Virus record (IMG/VR): IMGVR_UViG_3300023184_000267
Span: 1-39,525 of that record
Strand: one strand, 5' to 3'
Length of the DNA stretch: 39,525 nucleotides
Source of the DNA: a virus
Part shown: in pieces, positions 1 through 39,525 of the stretch
Position numbering within the stretch: position 1 is the stretch's first letter
Layout: every line of letters starts with the position of its first letter
Translations under genes and position numbers: made by a program
Notes under the pieces: generated by a model
Seen by the model: the letters and a program-made list of their open reading frames with translations, nothing else
What the model was told of the DNA's origin: nothing
The model's database searches: none

Positions 1-157
1 GGACTTCTTACGGGCTGGAGAAGACTTCTTAATGGTCATGTTGGCATCGCCAAAGCGTATTACTTTGGACTTACCGTTGGCACAAGCGCGGACTACGCTC
101 TTTTTTCCGCCGCTTATGTCGCGTCTTGGGCTGTTACAGGGTAGATTGCGTGGGTTC
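1..157. repeat. Terminal direct repeat, left copy
   Basis: These 157 bases recur at 39369-39525 with a single difference (A at 31, G at 39399). Joining the two ends restores one uninterrupted gene, so this is either an assembly overlap from a circular/permuted genome or a true terminal redundancy. The mismatch changes an ATT codon to ATC, both isoleucine, which suggests a real population variant rather than a broken join. Confidence 0.95.
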
Positions 158-159
158 AT
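1..159 (-). CDS. Small basic cysteine-containing protein, N-terminal part (split by window ends)
   Basis: The ATG is at 159-157 and the frame runs off base 1. It continues at 39368 and stops at 39285, giving 80 residues in total. The protein is rich in Lys/Arg/Ser and ends with the pattern SYCARSSGIKG then YWSRRAW, resembling small basic proteins common in phage genomes (KSFRAR...YWSCRxW type) whose function is unknown. It lies in a cluster of four small basic genes between the holin region and the repeat tail protein, in the leftward late block. A virion or DNA-associated role is possible from its charge but unproven. Confidence 0.75.
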   Translation of the reverse strand, partial: MNPRNLPCNSPRRDISGGKKSVVRACANGKSKVIRFGDANMTIKKSSPARKKS

Positions 160-195
160 ACGTCAAATGGCCTTAAATCGCAAGGAAAGGGGGTT

Positions 196-351
196 CTAGC
201 GCCTATTGGCTTCCTTCCTCCACTTCCAAATGAGGTAGGCAATGCCCACCAGACCACCAATAATGCCCACAAGGCTGTTAATTTGGCTTAAAGTGAGGGA
301 AGCAGCCGTAGGTACTGCCGCCGTTAGGATGTCTTTCTCGTGCGAGTTCAT
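196..351 (-). CDS. Small single-span membrane protein (51 aa)
   Basis: ATG at 351 and TAG at 196. The ATG overlaps the TGA of the upstream holin gene (ATGA), indicating translational coupling. The sequence has a polar N-terminus, one hydrophobic span at about residues 25-43 (LVGIIGGLVGIAYLIW) and a basic KWRKEANRR tail, so an N-out/C-in topology is likely. Next to a holin, a second holin, antiholin or spanin-like accessory role is reasonable, but nothing in the sequence settles it. Confidence 0.75.
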   Translation of the reverse strand: MNSHEKDILTAAVPTAASLTLSQINSLVGIIGGLVGIAYLIWKWRKEANRR

Positions 352-764
352 TTGGAAGTCCTTGAATAGCGCGCGCCAAAGTACCAGAAAATCGCGGTAA
401 AGCTACCAAACAGCACTTCTGCTTGCATAGCACTTTGCTGATCTTCCGTACCAGAGAAGTAGGCACCTCCAATGATCGCTATGGCAATCCATGCCAAAAG
501 CGGACGGGTGAGCTGTTTAATGGCTTCAACTGCTAGGTAGAAGTCCGTCACCCAAGGGCTAGCGTTAGCTGGGATGGCTATTGGACTGTCCGTCTTCTGA
601 GACTGGGTGAAGGCTTCCCATGCTCCTGTACGCTCGGCGGCGTCTATGTTGGCCCTCAGGAGAACCACCTTGTTCTTCGTATCAAAATAGTCCGTAACCA
701 CATGGAGCGCAGACCCTAATACACCACCGGAGGCAGCGTTAAAAAGCATTTCAGCTATGTTCAT
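348..764 (-). CDS. Putative holin, three-span type (138 aa)
   Basis: The chosen start is the ATG at 764, which overlaps the stop of the upstream gene (ATGA at 764-761). A longer form from 818 would overlap that gene by 58 bp. The protein has a weakly hydrophobic N-terminus (residues 8-25), a soluble middle, and two clear spans at about 86-104 (RPLLAWIAIAIIGGAYF) and 116-131. This order, with the TRPLLAW motif, resembles the phage/gene-transfer-agent 3TM holin family (PF11351). It would permeabilise the inner membrane late in infection. The muralytic partner is not adjacent but lies at 17987-18358. Confidence 0.65.
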   Translation of the reverse strand: MNIAEMLFNAASGGVLGSALHVVTDYFDTKNKVVLLRANIDAAERTGAWEAFTQSQKTDSPIAIPANASPWVTDFYLAVEAIKQLTRPLLAWIAIAIIGGAYFSGTEDQQSAMQAEVLFGSFTAIFWYFGARYSRTSK

Positions 765-1291
765 ACGGCTTTGGGGTTGGTTAGTCTGCGAAAGATAAAG
801 TACGGCAACCAAATCCACTTTGGTATCTTGGTGATTTTTACATTGGTATTCTGCACCACTGGCATCTCGCTATCCCACAGCTTAACACGGATGGGCTTGC
901 CATCAGGAGAGCAGCAGTTGACCAAGGACACATTGCGCGTAGGGGCGCGGCCTCGGCTCCAGTAGTTGTCGTATTGCCCCAACTCGACGGTGCCCGAAAC
1001 AACGCAGTTATAGAGCTTCAGACCATCAATGGCTCCCTTCACCGTAACCGAGCCTTGAATGACGCAGGATTGGAAGCAATAGGCGTTTCCGCGCACGCAA
1101 TCAATACTATCCTCACGGCTAGCAGGAATGACCAGCCCAGTAGCCGTTAGGTTGCTCACGTTTGAGCATTTAAACAAGTCGTCCCACTCGCGTGGATCGC
1201 TTGGAGCTTGCCAGTCCTCAGACGTAACGACCTTGCCGTTGTCCTGTGGGCCAACGTAAGAACGCCAATTAACGTCTGTGGTGCCCGCCAT
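761..1291 (-). CDS. Hypothetical protein with beta-helix-like centre (176 aa)
   Basis: The centre (about residues 60-140) is a run of short beta-type segments with regularly placed Cys, Gly and Val (SCVIQGSVTVKG, YNCVVSGTVELG), as in right-handed beta-helix or pentapeptide-like folds. The C-terminus has an aromatic stretch (WIWLPYFIF) that could touch membrane. It sits between a 47-aa gene and the holin with 1-nt and ATGA junctions, so it is co-expressed with late/lysis genes. Function unknown; a small virion or host-surface protein is possible. Confidence 0.75.
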   Translation of the reverse strand: MAGTTDVNWRSYVGPQDNGKVVTSEDWQAPSDPREWDDLFKCSNVSNLTATGLVIPASREDSIDCVRGNAYCFQSCVIQGSVTVKGAIDGLKLYNCVVSGTVELGQYDNYWSRGRAPTRNVSLVNCCSPDGKPIRVKLWDSEMPVVQNTNVKITKIPKWIWLPYFIFRRLTNPKAV

Positions 1292-1292
1292 G

Positions 1293-1436
1293 TTAGTCAG
1301 CTTTCTTCTCTTCTTTAGGCTTCAGAGCTTCGACGAGCACTTCCGCGGACTTGCGGATGATTTCGTGTTGCTCGGCTGTGAGCATAGCGGAGCGGGCGGC
1401 GTTATACAAATTATTCAATGCTTGTTCGGTGTTCAT
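1293..1436 (-). CDS. Small helical hypothetical protein (47 aa)
   Basis: ATG at 1436, overlapping the TGA of the HNH gene as ATGA; TAA at 1293, one base before the next start. The 47 residues are almost entirely predicted helix, Ala- and charge-rich, ending in a basic/acidic tail (KPKEEKKAD). I do not recognise a family. The tight coupling on both sides supports a real gene. Confidence 0.65.
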   Translation of the reverse strand: MNTEQALNNLYNAARSAMLTAEQHEIIRKSAEVLVEALKPKEEKKAD

Positions 1437-2053
1437 AGGTTAAAGGAATCAGATTTAGCTAGGTTTTCTTCTGCAAATAATGGTTGGAGATTGGAATAAT
1501 GGAAACACGCTGCGGCTTGAGCTTTATCAGACAAGTCAAAAGACGCACACGGACGAATGTGGTCAATGTGCCAGACCTTACCATAATTATCTAAAGTCAT
1601 GCCTTCGCGTAGTCGTGAAACCAAATGTTCTTTTAATTTATCTCTAGTGCATCCAGCTAATTTAAAAGTGGATTTTGTTTTTTTAACTGCCTGTGATTTG
1701 AACGCTTGGCCTAAACGATTTCTCAAATTATGTTCTAAACGAAAAACAGGTTCATTTCTTAATTTGTTACGCATACGAGTCGCATGGTAAACCTTAATTT
1801 TTTCTAAATTAGCCAAACGATATTCTTTCATGTATGCCGAGATATAATCTTTATGAGATTTTCTCCTGTCTTTCATCCGAGCCGCAACTTTTTCTTTATT
1901 TTGATTATACCAAATATTTATTTCTTTTGCTGTTTTTTCTTTTCGTATTTTATAAGCCTCGGCATCCAGCCAATATTCCGTTCCGGACTTATAATAAGTC
2001 CAAAATACTTTTCCGTCTTCACGGACATCACCACGTTTATGCCGGATGCTCAT
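1433..2053 (-). CDS. HNH endonuclease (206 aa)
   Basis: The C-terminal third carries the HNH core WHIDHIRPC (H162, D164, H165) followed by CFHYSNLQPLFAEENLAKSD, with the usual Asn and Lys positions (N188, N197, K200). The N-terminal two thirds are Lys/Arg-rich helices that probably bind DNA. It resembles free-standing phage HNH (homing-type) nucleases. It sits between the fibre gene and the small late genes and is visibly more A/T-rich than both, which fits insertion by transfer. Its stop overlaps the next start (ATGA), so the inserted gene is tied into the operon. Confidence 0.85.
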   Translation of the reverse strand: MSIRHKRGDVREDGKVFWTYYKSGTEYWLDAEAYKIRKEKTAKEINIWYNQNKEKVAARMKDRRKSHKDYISAYMKEYRLANLEKIKVYHATRMRNKLRNEPVFRLEHNLRNRLGQAFKSQAVKKTKSTFKLAGCTRDKLKEHLVSRLREGMTLDNYGKVWHIDHIRPCASFDLSDKAQAAACFHYSNLQPLFAEENLAKSDSFNL

Positions 2054-2058
2054 TTAGT

Positions 2059-5000
2059 TTAATTTCCTTCAAGAACAGCTAACCGCTTACGGACTGATTG
2101 CAACTCAGCGACCAAATTTGCGATGACTTCAGCCGTGCCAGCTTGGATGCCTTGATAAATAGGTTTACCATCAGAATCCACTGCATCTTTTTCTCCATAC
2201 ACTGAAGTAGGCGAAACTTCAGCAAATTCGTGAGCAATGAACCCCACGCCCTTAGCACCAGTATCCCAATCAAACGTGCGAGGTTTTAGCGCGTCAATAA
2301 ACGTACCGCTACCAGTAAGGTCTTGAATGTTTGATTTGCGGCGATAGTCGGAAGTTCCGCCATACACCGTAATTGTTCCATTTGTGGTAATTGTGCCAAC
2401 TGAGGTGGTGCTGTAATAGAAATTAGCTAGAGAATAGTTCGTTGCGTTGACTCGCAGAATAAGAGCTTGTCCACCGCCGCCAGAACTTGTCGTGCAATAG
2501 CCAGACAATGCACTACCGTTACCACTAAGTACCGATTCAAGTTGTGAGTTACTATTCCAGCCACCAGAAGTAGTGGTGTTTACCAGCAGATTACCGCTGT
2601 AGTCGATGCGGGCGCGTTCGACGGCATCACCACCGTTTGAAGTGCCAAAAGTTAAGTTATATTGATTTATTCCACCTTGTGTTAGACCTCGTACAAATGG
2701 TGACGAATTTTTGTAAGTTGCATCATTATTGCCAAGACGGAGCGTAGAGCTAATTCCTGTTGAATTATCAGCGCGAGTAATCCAAGCAACTGGGTCAGAG
2801 CTGGCAGCATGAACATTTAACACGCCAACAGGACTCGTCGTCCCAATGCCTACTGACCCACTGCTAGTCGCAAAGTTGGCTCCTGTGGTAGACGACAACG
2901 CACCCGTCACCGCGAGTCCGCTAGAATTTACCTCTGCTCGTTTTACTCCACTAATAATAGACTGAATCGGCTGCGGTGAATACAGGACAGAAGCGTATGC
3001 AGAACTTCCAGTAAAGAATCCACCAGCGGTTGAACCTTCGCAACCAACGTATAAGTCGCCGCTGGTGTTTAAGCAGCGACTATAAGTTGGATTGGTTCCT
3101 AATCCCGTTGGAGTAGCATTAACTCCGAATCCAGTGGCAACAAAGGTGCTCGTCGCGCTCAACGCGCCTGTAACAGCGAGGCTTCCTCCAGAAAGTAAGG
3201 CGGCATCTCCAGATGAATTTAGTAATTTTACCGTGCTACCTTGCAGAATCAAAGGCACATTTGCGCTATCGGCATCGTTTACCGCTGATACGCGAAGCGA
3301 GCTTGAAGCACTATCTACAACGAAATTGTACCCAGAAGCAGCCTGTACGCGCATTTTCTCGGAAACCGGAGCAGCTCCAACACCAAAAGTTCCGGTTACA
3401 AGACCAGTGGAACTCGCGCTCAACGCGCCTGTGACTGCGAGTCCGGTGGAGGAGACTTGAGCAACACCGTTACTAATTTTAACAAGACCACCAGTATCGT
3501 TAATGTCTAGTTGTAGCGCAGCAGAACCACTACGGTCATAAGCACGGACAACACCGCGAGTTTGAGCCGATACATAAAGCATTTCAATGCCTTGACCAGA
3601 TGCAGGAGACGTAGCCGATCCTGTTGTGCGAATGGTATCCGCAATAGATGCAATACCGCTACCAGTAATCGTCGTAAACGCGCCTGTATTAGCCGTAGTT
3701 GCGCCCACCGTGCCGTTGATGTTGATGGACGCCGTGCCACTAGCATTGGTCAGCACAATGGCTGAGGGCGTGCCAAGGGCTGGAGTGACTAGAGTTGGAC
3801 TCGTAGCAAACACCGCCGCGCCGCTACCTGTTTCATCTGTAAGCGCAGCCGAGAGATTAGCCGAGGAGAAAGAGCCGAGAGAGGTAGCGTTGCCTACTGA
3901 CGTAACCGCGCCAGTCAAATTAGCATTTGTCGCGTCATTACCGTTTAGCTTCTGGATAGCTTGCAGAATGCTATCTGTTGCCGCCACTGTGCCCGCGCCG
4001 CTGACATATCCAGTGAGCACTTTAGCAATGACTGGAGCATTGGTTAACGTTGTTGCATTACCCACACTTGTTACATCGCCCGTTAGATTGGCATTGGTAA
4101 CTACCGTAGCCGCAAATGAGCCTGTACCGCTACCTGTGACACCGCCAGTAAGGGTGATGGTCTGATCGCCTGTGTTAGTGCCGCTAGATGTTCCGCTATG
4201 AGTGCCGCTAAGATTGCTACCAGTCACTGCACCAGTAGCCGCGATTGTGCTGCTTGCCGTAACCGTTGTGAAGGCACCCGTAGATGCTGTTCCACTTCCT
4301 ATTGCTGGAGGAGAAGCGAAATTGGGCGTTAATGTAATTGAGGCATTTGCATTGGTGACAGTCATGCCCGTACCAGCCGTAAGCGTAGCATTCTTCCAAA
4401 GACTGGTGGTAGCGTCACGGATGATGAGCGAGCCAGCCACAGGAGTACCCGTAATTTGAACGTCGTGGATTTCGTCTAGCTCGTAGCCATTCTGAATCTT
4501 AACGTAAAGCTCACCATTACCGTTGTTTGCACGTTCTACGATACCGACATAAACCAAATGGTTTGGAGCGTATGGCTTTACGTTGGTAATGCTACCAGCA
4601 GTAGCTCCAAGATAGACGGTATCGCCATCTGTATAGCTACCAAGTGTCAATCCAGTGACTTCACCAAAAAGTGTAATTGTACCTGTACCATTAGCCGCAA
4701 TTGACGCATCGCTAACAACACCAATGGTTTTAGCGGAAGTGGCATCAGACGTATTGAGCGCAAGTTTAACCGACATACGGTTGCCCACTGCTCCAAAGGC
4801 GTAAACCACTTGGCCTAGTGTAATGGCAACGGATTCAGCGTTAGTAACTGTAGCTGTAACAATTTGTGTAGATGTTCCGCCTGTAGCCGCGATGTTAATG
4901 CCGCCAGAACTATTTGTAATAGAAATACCAGAACCAGCCGTAAGCGTATTAGCCGTGTAGCCCGTGCCATTACCAATGAGCACTTGCCCGTTAGCTGGGG

Positions 5001-6237
5001 TTGTATTGACTCCCGTACCACCAGAAGCCGTTCCAATGGGCGTAGAAGCCGTAACTGTCGTAAAAGCACCAGAATTAGCAACAGCCGCCCCAATGGGCGT
5101 ATTGTTGATGGAACCGCCTGTAATAGCTACGCTAGAGGCAGCTTGCGTGCTCATTGTGCCCAATCCGCTAACATCTGTGTTAGGGATGGTGCTGCTAGCC
5201 GTTAAAGCCGCCGTTCCCGTGCCTTTAACGTAACCAGTAAGCGTTGTACTACCCGTACCGCCATTACCAACAACAACAACTCCAGTGACATTACTTGCCG
5301 TTCCAGAGGTGTTTTGATTGAGAGTGGGAAAATCGGCTGCAACAGCAATACCTGGCTGTCCAGTCACTGTGCTGCTCTTGAGAATGCCTGTGCCCAAACC
5401 AATGAGCGCAACGCCATTAATCTTGCCCACTGTGGCTGTAAGCGCACCCGTGCTTCCTGATGCCGTTACGTCGCCTGTAATCGAAATTGTTTGATCGCCC
5501 GTGTTAGTACCGCTAGAGGTGCCAGAAAACGTGCCGTTTTGCGTTGCTAGGGTTCCTAGGCCCAATGCTGTACGAGCATCAGGGGCGTTAGTGGCCCCCG
5601 TGCCGCCGTTAGCCAAAGCCACCGTGCCCGTAACATTGGACGCTGTACCTGTTGTGTTTTGATTGAGCGTTGGGAAGTCCGCCGCCACCGCAATGGAAGG
5701 AACACCTGTAGTCGTTGTGTTCTTGAGGATGCCCGTAGCAAGCCCAGCCAAAGTTGTACCGTTAATCTTTGTAACTGTAGCTGTTAGAACGCCCGCAGAA
5801 GCCGCAGCCGTAGCATCTCCCGTAATACTGATGCTTTGATCGCCTGTATTTGTGCCAGAAGACGTACCACTAAACGTACCGTTTTGAGTAGCCAAACTGC
5901 CTAAACCACTAATTTGAGAAGCCGAATAATCTCCTGTGGTAGCTACAACAGCACCAGTGCGACCAAACACGCTGCTAACGCTATCCGTCAAATCAACCTT
6001 CTGCCAAACAGACCCATTGCTGATAATCCAATCGCCTACAGCAAAATCAATGGAAAACCGTGTACCAGCAACACTTACGACGTAATACCACCCTTTTGTA
6101 GTAGCCGCTGGTGGATTGGCTAATGTTGGCGAATTTGTCGCCGCATCCCAAGTGCCTTTATATGTAACAGAGCCAGTAATTGAACTGGCTAAGATTGTGG
6201 GATTGTAACTTAGGACTTGGTCAAATATGCCAGACAT
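2059..6237 (-). CDS. Tail fibre/appendage protein with C-terminal S74 chaperone-protease
   Basis: 1392 residues dominated by Gly/Thr/Ser/Asn beta repeats typical of trimeric phage fibres. A module of about 115 residues beginning LGxLATQNGTFSGTSSGTN occurs at about residue 112 and again at 227, and the SGTSSGTNTGDQ block appears once more later. Near the end come VGIGTTSP-type fibre repeats and an intramolecular chaperone domain of the peptidase S74 family: S1296-D-Y-R-R-K1301 matches the Ser/Lys pair used for self-cleavage, followed by FIDALKPRTFDW and GFIAHE. The last 97 residues should be released after trimer folding. Likely role: host recognition. The N-terminus (about 110 residues) probably anchors to the tail. 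Confidence 0.9.
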   Translation of the reverse strand: MSGIFDQVLSYNPTILASSITGSVTYKGTWDAATNSPTLANPPAATTKGWYYVVSVAGTRFSIDFAVGDWIISNGSVWQKVDLTDSVSSVFGRTGAVVATTGDYSASQISGLGSLATQNGTFSGTSSGTNTGDQSISITGDATAAASAGVLTATVTKINGTTLAGLATGILKNTTTTGVPSIAVAADFPTLNQNTTGTASNVTGTVALANGGTGATNAPDARTALGLGTLATQNGTFSGTSSGTNTGDQTISITGDVTASGSTGALTATVGKINGVALIGLGTGILKSSTVTGQPGIAVAADFPTLNQNTSGTASNVTGVVVVGNGGTGSTTLTGYVKGTGTAALTASSTIPNTDVSGLGTMSTQAASSVAITGGSINNTPIGAAVANSGAFTTVTASTPIGTASGGTGVNTTPANGQVLIGNGTGYTANTLTAGSGISITNSSGGINIAATGGTSTQIVTATVTNAESVAITLGQVVYAFGAVGNRMSVKLALNTSDATSAKTIGVVSDASIAANGTGTITLFGEVTGLTLGSYTDGDTVYLGATAGSITNVKPYAPNHLVYVGIVERANNGNGELYVKIQNGYELDEIHDVQITGTPVAGSLIIRDATTSLWKNATLTAGTGMTVTNANASITLTPNFASPPAIGSGTASTGAFTTVTASSTIAATGAVTGSNLSGTHSGTSSGTNTGDQTITLTGGVTGSGTGSFAATVVTNANLTGDVTSVGNATTLTNAPVIAKVLTGYVSGAGTVAATDSILQAIQKLNGNDATNANLTGAVTSVGNATSLGSFSSANLSAALTDETGSGAAVFATSPTLVTPALGTPSAIVLTNASGTASININGTVGATTANTGAFTTITGSGIASIADTIRTTGSATSPASGQGIEMLYVSAQTRGVVRAYDRSGSAALQLDINDTGGLVKISNGVAQVSSTGLAVTGALSASSTGLVTGTFGVGAAPVSEKMRVQAASGYNFVVDSASSSLRVSAVNDADSANVPLILQGSTVKLLNSSGDAALLSGGSLAVTGALSATSTFVATGFGVNATPTGLGTNPTYSRCLNTSGDLYVGCEGSTAGGFFTGSSAYASVLYSPQPIQSIISGVKRAEVNSSGLAVTGALSSTTGANFATSSGSVGIGTTSPVGVLNVHAASSDPVAWITRADNSTGISSTLRLGNNDATYKNSSPFVRGLTQGGINQYNLTFGTSNGGDAVERARIDYSGNLLVNTTTSGGWNSNSQLESVLSGNGSALSGYCTTSSGGGGQALILRVNATNYSLANFYYSTTSVGTITTNGTITVYGGTSDYRRKSNIQDLTGSGTFIDALKPRTFDWDTGAKGVGFIAHEFAEVSPTSVYGEKDAVDSDGKPIYQGIQAGTAEVIANLVAELQSVRKRLAVLEGN

Positions 6238-6238
6238 T

Positions 6239-6562
6239 TTAGGTATGATTTAATTCAGAAATGGTAACGATGCCTGTTCCGCTCGTAGCAACAATCTTGG
6301 CGGAAGTAGCCCAAATTTTGCTCCAGATGCCAGAACTACCATTGTAAATTAAATGACCTGTAGAAGTGGTAGGAGTGGTTCCATCAATCATAATTCGCGC
6401 ATCACAACCATCAAGTGTCCACCAAACGTGAGTGGTTTGATCGTTGAGTGCAGGAGATAGGATGAAATTGGCAGCGGTAGTTGTAAGCGTATTGCTACGG
6501 GCCGTGGTTCCCGATTGGGGAATCACCTGCATTGGCCCGTTGACTATGCGTGAGTTAGCCAT
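6239..6562 (-). CDS. Small virion-type protein, paralogue A (107 aa)
   Basis: A beta-rich protein with the signature DGTTPTTSTGHLIYNG and ending SGTGIVTISEL. The same pattern (DGTAPTVSNGHILPIG ... SGGTSATITMSQ) is in the adjacent gene at 6565-6873, so the two arose by tandem duplication. The position between the neck-like protein and the fibre suggests a small tail, neck or head-decoration component. No named family is assigned with confidence. Confidence 0.75.
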   Translation of the reverse strand: MANSRIVNGPMQVIPQSGTTARSNTLTTTAANFILSPALNDQTTHVWWTLDGCDARIMIDGTTPTTSTGHLIYNGSSGIWSKIWATSAKIVATSGTGIVTISELNHT

Positions 6563-6564
6563 TT

Positions 6565-6873
6565 TTAGGTGGTAAACTGAGACATCGTGATAGTTGCGCT
6601 TGTACCACCAGAGCGGACAAATTTAGCAACGCGAAGAGCAGCAGCACTAAACCAACCTGTGTAACCAATAGGCAAAATGTGACCATTGCTAACTGTTGGG
6701 GCTGTGCCATCAAAGGTGACAATCACAGGAGCTGTTTGAACGGTAAAGAAACAAGCATTAGTCTTGTATTCAAAACTATCAGCAAAACTCACCGCAGTAG
6801 CTGCCACTGTGATGGTTTGACTGGCATTTACATCGTTTGGTTTAGGATAGAGATTTACAACGTAACTATTCAT
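6565..6873 (-). CDS. Small virion-type protein, paralogue B (102 aa)
   Basis: Tandem paralogue of the 107-aa gene just downstream, sharing the DGTxPTxSxGHxxxxG block, a Trp/Ala-rich stretch and the SGT-x-TI ending. Its ATG overlaps the stop of the 257-aa gene (ATGA at 6873-6870). Probably a beta-sandwich virion protein; duplication followed by divergence would allow two positions in the same structure. Function not known. Confidence 0.75.
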   Translation of the reverse strand: MNSYVVNLYPKPNDVNASQTITVAATAVSFADSFEYKTNACFFTVQTAPVIVTFDGTAPTVSNGHILPIGYTGWFSAAALRVAKFVRSGGTSATITMSQFTT

Positions 6874-7643
6874 CGGCGGAAGGAGCGGGAATTATGGGTT
6901 GAGATACGATGGGCCATCATACCAGTTGCGCGGCTAACATCGGTTTTTTGAAGTTGGTCATCAAGAATGCCTTTTGCGATGTTTTCTTCCGCAATTGCTT
7001 TCTCGTTTTGACCATCTTGACGTAAGTAATCAGCATAAACAGCATGAGCCAAATGGTCAAGAAATTCGTATGGGATGGTGGTGCTTGAATTGGTATAGGG
7101 GCCGTCCCACACCATCTTGTAGGTAACGTATGTGCCAGTAGAGGGAGCCGTATCACCCACTAGGTGAGCACCTTCAGCATTTACATAATACTCAAGTTCT
7201 GGAGCAGAATAAAGATAGAACGGTTGGTAGGTCTTGTGTATGCGAAGAAACGTATCAATGTCTGATTTGCCAGCTTGTGTAAATGGCACAATGTTGCTGT
7301 TAAGCGTAGCTGTTCCACTGCCCGTGCCAACACCCGTAGCAACAAAGACTACGCCCACCGTGTTAGCCGAAGCTCCAATAGACACAAAGTTGGTGCTACC
7401 TACGACAAGAATGGTGTAAGTTGTTCCTACAACAAATGATCCAGCATTAACGGTAGTAGTGCTTAGGCTACGAAGCTCACCAGCAACTAAGTAGCGCGGC
7501 CAATAGTCTGTAGCCTCATACGCCATGTTAGCTCGACGATTGAGCAAATGGACAAAGTAGATGAGTTGATCGGCGCTTGGGGTAAATACGCCAGACAGCC
7601 CCTTAACCCTGTTGAGAAATTCTGTATATGTTGCGTTAGCCAT
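6870..7643 (-). CDS. Neck/connector-like virion protein with inserted beta domain (257 aa)
   Basis: The N-terminus (residues 1-60, TEFLNRVKG...LLNRRANMAYEATDYWPRYL) and the helical C-terminus (HAVYADYLRQDGQNEKAIAEE) look like the helical body of a head-to-tail connector/neck protein. Residues about 66-113 form a separate Gly/Val-rich segment (NAGSFVVGTTYTI ... TVGVVFVATGVGTGSGTA) of a type seen inserted in many aquatic-phage structural proteins. It follows the capsid gene and precedes the fibre genes, as a connector should. The assignment is from layout and pattern, not a firm family match. Confidence 0.6.
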   Translation of the reverse strand: MANATYTEFLNRVKGLSGVFTPSADQLIYFVHLLNRRANMAYEATDYWPRYLVAGELRSLSTTTVNAGSFVVGTTYTILVVGSTNFVSIGASANTVGVVFVATGVGTGSGTATLNSNIVPFTQAGKSDIDTFLRIHKTYQPFYLYSAPELEYYVNAEGAHLVGDTAPSTGTYVTYKMVWDGPYTNSSTTIPYEFLDHLAHAVYADYLRQDGQNEKAIAEENIAKGILDDQLQKTDVSRATGMMAHRISTHNSRSFRR

Positions 7644-7954
7644 TAGATTTTATTGGGGCTGAGATGGGGGAAGCGTTTCTGATAGTCTTTCATAAAGCCA
7701 CGGTCACGCATGGCCTCTGCGCCGTATTTATTACGCATATTGAACCACTCCCATGCTGGAGTGACTGCTACACAACGAAGGCTCTTAAAAGCGTCTTTCT
7801 GGGCATTTTTAATCTTCTCAGCGTGTTGAGCACAAATCTTTTCGCGCTCATTTTCCCAAGCCTCTTTGAGTTTTACGCCATAACGTAGTTCATTAACTAA
7901 CGCACGGTCAGCATCACTATTCGAAGTCCGTGGTAATTTGGTAATAATTTCCAT
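7643..7954 (-). CDS. Hypothetical charged protein after the capsid gene (103 aa)
   Basis: The N-terminal half is a charged helix (LKEAWENEREKICAQHAEKIKNA), followed by a short aromatic part (VTPAWEWFNMRNKYG) and a basic tail. The ATG is only about 20 bases from the extended -10 at 7980-7972, so this gene is the first of the transcript that reads through the tail genes. It overlaps the next gene by one base (7643). I do not recognise the family; a head-completion role is possible from position only. Confidence 0.7.
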   Translation of the reverse strand: MEIITKLPRTSNSDADRALVNELRYGVKLKEAWENEREKICAQHAEKIKNAQKDAFKSLRCVAVTPAWEWFNMRNKYGAEAMRDRGFMKDYQKRFPHLSPNKI

Positions 7955-7990
7955 AAAAAAGGCTTGCGCGGATTATACCACACAAGCCTT
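7953..7990 (-). terminator. Rho-independent terminator after the capsid gene
   Basis: On the minus strand, AAGGCTTG (7990-7983) pairs perfectly with CAAGCCTT (7966-7959), directly followed by a run of T ending just before the next ATG. This is a textbook stem plus U-tract placed 23 bases after the capsid stop. The 16-nt loop contains a -10 element, so termination and re-initiation are combined here. Confidence 0.8.
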
Positions 7991-8000
7991 GGGGGGTCTA
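7972..8000 (-). promoter_or_regulatory. Extended -10 promoter inside the terminator loop
   Basis: TGG-TATAAT at 7980-7972 is a perfect extended -10. Seventeen bases upstream is TAGACC (8000-7995), matching TTGACA at four of six positions. Predicted start is about 7965, giving a leader of roughly 10 nt to the ATG at 7954. It would restart transcription for the neck and tail genes after capsid transcripts terminate. Confidence 0.65.
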
Positions 8001-8012
8001 GCTGACTACCAA

Positions 8013-8990
8013 TTAGGCAACCGCTGTGATCTTGCCGTGGGCAAGTGGCGAGTAAACCTGGAGGGTGAGAGCAGCGTCAATGAAGCCGCGCTCGCCACCG
8101 CCTTGATTTGGAAGACGGGTGCTACCGATGCTCATCAGCTCAGCGATACCGATGTAGTCTGGGTTGATGAGGTAACCAGTCGCAGCGGAAGGCATACAAG
8201 CTGGGTTACCGTTGATGACTGTGATGAGGCCGAAGTCGCTGTCGTAGGTGTTGACCGAGAGGGTAATCTCTTTGTCGGTCGCCATCTGGTTGACATGGAA
8301 CACGTTCTCGCTGGAGTTACCGTCAGAACGGGCAAAGCCAGAGACGGTGCGACGGAGGGTCGTACCAGCAACGAGGGTGAGGGCGTCCACTGTGCCTGTT
8401 TGCGAGAAGATGGAGGCAACAAGGCTGTTGAACACGGACTCCGTGAGGGTCGTGCCGCTACCGTTGATCGACGCTGTGGGCGTGCGATAGGCCGAAGGAA
8501 CGTCGCTGCCAGGAGTGTTGGAGAGCCACAGACCGAGACCACGCATAGCGTAGGCGGTTGTGCTGCCATCTTCCACAGCGCGGTCTTGCGTACCAGCGAC
8601 GGTCGCTTCGATGTCGCGCTTCATTTCGCGGATGGCTTTCGCCTCGGCTTCAGCAATCTTGGCTGGGCCAACGGACTCGACGGCGTCTTGCAATTGCGAC
8701 ACCATGTAGTTCTTCTGGAACAACTGGACGTAATTGCCGAGACGGGCGCGACCAGAGAATTTGTCCGTGAAGGACGAGATGTCTTGACCTTCGCGAACGC
8801 CAGCAGTGACTGGGGAAGCGAGGGTATCGACTGTCCATTCATTGAATGTCGCAGTGGCTTTGCTCTTTTTAGCGAGCGATGTGATGGGTGTCTCTTCTGG
8901 CGCGAGGATCGTCAGAACGTCTGTGAGGTCTTCGCGGTTAGAAACGCCGGAGCCTGGATTAGTAACGGAATAGGTATTTGAAAAGGCCAT
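8013..8990 (-). CDS. Major capsid protein, DUF5309/SU10-type
   Basis: 325 residues. The N-terminal part (TDVLTILAPEETPITSLAKK, then ATATFNEWTVDTLA, EGQD, RLGNYVQLFQKNYMVS and the KAIREMKRDIEA helix) matches the SU10 major head protein/DUF5309 family, which has the HK97 fold and forms the icosahedral shell. Length is normal for the family. It is flanked by the scaffold gene upstream (12-nt gap) and a strong terminator downstream, consistent with high, separately controlled expression. No SD sequence precedes the ATG; the leader is T/A-rich. Confidence 0.9.
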   Translation of the reverse strand: MAFSNTYSVTNPGSGVSNREDLTDVLTILAPEETPITSLAKKSKATATFNEWTVDTLASPVTAGVREGQDISSFTDKFSGRARLGNYVQLFQKNYMVSQLQDAVESVGPAKIAEAEAKAIREMKRDIEATVAGTQDRAVEDGSTTAYAMRGLGLWLSNTPGSDVPSAYRTPTASINGSGTTLTESVFNSLVASIFSQTGTVDALTLVAGTTLRRTVSGFARSDGNSSENVFHVNQMATDKEITLSVNTYDSDFGLITVINGNPACMPSAATGYLINPDYIGIAELMSIGSTRLPNQGGGERGFIDAALTLQVYSPLAHGKITAVA

Positions 8991-9002
8991 GATAGTAAAA
9001 AA

Positions 9003-10088
9003 TTAAGATTTAGTGTGTTGAAGAGCACGAAGTTTTGTGAAGTCCTTATAACTAGACGATTTTCCAAATCGTTCACTGAGGTCTTTCAAAGCCTTGTTCT
9101 GACGAACTTCTGGTTTGAGGGAGTCGGAAGACTGGTTAATAATTGGGCTGTTCGGAGCCAGTTTAACGGATGGTTTAGCATCTACTGGCCGACGAGCATA
9201 CAAACTATTAGCCGCATGAGCTAAGAGATACGGGATTTGTGGAGCCAAGTCAGGTAGAGCCTTCTCTAAACCCTTCAGTCGCTCATCACTCATCATAGAC
9301 TCGTATTGCTTACGGATGTCGTTGTCGTCGCCCTGCATCCAAGAAAGTTCCGATTTGGAACGCTCAATAAGGGCTTGACGCAAAACCGTGCGGTCTTGAG
9401 CCAGTTTAATTTCCTTATGTTGAGCTGGAAGATAGGTATCTCGCGCTTTGCGAGCTTCCCGTGTCTTTTCCTTGATTTCGCGCTTGGTGTATTCCTTGCC
9501 ATCGACGTTAGCAACAACGTCGTCAGCAGCAAGGTCTTCACTTCGGTCGAGAATGTTTTCACCCCATTCAATGACTTCGTTCACCTGAGTAAACTTGGCT
9601 TGCAAGTCTTCTGATGTAGCAAGGTCTGAATATGGGTTATTTACCACTTTAGCTTCAAGTGGCTTCTCGTCGCGGCGGGCAACTTCAGCTTGGAGTTGTG
9701 CCAATTGCTCTTCAGCAGCGCGGCGCTTGGCGGTGAGTTCACCAAACCTAGCAACAGCTTTGCTTCCGAGTTTTGACGCAAGCTCTTTAAGCTCCGCTTC
9801 ACTCATGTTTTCTATCTCAACGTCCTTAGAAAGAACTTTGGCTTCTTCTTGAACATCGGCTGATGGGCTTTCTGGAACAGGCTCTTGATGCTGTTCAGTA
9901 GGTTCCGCAGCTTCTGGCTCAGGAATAGGCTTCTCCTCAACTGGGGGTGGCGGGGGCGATTTTTGCGCCTTAGCAGCCTCCATTTGGGCTTTATACCTTT
10001 GAGTAACAAAATTACTCGCAGATATGTTGGATGTGTTCACTGGTTTTTGGGAGGCTCCAGCGTTAGCCATTTGGACTTCTGTTGACAT
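9003..10088 (-). CDS. Probable scaffolding/prohead core protein (361 aa)
   Basis: Directly upstream of the capsid gene. Composition is typical of scaffolds: Pro/Glu-rich disordered N-terminus (SPPPPPVEEKPIPEPEAAEP), then long charged coiled coils (about residues 95-150 and 190-260, for example AKRRAAEEQLAQLQAEVARR) and a Lys/Leu-rich C-terminus that could contact capsid. It would guide prohead assembly and then leave. The start has one of the few SD-like sequences here (AAGGA, about 8 nt before ATG). Identified by position and composition. Confidence 0.75.
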   Translation of the reverse strand: MSTEVQMANAGASQKPVNTSNISASNFVTQRYKAQMEAAKAQKSPPPPPVEEKPIPEPEAAEPTEQHQEPVPESPSADVQEEAKVLSKDVEIENMSEAELKELASKLGSKAVARFGELTAKRRAAEEQLAQLQAEVARRDEKPLEAKVVNNPYSDLATSEDLQAKFTQVNEVIEWGENILDRSEDLAADDVVANVDGKEYTKREIKEKTREARKARDTYLPAQHKEIKLAQDRTVLRQALIERSKSELSWMQGDDNDIRKQYESMMSDERLKGLEKALPDLAPQIPYLLAHAANSLYARRPVDAKPSVKLAPNSPIINQSSDSLKPEVRQNKALKDLSERFGKSSSYKDFTKLRALQHTKS

Positions 10089-10121
10089 TATTTTTCCTTA
10101 GCCTTTACGCCGCTAAGAATT

Positions 10122-10146
10122 GCGAGGCTTTATTGTAGCACCTCGC
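10122..10146. promoter_or_regulatory. Inverted repeat enclosing the scaffold/capsid promoter
   Basis: GCGAGG (10122-10127) and CCTCGC (10141-10146) are perfect 6-bp arms around 13 bases that hold the -10 of the promoter at 10137-10132. The palindrome could be an operator for a DNA-binding protein or a weak hairpin for transcripts arriving from the portal gene. It lies in the only gap between the 80-aa gene and the scaffold gene. Confidence 0.5.
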
Positions 10147-10159
10147 AGAATAATGTTAG
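10132..10159 (-). promoter_or_regulatory. Extended -10 promoter for scaffold and capsid genes
   Basis: Minus strand: CTAACA (10159-10154), 16-nt spacer, TGC-TACAAT (10140-10132). The -10 matches TATAAT at five of six positions and has the TGn extension; the -35 matches four of six. Transcription would begin near 10125, giving a leader of about 37 nt to the ATG at 10088. The -35 overlaps the end of the upstream 80-aa gene. Confidence 0.6.
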
Positions 10160-10398
10160 AGTCGCTTGATGCGTTTCGCAGACAGAGCCATGTAATTACA
10201 GGTGGATAGGATTTCATCCAACGCTTGAATGCGCCCACTTATCTCACGGATACGGCCCTCGTTTGCCCTGTGAAGCTGACCAATAGCTGTTTCTCGGCCA
10301 GCCGCTACATAGTCAAGAAAGTCTAAAAACTGTTCTTTATCAGCCAGATAGTCTAACTGTTGCTGGAGCGGATGACGCGAGTTTCCGAATAGTGCCAT
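10156..10398 (-). CDS. Small helical protein between portal and scaffold (80 aa)
   Basis: Starts 3 bases after the portal stop. The protein is helical and charged (QQQLDYLADKEQFLDFLDYV, then RIREISGRIQALDEILS), likely a coiled-coil oligomer, with a basic tail (SAKRIKRL). Small helical genes in this position often assist portal or scaffold function, but no family is recognised. Its 3' end overlaps the -35 of the scaffold promoter. Confidence 0.7.
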   Translation of the reverse strand: MALFGNSRHPLQQQLDYLADKEQFLDFLDYVAAGRETAIGQLHRANEGRIREISGRIQALDEILSTCNYMALSAKRIKRL

Positions 10399-10401
10399 AA
10401 A

Positions 10402-12498
10402 TTATTGTTGCTGCATTCCCTGCGTATTCATATCACCCATCTGCGCGGGGGCTGTGCCTAGCTTGCCAATTTGTGCATTCTGCATCTGCTGTAAAGCAAA
10501 TTGATATTGGTTGACGTACTTCTCTAGGCGAGTGCGGAAGCTCTCATCCTGTTGGAGACGTTGAGCCACATCAGGCTGCTGGGCATACTGCTGAAGCACT
10601 TGCATTGCGATAGACGCGCCGTTAGGACGAGCACCCACCTCAATACCAGCATAAATCTTAGAAAGGTCTTCTGTGACTTGCTTGACCACTTGCTGCTGCG
10701 CTTGCTCGGCTGGCTGCAAGATGGCATCGGCCATCACTGGATCAATCGACGAAGCCATTGCCTCTAGGAGAGCATCAGCATTGATGCGGCCATTCTTGTC
10801 CAATTGCATCAAGCTGACAAACTGCTGCATACGGGCTTCCTGTGTATCAGGATCGTTGTTCAGAATGTCAAAGCTAACAGTGATATCAAAGTCCTCGTCA
10901 GGGTTGCCCTTATTATACTTCATTGGATCGGCAACACCTGTAACACGGAAGAAAACCTCATCTGGGCCGAAGCGTTGATAGCATTTAAATGCCATCTTCA
11001 GAACATCACGGGCGTGATTGAGGAACTTTGAAACAAAAAACTGTTGGCGAATCGAGGTGAGCGGATTGGCGGGATTGAGACCAACTAGGTCATCAGCCGC
11101 GAGAAGCATTGTCTTCTCCATCTCAACGCTACCTGGATTGTATTGCGGAACAGGGCCAAACGAGAACTCACCCGCACGGCGATAGGGAACAAAACGACCT
11201 GGCCCCCAGTCCGCAGGAGGGTTGCCCACAGGGTGCATGATGGGAGGCAGCGTAGCCATGCTGTTACGGTCTGTACGGCTATCGCGCTCGGTCTTAACGC
11301 TGTCCTGATAGCCACGCAAAATCTCAGGGAACGTCTGGATGTCATACATCCGCTTAGAATCATTGCTCAAACGGGTTACAACAAATGGGTAGTCGTTGTA
11401 CCCGTTCAGCAATTCAAATTTGGCGTAGGCTTGTGTATCTCCTTCACCCGTGTACTTAGGGTGCATGATGGTGCGGTAGATGCCTTCGCTGCCATCTTCT
11501 GGATCAATCAGACGCTGGAAGGCGTACACAATCTCAATGAGTTCATCAGCGTTATATTGCTGGCGATATTTGGAAAGACCTGTGGAGCGAGTAGCATAGA
11601 CGCTCTCCATGTTGTAGGTGTTCACGCCGCGAAAGTGCGTGACGACATACTCCGCCCAGCTCTCGTCCCAACCATCAGAGGTGACGCGAGACAGCACTTC
11701 CTGCACGGTGAGGAAGGTACGATAGAAGACGAATGGAGCGCGTTGTGGGTCTAGGCAATAGGATGGGAAGAACACATCGCCATCAGGGGCGCACGCTTGA
11801 ACGTAGGGCCGATCAACGCTAAGGCGGCTAATAGGAAGCTCGCTAACACCCTTCTTGCGGAGTTCGCCCAAGGCTTTCTTGGCGCGGCTCTCAATGACAT
11901 CGGGATAGACCGTGCGAAGCATAGCAATGACTTCTTTGTCATTCTTGCCTTCGATGATGAGCTGGGCTAGCTCTGGGCTAGTCGCTGCAATTTGCTGCAA
12001 GTCAATCTTCTGTAAGAACTTCTTCTCCATACGTTCCCAGCCAACGTAGGTAACCATCAGGCCACGCTCTAACAGGTAGTTACCACCCAGCTCCATCTCT
12101 TCTTTGAAACGTGGGATGTAGGTGGATAGCATCCACTTGAGGAACGCACTCGTAACACGGGAACGGCTTTCGTCGCTATACTCCACGGGATAGGCGCGGA
12201 TGTTGGCTTTAGCCAAGGACGAAGTGAAAATGGAAACGTAGGTGCTAATCTTCTCGTCAATGACACGGGCTTCCGTATCAGATGCACCTTCCCACGGGAA
12301 CGCATCACCGCCATGCTTGCGGAGGTCGCTAGACTTACCAGGCCAATAGCAACGACGGTAGTCGCTACTATTCACACACTGATTGAAATAGGTGCCGAGT
12401 TCTGTGGTTGTCCTATCGTATGCCGCCTTCAGGGCAACGACGTTAGGGCCATCATTCTCGACAAAGGTCAGGGCGTGTTGCTGTGAAGTTTCTTGCAT
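10402..12498 (-). CDS. Portal protein (698 aa)
   Basis: Large protein between terminase and scaffold with portal hallmarks: an N-terminal RRCYWPGKSSDLRK / FPWEGASDTEARVIDE segment seen in podovirus-type portals, a central alpha/beta wing-stem region (DPMKYNKGNPDEDFDITVSF), and a Gln/Met-rich C-terminus (MQQFVSLMQL ... QQMQNAQIGK, ending MNTQGMQQQ). A dodecamer of it forms the DNA gate at the head vertex and docks terminase and neck proteins. Length is within the usual 500-750 range. Identification rests on synteny plus these features. Confidence 0.85.
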   Translation of the reverse strand: MQETSQQHALTFVENDGPNVVALKAAYDRTTTELGTYFNQCVNSSDYRRCYWPGKSSDLRKHGGDAFPWEGASDTEARVIDEKISTYVSIFTSSLAKANIRAYPVEYSDESRSRVTSAFLKWMLSTYIPRFKEEMELGGNYLLERGLMVTYVGWERMEKKFLQKIDLQQIAATSPELAQLIIEGKNDKEVIAMLRTVYPDVIESRAKKALGELRKKGVSELPISRLSVDRPYVQACAPDGDVFFPSYCLDPQRAPFVFYRTFLTVQEVLSRVTSDGWDESWAEYVVTHFRGVNTYNMESVYATRSTGLSKYRQQYNADELIEIVYAFQRLIDPEDGSEGIYRTIMHPKYTGEGDTQAYAKFELLNGYNDYPFVVTRLSNDSKRMYDIQTFPEILRGYQDSVKTERDSRTDRNSMATLPPIMHPVGNPPADWGPGRFVPYRRAGEFSFGPVPQYNPGSVEMEKTMLLAADDLVGLNPANPLTSIRQQFFVSKFLNHARDVLKMAFKCYQRFGPDEVFFRVTGVADPMKYNKGNPDEDFDITVSFDILNNDPDTQEARMQQFVSLMQLDKNGRINADALLEAMASSIDPVMADAILQPAEQAQQQVVKQVTEDLSKIYAGIEVGARPNGASIAMQVLQQYAQQPDVAQRLQQDESFRTRLEKYVNQYQFALQQMQNAQIGKLGTAPAQMGDMNTQGMQQQ

Positions 12499-12523
12499 AA
12501 TTTAACGTGGAAGATTGCGTTCT

Positions 12524-12796
12524 TTATGTTACCATGTTACGGGTTTCATTTAACTCTTTGAGTTTATTACTCTTGGCATGGGATATAGCGTTCTTAATTA
12601 TGCCACAGACATATTCTTGTGAACGACCTATCTTATCGGACAGCTCATCGGGAAACAATTCAGCCGTATTTTTTTCTCGCACACGCTTGTTGTGTTCGTG
12701 CCAAAGCAACCTATCGCTTTGCTCTAACAGCCACTTACGACTAATCGTAATATCAGGTGCTAAGGAACTCGTGTCGGTAGCTTGTGCCTGTTTCAT
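12524..12796 (-). CDS. Hypothetical small charged protein (90 aa)
   Basis: The 5' end overlaps the upstream gene's 3' end by 44 bp in another frame, a long overlap for this genome. Mostly helix, with ISRKWLLEQSDRLLWHEHNKR and a Lys/Asn-rich tail. The segment DELSDKIGRSQEYVCGIIKNA has a helix-turn-helix look, so a DNA-binding role is possible. It lies between the terminase and portal genes. Not recognised. Confidence 0.6.
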   Translation of the reverse strand: MKQAQATDTSSLAPDITISRKWLLEQSDRLLWHEHNKRVREKNTAELFPDELSDKIGRSQEYVCGIIKNAISHAKSNKLKELNETRNMVT

Positions 12797-13022
12797 CTTT
12801 AATTGCTTCCACGTTAATGACTTTTCCTTCTAGCTTGCCTGTAAATCGGCGCGGAATGGCTACGACACATTTACCTTCGACGCCATCAATGGATGCAAAC
12901 ACCCATTGTGGATTGCGAGCTTGCGACTGAACGACGGCACGCAAGAACCTAGGCTTGTCTGGGCTTTCCGCATTAAGTTCTTCAATCGACTTCAGTTTAA
13001 CTTTAAGTGACTTTGCTTTCAT
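12753..13022 (-). CDS. Hypothetical small beta protein (89 aa)
   Basis: Starts in a TAATG overlap with the stop of the large terminase (13024-13020). Basic N-terminus (MKAKSLKVKLKSIEEL), then beta-type segments (FLRAVVQSQARNPQWVFASI, KCVVAIPRRFTGKLEGKVINV), compatible with a small barrel. No family recognised. Coupling to terminase suggests a packaging or head role. Confidence 0.65.
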   Translation of the reverse strand: MKAKSLKVKLKSIEELNAESPDKPRFLRAVVQSQARNPQWVFASIDGVEGKCVVAIPRRFTGKLEGKVINVEAIKDETGTSYRHEFLST

Positions 13023-14623
13023 TAGTATCCTCCTTGGGAACGGGTTTTAGGTTGAATTGTTTCATCTACAAAACGAATGTTATCTATGCAAGCGTAGCGA
13101 ATGACATCCACGGGGTCTTTCCATGCTTCATCGCTACCACCGTCTCCCGTGTATTCCTGTAAGGCTGTGATGATGTTGTCGCAACGCTCTGAGACGTAGA
13201 AGCGGGGACGGTTGATGCTATCCATCTTTGCTTTGCGATTGTAGGCCATCTTGGTCTGAATGGCCTGTATGCCATCCTCGATGTCCAAGCCCGGCGCAGG
13301 GATGAACGTAAGGCCGTTATCAGCTAAGTCCTCGATGATCGAACTAGCCCCGTTCTGAGATTGGTACTTAGCTGCACCTAGGCGTGGGTCAATGAGACGT
13401 TCTGTTATCTCCTCACCATTGTCGCTCTCGCAGCGGGTAATTAGCTCAACGTAGTCCTTAATGCCGTAGCCGAGTCCCTTACTGCCTTCGCCGCCAATCC
13501 ACTTGCCGCCATGCCACTTGGCCCAGTCGCCCACATTAACGTCAGGCCACTCACGATAGACGTAGTAGCTCTCGCTCTCATCCACGCCAATCCAGCACAT
13601 AAACCAGTTCTTACGACCAGCAGGATCAAGGATGAGATAGCGAGTTAAGTCTTTAGGAATGGCATCATGCTTGATGACGTTCACCTCGCGGGAGAACATA
13701 GGGAAACGTGTGGACGCGCTCTTCGTAGGAATGCCATAGGCACGGGTGAGGATTTCTTCCTCGCTCCGTCCTTTCAAGTCTTGGGCAATACGCTCATAGC
13801 CGCCGAAGGGATTGTCCTTGGAATGGAAATAGATGATGCCGCTATTTCTATTTGCCGAGTGTTGTACAAACGGAACGGCCCTATCATTTAGAAGTTCTGC
13901 AACCTTTGTTTCAATCGTTCGCGCCTTTTCCAGATAGTCTCGCACAACCTCCGTGTAGCCATCAATGGGAGTGAACGTAACAATAATTTTAGCGTTTCTT
14001 GTAGCAAGTCGAAAACGAAGAGTAGCGAGCAGCTCAGGGCCAATGAGATACTCATCACACCAAGCGCCGATGTTAAGCCAAACAGGTTCACGGCTGCCAA
14101 GCTCTGCGCCTTCCAAGATGGTGTCGTTGTTGAGGAATTGGGCATAGGTTTTAAAGATGATGTGGCTCTTAGTCCCTGGCAAAATTAAACTACTCTTAGA
14201 GAAACCATTCTTACGGGTGTAGCTGATGTTCTCTTCTGCGCTCAGAGTCTTCTTCCTCAGCTCTTCCGGCAACGCATCATAGATGGCGCTCTGCTGCTGT
14301 CTAATGGACACATCCGCATTCTGAGCAAAGCACATAATGACACTACCTGGGTTGGTCATAGCAGCCTTCACCACAGCCGTAGCTGCCCACGTTGTCTTAG
14401 AAGACCGATTGCCGCCACTTACAAGCAATTCGTTGAACTCCTCCATCAACTCCTCTGCCCGCTTCCAATGAGGTAGCTTAAAGCCATATCTGTAAGGATC
14501 ACGCTGACTATTCTCAATGGCCTGATGGTAGATGTCGAACAGGTTGGCTAGCGTCTCTGGCTTCATCCGTGCCATCTCCTCGTTCGTAGGAGGAACCAAT
14601 ATAGGATGCTTCTTCCAAATCAT
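13022..14623 (-). CDS. terL: Terminase large subunit (TerL)
   Basis: 533 residues, full length for the family. ATPase: Walker A SGGNRSSKTT (residues 69-78, K76), Walker B WLNIGAWCDE (D190, catalytic E191) and the coupling motif VTFTPIDG (about 215-222). RNase H-like nuclease: D333 in YLILDPAGRK, D412 in RLIDPRLGA, and C-terminal DPVDVIRY (D503/D506). It cuts concatemers and pumps DNA through the portal. The start overlaps the small-subunit stop (ATGA at 14623-14620). Confidence 0.95.
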   Translation of the reverse strand: MIWKKHPILVPPTNEEMARMKPETLANLFDIYHQAIENSQRDPYRYGFKLPHWKRAEELMEEFNELLVSGGNRSSKTTWAATAVVKAAMTNPGSVIMCFAQNADVSIRQQQSAIYDALPEELRKKTLSAEENISYTRKNGFSKSSLILPGTKSHIIFKTYAQFLNNDTILEGAELGSREPVWLNIGAWCDEYLIGPELLATLRFRLATRNAKIIVTFTPIDGYTEVVRDYLEKARTIETKVAELLNDRAVPFVQHSANRNSGIIYFHSKDNPFGGYERIAQDLKGRSEEEILTRAYGIPTKSASTRFPMFSREVNVIKHDAIPKDLTRYLILDPAGRKNWFMCWIGVDESESYYVYREWPDVNVGDWAKWHGGKWIGGEGSKGLGYGIKDYVELITRCESDNGEEITERLIDPRLGAAKYQSQNGASSIIEDLADNGLTFIPAPGLDIEDGIQAIQTKMAYNRKAKMDSINRPRFYVSERCDNIITALQEYTGDGGSDEAWKDPVDVIRYACIDNIRFVDETIQPKTRSQGGY

Positions 14624-15111
14624 ACGCTAATGGCTTCCTTTTGAAGCGCGGCTCTCGCTTCCTCAATGGCTTTCATAGCATCCTCTAGGCTAGGCTTCCC
14701 TGCTTTGTGCTCAATGACCATCTTGTTCTCTCCTAGGGCCAGCATACCCTTATCCACGGCTATGCCATAGGACAGAGCCAAGTCCTTTACATTCACCTTA
14801 GCCAAGGCATCTGGATTGTCGGCCAACATAGCCATCTTCTGCTTCATCAGTAGCCTAATGCCTTCAGCCATCTCAAAGCCATCAGCCGCTAGTTGCTTCT
14901 TCCTCACCTCTATTGCAACTTCATGTCGAGCTTTAACGGCTCCTATTTGATTGAAGCTCCAGCCTGTCTCATCCGCCACTTGCTGCCATGTCGATCCATC
15001 TGCCAACAGCTCCAAGCACAGCATAGCCTTCGTTGGCTCCCTAGACTCCAACGTCCGGCTTCCAGACTCCGAGATGGAAGTTACTATAATTGCACTTGGC
15101 AGATTAGACAT
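14620..15111 (-). CDS. terS: Terminase small subunit (TerS), putative
   Basis: 163 residues directly upstream of and coupled to terL. The N-terminal half has a helix-turn-helix pattern (WQQVADETGWSFNQIGAVKA, residues 41-60), the middle a helical oligomerisation region (EVRKKQLAADGFEMAEGIR), and the segment VKDLALSYGIAVDKGMLALG resembles small terminases. It should recognise the packaging site and load TerL. It is the first gene of the leftward block; the non-coding region just upstream holds three phased 26-bp repeats that could be its target. Confidence 0.75.
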   Translation of the reverse strand: MSNLPSAIIVTSISESGSRTLESREPTKAMLCLELLADGSTWQQVADETGWSFNQIGAVKARHEVAIEVRKKQLAADGFEMAEGIRLLMKQKMAMLADNPDALAKVNVKDLALSYGIAVDKGMLALGENKMVIEHKAGKPSLEDAMKAIEEARAALQKEAISV

Positions 15112-15198
15112 TAAACTTGCGGCTTGTTAACTTAAAATAAAAGAAAGGCTTAAAAGAAAGGGGGAGTGTGAGGGGGAAAACAGAGATGTGTCAAGCCT

Positions 15199-15243
15199 TT
15201 TGTTTATGCTCCTCTCTCCCACGGAGATAGGAACATAAACAAA
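15199..15243. repeat. Long inverted repeat (21-bp arms, 3-nt loop)
   Basis: TTTGTTTATGCTCCTCTCTC and one more C (15199-15219) pairs with 15223-15243 around the loop CAC, with two mismatches. There is no following T-run on either strand, so it is not an ordinary intrinsic terminator. It lies between terS and the 26-bp repeats. It could be a cruciform, an operator, or a processing/transcript-end hairpin for divergent transcription. Confidence 0.75.
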
Positions 15244-15369
15244 CAGATTCTTGCAGGGTTTGTGACAATAGGACAGGTGGCCCCCTTTGTAATATTTTTT
15301 TAAGGAGGCATTCTAACCAATTTCAATCTACCTACCCCCCACCCCGTCGAACCCCCTCCCCCCCTGCCT

Positions 15370-15447
15370 GGGACATGGGATGTCTCATGGGGCCTGGGAC
15401 AAGGCGTGTCCTAGGGGTCTTGGGACATTGGGTGTCCTACCTATCAG
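15370..15447. repeat. Three phased 26-bp repeats, each with a GGGACA-N5-TGTC palindrome
   Basis: GGGACA begins at 15370, 15396 and 15422, and TGTC at 15381, 15407 and 15433: an exact 26-bp period. Within each unit GGGACA-N5-TGTCYY is a 17-bp imperfect palindrome (GGACA/TGTCC in units 2 and 3). Between these blocks the units differ, so the half-sites appear selected. This is the form of an iterated binding site (operator, origin iterons or pac site). Confidence 0.8.
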
Positions 15448-15465
15448 CCGGAAACTAGCCAGAAA

Positions 15466-15492
15466 CCCTATTGCAACCAATAAACAATAGGG
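15466..15492. repeat. Perfect inverted repeat CCCTATTG / CAATAGGG
   Basis: 8-bp perfect arms (15466-15473 and 15485-15492) around an 11-base loop, just right of the 26-bp repeats. No T-run follows. A copy of GGAAACTA lies on the left side (15450) and another overlaps the right arm (15491). Likely a protein-binding site or a hairpin in the early leader. Confidence 0.6.
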
Positions 15493-15850
15493 AAACTATC
15501 GGGCAAGGCAATTTTTGCTTATAGGGCTAAATGCATTCTAAGCTACTTGCCAAACGGTTTGTCTATTTTCGTGTTTCGCGAAAAGGGAAACCAATCAAAG
15601 CAACCTGGGCCGCTAGTGCTTCCCGTGTCTCTCCGTGTTCCCTTCCTTTACTGCCTAGAGGGTTTGCTGCTATTCGCTGAGGTAGTGGCCGCGAATCCAA
15701 ATCTTTCTTCGCTTGTAACGTGTTGGTGCGTCAACGTTTTGCAAACTATCTAATTTATTGTTGAAAATAGTTCTTGTATTTGTGCGCTGATTAGTGCTTA
15801 GTCATTCCATCGAAGGCAACGGGCCAACGAACAAAAAAACACAAAACAAA

Positions 15851-16072
15851 ATGACTCCATTAGAATTACTCCGCCATCATGTGTCAGGCGCCATCGAACG
15901 CGGCGAAGCGCAAGCCGTTCAAGAAATCTCCGCCGATAAAGCCGAGACGCTCTACTTAGACTATTTTAACAATTTCTTGAGTGTTGCACGTTTCGCCGAG
16001 TTTTATGGCATGAGCGAAAAGACAGCCGAATATGTCATTACTCAGGGGCGCAAGATTAACCATTCCCGCTAA
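15851..16072 (+). CDS. Small helical protein, first gene of the rightward block (73 aa)
   Basis: The ATG at 15851 is chosen over an upstream ATG at 15794 because it follows an A-rich leader like most other starts here. The sequence (LLRHHVSGAIERGEAQAVQE ... YFNNFLSVARFAEFYGMSEK) resembles small helix-turn-helix-like proteins found in many phages, with an SVARFAEFYGMSEKTAEYVI segment suitable for an HTH. Function unknown; as first early gene it may be regulatory. Confidence 0.75.
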   Translation: MTPLELLRHHVSGAIERGEAQAVQEISADKAETLYLDYFNNFLSVARFAEFYGMSEKTAEYVITQGRKINHSR

Positions 16073-16076
16073 TTCC

Positions 16077-16316
16077 ATGAAACATTTTGAAGCAATCGCT
16101 CAACGTCTAGCCAATTCGGATCAGTGGCTAGTTGAAATCTTAGCGGAAACGGCTGAAATCTCATTAGAGGATGCCGAGAAAGTGGCCGCGATTTACAAGC
16201 GCCACAAAGTGGTCAAGCGCGATGCGTTGTTTGGCCGTTACCTATTTAAGCATGGCGCATTTATTGAAAAAGAAACCATTCTAAACAGTCTTTCCTTAGC
16301 TAATCGCAATCAATAA
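16077..16316 (+). CDS. Hypothetical small helical protein (79 aa)
   Basis: Starts 4 bases after the previous stop. All-helix with a pattern (LVEILAETAEISLEDAEKVA AIYKRHKVVKRD) similar in layout to the preceding gene, so both may be small DNA-binding or partner proteins. Not recognised beyond that. Confidence 0.7.
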   Translation: MKHFEAIAQRLANSDQWLVEILAETAEISLEDAEKVAAIYKRHKVVKRDALFGRYLFKHGAFIEKETILNSLSLANRNQ

Positions 16317-16336
16317 ACAATAAATACACACACACA

Positions 16337-16831
16337 ATGAATACCGAAACCGCCGTCCCTGTTGACGCCACTAAATCCGAACTTCTTGCCCTGCTTTATT
16401 CCTTCGTGAATAAACGCCCTTGCCTAGACTTTGCTAACTATGGAGACGTTTCCCTTTATCGCTTTTGGGTGCGGAAAATTACTCGCCAACGCAGCGACGC
16501 CTTGACTATGCTCCGTCAAATTGAGTTACGGGATAGCATAACAGCCGCCAATATGGTAGCCGCTTTCCGCAATCGCTTGACGCTAAGTCACACGAAAAAG
16601 GGCAAGCTATGCTTAGAATATTGTGCAGGGCAAGATTGGTCAACAGAATATCGTGCAGCCGTTGCAAGTCTTGCCTCATCTCTGCTTTGGCATTATTGGC
16701 GCGAGTGTGCGGACTGTGTAAAAGACGGGAAACCTACCGAAAGCGCCGGAATCGTCAACGTTGCAAGTTATATTCGCCAGAAAGCTAAACGTGAGTTCGG
16801 GCGCGGCATTGCTTCCCGTTGGTTCAACTAA
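16337..16831 (+). CDS. Hypothetical protein (164 aa)
   Basis: Follows an A-rich leader without SD. Helical, with motifs DFANYGDVSLYRFWVRKITR, LEYCAGQDWSTEYRAAVASL and a Cys pair (ECADC) near residues 133-137, ending in a basic GRGIASRWFN. The CAGQ-W-TEYR pattern looks conserved-type, but I cannot name a family. It precedes the clamp-like gene in the early block, so a replication or takeover role is likely. Confidence 0.7.
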   Translation: MNTETAVPVDATKSELLALLYSFVNKRPCLDFANYGDVSLYRFWVRKITRQRSDALTMLRQIELRDSITAANMVAAFRNRLTLSHTKKGKLCLEYCAGQDWSTEYRAAVASLASSLLWHYWRECADCVKDGKPTESAGIVNVASYIRQKAKREFGRGIASRWFN

Positions 16832-16855
16832 AACACTTTAACCCATAAAAACACA

Positions 16856-17392
16856 ATGAAACTCCATAAAGACTGCTTAATTGAAAAAGTGCTTAGCAAA
16901 GACGCCACACGCCAAGCTATAAACGAAACCTACCTAGACACGGAAAACGGATTGTCCAATTTAATAGCCACCAACGGGAAATCGCTTGCCGTGATTCCCG
17001 TAGAATTAGAGGAAGGGGACGTTGCCGGTTACGTTGCCACTGATGGAATAAAACAGGCAAGGAAAGCGGACAAGCGCGATTCCTTTACTTCCATGAAACT
17101 AAATGGAAACTTGAAATTGAGTAATGGAGTGGAGATGCCGCGCACTACGTTGCCAGCAGGGACAGAGTTCCCGAAATGGCGTCAAGTGATTCCAAAGGAT
17201 GAGGGTTATGCTGTGGAGTTTGCCTTTGATACGAAGCTACTTTATGAACTAGCTCAGGCAATGGGGAGTGATACTGTGGTAATCAAATACAAGTCCTTTG
17301 GGTTACCATTGTTGGTTCGTCCTAATGCCGTTTATGGCAGTTCTCCATGTGTTGAAGCTAGGGGAGTGCTTATGCCTATTCGTTTCAAGTAA
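16856..17392 (+). CDS. Half-size sliding-clamp-like protein (178 aa)
   Basis: Has features of the DNA polymerase III beta clamp: the ATNGKSLAVIPVE segment (residues 38-50, as in ATDGHRLA), GDVAGYVATDGIKQARK, FPKWRQVIPKDEG (105-117, like the P-x-Y-x-x-VIP segment) and a C-terminal RGVLMPIRFK matching the clamp's MPMRL end. At 178 residues it is about half of bacterial DnaN, so it would need oligomers to close a ring, or it may mimic or modify the host clamp. No phage DNA polymerase is present, which fits interaction with the host enzyme. Confidence 0.7.
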   Translation: MKLHKDCLIEKVLSKDATRQAINETYLDTENGLSNLIATNGKSLAVIPVELEEGDVAGYVATDGIKQARKADKRDSFTSMKLNGNLKLSNGVEMPRTTLPAGTEFPKWRQVIPKDEGYAVEFAFDTKLLYELAQAMGSDTVVIKYKSFGLPLLVRPNAVYGSSPCVEARGVLMPIRFK

Positions 17393-17414
17393 ACCTCTAA
17401 AAACCAATCCCTTG

Positions 17415-17441
17415 CCCTGCTTCCCTTAGATGGGAGCGGGG
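17415..17441 (+). terminator. G/C-rich hairpin between clamp-like gene and next gene
   Basis: CCCTGCTTCCC (17415-17425) pairs with GGGAGCGGGG (17432-17441) with one bulged T. Only TTT follows, so as a terminator it is weak. The right arm overlaps a second possible hairpin (GGTTT ... AAACC, to about 17456), so two mutually exclusive folds exist just before the ATG at 17467: attenuation or translational control is possible. Confidence 0.45.
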
Positions 17442-17466
17442 TTTCGGGCTGAAAACCTATAAAAAA

Positions 17467-17733
17467 ATGAAAACACAAGAAATTCAAACGATAGAATATA
17501 AATTGCCCGCATATTGGGCCTGTTACATATTTAATGGAGACGCAAGCGGGCTAGAAGACGGAGAACAAGAGGAAATCGACAGTTTTATCGAGCGCGAATC
17601 GAGTCCTTTTCCAATTCACTTTGTGGATTGTGGAGAGAGCTATTTTTCGCGGAGTAATGACGCAAATTCAATGGGCGGAGATGTGTGCGATTATACGGCG
17701 CAAATTTTAGCCAAAGCGGAGGGCGTAAAATGA
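17467..17733 (+). CDS. Conserved small phage/bacterial protein, DUF6926-like (88 aa)
   Basis: Carries the signature LPAYWACYIFNGDASGLEDG (residues 14-33) and, near the end, HFVDCGESYFSRSNDA and GGDVCDYT. I recall this LPxYWAxYxxNGDASGLED pattern from a widespread small family annotated DUF6926 (name tentative). Acidic and soluble, function unknown. It is coupled to the next gene by ATGA and preceded by a G/C-rich hairpin. Confidence 0.7.
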   Translation: MKTQEIQTIEYKLPAYWACYIFNGDASGLEDGEQEEIDSFIERESSPFPIHFVDCGESYFSRSNDANSMGGDVCDYTAQILAKAEGVK

Positions 17734-17990
17734 AAGTCGGCATTGATTATGTTAAGTCTCTTGCAATACAAGACGAATATCATGCAGCCCATTGCAATCA
17801 CGGAGAGGAGTTCGGCACCTATTGTCACCCACAGCATCCTGACAAAAATGATTGGTGCATAACGCTCTATCGTGTCTGCGACTCTTTGGTTTTTGCTACA
17901 AATGGCGATCCCGTTTGGGACAATTGCGAAGGTTTTTCTTCGCTGTTGGCTGAATATGGCATTAATATCGAGGAGGCGCTTGCCGAATGA
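17730..17990 (+). CDS. Hypothetical protein (86 aa)
   Basis: The start at 17730 overlaps the upstream stop (ATGA); an ATG 45 bases earlier would overlap more. The N-terminal half is His/Cys-rich (YHAAHCNHGEEFGTYCHPQH), a composition suited to metal binding, followed by an acidic tail (YGINIEEALAE). No family recognised. It overlaps the transglycosylase gene by 4 bases. Confidence 0.65.
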   Translation: MKVGIDYVKSLAIQDEYHAAHCNHGEEFGTYCHPQHPDKNDWCITLYRVCDSLVFATNGDPVWDNCEGFSSLLAEYGINIEEALAE

Positions 17991-18358
17991 AACGCACCTT
18001 TCTTTTCCTTTGCCTTGCCGTGTCCGCTCTGCCCGTAAGGGCGGGGCTCTGGGAGGCTGTCTGTGCCGTGGAAAGCGGCGGAAATGCGCTTGCCATTGGT
18101 GACAAGGGGAGGGCGGCGGGCATTGCTCAAATATGGGCACGAACTGTGACCGACATAAACCGATTTGCAGGGACTAAATACACCTTAAACGATAGATTCG
18201 ATCCCGTGAAGTCGCGGGAAATGTTCAACCTCTACGTTGAGCACTACGGCAAAGGCCGTTCCGTGGAGTTTAAGGCCCGTCTGTGGAACGGTGGGCCTCA
18301 AGGTGCCTCTAAGCGTGCGACGTTGGTTTATTGGCGCAAAATTCAATCTAAACTTTAA
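17987..18358 (+). CDS. Lytic transglycosylase-like endolysin with signal peptide (123 aa)
   Basis: Residues 1-19 are a Sec signal (KR, hydrophobic FLFLCLAVSALPV, cleavage after VRA). The mature part has the lysozyme/SLT core: catalytic Glu29 in AVCAVESGGN, GRAAGIAQIW, YTLNDRFDP and RLWNGGPQG, as in phage transglycosylase-type lysozymes. It would cleave glycan strands once exported. It is a small, single-domain enzyme. Unusually it lies in the early block, about 17 kb from the holin, and export by Sec would make it only partly holin-dependent. Confidence 0.8.
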   Translation: MKRTFLFLCLAVSALPVRAGLWEAVCAVESGGNALAIGDKGRAAGIAQIWARTVTDINRFAGTKYTLNDRFDPVKSREMFNLYVEHYGKGRSVEFKARLWNGGPQGASKRATLVYWRKIQSKL

Positions 18359-18558
18359 TGCAAACTAAATACAAAATACAACTGCTGTTTTCTTATGGCT
18401 GGGATGACGAATGCGAAGAACCGGAGTTTTTTGACACAAGGGAGGAAGCTGAAAGGTCAATCAAATCCAATCTGGAATCCGTGAAGGAAGCCGTTGCGCT
18501 GGGTTACATGGAGGAAGAATATGATCCAGATGACTATCGGGTTGTACCCGTTGAATAA
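18358..18558 (+). CDS. Small acidic hypothetical protein (66 aa)
   Basis: TAATG overlap with the lysin stop. Pattern: short beta start (KYKIQLLFSYGWDD), FDTREEAERSIKSNLESVKE helix, acidic end (EEEYDPDDYRVVPVE), typical of small alpha/beta phage proteins of unknown role. Acidity could suggest DNA mimicry, but nothing specific shows it. Confidence 0.65.
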   Translation: MQTKYKIQLLFSYGWDDECEEPEFFDTREEAERSIKSNLESVKEAVALGYMEEEYDPDDYRVVPVE

Positions 18559-18610
18559 AAGCGATAAATATCCAATAAAACAGATAAAACACTCATAAGG
18601 ATTAAATTAA

Positions 18611-18811
18611 ATGCAAAATAACGATAAAACCGTGGCTCAGTTACGGGCCGAGGGATGGGGCGTTGTCCTCATCTCGCCGAAAGAGTTTAGGGAACAAGCG
18701 GGAGAGCTAACACGCGCCCAGATTGAGCTAATCGAAGACCTCTTGGGCGATCAGTCCGTTGACCTAATAGCAAGCCTTCACTGGTCACCAAGCTGGAGGG
18801 AGAACGCATGA
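18611..18811 (+). CDS. Small hypothetical protein (66 aa)
   Basis: One of the few starts with an SD-like AAGGA, here about 12 bases upstream in an A-rich 52-nt leader. Helical, with EGWGVVLISPKEFREQAGEL and RAQIELIEDLLGDQSVD. Its stop overlaps the start of a 28-residue membrane peptide. Not recognised. Confidence 0.6.
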   Translation: MQNNDKTVAQLRAEGWGVVLISPKEFREQAGELTRAQIELIEDLLGDQSVDLIASLHWSPSWRENA

Positions 18812-18894
18812 ACCGCCTACTCTGGAATGCTATCGTTGCGCTTTTTAGCGTATTCCTTTTTCTGGCCTGTCTGGTAATGAGGGTGCTCACATGA
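18808..18894 (+). CDS. 28-residue single-span membrane peptide
   Basis: ATG 18808, TGA ending 18894, coupled on both sides by ATGA overlaps. Short positively marked start (MNRLLW) then an unbroken hydrophobic span (AIVALFSVFLFLACLVM) and Arg near the end. Very small, but the double coupling argues for translation. Near the lysin, a lysis modulator is conceivable. Confidence 0.55.
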   Translation: MNRLLWNAIVALFSVFLFLACLVMRVLT

Positions 18895-19172
18895 AGCTCA
18901 AAGGAAGACCTCTAGAAGAGGGCGGAGCGCGGGAAATCCTAAGCCCTGGGGCTATTTACGTTAAGAGGCAAGTTAAAAGTAGCCTAAAAGCGTGGCGCGC
19001 AACATATGGGTTGCCTTATGGTAGGGCCATCGACGCTATGTTTCAGCATTGCATGGAGAGCGAAGGCGCTTTTCTGTTTAAGCTACCTCTGGATGGGGCG
19101 CGGCCTTCGCTTAAAGGGCCAATCTTCCCTCAACCCATACAATCACCCTCAAATGAGGACAAAACGCCTTAA
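18891..19172 (+). CDS. Hypothetical basic protein (93 aa)
   Basis: The middle (KRQVKSSLKAWRATYGLPYG RAIDAMFQHC) looks like a small DNA-binding helical pair, similar in spirit to ribbon-helix-helix proteins; the C-terminus is proline-rich and probably disordered. Starts in an ATGA overlap. Its stop abuts an interleaved inverted repeat at 19173-19211 that could be its own operator or a transcript-end structure. Confidence 0.65.
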   Translation: MKLKGRPLEEGGAREILSPGAIYVKRQVKSSLKAWRATYGLPYGRAIDAMFQHCMESEGAFLFKLPLDGARPSLKGPIFPQPIQSPSNEDKTP

Positions 19173-19211
19173 ATGGCATTCTATGGCGTCTTAAATGCCA
19201 TAATACGCCAT
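19173..19211. repeat. Interleaved inverted repeats (pseudoknot topology)
   Basis: Four 7-mers in the order ATGGCAT (19173), ATGGCGT (19183), ATGCCAT (19195), ACGCCAT (19205). The first pairs with the third and the second with the fourth, so as RNA it gives two competing hairpins or a pseudoknot, and as DNA two overlapping dyads. A further imperfect hairpin (ATTAA-CCC ... GGG-TTAAT) is at 19243-19267. Confidence 0.65.
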
Positions 19212-19277
19212 AAATAGACAGCTAAATGCTCTTATTTTATCTATTAAACCCGTTTTTGGGCCTTAATTACCAATAAT

Positions 19278-19415
19278 ATGACTATTATCGAAGTTATCTT
19301 GTTAATCGCAGGGGCCGCGCTCCTGCTCGCTGGTATTGCTATCGGAATCGTCTTTGTTACTTGGGCTGGCTTCTGGAAGTCTTGGCGCAAAGATAATGAC
19401 GCCGATTGGGAATAA
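19278..19415 (+). CDS. Small single-span membrane protein (45 aa)
   Basis: ATG 19278, TAA ending 19415. Hydrophobic residues 2-31 (TIIEVILLIAGAALLLAGIA, then IGIVFVTW) followed by a charged tail SWRKDNDADWE. A typical small phage membrane protein; possible second holin, antiholin or inner-membrane effector. The promoter at 19436 starts just after it. Confidence 0.65.
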   Translation: MTIIEVILLIAGAALLLAGIAIGIVFVTWAGFWKSWRKDNDADWE

Positions 19416-19435
19416 ACCTATTGACAGACCTCATG

Positions 19436-19444
19436 TGATACAAT
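19436..19444 (+). promoter_or_regulatory. Extended -10 promoter for the 19.5-kb RNA
   Basis: TGA-TACAAT at 19436-19444 is an extended -10 with five of six consensus matches, resembling the minus-strand elements at 10140 and 7980. TTGACA lies at 19421-19426 but only 12 bases away, too close to act as a standard -35. Predicted start about 19451. Confidence 0.6.
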
Positions 19445-19450
19445 CCCCTA

Positions 19451-19559
19451 GTCCAATTAGTCGGTGACTCGACTTGAAGCAATTTCCGTATTATCTCCCG
19501 TAAAAGGTGGTTAATACACCGAGAAGCCTCAGAGCGAGTCACCGCTCTGGGGCTTTCTT
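19451..19559 (+). ncRNA. Short RNA/leader with terminator and self-complementary switch
   Basis: About 110 nt from the predicted start to the T-tract, with no gene inside. CGGTGACTCG (19462-19471) is the exact reverse complement of CGAGTCACCG (19535-19544), which is the loop and inner stem of the terminator. Pairing of the two would open the terminator, so this is either an attenuator controlling the gene at 19560 and the region beyond, or a small RNA closed by a pseudoknot. No known riboswitch or tRNA motif is seen. Confidence 0.6.
19524..19559 (+). terminator. Strong intrinsic terminator directly before a start codon
   Basis: AAGCCTCAGAGCG (19524-19536) pairs over 13 positions (one G-T) with CGCTCTGGGGCTT (19543-19555), loop AGTCAC, followed by TTTCTT. 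The next ATG begins at 19560, immediately after the T-tract, so the hairpin would also hide the ribosome-binding region of any read-through transcript. Confidence 0.85.
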
Positions 19560-19820
19560 ATGTCCACAATACAAATTCCACGCATTACTGACATCACGGG
19601 CCGCAAGTCCGCGCAGGATAGTGCTGCGGATAAGGAATGGTCTAAAGCTGCTTCAGAGTATCAATTCGCTAAAGAGCGAGACAAGCAGTTGAAGCAAGCA
19701 AATCAAGAGTTGGCTAAGTTAAGCCATAAACGTAAAAAGTTTAAGACTAAAAAACCCGCTAATCCGTCTTGGAAGCGAAACAAATACAAGGAGGTAATGG
19801 AAAAAACCAGAAGTTTCTAA
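19560..19820 (+). CDS. Lysine-rich small protein (86 aa), putative
   Basis: Starts right after a terminator hairpin, so expression needs read-through. The sequence looks coding: an N-terminal part (TIQIPRITDITGRK), a charged coiled coil (SEYQFAKERDKQLKQANQEL) and a very basic tail (HKRKKFKTKKPANPSWKR) that should bind nucleic acid. The stop borders the structured non-coding region, which suggests a link with that RNA, such as a dedicated RNA-binding partner (inference). It could also be a chance reading frame inside a larger RNA. Confidence 0.55.
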   Translation: MSTIQIPRITDITGRKSAQDSAADKEWSKAASEYQFAKERDKQLKQANQELAKLSHKRKKFKTKKPANPSWKRNKYKEVMEKTRSF

Positions 19821-20290
19821 AACGTGTCTGCCAATCGTCTAAGGGACTCCCCTTAAGATCGCTAGGGACAGACTAAGCCAAAATCGGGCATTACCCACGG
19901 CATCCCTCAAATTACGCACCATGTTTATCATGGGCGTTGTTCATACTCAGCGAAACCAATAAGCTCAGTATTCTAGCGCGGCCTTGAAATTGTTAGACCA
20001 AGCCGCTTAATAAGGCGTCGTAAGACGTGAACTCTTATCTTCAGGGAAAGCTTTGAAACCTCGGGCAATGGCCTACTAGCGGGGGGATAAGGCGACAAGG
20101 GACTCATCCTCATATAACGGGAGTTCTTTTACAGCAGTTCATTCCAGCAATGGGTGAACTGTGCTCAAAGGGTTCTTTCCTATATTCGGGAGTGTCTTTA
20201 CTTCTGGACTACAAGCCGCGAAATGGAAAGCGGCACAGCAGGAAAACCTCAAGAATACATTTGACTCATGCGGTTTGGAAAAGAAGAAAT
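19821..20290 (+). ncRNA. Candidate large structured RNA (about 470 nt)
   Basis: No gene in 553 bases, but many compact hairpins in order: GTCTGCC/GG-A-CAGAC (19826-19873) around TAAGGG/CCCTTA; ACGC-A-CCATG/CATGGGCGT (19914-19937); ATACT-AGC/GCT-AGTAT (19943-19971); GCGG-CTTG/CAAGCCGC (19978-20006); CGTC-GTAA-GACG (20016-20027); GAACT/AGTTC (20029/20122) enclosing CTTATC/GATAAG (20034/20086); CAGTTCA-TCCA-GCAA-TGGG-TGAACTG (20135-20161); GCCGC/GCGGC (20215-20234). Two loops are GNRA. I cannot match it to tmRNA, RNase P or a group I intron; the class of large ornate phage RNAs (GOLLD, ROOL) is the nearest idea. Ends and strand are inferred. Confidence 0.6.
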
Positions 20291-20309
20291 AAATTAAATA
20301 AAACTTGAA

Positions 20310-20364
20310 CTAGGAGCAAAAATCTAAACAAATAGCTAGGAAATCAACTCGGAAACTACTAGGA
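20310..20364 (+). repeat. Three CTAGGA copies in the leader of the next gene
   Basis: CTAGGA at 20310, 20336 and 20359 (spacings 26 and 23) in an A-rich leader before the ATG at 20374. Each contains AGGA, so they could be ribosome-binding decoys or protein-binding repeats; short enough to be chance. Confidence 0.35.
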
Positions 20365-20373
20365 AGCTAAAAC

Positions 20374-20709
20374 ATGACACAAATAGAAAAAACAGAAAAC
20401 AATTGGAAAGAAGCTCGCGCCATAGCGCAAAAAGTACGTCAAGAATATCTTGATGCTTATGACCGCTGGCAAATTTTGGAGAAACAAGAAGACATAGCGT
20501 TTGCGCTCTACATACAGGAGCTAAAACAACTTAGTCTTAGTCCTTACCGTCCCTTAACAGACGGAGAAACCATTAGCGATACGGATCAATGGCGGTTTTC
20601 AGACCAACACGAGTGGGAGTATTTCAAGGCATCTGTTGGAAACACTTGGGCGGCGGCTGAATGGACTGAGGGTACGGAAACCCGCACGCTGCGAAGCACT
20701 ACCACATGA
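20374..20709 (+). CDS. Hypothetical coiled-coil protein (111 aa)
   Basis: First gene after the structured region. The N-terminal 55 residues are a charged helix (EARAIAQKVRQEYLDAYDRW), the C-terminal half is acidic and Trp-rich (DTDQWRFSDQHEWEYF). Coupled to the next gene by ATGA at 20706. Family not recognised. Confidence 0.65.
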   Translation: MTQIEKTENNWKEARAIAQKVRQEYLDAYDRWQILEKQEDIAFALYIQELKQLSLSPYRPLTDGETISDTDQWRFSDQHEWEYFKASVGNTWAAAEWTEGTETRTLRSTTT

Positions 20710-20885
20710 GCGAAATATTAATGCCCAAGGAGACGATTGCGGCTCGTGGCAGACCACCCACAGCGGCCCAAGAAGCGGCCAAGCAGGCGGCCAAAGACTG
20801 GAAACAACAACCTACGTTCGTTCAGTTTTGCAAGCGCCAGGGGGTCTCTCCCTATCTAACCCGCTACTACATTTCCAAAGTATGA
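20706..20885 (+). CDS. Small basic Ala/Gln-rich protein (59 aa)
   Basis: ATG 20706, TGA ending 20885, ATGA overlaps at both ends. GRPPTAAQEAAKQAAKDWKQ is a minor-groove-type (GRP) plus helix pattern, followed by FVQFCKRQGVSPYLTRYYIS, which looks like a recognition helix. Likely a small DNA-binding protein; partner of the following HTH gene by coupling. Confidence 0.6.
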   Translation: MSEILMPKETIAARGRPPTAAQEAAKQAAKDWKQQPTFVQFCKRQGVSPYLTRYYISKV

Positions 20886-21154
20886 CAGACACCACAGCTA
20901 GCCGTTGTCTCGATTTGATAGACCGTCATTGCCCTCGGCTCATGCTCCAGGGCGGAGGAAGGATTGAATCGGACAGGCAGACAAACAAACTATCTCGCGG
21001 CACTATCAATAAAATAGTTGCCTTAAGGAAAACAGGCATGACACTGGAAGCAATCGCGGAAAGCATTGGCTTTTCCAAGAGCGCCGTCCAAGTGCATTGC
21101 AAAAAATACATTCATAAGGTTAATGCTGCACATATGCAACCCTATGCAGCATAA
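20882..21154 (+). CDS. HTH DNA-binding protein (90 aa)
   Basis: The start at 20882 overlaps the previous stop; a longer in-frame reading from 20636 would run through two genes and is rejected. Residues about 39-72 (RGTINKIVALRKTGMTLEAI AESIGFSKSAVQVHC) form a classic resolvase/Hin-type helix-turn-helix. Probably a transcription regulator in the early/middle block; the palindromic repeats of this genome are possible targets. Confidence 0.75.
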   Translation: MTDTTASRCLDLIDRHCPRLMLQGGGRIESDRQTNKLSRGTINKIVALRKTGMTLEAIAESIGFSKSAVQVHCKKYIHKVNAAHMQPYAA

Positions 21155-21168
21155 CGCTTCGTATAAGA

Positions 21169-21174
21169 TACAAT
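21169..21174 (+). promoter_or_regulatory. Possible -10 element before the second HTH gene
   Basis: TACAAT at 21169-21174 within AAGATACAATAAT, sharing the 8-mer GATACAAT with the promoter at 19437. No good -35 and no TGn extension. Predicted start is about 10 bases before the ATG at 21191. Confidence 0.35.
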
Positions 21175-21190
21175 AATTCAAAAACTATTC

Positions 21191-21490
21191 ATGAACGCCT
21201 CAGAAATTATGCAAAATGTGCGGTATTTGCTCAATAAGCACTACCCGATTTATGCTACGGGATTCGCCAAAGGGATTAACGACAAGGAATACAAATTCCG
21301 CAAACCAATCACGGCCAAGGAAGCTCTGGACGTTTACACTGACCATCTGGCGGGGATGTCTTACAAGCAGATACAGAAGCGAAGCGGGCTTTCCCAGCCA
21401 TCGGTCTATCGAATCATTCAGCAAAATCGGGACAACAATAGTCCAACACTAGAGAACATTAGCTGGAAAAAACCAAAGAAAATCAAATGA
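21191..21490 (+). CDS. HTH DNA-binding protein (99 aa)
   Basis: Residues about 49-80 (YTDHLAGMSYKQIQKRSGLS QPSVYRIIQQ) are a Hin/resolvase-type helix-turn-helix, like the gene just before it but otherwise different. The basic tail SWKKPKKIK is encoded by the same 23-base string that serves as the leader of the gene at 22137. Overlaps the next start by 4 bases. Likely regulator. Confidence 0.7.
   Translation: MNASEIMQNVRYLLNKHYPIYATGFAKGINDKEYKFRKPITAKEALDVYTDHLAGMSYKQIQKRSGLSQPSVYRIIQQNRDNNSPTLENISWKKPKKIK
21468..21490 (+). repeat. 23-bp leader repeat, copy 1
   Basis: AAAAACCAAAGAAAATCAAA plus TGA, identical to 22118-22140. In this copy it encodes the end of the HTH protein and contains the ATG of the 210-aa gene at 21487. 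A-rich, no SD, probably a translation-initiation cassette. Confidence 0.75.
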
Positions 21491-22119
21491 GCGACACACC
21501 ATCATACTATGTGTTTCAAAGAAAACCGTTTGCACTTAATGAATCGGTAAAAAACGTGCTTTGCAAGAAAAATGATGGAATAATTGAAGTATTCAGTTGC
21601 CCACTTAAGGCGTTGTATTCAGGTCGAGGTGAGTTTTGTCACAAGGTGGAAATCTCTGGATGTATTAGATTGGCAAGACAACGTTTTAATTTTGATGGTA
21701 CGCAAGCAAGCATCGAGGATATATTTGAGGTGGATGATTTCAAGCCCGTTGAAATTATTGATTCGGGCTTATTAATGAGAAGGTTCGCTGCCGATCTTTC
21801 CGTCGAATCATCCGAGCCGTATAAAAATTTGCAAGGCCGTGGGGATGGCTGGACAGATGAGTTTATTGATTATCTTGAAACGCTGAATGAAGACTGGAGA
21901 GAAAAAAACCAATCGCAGTATTCAGTTGGCCCCAATCAACTTATGCGCGCAATGGTTAATCCATACCCAGCATACGCACTCTTGGATGTTCTGGATATGT
22001 TTTATATGATGGCACGAATACATAAAAAAGATCACACACAGGTTAAAGAAATGTTTAAGAAAAAAATAGACACTCTTTTCGATTTGCGCAAAATTCAATT
22101 AAAACAAAATTGTTACTAA
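21487..22119 (+). CDS. Hypothetical protein (210 aa)
   Basis: A/T-rich compared with neighbours. N-terminal mixed alpha/beta part (YVFQRKPFALNESVKNVLCK), acidic middle (ASIEDIFEVDDFKPVEIID), and helical C-terminus with AYALLDVLDMFYMMARIHKK, basic at the end. Bracketed by the two copies of a 23-bp leader repeat, so it may have been inserted by recombination between them. No function recognised. Confidence 0.65.
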   Translation: MSDTPSYYVFQRKPFALNESVKNVLCKKNDGIIEVFSCPLKALYSGRGEFCHKVEISGCIRLARQRFNFDGTQASIEDIFEVDDFKPVEIIDSGLLMRRFAADLSVESSEPYKNLQGRGDGWTDEFIDYLETLNEDWREKNQSQYSVGPNQLMRAMVNPYPAYALLDVLDMFYMMARIHKKDHTQVKEMFKKKIDTLFDLRKIQLKQNCY

Positions 22120-22140
22120 AAACCAAAGAAAATCAAATGA
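22118..22140 (+). repeat. 23-bp leader repeat, copy 2
   Basis: Identical to 21468-21490. Here it is non-coding, lies after the stop of the 210-aa gene and contains the ATG at 22137. Confidence 0.75.
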
Positions 22141-22823
22141 ACACAACACCAGAAATAAAACTAACGATTGAGACTTATAATAGTGCATTTTCAACAGACT
22201 CTTCACTGACTTTTAATCATGCGGATCGCGACGTGCTTCGCATCGACGCCGAGGGTCACATGATTTGCGGCGAAGGCTTGTCCACGGAAGAATCTACGCA
22301 AGAAGCTGCCAAAATGTTGATTACTGCGTTTGATGAACAGATCAATAAAATGGTGGATGCCCGCGCCGAGAAAGCGGAGGCTGAACTTGCAGAATTAAAA
22401 GCAATAAATAAAACTGGAGCGGCGAGATTGCAATTTGTTTTAGCGAAAAATAATCGTCTTAGTGATCCAGCGCCACGCACCACAGAGGAAGAATGGGAGG
22501 AATGGCCTAAGGAATGGATAGTCCGAGCTGATCTAGCCCGTGAGTTGGAAACTGAACTAACCGAGGCTCGCAAAGAAATTGAGGAACAGGCCCGATTGTT
22601 AGGCATATCGGGGAGCGAAGTGGCCGCGCTTAAAAGACCGCTTTTACGCTTAACCAGTCTTTGGCATCAACTGTTTTTTCTCTTAGACATCACTGAGGAA
22701 TCAGACAGCGGGAATGAGTTTCGGCCCAACTACATATCCAGTTGCCGCGCTGTGGATGGTGAACGCATTCAGAAAATCCTTGCAGAAGCAAAGCAACTTA
22801 TTAACGCTAATGTTAAGAACTAG
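22137..22823 (+). CDS. Coiled-coil hypothetical protein (228 aa)
   Basis: The start at 22137 is chosen because it follows the repeated A-rich leader; an earlier ATG at 22110 lies inside the previous gene. N-terminal beta-like part (EIKLTIETYNSAFSTDSSL), then long acidic coiled coil (MVDARAEKAEAELAELKAIN, later ELETELTEARKEIEEQARLL). Seen often in phages as proteins of unknown function before replication genes. Confidence 0.65.
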   Translation: MNTTPEIKLTIETYNSAFSTDSSLTFNHADRDVLRIDAEGHMICGEGLSTEESTQEAAKMLITAFDEQINKMVDARAEKAEAELAELKAINKTGAARLQFVLAKNNRLSDPAPRTTEEEWEEWPKEWIVRADLARELETELTEARKEIEEQARLLGISGSEVAALKRPLLRLTSLWHQLFFLLDITEESDSGNEFRPNYISSCRAVDGERIQKILAEAKQLINANVKN

Positions 22824-22853
22824 CATTAAACCCGTCAGAGATAATCTACAACC

Positions 22854-23069
22854 ATGAATGGCAAAGGCGACAGAAATAGGTCTTGCACCCCGCAATACCG
22901 CGATAATTACGAGTATATTTTCAGAAACAAAAACAAATGCAAACAGAACAAATCTTCATCGGAGGTTGTCTCGCAGACGCCTCCCTCATCGACGACGCAA
23001 TCAGTGGAGGACTACAAGGACAGGCTTTTACGCAACCCGCCTACCTATCGCTCTTCAAATCTCTGGTAG
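22854..23069 (+). CDS. GKGD-type small phage protein overlapping the helicase gene (71 aa)
   Basis: The first 26 residues (MNGKGDRNRSCTPQYRDNYE YIFRNK) match a very common small phage protein type with a GKGD start and an aromatic F-x-K end, function unknown. Usually such proteins stop soon after; here the frame continues 133 bases into the helicase gene, where the residues look like an out-of-frame shadow. Either a lost stop codon gave a C-terminal extension, or only the first part matters. Confidence 0.5.
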   Translation: MNGKGDRNRSCTPQYRDNYEYIFRNKNKCKQNKSSSEVVSQTPPSSTTQSVEDYKDRLLRNPPTYRSSNLW

Positions 23070-24199
23070 CCCTTAGGAGCAAGGGACAGCTTACAGACAC
23101 CTCCAGCGTTTATATGGCTATGGGCAAGGAATGCCCAGCCACAGAGCTATTTGAGGCCGAAAAATGCTGCTCTAGCAGTATTACTGGCAAAAAAGCCCTT
23201 AAGAAGCTCATTTGGGAAGGTCAGCTAGCCATCCTCAAACCAGCCCTCCAGGACGCCATTGCGTGCATTTCTAGAGACTCTAAGCCCGAAGAGGTGTCAA
23301 AGGCCATAGAAGGGCTACAAGGGCTGTTAAAACCAACGGAATCGGAGGCTCCAAGCCTTGAGCAGCTCATTGGGGAGGTGAAGCTCTGGGCTGAACAGGA
23401 AATCGCGGGCACTAGGGACAACAAGGACGTTGTAACAACTGGTCTTCCTTCGTTCGACAACCTAGCCCAGCCCATCGAGGCCCACGAATACGTCGTAGTA
23501 GGCGCTAGAACCTCCATAGGTAAGTCCTCGTTCATGTCACAGATAGCCAGCCATAACCTCAATCGCGGCCTACGAGTGGCCTATTTCACCCTAGAAACCT
23601 CGGCTAACGCTGTAATTAAGCAGATAGCAGGACAAAGGGCCAGGGTGAACCTACGCAACATGAGCCATGAGTTTGCCGATAAACAAGCCGATTACTTTTC
23701 GGCACTTAAACGTCTAAGCGGACAACAGCTTAGGGTGTTTGATAAGGACATGAGCATCACGCAAATTGAGAATAGATGCCGATTGCTCGCCGCCTCTTGG
23801 AAACCTCAGTTGGTCATCCTCGACTACCTAGGGCTAATTCGCGGCACAGATGGCTCAGCATACGAACGGATGGGTCAGCTCTCTAAGGCTATGATCCCAT
23901 TGAAGAAGACTTTGGGTTGTGCGCTCATCGTCGCGGCTCAGCTCAATCGCGGAAACGAACGTGAAGACAGAGCACCAAGCCGTACAGACTTCAGAGACGC
24001 TGGCTCCATCGAGGAAGACGCCCACCGCATCATTGCCTTACATCGCCCTAGCAAGAGCCACAGCGGAAGCCCCCAAGAGCTAGGACAGTCCACCTATGAC
24101 TACGAAGTGCTTCAGTTGAAGCTCAGGGATGGCCCATTGGCATTCTCCCGCATCAAATACTTTGCCAACCACACATGGTTTTATGAAGAATCCAACTAA
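22937..24199 (+). CDS. Replicative DnaB-type helicase
   Basis: 420 residues. N-terminal DnaB-like domain (about 1-130, EQIFIGGCLADASLIDDAIS), then RecA-like motor: Walker A GARTSIGKSS (189-198), H1a FTLE (E220), Walker B LVILDYLGLI (D296), H3 AAQLNRGNE (Q335), and DFRDAGSIEEDAH (351-363). A hexamer would unwind the fork 5' to 3'. No primase domain is fused and none is seen nearby, so host primase is probably used. The leader is A-rich without SD. Confidence 0.9.
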   Translation: MQTEQIFIGGCLADASLIDDAISGGLQGQAFTQPAYLSLFKSLVALRSKGQLTDTSSVYMAMGKECPATELFEAEKCCSSSITGKKALKKLIWEGQLAILKPALQDAIACISRDSKPEEVSKAIEGLQGLLKPTESEAPSLEQLIGEVKLWAEQEIAGTRDNKDVVTTGLPSFDNLAQPIEAHEYVVVGARTSIGKSSFMSQIASHNLNRGLRVAYFTLETSANAVIKQIAGQRARVNLRNMSHEFADKQADYFSALKRLSGQQLRVFDKDMSITQIENRCRLLAASWKPQLVILDYLGLIRGTDGSAYERMGQLSKAMIPLKKTLGCALIVAAQLNRGNEREDRAPSRTDFRDAGSIEEDAHRIIALHRPSKSHSGSPQELGQSTYDYEVLQLKLRDGPLAFSRIKYFANHTWFYEESN

Positions 24200-24626
24200 T
24201 AGTGTGCATTTTTCAAGCAAGTCCGATAATTGGGCTACGCCACAGGATTTTTTTGATAAATGCAATCAGGAGTTTGGCCCATTTGATTTAGATGTTTGTG
24301 CTTCTGAATCCAATCATAAATGTAATAAATTTTATACGGTAGAAAACGATGGGTTGCAACAAGAATGGAATGGTAGGATATGGATGAATCCACCGTATGG
24401 AAGAACCATAAAACAATGGATGAAGAAGGCTTTTGAATCAGCTAACACAACCGCGCAAATCGTGGTTTGTTTAGTTCCAGCTAGGACGGACACGGCGTGG
24501 TGGCATGATTATGCGGCTAATGGACAAGTTAGATTTATTCGCGGAAGACTTAAATTTGGAGGCCATCAAAACAGCGCACCGTTTCCATCGGCTTTAATTA
24601 TTTTTAGAAAACATGAAACAAATTGA
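24183..24626 (+). CDS. DNA N6-adenine methyltransferase, phage Dam type
   Basis: 147 residues from the ATG at 24183, overlapping the helicase end by 17 bp. Matches the phage DNA N-6-adenine-methyltransferase family (PF05869): SDNWATPQDFFDKCNQEF, FDLDVCA, catalytic NPPY (69-72) in WMNPPYG, VCLVPARTDTAWWH and RGRLKFGG. Likely protects phage DNA from restriction. A/T-richer than the helicase gene, so probably acquired separately. No cognate nuclease is adjacent, so it looks like an orphan methylase. Confidence 0.9.
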   Translation: MKNPTNSVHFSSKSDNWATPQDFFDKCNQEFGPFDLDVCASESNHKCNKFYTVENDGLQQEWNGRIWMNPPYGRTIKQWMKKAFESANTTAQIVVCLVPARTDTAWWHDYAANGQVRFIRGRLKFGGHQNSAPFPSALIIFRKHETN

Positions 24627-24789
24627 TCTTTTCGGCAACGAAATTAGCATGGAAGAAGCGACTGTTAAACCAGTTGTAAAACCACCAGAAGAAAAACCAA
24701 AGAAACTAGCAGAAACTGCTTGCACTCCTAACAGACCCTACATAGTAGATAAGGAAGGTAAAGACCTCACTTGGATCATAAACAAATAA
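24613..24789 (+). CDS. Small hypothetical protein (58 aa)
   Basis: Overlaps the methylase end by 14 bp. Starts MKQIDLFGNEI, a pattern of short phage proteins that begin with an IDLFGN motif, followed by a Lys/Pro-rich disordered part (VKPPEEKPKK) and NRPYIVDKEGKDLTWI. Function unknown. Confidence 0.6.
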   Translation: MKQIDLFGNEISMEEATVKPVVKPPEEKPKKLAETACTPNRPYIVDKEGKDLTWIINK

Positions 24790-24793
24790 AAAC

Positions 24794-25279
24794 ATGAATA
24801 TTAGCTACGAAAACACACGCGCACTTGGCATCGGGGAGAAAGTACTTCCGACCGATTTTTGCTACATTGAAAGCGACTGCAATGACAAAGCTCCCTATCT
24901 TGCTTACGTTGATGAGCCAGAAGTAGGCCACATAGTCACGGGCGAGGAGTTCTACGAATATCGCCGCTCCTTACAAGGTGACCCCTATGAGGCAATGTAT
25001 GCCGAATTGGGCTTAGTCACGGACGTAGCCAAGGAAGCGTTTCGCATTGTCTGTGAAAATGTCCGAGTTATGGACACGAAACAGCAAGACTACGGATCAG
25101 GCAACATCTCGGCCTTTGGCGAGTTTGGTGTGTTAGTCCGCCTCAACGACAAGATTGAGCGCCTTAAAAACCTCAATAAGATGCCTTCCGTCAAAAATGA
25201 GGCCATCGACGATACTTACTTAGATATCGCCAACTATGCGGTGATTGCCATGCTTATTCGCCGCAACCTCTGGAAATAA
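24794..25279 (+). CDS. Nmad1/DUF1599-like protein (161 aa)
   Basis: The C-terminal 80 residues match the DUF1599 / nucleotide-modification-associated domain 1 pattern: KQQDYGSGNISAFG (97-109), VRLNDKIERLKNL (115-127) and NEAIDDTYLDIANYAVIAM (135-153). The domain is helical with acidic residues (DDTYLD) suited to metal/nucleotide binding and is common beside phage nucleotide-metabolism and DNA-modification genes. The N-terminal 75 residues are unrecognised. Precise reaction unknown; the nearby Dam gene is the only modification enzyme visible. Confidence 0.7.
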   Translation: MNISYENTRALGIGEKVLPTDFCYIESDCNDKAPYLAYVDEPEVGHIVTGEEFYEYRRSLQGDPYEAMYAELGLVTDVAKEAFRIVCENVRVMDTKQQDYGSGNISAFGEFGVLVRLNDKIERLKNLNKMPSVKNEAIDDTYLDIANYAVIAMLIRRNLWK

Positions 25280-25284
25280 CCTTT

Positions 25285-25848
25285 ATGTCCAACCTAAAAA
25301 CACTACAAGAAGCAGCAAGCACAGCCCCAGGCGCATTCATTAGCGGAGGCTTTACCGCCAACGTCCAGAACGCCAAGGCCCGTCAGTCCAAGGCAGGCAA
25401 ATCCTTCTGGACTTGCACCCTCACCGAAGGTGGTCTGGAAGTCAGCGCCACCTCGTTTAGCAAAGACCTGACCTCCCTAGACGGCCATTTGGTCAAGTTT
25501 ACGGGTATGGGCCTTAAGCGCGGCGACGACTACAACGGTAAGGCCCAAATTAGTTTGGGCGACAAAGCGATAATTAGCCCCGTAGGAGCCAGCCAGCCAG
25601 CCTCACCCTCAGAAGCCGCCAAATCGCCTGTAAACGCACAGAATGGCGGTTATCGCATCGAAGGCGTCACCGTAGGCATGGCTATTAACAAAGCCGTGGA
25701 CATCTGCCTCAAAACAGGCGACACCAACGAAGACACCCTCTGGCATTGGTCGTCCACGCTAATTCGCTTGAGCCAGAAGCTCCAAGCTGGCAACCTCGCA
25801 CCACTATCAGGGATCGAACCCTCAGATGAACAAGAACAGCCCTACTGA
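25285..25848 (+). CDS. Putative single-stranded DNA-binding protein (187 aa)
   Basis: Residues 20-95 form a beta-rich segment of OB-fold type (SGGFTANVQNAKARQSKAGK, FWTCTLTEGGLEVSATSF, LVKFTGMGLKRGDDYNGKAQ), followed by a Pro/Ser linker, a helical part (VGMAINKAVDICLK) and an acidic C-terminus ending EQEQPY, as in SSB proteins whose acidic tails recruit partners. It sits between helicase and nuclease genes. No close family named; assignment is by fold pattern and context. Confidence 0.55.
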   Translation: MSNLKTLQEAASTAPGAFISGGFTANVQNAKARQSKAGKSFWTCTLTEGGLEVSATSFSKDLTSLDGHLVKFTGMGLKRGDDYNGKAQISLGDKAIISPVGASQPASPSEAAKSPVNAQNGGYRIEGVTVGMAINKAVDICLKTGDTNEDTLWHWSSTLIRLSQKLQAGNLAPLSGIEPSDEQEQPY

Positions 25849-26008
25849 CCTGTTTATTTGCGAGAGCCTTGGGCGTATGCTTGGGGCTGTCTCGTTCTGC
25901 GGACTGGGCGCTGACGATTTGCCAGCAGAAATACTGGCAGAACGCCTCAAAGCCCTTACGAAGTTAGGACAAGAAATAGAAGAACAATTAAATAAAAAAA
26001 CAAAATGA
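25826..26008 (+). CDS. Small helical protein (60 aa)
   Basis: Overlaps the SSB-like gene by 23 bp and the nuclease gene by 4 bp (ATGA). All helix (ESLGRMLGAVSFCGLGADDL, then LTKLGQEIEEQLNKKTK). Small size but tight packing supports it. Function unknown. Confidence 0.6.
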   Translation: MNKNSPTDLFICESLGRMLGAVSFCGLGADDLPAEILAERLKALTKLGQEIEEQLNKKTK

Positions 26009-26814
26009 GCGAACATTGGTACACAAAAGACGGCAAAGCCTGTCACACCCAGCCCACTAAAAAGGGCGCTAAGAACCCCACGAGGCCCACAAACATCAAG
26101 GATGCTAAGCTGTTTGGCTTATTGCCAAGCGTCTCGGCTTACACCAAAATGTTGGCAGCCCCAGGACTAGAACGCTACAAGATGATGAAAGTGGCTGAAG
26201 CCTGCTATGCCAGCCCTCCGCACCCAGGTGAGGAGATGGCTGAGTATGTTCAGAATATGCTGGAGAAGAGCAAGGAGGATGGCATGGGCGCAGCCGACCT
26301 AGGCACCCAAGTCCATGCAGCTATCGAAACTCTCCTAAAGGGCAACGAGTATGAGAACTACGAAGTGGAAGTGGCTCACGGCCATAGCTGCTGGATCGGC
26401 AAGCTAGTAGAACCAGCCTACGCCAAAATCGAAGAACTGGGCCTCACCATTGAGAGCGCCGAGGTTGTCCTCGTTAATAACGCTGAAGGCTACGCTGGCA
26501 CCACTGACGTAAAGCATCGCTCGGCTAAGGGCAAGGGCATCCTCGACTGGAAGAGCAAACGCACTAAGGAAGGCGAAGCCGTTGTTCCTAACGAGACCCA
26601 TCCCATGCAAATCGCGGCCTACTACGTCGCGGCTTTCAATGACTCAGAGTTTGATGATGCTCTCTGCATGAATGTTTACATCTCCACCACAGAGCCAGGA
26701 CGAGTGGATGTTGTTAAATATGACCGCGAACAGCTCATTGAAGCCTACAAAGATTTCCTCTGTCTAACCCGCCTCTGGCGCTCCGCTAACTCCTATGACC
26801 CCCGTTCTTTCTAA
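26005..26814 (+). CDS. PD-(D/E)XK exonuclease, RecB/Cas4-like
   Basis: 269 residues with the order of a RecB-type nuclease: GTQVHAAIETL (His104, motif I), ESAEVVLVN (150s), GYAGTTDVK (Asp168), ILDWKSK (D181-W-K183) and QIAAYYVA (Gln202). It would degrade or resect DNA ends with two metal ions for recombination or host DNA breakdown. The N-terminal 90 residues (NIKDAKLFGLLPSVSAYTK) match the substrate domain seen in phage members. Partnered by position with the SSB-like protein and helicase. Confidence 0.85.
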   Translation: MSEHWYTKDGKACHTQPTKKGAKNPTRPTNIKDAKLFGLLPSVSAYTKMLAAPGLERYKMMKVAEACYASPPHPGEEMAEYVQNMLEKSKEDGMGAADLGTQVHAAIETLLKGNEYENYEVEVAHGHSCWIGKLVEPAYAKIEELGLTIESAEVVLVNNAEGYAGTTDVKHRSAKGKGILDWKSKRTKEGEAVVPNETHPMQIAAYYVAAFNDSEFDDALCMNVYISTTEPGRVDVVKYDREQLIEAYKDFLCLTRLWRSANSYDPRSF

Positions 26815-26815
26815 A

Positions 26816-27250
26816 ATGAAAACCCGCAATCGGCCTGATAAACCATTTTATGATGTCTGGTATCGAATGTGGGACAGATGCGAAAATACTAAACGTCATA
26901 ATTACAAAAACTATGGAGGGCGTGGAATAAAAGTGTGTTCCCGATGGGAATCATTTGATAATTTCAAATCTGATATGGCAATCGGTTATGAACGTGGTCT
27001 TCAAATAGATCGCCGAGATAATAATTTAGATTATAGTCCCGAAAATTGCCGCTGGGTAACTCGATCTCAGAATATGCAAAATAGCAGCAAAAGCATTTTT
27101 ACAGACAATGACGTACCAAGGTTATTGCATTTACGAAATGTTGATAAATTAACATGGTTAGAAATTGCCAATATTTATGGATCATCATTATGCGCTCCGA
27201 GGGAGTTTTTGAAATATTGGAAAAAACGTAACGGCATCGTATCAACATGA
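26816..27250 (+). CDS. HNH/AP2-type homing-endonuclease-like protein (144 aa)
   Basis: Starts 1 base after the nuclease stop (an ATG 21 bases earlier would overlap it). Pattern KPFYDVWYRMWDRCENTK, YGGRGIKVCSRWESFDNF and IDRRDNNLDYSPENCRWVT is typical of free-standing phage homing-type nucleases with the GGRGI motif. Distinctly A/T-rich relative to both neighbours, which indicates recent insertion between coupled genes. Confidence 0.8.
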   Translation: MKTRNRPDKPFYDVWYRMWDRCENTKRHNYKNYGGRGIKVCSRWESFDNFKSDMAIGYERGLQIDRRDNNLDYSPENCRWVTRSQNMQNSSKSIFTDNDVPRLLHLRNVDKLTWLEIANIYGSSLCAPREFLKYWKKRNGIVST

Positions 27251-27459
27251 ATAAAGAAACTCTGCTTGAACAAGGCTTCGAACCACTGGCTGGCCCCTAT
27301 CACAAAAGTGAAGCAGAGATGCTCCATAAGGCCATTACCCAGCTCAAAGGCTCAAACACCCACTATGAACTACTTTCTACGCCCGAAGGTAAAGAAATCT
27401 GGACTATCCCGCGCCACTCCTTTACGAAGGGTAAGCAAGAAGCAGAGAGCGAGGAATAG
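27247..27459 (+). CDS. Small hypothetical protein (70 aa)
   Basis: ATGA overlap with the preceding stop. Reads LEQGFEPLAGPYHKSEAEML, an alpha/beta start, with an acidic end. It is overlapped for 95 bases by the next HNH gene in another frame, so its C-terminal third is less certain. Base composition returns to that of the older neighbours. Function unknown. Confidence 0.55.
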   Translation: MNKETLLEQGFEPLAGPYHKSEAEMLHKAITQLKGSNTHYELLSTPEGKEIWTIPRHSFTKGKQEAESEE

Positions 27460-27664
27460 CGAATACAGCAAGCTGCGCCTCAATTTTCTCCTATTGTCGC
27501 CAATTTGCCACATCTGCGAACAACTAGCCACCGACATCCACCACAAAGCTGGGCGCGGCTCTAAGACCAACGACACCACCACATGGCTAGGAGTTTGCCG
27601 CCAATGCCATACAAACATACACAACAATCCTAGCTGGGCTAGGGAAAACAACTACTTACAATGA
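27365..27664 (+). CDS. HNH/zinc-finger nuclease, NinG-like (99 aa)
   Basis: Core begins RATPLRRVSKKQRARNSEYS, then C48-x2-C51 (CHIC), DIHHKAGRG (H59-H60), TWLGVCRQCHTNIH (C78, C81, H82, H86) and NPSWARENNYL. This is the small phage HNH family with two Cys pairs holding zinc, related in layout to recombination protein NinG. The start at 27365 is the first ATG giving the usual length; a 132-aa version would read through the previous gene. Probably nicks DNA in recombination or packaging. Confidence 0.75.
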   Translation: MNYFLRPKVKKSGLSRATPLRRVSKKQRARNSEYSKLRLNFLLLSPICHICEQLATDIHHKAGRGSKTNDTTTWLGVCRQCHTNIHNNPSWARENNYLQ

Positions 27665-27831
27665 AAGACAAAACAGACCAACTCATCAATCACCTCCTCG
27701 GCGACTGCATCCATGCAGAAACCTCCACAGACCTCTATAACGCCCTTGTACGGCTAGAGAAGGGCGCAGACGCCGTTCTAGCCCTTAGCCGCGCTAAAGA
27801 GCTAGAGCACTACCTAGAGGCCGCAGCATGA
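27661..27831 (+). CDS. Small helical hypothetical protein (56 aa)
   Basis: ATG overlaps the HNH stop and the TGA overlaps the next ATG, so it is coupled on both sides. All helix and acidic (DQLINHLLGDCIHAETSTDL, LSRAKELEHYLEAAA). Function unknown. Confidence 0.6.
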   Translation: MKDKTDQLINHLLGDCIHAETSTDLYNALVRLEKGADAVLALSRAKELEHYLEAAA

Positions 27832-28085
27832 AATGCGAGATGTCTGGGCGCTCCCAAATGAGCGTTACGGGCGCTGACGGCGACACCATCTACACCGTAG
27901 AATTTGCTGAGAATATGCCAAACGGAGCCTGTAACTGTCCCGATTTTATGACCAGATGCCAAAAGGAATGGGACAAGGCAGGACGGGTGAGGGAATACGG
28001 CGAACCGCTACGCACTCGTTGTAAGCACTTAAACGCCGCCATCCTATACTTGGGAAATGCCGTCGTAGGCAAATTCAACCAATGA
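27828..28085 (+). CDS. SWIM-type zinc-finger protein (85 aa)
   Basis: Cys35-x-Cys37 in ACNCPDF and Cys65-x-His67 in RCKHL give the CxC...CxH pattern of SWIM fingers, about 27 residues apart, with an extra Cys at 44. The N-terminal beta part (SQMSVTGADGDTIYTVEF) is the usual lead-in. SWIM fingers bind DNA or proteins; stand-alone small ones occur in phages and mobile elements. A recombination accessory role next to HNH proteins is inference. Confidence 0.75.
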   Translation: MKCEMSGRSQMSVTGADGDTIYTVEFAENMPNGACNCPDFMTRCQKEWDKAGRVREYGEPLRTRCKHLNAAILYLGNAVVGKFNQ

Positions 28086-28255
28086 ACTATCAAATGCTAC
28101 ATGACAAATGCAAGATGCTATCCAATATGGGCTATCGCATCCGTATGTGGCAGGATGGCAATCTTTGGCGCTGGCAATGGAATAATGGCATCACCGGACA
28201 CACGGATGCCAACAGCAAAGCCCTAGCCCTAGTTTTCGCCATAGAAACCATATAA
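28082..28255 (+). CDS. Small hypothetical protein (57 aa)
   Basis: ATGA overlap with the SWIM gene. Trp-rich alpha/beta peptide (YRIRMWQDGNLWRWQWNNG) ending in a helix (ANSKALALVFAIETI). Resembles many small phage proteins with no known role. Confidence 0.55.
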   Translation: MNYQMLHDKCKMLSNMGYRIRMWQDGNLWRWQWNNGITGHTDANSKALALVFAIETI

Positions 28256-28259
28256 TCTT

Positions 28260-28598
28260 ATGAAAAACGAAGTATTCGAACCAACGCTCCGCAAATCGCT
28301 CAAGGAATATCCAACACCACGCATGGATAGTTCAATCATTGAACTAACGCTTAATGGTAAATGGCCCGCAAATGGCACAAGAAAGTTTGTTTTAGCATGG
28401 GTGGCACAAATGCTTGAGGCTGAATTGATGGAGATGACCGACAAGGTTAAAGAACTTGAAGCCGAACTTGCCAAAAGCAAAGAACAAGTGGCTTTTGCCA
28501 ACAAGCGTGTTGAACAGATAGAGGTGCTATTTGATTTGCAGATGATTAGATATGAACAAATTGAGGTAGAACTCGACGGCAAAAAAAGTAAGAAATGA
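28260..28598 (+). CDS. Coiled-coil protein (112 aa)
   Basis: N-terminal 45 residues are mixed (KNEVFEPTLRKSLKEYPTPR), then a long charged coiled coil (DKVKELEAELAKSKEQVAFA ... KRVEQIEVLFDLQMIR) and a basic tail GKKSKK. The coiled coil implies a dimer or a partner. Overlaps the next HNH gene by 4 bases. Function unknown. Confidence 0.6.
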   Translation: MKNEVFEPTLRKSLKEYPTPRMDSSIIELTLNGKWPANGTRKFVLAWVAQMLEAELMEMTDKVKELEAELAKSKEQVAFANKRVEQIEVLFDLQMIRYEQIEVELDGKKSKK

Positions 28599-28960
28599 AC
28601 GACAAGCTCTACTGCAACGGTCAATGGACGAAGGCTCGATTTAAGAGCTTTATAACGTCTGCGTTGCGTAGGGCTTCGTCTCGTTGGGCACCTAAGTACA
28701 CTTGTAAGAAGCAGGCTAGAACGGCTAGGAACACCTACACCTGTTCGCTATGCGCGAATAGCGTAGGGAACAAAGACATTAAGATAGACCACATCCATCC
28801 CGTCGTTGATCCCGAAAAGGGATTCGTATCGTGGGATAGCTTCATCGAACGCTTGTTCGTAGAGCTAGACGGCTATCAAGCTATTTGCATCACCTGCCAC
28901 AAAGCTAAAACCAATGAAGAGAGAGAAATCCGAAAGAAAACCAAATGTTCACGTTCCTAA
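28595..28960 (+). CDS. HNH endonuclease, zinc type (121 aa)
   Basis: C50-x2-C53 (TCSLC), KIDHIHPVVDP with D65-H66, GFVSWDSFIERLF and CITCHKAKTNEER (C98, C101, H102) match a phage HNH family found in many small phages. Basic N-terminus (RRASSRWAPKYTCKKQ) for DNA contact. Not notably A/T-rich, so likely a resident gene and not a recent homing insertion. Third of four HNH-class genes in this window along the circle from 26.8 kb. Confidence 0.85.
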   Translation: MNDKLYCNGQWTKARFKSFITSALRRASSRWAPKYTCKKQARTARNTYTCSLCANSVGNKDIKIDHIHPVVDPEKGFVSWDSFIERLFVELDGYQAICITCHKAKTNEEREIRKKTKCSRS

Positions 28961-29100
28961 TTCCCATATTCGCCGCCTGCGTAGTTGCGGGCGTCATCAA
29001 TAAAGACATATTCATGATTGTTGGGGCTGGCTTCATGCTGCTATCATGCAGCATAGTATTCGCAGCGGTGGGCATATCCCACGAACTCAACAACGACTAA
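28945..29100 (+). CDS. Small two-span membrane protein (51 aa)
   Basis: Overlaps the HNH gene end by 16 bp; TAATG junction with the next gene. Two hydrophobic spans (about 2-17, FTFLIPIFAACVVAGV, and 22-43, IFMIVGAGFMLLSCSIVF) joined by NKD, ending SHELNND. A small inner-membrane protein, role unknown. Confidence 0.6.
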   Translation: MFTFLIPIFAACVVAGVINKDIFMIVGAGFMLLSCSIVFAAVGISHELNND

Positions 29101-29834
29101 TGCAAAAGAAATTTATCATTGTAAGCGACATTCACGGTAATATGGCAGACGAGCTTGCTATTAACGCCGCGCTTGCATTTACAAAGGATTTTAAGCCCGA
29201 AATCCGCATCATTGCAGGAGACCTGTGGGACTTCTCAGCCATTCGTAAGGGAGCCTCAGAGGATGAACGGGCTGTGTCCATGCGGGAAGACTTCGACGTA
29301 GGGGCAGAATTTGCCGACTCATTCTTCCTTGGCGGTAAGGAAAACACCCTAATGCTGGGCAATCACGACGTTCGCGCCTACGACCTAGCCGAGTCCACAG
29401 ACGCCGTTAAATCCGATTTGGGGCTTAGAATGGTCAAGGACATAGAGTACGTCGCAAAGAGGAACAAAGCCTCTCTAATCCCTTACGATAGCCGTCTAGG
29501 GGTGGTTTCCATCGGCCATTTGAAAGTAGTACATGGCTACCACACGGGAATGTCAGCCTGCGCCTCCCACAGCCGCATCTATGGAAACGTAGTTTTCGGC
29601 CACTGCCATAGCATCGAAGCCTTCTCCACCCCAGGTCTCAACCCACAAGAAGCCCGCTGCATAGGCTGTCTCTGTGACCTCAACCCCGGCTACGCCAATC
29701 GCAAGACAGGCAAACTACGCTGGAGCCACGGATGGGTGTATGGCTGGGTAGAAGACGACGGGACGTATAGCATCTTCCAAGTTCGCGGCATCAACGGCAA
29801 ATTTACGACAGCAACAGAAATAAAGACCTACTAA
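29100..29834 (+). CDS. Calcineurin-like metallophosphoesterase (244 aa)
   Basis: All metal-site motifs are present: D10-x-H12 (VSDIHGN), GDLWD (D41), GNHD (87-90), VVHG (H145) and GHCH (167-170). The start at 29100 is preferred (TAATG junction) over 29046, which would lie inside the previous gene. Two-metal phosphatase/nuclease fold of the SbcD/MPP superfamily; the target may be DNA, a nucleotide or RNA ends. C-terminal 60 residues are a Trp-rich beta extension (LRWSHGWVYGWVEDDGTYSI). Confidence 0.85.
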   Translation: MQKKFIIVSDIHGNMADELAINAALAFTKDFKPEIRIIAGDLWDFSAIRKGASEDERAVSMREDFDVGAEFADSFFLGGKENTLMLGNHDVRAYDLAESTDAVKSDLGLRMVKDIEYVAKRNKASLIPYDSRLGVVSIGHLKVVHGYHTGMSACASHSRIYGNVVFGHCHSIEAFSTPGLNPQEARCIGCLCDLNPGYANRKTGKLRWSHGWVYGWVEDDGTYSIFQVRGINGKFTTATEIKTY

Positions 29835-30073
29835 TGAAAACCTCTCCTTGGGATGAAATTGACCTCTTAATGGCTAGCTCCTCTGTCTCCAAGAAGGACG
29901 GATGGTTCACCATGGCCGACTTCATGGCTAAATATAGCTGCACACGAAGCAAAGCCCGCCAACTCCTTGCCGAAGCCGGCTACCCCGGCGGCCTCCTAGA
30001 GATGTGCCGCGCTAACGCTAAAGACAATAATAGACAGATAAAATACTATCGCTATGCCAAAACCAATTTGTGA
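29834..30073 (+). CDS. Helix-turn-helix-like protein (79 aa)
   Basis: TAATG overlap with the phosphoesterase stop. Middle part (WFTMADFMAKYSCTRSKARQ LLAEAGYPGGL) has the spacing of a small HTH used in phage proteins. Its TGA stop forms the last three bases of the 5' acceptor strand of the tRNA-like element at 30067, an unusual gene/RNA overlap. Confidence 0.6.
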   Translation: MKTSPWDEIDLLMASSSVSKKDGWFTMADFMAKYSCTRSKARQLLAEAGYPGGLLEMCRANAKDNNRQIKYYRYAKTNL

Positions 30074-30159
30074 TGGTGCAAAGAACAGCATTTCGGTGCT
30101 ACTCAGTTGACGAACTGGGGGCTACATCGAGGATGAGGGTTTGAGCCCCTCTCACAAAA
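30067..30159 (+). tRNA. tRNA-like element of abnormal shape, identity unclear
   Basis: TTTGTGA (30067-30073) pairs perfectly with TCACAAA (30152-30158), followed by an A discriminator. A T-arm GAGGG-TTTGAGC-CCCTC (30135-30151) directly abuts the 3' acceptor strand, as in real tRNAs. A hairpin CTCAG-TTGACGAA-CTGGG (30102-30119) could be the anticodon arm, but its loop has 8 bases (GAC after U33). The D-arm is irregular (AGCA-TTTCGG-TGCT, with 13 bases before it) and the variable region is 15 bases. Could be a pseudo-tRNA, a frameshift-type tRNA or a tRNA mimic. Confidence 0.45.
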
Positions 30160-30162
30160 TAC

Positions 30163-30235
30163 GCTTCAATAGCTCAGTTGGTAGAGCACTAGTTTTGTAA
30201 ACTAGCGGTCGTTGGTTCAAATCCGACTTGAAGCT
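30163..30235 (+). tRNA. tRNA-Thr (anticodon UGU)
   Basis: Canonical 73-nt cloverleaf: acceptor GCTTCAA/TTGAAGC, D-arm GCTC-AGTTGGTA-GAGC, anticodon arm CTAGT-TTTGTAA-ACTAG with TGT anticodon, variable CGGTC, T-arm GTTGG-TTCAAAT-CCGAC, discriminator T. CCA is not encoded. Reads ACA (threonine). It lies 3 bases after the tRNA-like element and may supplement host tRNA supply. Confidence 0.95.
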
Positions 30236-30244
30236 ATCTCTTTT

Positions 30245-30487
30245 ATGAACGCAAACAGCCCCATAGACCCTCTCTACTGGTTCAAGAATGTGCCACCCAA
30301 CATCCTTATGACGGCTAGGGCAGAGGATGGCTCCATCTTCCACCTACCTCAATTGGAGAAGTGGAGGTTTGTGTCTCAGAAAGAACAGGATGGGATGTTC
30401 CTATGCGAAATTGTAGGAAACATCTACTGCGGACTTAGATTCTTCCTGCCAGAAGTAGCTATTGCTGCCTCTGAGCGGGTTGATTAG
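30245..30487 (+). CDS. Hypothetical protein at the end of the rightward block (80 aa)
   Basis: The start at 30245 is used because an upstream ATG at 30212 lies inside the tRNA-Thr gene. Small alpha/beta protein (DPLYWFKNVPPNILMTARAE, QKEQDGMFLCEIVGNIYC). Its 3' end overlaps the convergent 989-aa gene by 29 bp. No terminator is visible between the two. Function unknown. Confidence 0.6.
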   Translation: MNANSPIDPLYWFKNVPPNILMTARAEDGSIFHLPQLEKWRFVSQKEQDGMFLCEIVGNIYCGLRFFLPEVAIAASERVD

Positions 30488-33428
30488 CCTGTAAACGAGC
30501 TTGTTCTTCAATCAAACGCTTATCGTTAAGCATAATGATGGCTTGTTGAGCAGGAAGAGAAGCAACGCCATCAGCAAATGGACGATTGACATTCCATAGC
30601 CAATCAGCCGCTTTAGGATTGGTGATTGACTTAGCGATGGTGCGATAGGCTCCATTTGCAATTAATGCACCTACTTTTTGAGCTATATTAGCCTGTTGCG
30701 AACGAAAACCAAGGTCTTGACCTTGAGTAGCCCGTTTAACACCAGAAATAATGCCATAAAGATTACCAATTGCGGTAGATGTTTTTTGATTTGTTCCATA
30801 CATTAAAGCATCATCCAACGCTGGCACTGCCTTAATAAAGGCATTAAATCGGTTTGTATATTCTGGCCCAATAACATCAGATAATTTCTGAAAACGACCC
30901 TTTTCTGTTCCAGTTAGATAGTCCTTTACCGCTTTGATGTTTACAGTAGTAGACTGACCAGCAGTCTTAGATGGAATAATGAAGTCTTGAAGATTATTCG
31001 CAATTATGTTTTCAACAATAATTGCATGAGCATCTGGATTGTTTTCCTTCAAATGATTCATCCATTTTGTGGCTTCAGGAGTTTTTGACTCCATGATGAA
31101 ATTTGTGATAGTCTCGGTTGTTTTAACTGGGTCTTTAGTAAGGTTTAATCCTCCTTTACCAGCAAAAATGGATAGAGATGGGTCTTTTTCAATAGCTTCA
31201 AAAGCAAGACGTTGTTCTTCCTTGCTCATGCCAGCTTTCTTGGCATATTCACGAGCTTGATCGGCAGATCGTTTAGCCGCAGCGGTTTCGTTTACAGCAG
31301 CATTAATTTGTGCTTCTTTAATTTTATTGTTAAAGACCATTCTTGATAGAATAGGGCCAGCATCTTTACCATCTGAAATAGCTTTTCTGAACTCTGGATT
31401 TTCAAGAGCTGCAAGAATATCGTCAGACCTTAAATCACCTGGCTTAAATTTCTTTGTAGCTGCACTCCATGCTTGAACTTGTTTTGGAGTACCAAATCCA
31501 ATGCTAGCGGTATCAAAATACTTTCCCATATCACTAACACTATTCATTTCTGTAATGTCTTTAGCTACGCCATTCCAGTTAACAATATTATTAGAACGAT
31601 TTTTTAATATAAGATTGTTTTTAACGGCATCAGCAATTGACTTTAATGCAACTTCCTTAATTTTTGGATCAGCAAAACTGATGGCATCGGCAAACTGTCC
31701 AAGATTCTTTAATTCATCAGCATTTCCTTTAATTAATTTGCCAGCCAGAGAACCAATAAACTCATCATTGATTTCCTTGCGATAAAGTGAACGTCCAAGC
31801 GGCGATTCAAGCATTTTGGACGTAGAAGCCCAATAGTTACGGAAAGCGTTATGTTCTTGAAGCAATTGTTGTCCATTAGGAAGGGCCGAAATAGATTCGG
31901 CAAGTGCATCATTTGCTGCGCCATATGCTTTGCTTGCTAATGCTTCAGCCTTATTCATTAAGGCACCATCTGGAGACATTCCAATTAAAGCAGAACTAAT
32001 GTTATCTCGCAATTCACGAAATTGCCCCATGTCAATTAATGCAGATGATGGAGTTGCAATTGCTTTTCCAGTAGCATCAAATAGTTGAGGTGCTTTTTCA
32101 GCCCTAGATTTAGCATAGTTCTCGATAGTACTAATGATTCGTTTACCAGCATCAGTATTAGCATCATTACCTAACGCTTTTTTGGCCGAATTAGCCATGT
32201 TATTTACGTCGATAAACTCCCCCATTGAAGAAAGATTACGAGTCATACTAGCAGCAGACATACGACGTAAATTAAACAACGTAGAGATAGTTTCTCCAAC
32301 CTTTTCGGCTAGAGATGTGTTTGATATGTTTCCTGTTCCAAACGTGGCATCAGACAATGCAGAAGCCTTTTCAGACAACGCATTATATTGATCCGCAAGA
32401 GCTTTGTCATTAATTTGGGCTTTTTGCTCAGGAGTAAGATTGATGTTAGATTCTGCCTCTAAAGCAGCATTTTCAGCCTGTTTAGCTGCTGTTACGGCCT
32501 TTGTATATCGAGCATTTGCCTCGTCATAGACTCCAATCTTGCTTTCAAGCATATTGGAAACCATCTCGTTATTGGATGGAATCCTTGGAGCTAGTTGACC
32601 TTTGATGGACTGAGATGCATCTGAAAGCATTCCTTCACGTTGAGCAGCAATACTTGGACTTGCCGCTTCTACTGATTTCTCAATGTCCGCAAGTTTAGAT
32701 GGAAGCAGGGCTGCAGCCGTTGGACTCCTTACGCCAATTTGAGAAAGAAGTTTACGTTGAGCATTAGCAGACTCAAGATCATCCGAAATAGACCGAGCAA
32801 ACCCACCCATGCCATGCAACAAAGCATTCATTACGGTAGGAAGTTTGGCATTTTCCCATGTCTTTTGAGCAGTTTCTTTAAGTTCTGCGGTAGTACTAGG
32901 AATCTTGCCAGTTTGAATTATGTCTTTAGCTACCGTTCCGCCTGCAATCACTCCAAATGTCTGTAATGCAGATTTCGTTGCATTAATAGCTCCTTGAGCA
33001 AGGAATGTTTTAGCCTGACTTGGTGCTGGAATTGGAATGGCATTTAAGGCCGCACTAAAGGTAGCCTCACCCAATGCTTCCCGTGATAGCACTGGTTTTC
33101 CTTCTATTCCTCGCGCACCCAGTTCACCTATGAATGCTGTAACGGCTGGAATTGCCGATACGCCACCAGTTGCAAGACCAGCTAGTAATGGAGCGCCATA
33201 GCGAGCCATTGCAGCCCCTGTTTTCTCTCCTTGCTGCTGAAGGCTTTGCAGGCTAGTGCCAATGCCATACCCAGCTTGTGTAGCGCCAAATCCAGATGGT
33301 TGTTGAAAACTCTGTTGATTAGAAGGAGGTTGCTCAACAATTGAAAAACCCTCAGGAGGTGGCGGTATAGAATCGGATTCTTGTAAAACAAAACCTTCTG
33401 GTGGTGGGGGGATAGATTGGTTTTGCAT
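30459..33428 (-). CDS. Large internal virion/ejection protein (989 aa)
   Basis: N-terminus has two copies of IPPPPEGF (residues 6-13 and 21-28), a repeated motif found at the start of very large structural proteins of aquatic podovirus-like phages. Then come a Gly/Ala-rich segment with membrane-like stretches (GAPLLAGLATGGVSAIPAVT) and long Ala/Lys/Glu helices (AVTAAKQAENAALEAESNIN). No enzyme motif is seen. It is the last gene of the leftward late block, next to another internal-type protein. By analogy it travels in the head and helps the DNA cross the envelope (inference). Confidence 0.7.
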   Translation of the reverse strand: MQNQSIPPPPEGFVLQESDSIPPPPEGFSIVEQPPSNQQSFQQPSGFGATQAGYGIGTSLQSLQQQGEKTGAAMARYGAPLLAGLATGGVSAIPAVTAFIGELGARGIEGKPVLSREALGEATFSAALNAIPIPAPSQAKTFLAQGAINATKSALQTFGVIAGGTVAKDIIQTGKIPSTTAELKETAQKTWENAKLPTVMNALLHGMGGFARSISDDLESANAQRKLLSQIGVRSPTAAALLPSKLADIEKSVEAASPSIAAQREGMLSDASQSIKGQLAPRIPSNNEMVSNMLESKIGVYDEANARYTKAVTAAKQAENAALEAESNINLTPEQKAQINDKALADQYNALSEKASALSDATFGTGNISNTSLAEKVGETISTLFNLRRMSAASMTRNLSSMGEFIDVNNMANSAKKALGNDANTDAGKRIISTIENYAKSRAEKAPQLFDATGKAIATPSSALIDMGQFRELRDNISSALIGMSPDGALMNKAEALASKAYGAANDALAESISALPNGQQLLQEHNAFRNYWASTSKMLESPLGRSLYRKEINDEFIGSLAGKLIKGNADELKNLGQFADAISFADPKIKEVALKSIADAVKNNLILKNRSNNIVNWNGVAKDITEMNSVSDMGKYFDTASIGFGTPKQVQAWSAATKKFKPGDLRSDDILAALENPEFRKAISDGKDAGPILSRMVFNNKIKEAQINAAVNETAAAKRSADQAREYAKKAGMSKEEQRLAFEAIEKDPSLSIFAGKGGLNLTKDPVKTTETITNFIMESKTPEATKWMNHLKENNPDAHAIIVENIIANNLQDFIIPSKTAGQSTTVNIKAVKDYLTGTEKGRFQKLSDVIGPEYTNRFNAFIKAVPALDDALMYGTNQKTSTAIGNLYGIISGVKRATQGQDLGFRSQQANIAQKVGALIANGAYRTIAKSITNPKAADWLWNVNRPFADGVASLPAQQAIIMLNDKRLIEEQARLQANQPAQRQQ

Positions 33429-35284
33429 TATTGTTTGTTAGGAACCCAAGTCTCGGTCGAGCTATTCCAAGTCACTGTTTCACCTTTTGCATTTTTGGCG
33501 GTAGGAGCTGATTGACTTGTTTGATTGTTTAGGATGTCGCCAAATTTACTATCAATCTTCTTGTCGTAAGCAGTCAAGATGGCTTGACGTTTAGCGTTGT
33601 AATCCTGTGGTGTAAGATTCTGTGAAGAATACTCACCAGCCAGTTTATCCAACGAAAGAAGAGTTTTGTTTCTTTCAGAAAGAACAGAAAGAAGACGTTT
33701 ATTGGTATTTGTATCTTTAGCAAATTCCGGCCCCATAGCAGCAAACAAAGCATCTTCTTTGTCGGAAATAGAACCCTTAGTGGCTTGAAAGTAAGGAAGA
33801 ATGAGCTGATTGAAATAGGTTTTTGCTTCTTGAGCATCACTCAATTTAGCCTCATCAATGGGAAGCCCAAATCCTTTGGCAAATGAACGAATTTGAGCCT
33901 TTGCTGGTTCAGTAAATCCTGTCTTCAAATCAGCCGTTGCAAATAGTTTTTCTAAATTGTTGATAGCTGGAGAAGCAGTTCGTGCAGCAGAACCCATAAG
34001 TCTATCGTTCTTGATGGTATCTTCGGTTAGTTTTAATTTTGACTCAAAAATCTTTCCTGATTCAATTAAATCTTGAGTAGGTTGACCCTTAGCAGCTTGA
34101 AGCGCCTGAGATTTTTGTTTTGGAGTTAAAGTTGAACCTGGTGGCAGTGTTGAAAGAATGTTATTTTCTTCAATTGTAATTGCTGTTTGTAGATCGCTTA
34201 CTTTTTGTGGCTTTACAGCAATATCTTGAGCCATCTTAGTCCCAAGAACTTGTACTTCCGCTTGAAGGTGAGCAGGAAGCTGACCGATAATACCAGTATT
34301 GCCAGCAGCATATTCGCTAGCCGCACGATTAACAAGCTCTTTGGTCTGACGTTCCTGTTGGGTGGCGGCAAACTGCTGTTTCTGCATACCAAGCTGCTGC
34401 ATATATGGGCTAGCTTCTGCCGCCTGAGCCGCATAGCCTAGGGTCTGTGGGGCCGCGCCCCGTTGCTGTAAGTAGCTGTATTCTTGGCTACCAGGCTGAT
34501 AGGCACCAAGCAGAGGAGCCATAGCTGGAGCCTGTTGCGGCATAGAAACAGGCGCACCACCCAGCATAGAGGGCTGAACAGGCTGAGTCTGTTGAACAGG
34601 GGCTGGAGCAGCCATAGAAGGCCGAGAAACAGGGCTAGGAGCCGCTGCTTCGTAGCCACCCGTCATATCTGGCACGCCTTGATAACTTTGGCCTAGGATT
34701 GGAGCAGATGGAGCCATTTGAACAGAAGGAGCCATCCTTGTGCGATCATCAATTGTAAGGCTCTCACTAGCGCCTACAATAGAGCCTCGCGGCGTCTGTT
34801 GGCCCTGCGTGAAGGTTTGTGGAGCTACTGGAGCTGAAGGAGCATAGCTAATTTGACCCGCTGGACGTTTGCCAAAGGCCCGCCCTAGAATGGCATCAGC
34901 CGAAACATTGGGGTTGTAGGGCTGGGTACGACTCCCACCAAGGATGGGCGCGGCCCCCATAACACCTTCCCCAAACATAGAACCACGATAGGCATTAACA
35001 TCAATTCCTCCGCCCATCTCACCCACCCGTGGAGCACCTTGTGGCATAGGAACCGCCGCCATAGGACTACCAACAGGAGCAAACATAGACCCCGTGTAAG
35101 AACGCACATCCCCGCCCAACAAGCTAGGCAAGCCCTTTTCCTTAGCAATACGCAATTGTTCGCTCTCTAAATACTGTTGATCTGCAAATGCTTTCTGTTC
35201 AGCGGGGGTTAGATTGGTGGTAAGACCACGCACCTTGTTCAAGGCAATCTGCGTTTTGATGTCTGGAATGTCTTGATAGGCCAT
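33428..35284 (-). CDS. Internal virion protein, low-complexity N-terminal half (618 aa)
   Basis: First 60 residues are helical (IKTQIALNKVRGLTTNLTPA). Residues about 65-290 are Pro/Ala/Gln/Met/Gly-rich and disordered (QQTQPVQPSMLGGAPVSMPQ), and 300-600 return to helices (KQQFAATQQERQTKELVNRA, then LILPYFQATKGSISDKEDAL). Composition and pairing with the 989-aa gene (1-base overlap at 33428) fit a podovirus internal core protein. An extended -10 lies so close to its ATG that the mRNA would be nearly leaderless. Confidence 0.65.
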   Translation of the reverse strand: MAYQDIPDIKTQIALNKVRGLTTNLTPAEQKAFADQQYLESEQLRIAKEKGLPSLLGGDVRSYTGSMFAPVGSPMAAVPMPQGAPRVGEMGGGIDVNAYRGSMFGEGVMGAAPILGGSRTQPYNPNVSADAILGRAFGKRPAGQISYAPSAPVAPQTFTQGQQTPRGSIVGASESLTIDDRTRMAPSVQMAPSAPILGQSYQGVPDMTGGYEAAAPSPVSRPSMAAPAPVQQTQPVQPSMLGGAPVSMPQQAPAMAPLLGAYQPGSQEYSYLQQRGAAPQTLGYAAQAAEASPYMQQLGMQKQQFAATQQERQTKELVNRAASEYAAGNTGIIGQLPAHLQAEVQVLGTKMAQDIAVKPQKVSDLQTAITIEENNILSTLPPGSTLTPKQKSQALQAAKGQPTQDLIESGKIFESKLKLTEDTIKNDRLMGSAARTASPAINNLEKLFATADLKTGFTEPAKAQIRSFAKGFGLPIDEAKLSDAQEAKTYFNQLILPYFQATKGSISDKEDALFAAMGPEFAKDTNTNKRLLSVLSERNKTLLSLDKLAGEYSSQNLTPQDYNAKRQAILTAYDKKIDSKFGDILNNQTSQSAPTAKNAKGETVTWNSSTETWVPNKQ

Positions 35285-35290
35285 AAGTCT

Positions 35291-35299
35291 ATTATATCA
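35291..35299 (-). promoter_or_regulatory. Extended -10 promoter giving a near-leaderless mRNA
   Basis: Minus strand TGA-TATAAT at 35299-35291, a perfect extended -10, in the only sizeable gap (65 bp) of this part of the block. The first base of the ATG (35284) is 7 bases after the -10, where transcription normally begins. No convincing -35. Confidence 0.6.
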
Positions 35300-35349
35300 C
35301 GAGCAATTAGGGGGAAGAAAAAGAAATAATGTTGGGAACCATCTGATGC

Positions 35350-36072
35350 TTAATAGGTGTAATTTGAGCTAGTTACGGTCATAGTACCACCGCTAGTCGT
35401 AAATCCAGATGAAGAGGGAGGTAAATCCGTACTGCAATAATAAGGAAAAGTAACCCCATTGATTTGAAATGTTCCGCTATTGAAGTGATTACCTGATGAG
35501 GTTGGTTGATAGAATATGTTGTATTGAGTCAATCCAACTCCTGAAAATCCAAATCCTACGTTATAAGAATAACCAATGCAAAACTTGCCAGCGTTTACAG
35601 AATCTTTTGCAATTGAAAAATCGAATGTAAAAAATGTTCTATTTAATTTAGTTGAATCATTACCATATAAATAAAGTGCATATGGAGCTGTAAATGGATG
35701 TGGAACACAAACTCGACCTTTTGGTTGCGTTGAATTTTGACCTAAAGAATAACTAGCTCCAGAAGTAGATTTTAACCATCCAGCAGTTCCGGTAGCACCA
35801 GCAAATGTATCTTGAGTAAAATCACCTGTGACACCAAGCGGAGATAGCGTTAATGTGCCATTGGCTGTCCCTGAGTAGTATGTTCCAGTTGTTGGCGGAT
35901 ACGTTCCGCTTGCTGATGCAGATGTTGTTATTGTAAATGTCTCAGTATTCCAATAAAATGACATTACCTGTTGCAATGTTAAATTTCTAACATAATAATA
36001 AAATGTCGAAGAATCTCCTGCTGGGCAAAGCGGAAAACTGCCAATTGATTTGAATGAAGTAGCCGTACTCAT
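35350..36072 (-). CDS. Beta-rich virion protein (240 aa)
   Basis: Ser/Thr/Gly/Tyr-rich throughout (TITTSASASGTYPPTTGTYY), with PKGRVCVPHPFTAPYALYLY and several Cys. No helix-rich region and no enzyme motif. Between the repeat tail protein and the internal proteins, it is probably a tail or fibre part with a carbohydrate-binding-like beta sandwich (inference). A/T-richer than the terminase region. Confidence 0.6.
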   Translation of the reverse strand: MSTATSFKSIGSFPLCPAGDSSTFYYYVRNLTLQQVMSFYWNTETFTITTSASASGTYPPTTGTYYSGTANGTLTLSPLGVTGDFTQDTFAGATGTAGWLKSTSGASYSLGQNSTQPKGRVCVPHPFTAPYALYLYGNDSTKLNRTFFTFDFSIAKDSVNAGKFCIGYSYNVGFGFSGVGLTQYNIFYQPTSSGNHFNSGTFQINGVTFPYYCSTDLPPSSSGFTTSGGTMTVTSSNYTY

Positions 36073-36077
36073 TTACA

Positions 36078-36440
36078 TTACGGAGTGTATGGAGCACTTG
36101 CAATAATTAACATTTTTTTAGGCGTACCATTATCGCAAACATCAATTTCAGTAAGAGTCATATTTTTAGTTAACAATGACTTATTAACCGTGAGCGTAGC
36201 TCCACCAGTTCCAGTAATTGTTACCGTGTTGTATAGATTTGTTGTTCCAGCTACTTTTAGATAGCCTTTTAATTCGATATTTGGCCCAACATCAACATCC
36301 TTCTGTGCGGGATTGTAAATCTGAGGAGTAAAATCTTTAAGAAATTCATCTTTTGATTTACTCGGAGGGTTTTTTATTGTATTGTTAGGGATATTAACAA
36401 AAACATCAGGAACTCTTATAAATGGATTGTTTTTATCCAT
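36078..36440 (-). CDS. Hypothetical virion protein (120 aa)
   Basis: N-terminal half polar with many Pro/Asn (RVPDVFVNIPNNTIKNPPSK), C-terminal half beta-rich (GYLKVAGTTNLYNTVTITGT GGATLTVNKS). Starts 3 bases after the stop of the 783-aa gene and ends 5 bases before the next. Probably an adaptor or small fibre linked with both neighbours; no family recognised. Confidence 0.6.
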   Translation of the reverse strand: MDKNNPFIRVPDVFVNIPNNTIKNPPSKSKDEFLKDFTPQIYNPAQKDVDVGPNIELKGYLKVAGTTNLYNTVTITGTGGATLTVNKSLLTKNMTLTEIDVCDNGTPKKMLIIASAPYTP

Positions 36441-36443
36441 AAA

Positions 36444-38795
36444 TTATACAGGTAAACTATCTTGTGATGGAATTGATGCATATGTGGTAATTTGTCTATA
36501 ATACTTAACACCATTGATGTCAGTAAATGCTGGATCACTTTCAAGGCCTGCGGAAAGTGTGTATGTGTTTCCATCTGGTGCTTCTGGGCCGCCAGTTACA
36601 GTAATGCTACCAGACGATCCACCATAAACCTTATCTCCCATGCAAGTATCGGTATATCCGTTGGCATATGCAGAACTTGCGGTAAATGAAACAGGAGAAC
36701 CAACTGTCCGATAGCCTTGATAGGATTGTATTAACGATTTGGCGTTCTCGCTCCATCCTTCCCAATAAGCTCTAACTGTAGCCCAAGAAGTAGGATTCCA
36801 GAATGTAGCTGGTAAATCCAATGAATTTGTTGTTCTGTAAGAAATAGAAACGGTAGCATCAACCATTATTTCAACTGGAGGAGAAAGAAATACATCGTGG
36901 GCATAAGCCGTAAAACCCAAAGCTGGAAATGAAGCTGTATATGCTTTTGCTCTTCCTGGATAGCGAAATGGATGTTTTGTTGTAGTTACTACCAATGCTG
37001 TGCTAGTTACATCTGCACTACCAGCATAGTTTTGCATACATGATGCAGTGAACTGTTTATATCCATCTGCTTGTTGTTCATCCTTGGTTAAAAGAATGCC
37101 AACTGGTTGCATTGTTCCACTATCATAGGTGGTTCCAATGGATGTCCAAGTTTCAATGCGGAGTCCGCCATTACGTTGCTGGATGCGCTTATCAATGACG
37201 CCATTGGCTTCTACCCAACGATAGTCATAAACGACATATCCATCAGCATTTCGGCTATCACTGCTAATGAGAGTAACCGTACCGCTGATGGTCGCTGTGG
37301 GGGTCGCGGGAACGCTTCCTAGGCCCACTTTGTGGTAGGCAATGAGTTTACCGCCCAAACGTGTGTCTGTGCTTACATTGATGACGCCAGCACCCTTAGC
37401 GTAGGTAGCATTCCAGATACGGTAGCCATCCTGATCCTGATAGTTTTCCACAATCTTCACCGTACTGGCTGGCGTAGTGATGGGATTGCTACTAACAGAA
37501 GGAACTGAAAGATAGGAAATTGAATAAATAGTTACACCAGTAGCGCCGCCATCTATGCTTTGAGAAAAACGAGTGTCTAAGTTGAGCTGTCCGGTGCCTT
37601 TTGCATACGATGCAGTCCAAATGCGATAACCGTCTTGATCTGCATAGTTTTGGCTTACTAATGTGTAGCCAGAAGGTGTGGTGATGGGATTGCTAGAAAC
37701 ACTAGGTGTGCTTAAATAGCGGATGGAACGCACCAACAAACTTCCATTGTTCTTTGTCTCGTCATCTTGGCTAATTTGTCCCGTTCCTTTAGCGTAGGAA
37801 GCTGTCCAAACCTTATGTCCATCTCGATCAGCGTAATTCTCGCTTACTAGCGTATAGCCAGAAGGTGCTGAGATGGGGTTGGTAACAACCGAAGGAACAG
37901 ACAGATAACTAATAGAGCGTACCAATAGCGCACCGTTGTTCTTTGTTTCATCATTTTGAGAGATTTGCCCTGTACCTTTAGCGTAAGCCGCCGACCAAAT
38001 CTTGTAACCATCCTGTTCAGCATAGTTTTCGCTAACTAATGTATATCCAGATGGAGTCGAAATTGGATTGGACGCAATGGCTGGAAGAGACAGTTGACGT
38101 ATGGTGCGGATTAACAACGCCCCATTATTCTTTGTTTCATCGTCCTGACTAATCTTGCCTGTACCCCTAGCAAACGTGTAAGTAGTTGTTTCTAGACCAT
38201 TAGGACTGGCTACTTGAGTGGAAACTAGGGTGTATCCACTAGGCGGATTGGGATCGGGAACATCATTGAGATAGACCAATGTTTTGAGCAACAATGCCCC
38301 GTTGTTCTTCGTCTCATCTGACTGGCTAATAAGCCCCTTGCTAATGTAAACACGGCGGATTTGACGGGTAGTCCCATCATCCTGCATTTGTTCCTGTTGA
38401 AGCACACAACCACCATCCGTTGGAGCTGTGGTGGTTCCCACCGTACCTGGCGTGTAGGTGCCAGTGGACATTTGCACAAAGTCTTGAACAACAGTCCGCA
38501 AACCATTGTCGCCATAAGAAACATCAGGCAATCCCACCTGTGTTTCAGCCGAAGCACTTCGTACCTCGTAGATTTTGATGATGGCTGGCTTGCCATTCTC
38601 TACGCCCATATTACGTTTAACAAGCAGGGCGGTGGTCAAACCACTATCCTGTGTGCCAATGGCCTCTGTAACCTCGCCATTATCCCTATCGCCATGACCA
38701 GCGGCTACATATCGCGTAATGCGGATACGTCCGTCTGGTAGAACATCAATGTCTGGCTTACGGAGTTCGCCTGGGCGCGTGTAGGTGATATTCAT
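36444..38795 (-). CDS. Repeat-containing tail protein (783 aa)
   Basis: From about residue 154 to 560 the protein is built of tandem units of about 63 residues: GTGQISQDDETKNNGALLVR, SISYLSVPSV-x-NPI, SGYTLVSENYADQDG, then W-x-ASYAK. Three central units (211-399) are nearly identical and outer ones diverge. The C-terminal 220 residues are a different beta domain (FRYPGRAKAYTASFPALGFT). This style is seen in aquatic-phage tail proteins; likely a rod or baseplate-type element reaching the host. Its start lies a few bases after a predicted promoter. Confidence 0.7.
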   Translation of the reverse strand: MNITYTRPGELRKPDIDVLPDGRIRITRYVAAGHGDRDNGEVTEAIGTQDSGLTTALLVKRNMGVENGKPAIIKIYEVRSASAETQVGLPDVSYGDNGLRTVVQDFVQMSTGTYTPGTVGTTTAPTDGGCVLQQEQMQDDGTTRQIRRVYISKGLISQSDETKNNGALLLKTLVYLNDVPDPNPPSGYTLVSTQVASPNGLETTTYTFARGTGKISQDDETKNNGALLIRTIRQLSLPAIASNPISTPSGYTLVSENYAEQDGYKIWSAAYAKGTGQISQNDETKNNGALLVRSISYLSVPSVVTNPISAPSGYTLVSENYADRDGHKVWTASYAKGTGQISQDDETKNNGSLLVRSIRYLSTPSVSSNPITTPSGYTLVSQNYADQDGYRIWTASYAKGTGQLNLDTRFSQSIDGGATGVTIYSISYLSVPSVSSNPITTPASTVKIVENYQDQDGYRIWNATYAKGAGVINVSTDTRLGGKLIAYHKVGLGSVPATPTATISGTVTLISSDSRNADGYVVYDYRWVEANGVIDKRIQQRNGGLRIETWTSIGTTYDSGTMQPVGILLTKDEQQADGYKQFTASCMQNYAGSADVTSTALVVTTTKHPFRYPGRAKAYTASFPALGFTAYAHDVFLSPPVEIMVDATVSISYRTTNSLDLPATFWNPTSWATVRAYWEGWSENAKSLIQSYQGYRTVGSPVSFTASSAYANGYTDTCMGDKVYGGSSGSITVTGGPEAPDGNTYTLSAGLESDPAFTDINGVKYYRQITTYASIPSQDSLPV

Positions 38796-38806
38796 TCAAA
38801 TAGATG

Positions 38807-38815
38807 ATAGTACCA
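38807..38815 (-). promoter_or_regulatory. Possible extended -10 promoter for the repeat tail protein
   Basis: Minus strand TGG-TACTAT at 38815-38807, with the TGn extension and five of six -10 matches. Predicted start about 38800, only some 5 bases before the ATG at 38795. No good -35. Confidence 0.45.
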
Positions 38816-38821
38816 CACCAC

Positions 38822-38836
38822 CCCTCATACAGAGGG
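38822..38836 (-). terminator. Short hairpin before the repeat tail gene
   Basis: CCCTC/GAGGG with a 5-base loop immediately after the stop of the 47-aa gene and just upstream of the promoter at 38815. No T-run follows, so it is at best a weak terminator or an RNA-stabilising hairpin. Confidence 0.35.
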
Positions 38837-38837
38837 C

Positions 38838-38981
38838 TTATTTCCGCGCTGTACGCCGATAGTCAATGCCCTTAATGCGGCCTTTGTTAGCCGAGGCATA
38901 AAAGACATTCTTGGCTTTCTTGGGGCCATACTCGGCCACCATACTTTTCATTATCTCTTTTCCCTTTTTAGTGAGTGGCAT
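38838..38981 (-). CDS. Small basic phage protein, KKGKEIM...VFYAS type (47 aa)
   Basis: The start at 38981 gives MPLTKKGKEIMKSMVAEYG, a typical beginning of this widespread small phage family (KKGKKI...YG-KKG...VFYAS-NKG). A longer start from 39044 would read back over the previous gene. Very basic tail (YRRTARK). Function unknown; often encoded next to other tiny basic proteins as here. Confidence 0.75.
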   Translation of the reverse strand: MPLTKKGKEIMKSMVAEYGPKKAKNVFYASANKGRIKGIDYRRTARK

Positions 38982-38982
38982 A

Positions 38983-39132
38983 TTAGCAACAGGGCTTGCG
39001 CTTGCCGTATTCAGCTTTGCCGTAGGCCATACCTTTAGGGCCATATTCCTTCATACGGTCTTTCTTGCTCTCGGTCTTCTCGTGCTTCATCATTTGCTTC
39101 TTGGAGCTGTACTTTTCGCCTTTGACACTCAT
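38983..39132 (-). CDS. Small basic Lys/Tyr-rich protein (49 aa)
   Basis: ATG 39132, TAA ending 38983, one base before the next start. Sequence MSVKGEKYSSKKQMMKHEKT then KEYGPKGMAYGKAEYGKRKPCC: a Lys-rich helix plus a Gly/Tyr repeat and two terminal Cys. Its ATG overlaps the TGA of the upstream gene. Likely nucleic-acid or virion associated by charge; family unnamed. Confidence 0.7.
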   Translation of the reverse strand: MSVKGEKYSSKKQMMKHEKTESKKDRMKEYGPKGMAYGKAEYGKRKPCC

Positions 39133-39275
39133 TTTATTGCCTTACGTTTGCTTGGGTTGGGTTGGCGAACAACGGTTTTTAAGCAGTTGCTCGATTTAGA
39201 TGGCTTTTGACCATACTTAAATTGGATGGCGTCTCCCGATACGGAGACTTGTGCTGTTTTCGTGGTGTAAACCAT
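39129..39275 (-). CDS. Small basic hypothetical protein (48 aa)
   Basis: ATG 39275, TGA ending 39129 and overlapping the next ATG. Beta-like start (VYTTKTAQVSVSGDAIQFKY) and basic end (RQPNPSKRKAIK). One of four consecutive tiny basic genes. An alternative frame from 39364 on this strand is rejected because it conflicts with the coupled arrangement. Confidence 0.65.
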   Translation of the reverse strand: MVYTTKTAQVSVSGDAIQFKYGQKPSKSSNCLKTVVRQPNPSKRKAIK

Positions 39276-39284
39276 AACATTAGT

Positions 39285-39525
39285 TTAACATGACCAAGCG
39301 CGGCGCGACCAATAGTTGGCCGAGAGCTTGTTGGATGGGCCTTTAATGCCGCTAGATCGAGCACAATAGGACTTCTTACGGGCTGGAGAAGACTTCTTGA
39401 TGGTCATGTTGGCATCGCCAAAGCGTATTACTTTGGACTTACCGTTGGCACAAGCGCGGACTACGCTCTTTTTTCCGCCGCTTATGTCGCGTCTTGGGCT
39501 GTTACAGGGTAGATTGCGTGGGTTC
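39285..39525 (-). CDS. Small basic cysteine-containing protein, right-hand copy (start codon cut by window end)
   Basis: This copy has everything except the first two bases of the ATG, which lie at 159-158 across the join. It ends YCARSSGIKGPSNKLSANYW and SRRAWSC before TAA at 39285. See the left-hand part at 1-159 for the description; the full protein is 80 residues. Confidence 0.8.
   Translation of the reverse strand, partial: NPRNLPCNSPRRDISGGKKSVVRACANGKSKVIRFGDANMTIKKSSPARKKSYCARSSGIKGPSNKLSANYWSRRAWSC
39369..39525. repeat. Terminal direct repeat, right copy
   Basis: Second copy of bases 1-157, differing only at 39399 (G instead of A). Marks the closure point of the genome. Confidence 0.95.

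Follow-up and report, generated by a model that had tools for sequence, protein, structure and literature searches.

The kissing interactions of ColE1 RNA I with RNA II and of TAR with TAR* are intermolecular and involve fully complementary loops of 7 and 6 nt, respectively. In phages, RNA-RNA pairing controls early termination in the immunity systems based on the P4 CI RNA and the P1 c4 RNA. To our knowledge, neither hairpin of the guanidine-II riboswitch is a terminator. Its loop interface comprises only two base pairs and is ligand-dependent (PMC7357161). The guanidine-IV riboswitch (mepA) has a kissing loop that interferes with the terminator stem and favours read-through (PMC11611296). 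In transcription attenuators of the pT181 type, recognition of the 5' hairpin takes place through a loop-loop kiss, and loop and stem mutations change the specificity (PMC3753616). Conserved loop-loop contacts are also present in the phage RNAs phi29 pRNA, GOLLD and ROOL (PMC7357161, PMC12286853).

The locus considered here lies in a 39.5-kb IMG/VR virus record (IMGVR_UViG_3300023184_000267), all 39,525 nt of which were analysed and are referred to below as the window; it carries genes for a major capsid protein, a terminase and a DnaB-like helicase. The element consists of a promoter and a leader with three hairpins, H1, H2 and H3, the last of which is an intrinsic terminator with a loop complementary to that of H1. 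Its nearest precedent is the guanidine-IV riboswitch, in which a kissing loop likewise lies within the leader. However, the loops of the element are 6–7 nt long, fully complementary and variable in sequence, leaving no conserved ligand site in them; they are also separated by ~72 nt with a middle hairpin, and a non-coding RNA lies downstream. No guanidine riboswitch was among the Rfam matches listed. With guanidine-II the element shares two hairpins of one RNA and a proposed kiss in cis. In the pT181 type a separate antisense RNA is the partner, a part that falls here to the terminator hairpin of the element's own transcript; no antisense gene was seen, and no sigma-70-like promoter was reported on the minus strand over the leader, where weak promoters could escape. 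Since the loop sequence is free to vary and neither the element nor the large RNA downstream has an Rfam match, the element is a member of neither the guanidine-IV nor the pT181 type. The loops of ColE1 RNA I-RNA II and TAR-TAR* have the same sizes as those of its 7-nt (class B) and 6-nt (class A) forms, respectively, but in those systems no terminator kisses its own leader. The contacts of phi29 pRNA, GOLLD and ROOL differ in being intermolecular and not linked to a terminator, and the covariance models of GOLLD, ROOL, OLE and pRNA gave no match. RNA immunity of the P4 and P1 kind is set apart by the lack of recognised prophage signs in the window, where neither an integrase nor a lysogeny repressor was recognised among the proteins tested.

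Phage C75C1 is the nearest isolate-type record that was found; its major capsid protein shares 56% identity with that of the window (positions 8013–8990). A tRNA-Thr (TGT) gene (30163–30235) lies close to the end of the rightward gene block. Bacterial genomes yielded a single match, a remote helicase (27% identity). BLASTN searches against isolated phages, seeded with the window region and with the leader plus large RNA of two relatives, gave no match. The proteins adjoining the element have no close relatives in IMG/VR viral contigs; therefore, the helicase was used as bait instead and led to 31 related loci. Additional contigs came from scans for terminators and for a piece of the downstream RNA. 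Matches to the pattern CGACTTGAAGCAATTT in viral contigs were mostly chance occurrences in coding sequence and contributed one new contig. A generic kissing-terminator scanner missed known cases and was left out of all counts. The element family is carried by aquatic bacterial viruses. One relative, L002, possesses upstream of its replication genes (4850–5090) a gene with dense GCTGCG(G)-type repeats encoding an alanine-rich repetitive stretch.

The preliminary description of this DNA had proposed an extended -10 followed by about 110 nt ending in a strong intrinsic terminator, with a gene starting directly after the T-tract. All of these are present (Table 1): the leader, which ends in the terminator, measures ~109 nt, the H3 stem is followed by a U-rich tail, and an ATG ORF begins at the next position. 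The RNA is likely to start at ~19450–19451. A 10-mer at 19462–19471 had further been described as the exact reverse complement of 19535–19544. This is confirmed, and both are hairpin loops: CGGTGACTCG is found exactly at these two sites, on the plus and minus strand, respectively, and nowhere else in the window, where one further match has a single mismatch. Each site comprises a loop (of H1 or H3) plus its two closing pairs, so that every base of one 6-nt loop has its complement in the other, and complementarity reaches 2 bp into each stem. The leader fold beats all 200 shuffles (z −4.6).

Table 1. Coordinates of the element and of the adjoining downstream features in the window.
Feature	Position	Strand	Basis and conservation
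Promoter: TTGACA 19421–19426, 12-bp gap, extended -10 TG-a-TACAAT 19436–19444	19421–19444	+	Sequence; conserved in close relatives
H1, 5' hairpin AGTCG-[GTGACT]-CGACT; kissing loop 19464–19469	19459–19474	+	Stem kept in 5/5 class A rows; loop changes only jointly with H3 loop
H2, middle hairpin, sequence not conserved	19488–19517	+	In class A, pairing in 82% of cells and a two-sided change at one pair
H3, intrinsic-terminator hairpin, 13-bp stem; kissing loop AGTCAC 19537–19542	19524–19555	+	All class A cells paired; two stem pairs with compensatory changes
U-rich terminator tail TTTCTT	19554–19559	+	U-rich tail retained in all 28 places
86-aa basic orphan ORF (ATG) between terminator and large RNA	19560–19820	+	This phage only; no relatives or families
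Large structured RNA of the window, ending in hairpin GCCGC...GCGGC 20215–20234	19821–20234	+	Borders inferred from relatives; 3' part aligns with L002, L006 and L008

The TTGACA box is placed 12 bp, not 17, upstream of the -10. The pattern TTGAC-N10-TGNTANNNT stands directly 5' of the element in every close relative holding it, and is a unique site within the window. Among close relatives the bases between TTGAC(A) and the extended -10 vary and the spacing stays at 12 bp. This spacing differs from that of sigma-70 promoters, and we take it to recall activator-box promoters, such as the middle promoters of T4. The promoters of L018 (4656–4700) and L012 (5683–5730) are identical up to CCCCT, after which one continues into a class A and the other into a class B RNA. 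From these sequences the RNA cassette seems to have been exchanged right at the transcription start.

The promoter pattern with H1, H2 and H3 behind it occurs in 27 of the 28 sources that reach the place (helicase identity of at least 76%, or the window itself), in 28 copies altogether; the sources without the element begin or stop too near the helicase. All 28 copies have H1 and H3 loops that are exact reverse complements of each other. In class A the loops are 6 nt long (GTGACT in the window, ATGACG, ATGACA and CTGACA) and sit on the H1 stem AGTCG/CGACT, and class B has 7-nt loops (GAACAAG, GTACTAG, GAATCAG, GTACAAG and GAACTAG) on AGCT/AGCT or AGCC. A further allele, GTTCAAG/CTTGAAC in L131, is also perfect and was found via the downstream RNA, not selected by its loops. 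The total comes to at least 30 related IMG/VR contigs with 27 distinct RNAs and 10 loop alleles, none of them imperfect. Three more distant loci (64–65% helicase identity) add an eleventh perfect pair, CTGAAGG/CCTTCAG, in L029 and L030, and the only imperfect case, L028, in which GTTGC/GCAAC is followed by a mismatch after five pairs. Loss of complementarity with the terminator retained, the observation that the preliminary description had set against its own proposal, was thus seen in this one distant relative only. The loop sequence itself is not conserved, there being eleven different loop pairs. The contig IMGVR_UViG_3300020042_011731 (L009/L040) was considered as a phage with two alleles and rejected; it joins two ~80–85% identical phage segments head-to-head and is probably an assembly chimera.

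Comparison of related phages for compensatory changes in the two 10-mers had been suggested as a check, and such changes were found. All 119 loop-loop cells of the class B alignment (17 rows) are standard pairs, and three of the seven loop pairs vary, always on both sides; the covariation score is 0.466, as compared to 0.142 for shuffled and at most 0.069 for slid alignments. In class A (5 rows) 100% of the loop-loop cells are paired and two pairs have changed two-sidedly. All loop changes are two-sided Watson-Crick changes. On a class B backbone tree built with the loops left out, the three variable loop pairs require at least 2, 4 and 5 changes. Selection maintains the exact complementarity of the H1 and H3 loops.

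Class B complementarity covers the loops exactly and goes no further, with the H1 and H3 stems kept; in class A it extends 1–2 bp past the loops. Two hairpins with complementary loops, preserved stems and pairing confined to the loops are what defines a kissing loop, and class B conforms to this exactly. An extended antiterminator duplex was also considered and rejected as weak and uncompensated: pairing between the 3' flank of H1 and the 5' arm of H3 is slightly above that of shuffled flanks on average (individual p about 0.02–0.3), and the invariant arm shows no change to match the drift of the flank. Therefore, selection acts on the loop-loop pairing and, because class B complementarity ends at the loop edges, the conserved contact is a kissing loop rather than a long duplex. 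Of the antiterminator or pseudoknot originally envisaged, the attenuator anatomy and the conserved loop-loop pairing stand, but the 7-nt class does not preserve pairing outside the loops.

Folding of transcripts of increasing length predicted that, once the H3 loop is out, it pairs with H1 in the minimum-energy fold of all 23 RNAs. The loop pairing persisted until at least 6 nt of the H3 3' arm had been made, and at 10 nt 12 of the 23 RNAs had flipped to the terminator; the folding program cannot score pseudoknots, and the true kissing state lies outside these energies. This folding order follows partly from any loop complementarity. In these models, the interval between emergence of the H3 loop and synthesis of the 3' arm is when the contact could influence termination.

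The switch had been expected to control the gene at 19560 and the structured RNA beyond. The RNA is conserved, but the ORF is absent from the relatives, in which no gene directly follows the terminator and a structured RNA of ~300–330 nt starts at once, ending in the hairpin CTAGCCGC...GCGGC. Its 5' domain contains a pseudoknot, of four types, that covaries perfectly in 27 of 27 copies tested. The window RNA is a divergent, longer version, and the 86-aa ORF occupies the place of its 5' domain. Because the relatives have structured RNA after the terminator, in the place taken by the ORF in the window, it is most likely that the element is the control region for a non-coding RNA and that the ORF was inserted there in this phage. 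Neither the 86-aa ORF nor one of 111 aa has relatives in viral contigs, and in L011 a 95-aa ORF that spans the large RNA was taken as chance, since it is interrupted in most relatives. A strong second terminator follows the large RNA in L009, L015, L022, L023 and L024 (from sequence; scanned in L024), and in L029 the end hairpin is itself terminator-like. The large RNA (window 19821–20234; L011 about 8729–9036; L018 about 4790–5090) has a two-fold internal repeat of an AUGG-type hairpin followed by a tag. In type I both tags change together and are the same in both copies: TTTGGAAGC, TTTGGCAGC, TTTGGAAAC or TTAAGCCAC. Complements of these repeated tags revealed no conserved full-length partner.

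As anatomy, an attenuator is well supported. The terminator lies between a promoter, the only conserved one, and the sequence to be controlled, the structured RNA with its covarying pseudoknot; part of the terminator also takes part in a selected alternative pairing, that of the covarying H1 and H3 loops, beyond which selection is not clear. We lean towards regarding the element as an attenuator of transcription that works in cis through a kissing loop and belongs to a non-coding RNA operon of the phage. Starting at its one dedicated promoter, polymerase would make H1, then H2 and then the terminator hairpin H3, and the H3 loop, on emerging, would pair with that of H1 while the 3' arm of H3 is still unmade. 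Which comes first, this contact or the closing of H3, would set the fraction of polymerases that stop or continue; stopping would leave a closed RNA of ~109 nt, and continuing would yield the structured RNA of ~300–330 nt (longer in the window). We infer that the pairing is intramolecular and acts on termination, and the same applies to any signal involved. By analogy with guanidine-IV, the contact would more likely promote read-through. It counts against the attenuator that no ligand, protein or condition flipping the switch was found.

With class B complementarity limited to the loops, the kiss could exist side by side with H1 and H3 in that class, as a kissing helix of 6–7 bp need not melt H3. 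The contact could thus be a structural lock without a switch, holding together the two ends of a stable, terminated ~109-nt RNA or serving as a tertiary contact in a larger non-coding RNA, with termination constitutive or irrelevant. Restriction of the complementarity to the loops, with both stems preserved, agrees with such a lock, as does the closeness in energy of the hairpin and long-range folds, since the kiss would add to the hairpin state. Kissing loops are conserved structural contacts in GOLLD, ROOL and OLE (PMC12286853). Nevertheless, we consider the lock rather unlikely: a U-rich tail typical of intrinsic terminators follows H3 in all copies even though its sequence drifts, and the border of the downstream RNA falls exactly at H3, an argument for a role in termination.

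The same complementarity might operate in trans, the H3 loop of the terminated RNA kissing the H1 loop of other nascent transcripts or building head-to-tail oligomers, as an allele-specific feedback or a barrier between co-infecting phages. An RNA that oligomerises by two complementary loops of its own is known in phi29 pRNA (PMC7357161). Specificity of this kind is suggested by the near-isogenic L027/L109 and L077, which differ by one indel in 90 backbone positions against two compensated changes per loop (GAATCAG in L027, GAACTAG in L077), and by non-cognate loops, which pair much more weakly in the 7-nt class. The distribution of the alleles over the helicase tree also resembles a shuffled one (17 changes versus a shuffled mean of 17.9), but this scatter may be due to ordinary phage recombination. 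Some alleles differ by one base only, and cis pairing across ~72 nt should outcompete pairing in trans. Furthermore, the loops do not evolve faster overall than the unpaired backbone (1.6 versus 1.9 changes per site), for which reason hypervariable loops were rejected as proof of diversifying selection, striking as the near-isogenic pair is. Action in trans is therefore unlikely. In one form of it, for which we see little probability, the terminator would be its own antisense RNA, the short transcript recognising, by its loop, the 5' hairpin on further transcripts that carry the same allele. If true, feedback on the large RNA would be allele-specific, and co-infecting phages, whether their loops are the same or different, would face a barrier or reach a truce. 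P4/P1-like targets in trans, sought as exact copies of the window 10-mer, were not found beyond the two sites of the element.

It is very improbable that the inverted repeats are two half-sites of one phage DNA-binding protein. Repeats bound by one protein would covary likewise, and HTH proteins are encoded near the element, but the matches coincide exactly with hairpin loops and are strictly perfect in 27 of 27 RNAs, there is no third exact copy in the window, and the spacing, which ranges from 71 to 78 nt, shows no helical phasing. A chance match in one phage, which has nothing beyond the single 10-mer in its favour, is refuted by conservation with compensatory change in every close relative holding the element and has practically no probability left.

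Eleven matched, mostly specific kissing-loop pairs within one terminator scaffold constitute a natural series on loop contacts and intrinsic termination. RNAs that are nearly identical except for their loop pairs prompt one to ask why specificity switches, and the element shows where an undescribed structured phage RNA would be controlled.

Follow-up and report, generated by a model that had tools for sequence, protein, structure and literature searches.

What GOLLD, ROOL and other large structured RNAs of phages do is still not known. The question here is what is encoded by a 553-bp gap (19821-20373) in an otherwise gene-packed block of the virus record analysed here, and whether an RNA made from it would act on the transcript that carries it or as a machine of its own. 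The window, i.e. the whole stretch of DNA that was analysed, is an entire IMG/VR virus record of 39,525 bases. An earlier note made from the letters of the window had proposed that the gap holds a large structured RNA with the look of GOLLD or ROOL, which it could not match to a known class. The largest ORF in the gap is a 52-aa chance frame. Syntenic homologues, covarying pseudoknots and a covarying loop-loop pair make it almost certain that the locus carries a conserved RNA structure, and they support a large structured RNA outside the known classes.

The RNA locus lies within the early region, which is encoded on the + strand and comprises a DnaB-like helicase (22937-24199), a methyltransferase and HNH endonucleases; the locus is on the same strand as the helicase and upstream of it, and the terminase is on the - strand (13022-14623). 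The methyltransferase frame (24129-24626) overlaps the end of the helicase gene; its mere 165 aa correspond to the interior of a family of 345 positions, and it may therefore be shortened. A 210-aa ORF at 21487-22119 had no relatives that we could find. A search with the helicase gave 31 viral loci as a starting set, and a syntenic non-coding block is present upstream of the helicase in 26 of them, and L013 has a copy that is truncated. Searches by DNA pattern and by terminase, the latter taking in the best 80 of at least 556 terminase relatives, added L073, L075, L078, L092, L093 and L104 to the RNA carriers. The syntenic RNA, built from two modules (a leader and a core), thus occurs in about 33 related phage contigs. 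Diverged lineages (L145, L155, L140 and the group of L159, L164, L171 and L173) keep the layout with different sequences, and in the lineages seen the locus is upstream of early or replication genes on the same strand, the next genes being different. Profile searches gave no RNA copy in L028-L030, which share 64-65% helicase identity, and an annotated phage collection held no similar DNA (only short chance matches with the window as query, and none with L018 or L019). A scan of genome contigs with the helicase alignment returned one unrelated 27% match and no host. One contig, L076 (IMGVR_UViG_3300020042_011731), was considered as a carrier of two RNA copies, a reading that we rejected because two related phages are joined in it head to head as a chimera, the halves of which carry the same region in opposite orientation at ~82% identity.

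The core lies on the + strand where the earlier note had placed it, but the interval of that note was incomplete, since the conserved locus begins at ~19445 with a leader that had been left out. This leader module (19445-19556, + strand, ~112 nt) is recognised by profile, blastn and folding: a profile of the relatives' leaders finds the window with E = 5e-23 (the profile alignment contains the window row), and blastn gives 77-84% identity to L006, L008, L009 and L018. Its order is a promoter-like element, a hairpin H1, a variable stretch, a terminator-like hairpin H3 and a T-tract. The leader begins at the promoter-like element in all lineages seen, and the element is kept in all relatives as an extended -10 (TGnTAnnnT) with TTGAC or similar upstream; in the window (19421-19444, + strand) it reads TTGACA, a 12-nt spacer and the extended -10 TGATACAAT. 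Spacers usually measure 16-18 nt; a length of 16 nt is found in L145, L155, L144, L159 and L173, whereas the window shares its 12 nt with types A and B and with L140. A sigma-70 promoter with a 17-nt spacer was ruled out for the window by the 12-nt distance. Because this -35 spacing is unusual and a standard sigma-70 scan did not report the element, we call it a promoter by position and extended -10 only, and its early timing and activity are likewise judged from position.

Hairpin H1 (GTCG-[GTGACT]-CGAC, 19460-19473, + strand) has a loop that is the exact complement of 19537-19542, which is the loop AGTCAC of the terminator-like hairpin H3 (GCCTCAGAGCG/CCGCTCTGGGGC followed by TTTCTT, 19526-19559, + strand). 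H3 and its T-tract are kept in all relatives, the stem tolerating G-U pairs, and the loops of H1 and H3 are reverse complements of each other well beyond the GTGACT/AGTCAC pair of the window: relatives have GAACTAG/CTAGTTC, GAACAAG/CTTGTTC, GTACTAG/CTAGTAC, GAATCAG/CTGATTC, GTACAAG/CTTGTAC, ATGACG/CGTCAT, ATGACA/TGTCAT and CTGACA/TGTCAG, and diverged lineages have TGTGAAGG/CCTTCAC (L145), TCTGCTAG/CTAGCAGA (L155), GGTCAAG/CTTGACC (L140) and GTGCGTGC/GCACGCAC (L144 and L158). Among 19 distinct AGCT-type leaders the helix between the loops is 100% paired, and in three of its pairs both partners have changed. As the MAFFT columns are off by one between the two leader types, the loop pairs of each type were counted separately. 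The 13 loop-pair variants across lineages are all complementary, and none of 100,000 permutations was as good. A motif search for such loop pairs over 2.7 Mb (both strands counted) recovered most known leaders and found those of L144 and L158, along with about a dozen apparently chance matches elsewhere. The group of L159, L164, L171 and L173 has a different leader, in which no pairing of H1 and terminator loops was found.

In L144 and L158 the leader is immediately before a protein gene, upstream of the terminase and on the expected strand. In the window an 86-aa lysine-rich ORF (19560-19820, + strand) lies between leader and core, where relatives have ~16 nt; this ORF is present in the window only, with no relative in the viral contigs and no PHROG match. 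The leader, which precedes a protein gene in the former and an ORF in the latter, is therefore a separable 5' element.

The core is best defined in the relatives. In types A and B and in L145 and L155 it opens with an H-type pseudoknot, PK1, with the stem ACGY-A-CC/GG-RCGU containing a bulged A and a loop GUUnnGG that pairs with a downstream CCnnAC. Across 22 sequences, 99.7% of PK1 cells are paired and 7 pairs are changed on both sides; covariation is 0.378, compared with 0.113 in shuffles and no more than 0.083 for slid partners, and pairing falls to 35-50% if the partner is shifted by 1-3 columns. The core helices of the relatives are 98.8% paired. A long-range helix Q is drawn by different strands in different lineages, i.e. 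GAAGAUUC/GAAUCUUC in type A, AGGGGAUUC/GAACCCCU with one bulge in L018, GAGACUUC/GAAGUCUC in L145, GGGAGCUUU/AAAGCUCCC in L155 and GUGCCGA/UCGGCAC in L173. Of 5,040 permutations only the matched assignment reaches the observed score, a test that is somewhat generous, as pairing was itself one of the reasons for choosing the strands of the diverged lineages. Helix P, which Q would cross in the relatives, is plausible and only partly supported; the case for pseudoknots in the core depends on P less than on PK1 and Q. Further helices drawn from L019, namely R (CGGUAUG/CAUACCG), M1, H8 and H9, were dropped because a column alignment gave them no support across both types, A and B.

In the window, the core spans ~19826-20240 on the + strand, and all helices named in the earlier note are found there. 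From 5' to 3', these and the additional elements are an extra 5' hairpin of this core (19826-19873; GTCTG-CC/GGG-A-CAGAC with inner TCTAAGGG/CCCTTAAGA, seen in the sequence and the MFE fold); the PK1 stem ACGC-A-CC..GG-GCGT with the bulged A of the relatives (19914-19964), which the note had drawn as ACGC-A-CCATG/CATGGGCGT (19914-19923/19929-19937); the hairpin GCGG-C-CTTG/CAAGCCGC (19978-19986/19999-20006); the GNRA-loop hairpin CGTC-GTAA-GACG (20016-20027); helix P (GAACTC 20029-20034/GAGTTC 20121-20126), the long-range pair of the note, enclosing CTTATC/GATAAG (20034-20039/20086-20091) and comparable to partly supported pairs in relatives; helix Q (AGGGAAAG 20043-20050/CTTTCCT 20175-20181), with an equivalent in other lineages; a hairpin CCTCG/CGGGG around GGGCAATGGCCTAC (20059-20084), which in L159, L164, L171 and L173 is CCACG/CGTGG around the same sequence; the GCAA-tetraloop hairpin CAGTTCA..CCA-GCAA-TGG..TGAACTG (20135-20161), kept in the same four; and a 3' hairpin GCCGC/GCGGC (20215-20234), which the relatives keep, four sequences having G-C in place of a C-G pair. 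A 3' tail, AACC [TCAAG..TTTGA] GGTTT (20235-20290), is common to L002, L006 and L008 only. All of these are on the + strand. The PK1 loop GTTTAT (19923-19928) can pair with ATAAGC (19959-19964), and the PK1 covariance model has its best window position where expected, at 4.7 bits, which is not significant by itself. Q and P cross in the same order as in the relatives, and would provide, with PK1, the H-type pseudoknot and a second, long-range pseudoknot. The core of the window matches close relatives in sequence at its 3' end only, and L159, L164, L171 and L173 in short pieces. Because layout and shared pieces match the relatives, we regard it as a probable divergent member of the class, the homology being drawn from layout and manually found helices and carrying no significant model score; the evidence for this core is weaker than that for the cores of the relatives.

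Minimum free energy folding gave z -2.5 for 19780-20330 (none of 100 shuffles as good), z -2.65 for 19824-20240, compared with -0.9 for the coding stretch just downstream, and z -4.56 for the leader (19445-19556). The folding energy of the core by itself is thus only moderately unusual, and it does not give the strand, because the reverse strand scores similarly; the G-U pairs in conserved helices favour an RNA from the + strand. The comparative evidence is far stronger than that from energy. Covariation and conservation, two properties on which the earlier note had staked its proposal, were looked at in the relatives, and the outcome favours an RNA.

Placing the RNA in GOLLD, ROOL or another Rfam class was not supported. 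With Rfam 15 at gathering scores (GOLLD, ROOL, HOLDH, tmRNA, RNase P and group I/II introns included) there was no match at the locus in the window, L002, L005, L006, L018 or L019, and permissive scans of the window, L018 and L019 returned only sub-threshold, mostly terminator-like matches. Searches of an open-access library for ornate phage RNAs and for kissing loops with terminators gave no description of such a layout, and we take this to be a large structured RNA of phages whose architecture has not previously been catalogued. It shares with ROOL and GOLLD a large size, extensive structure, pseudoknots and covarying kissing loops, some of which have been shown to be intermolecular in those RNAs (PMC12286853). 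The covariation-supported structure with pseudoknots is that of the relatives, the window core being matched by layout only. Whereas ROOL and GOLLD are often near phage tRNA islands and form homo-oligomeric RNA-only complexes, a single tRNA-Thr (30163-30235) lies ~10 kb from the present locus, the RNA consists of a leader, a terminator and a core that would head an early operon, with no covariance-model match, and its loop-loop pairs may be intra- or intermolecular. A second, tentative likeness is to the put RNA of HK022 (~70 nt, two stem-loops), which lies just downstream of an early promoter and suppresses termination (PMC9378689): here a hairpin RNA starts at a promoter-like element that would be early by its position, and it precedes terminators. 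In contrast to put, the loop-loop pair includes the terminator hairpin itself, and a pseudoknotted core of 300-415 nt follows. The packaging RNA of phi29 is a small phage RNA with two complementary, covarying loops that sits near the genome end and drives packaging, whereas the RNA described here would head the early operon and has no Rfam match. In the plasmid leaders of pT181 and pIP501, which are upstream of a conditional terminator, loop-loop recognition is by an antisense RNA acting in trans; here the complementary loops are within one transcript.

What could such an RNA do? A single promoter-like element was seen, and one or two terminator-like hairpins separate it from the first gene. 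Since the leader can stand directly before a protein gene (L144 and L158), and since this element is followed by terminators, a 5' element that controls elongation is favoured, and we therefore lean, at somewhat less than even confidence, towards RNA-level control of early-operon transcription in cis, by a mechanism that we infer at every step. The uncatalogued RNA would head the early operon and be transcribed on the + strand from the one upstream promoter. The nascent leader would end in an intrinsic-terminator hairpin with its loop paired to that of the hairpin made just before, and this pair would set how frequently polymerase passes the first terminator. The core with its two pseudoknots, made next, might help polymerase to continue (or to stop) before the first gene, in the manner of a cis-acting put-type RNA. 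Several points argue against this: the core is far larger than put; the loop-loop pair leaves the terminator stem intact and could mean either more or less termination; no such pairing was found in the L159 group; and a spacing of 12 nt, as in the window, is unusual. The scan that showed no promoter beyond the second terminator of L020 also misses the leader's own, and a downstream promoter may thus have been missed.

A close rival, which we consider a real if somewhat lesser possibility, is a free-standing ornate RNA that acts in trans: the core would build up in stable form, either by itself or together with the leader, and would bind a further copy of itself (homo-oligomer), a protein of the phage or the host, or a different RNA, in line with what has been proposed for ROOL and GOLLD. 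Size and pseudoknotted architecture would fit this, as would kissing loops that covary in ROOL and GOLLD and are partly intermolecular there (PMC12286853). A 3' terminator closes the RNA in about half of the type A and B relatives (L009, L012, L015, L020, L022-L024, L027 and L076), as expected of a free-standing transcript and awkward for control in cis, and the downstream genes are not conserved; in the other half the terminator is missing and the RNA runs on into mRNA, which in turn speaks against a separate RNA, as do the position, which is similar in every lineage seen (heading the early region), and the lack of a visible core-specific promoter. The core also contains two internal direct repeats (AUGGAA..UUUGGCAGC; L019:6691-6840, with equivalents in L002-L027), the ends of which change in concert between phages (UUUGGCAGC, UUUGGAAGC, UUUGGAAAC, UUAAGCCAC, CGGGGAGC), as if both bind one partner; a complement of the UUUGGCAGC-type ends was found neither within the RNA nor consistently nearby. 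Finally, the trans reading could draw on loop pairs that turn over faster than their surroundings. In either case, the locus represents a further class without an Rfam match, one that keeps a constant genomic address where the early region begins, and the loop pair, with its natural compensatory variants, offers a simple, testable handle on whether such an RNA controls transcription or is a separate RNA machine.

The turnover of the loop pairs is seen between L004 and L005, where 6 of 14 positions in the loops are different, compared with 6 of 88 in the rest of the leader and 3 of 285 in the core, the pair being recoded on both sides (L004:5365-5481 vs. L005:4430-4546). In leader pairs that differ by ~5-15% elsewhere, the loop strands differ roughly 2.5 times as much, in comparisons of sequence pairs that are not independent; more distant leader pairs have no such excess. 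This recoding is explained by neither the cis nor the trans model. Fast turnover would fit a recognition code under selection to differ, which is suggestive only, and sequence-coded recognition, with the H1-terminator loop pair as a per-phage code for self/non-self early control or orthogonal self-assembly, seems to us unlikely overall. We are slightly more doubtful of its explicit form, in which the leader RNA of a phage acts only on its own kind, or RNA copies self-assemble only with one another, resembling plasmid incompatibility or c4-type immunity. It would account for a pair replaced on both sides between near-identical phages while the rest stays; neutral compensatory change could also explain this, the sequence pairs are non-independent, and the trans interaction is hypothetical. 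If true, the loop code would amount to RNA-based self/non-self control or to orthogonal assembly of a large phage RNA.

A role in replication, as an RNA primer or origin structure for the nearby DnaB-type helicase module, is less probable again. The helicase lies within about 3 kb downstream in types A and B and in the window, but is not adjacent, no origin features were noticed in passing, and the G-U pairs and pseudoknots imply that an RNA, and not a DNA fold, has been under selection. That the gap is ordinary spacer with chance hairpins, as the modest z-score of the core alone might suggest, is contradicted by covariation and syntenic conservation and can be practically dismissed.

Two contigs have unusual stretches next to the RNA. 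In L159, a long, near-pure G/C low-complexity run, possibly an assembly artefact, lies just upstream of the locus (2620-2800, - strand), and in L002 the gene downstream of the RNA contains a run of near-identical repeats (GGTTCTGCGGATGCTGCG; L002:4850-5000).
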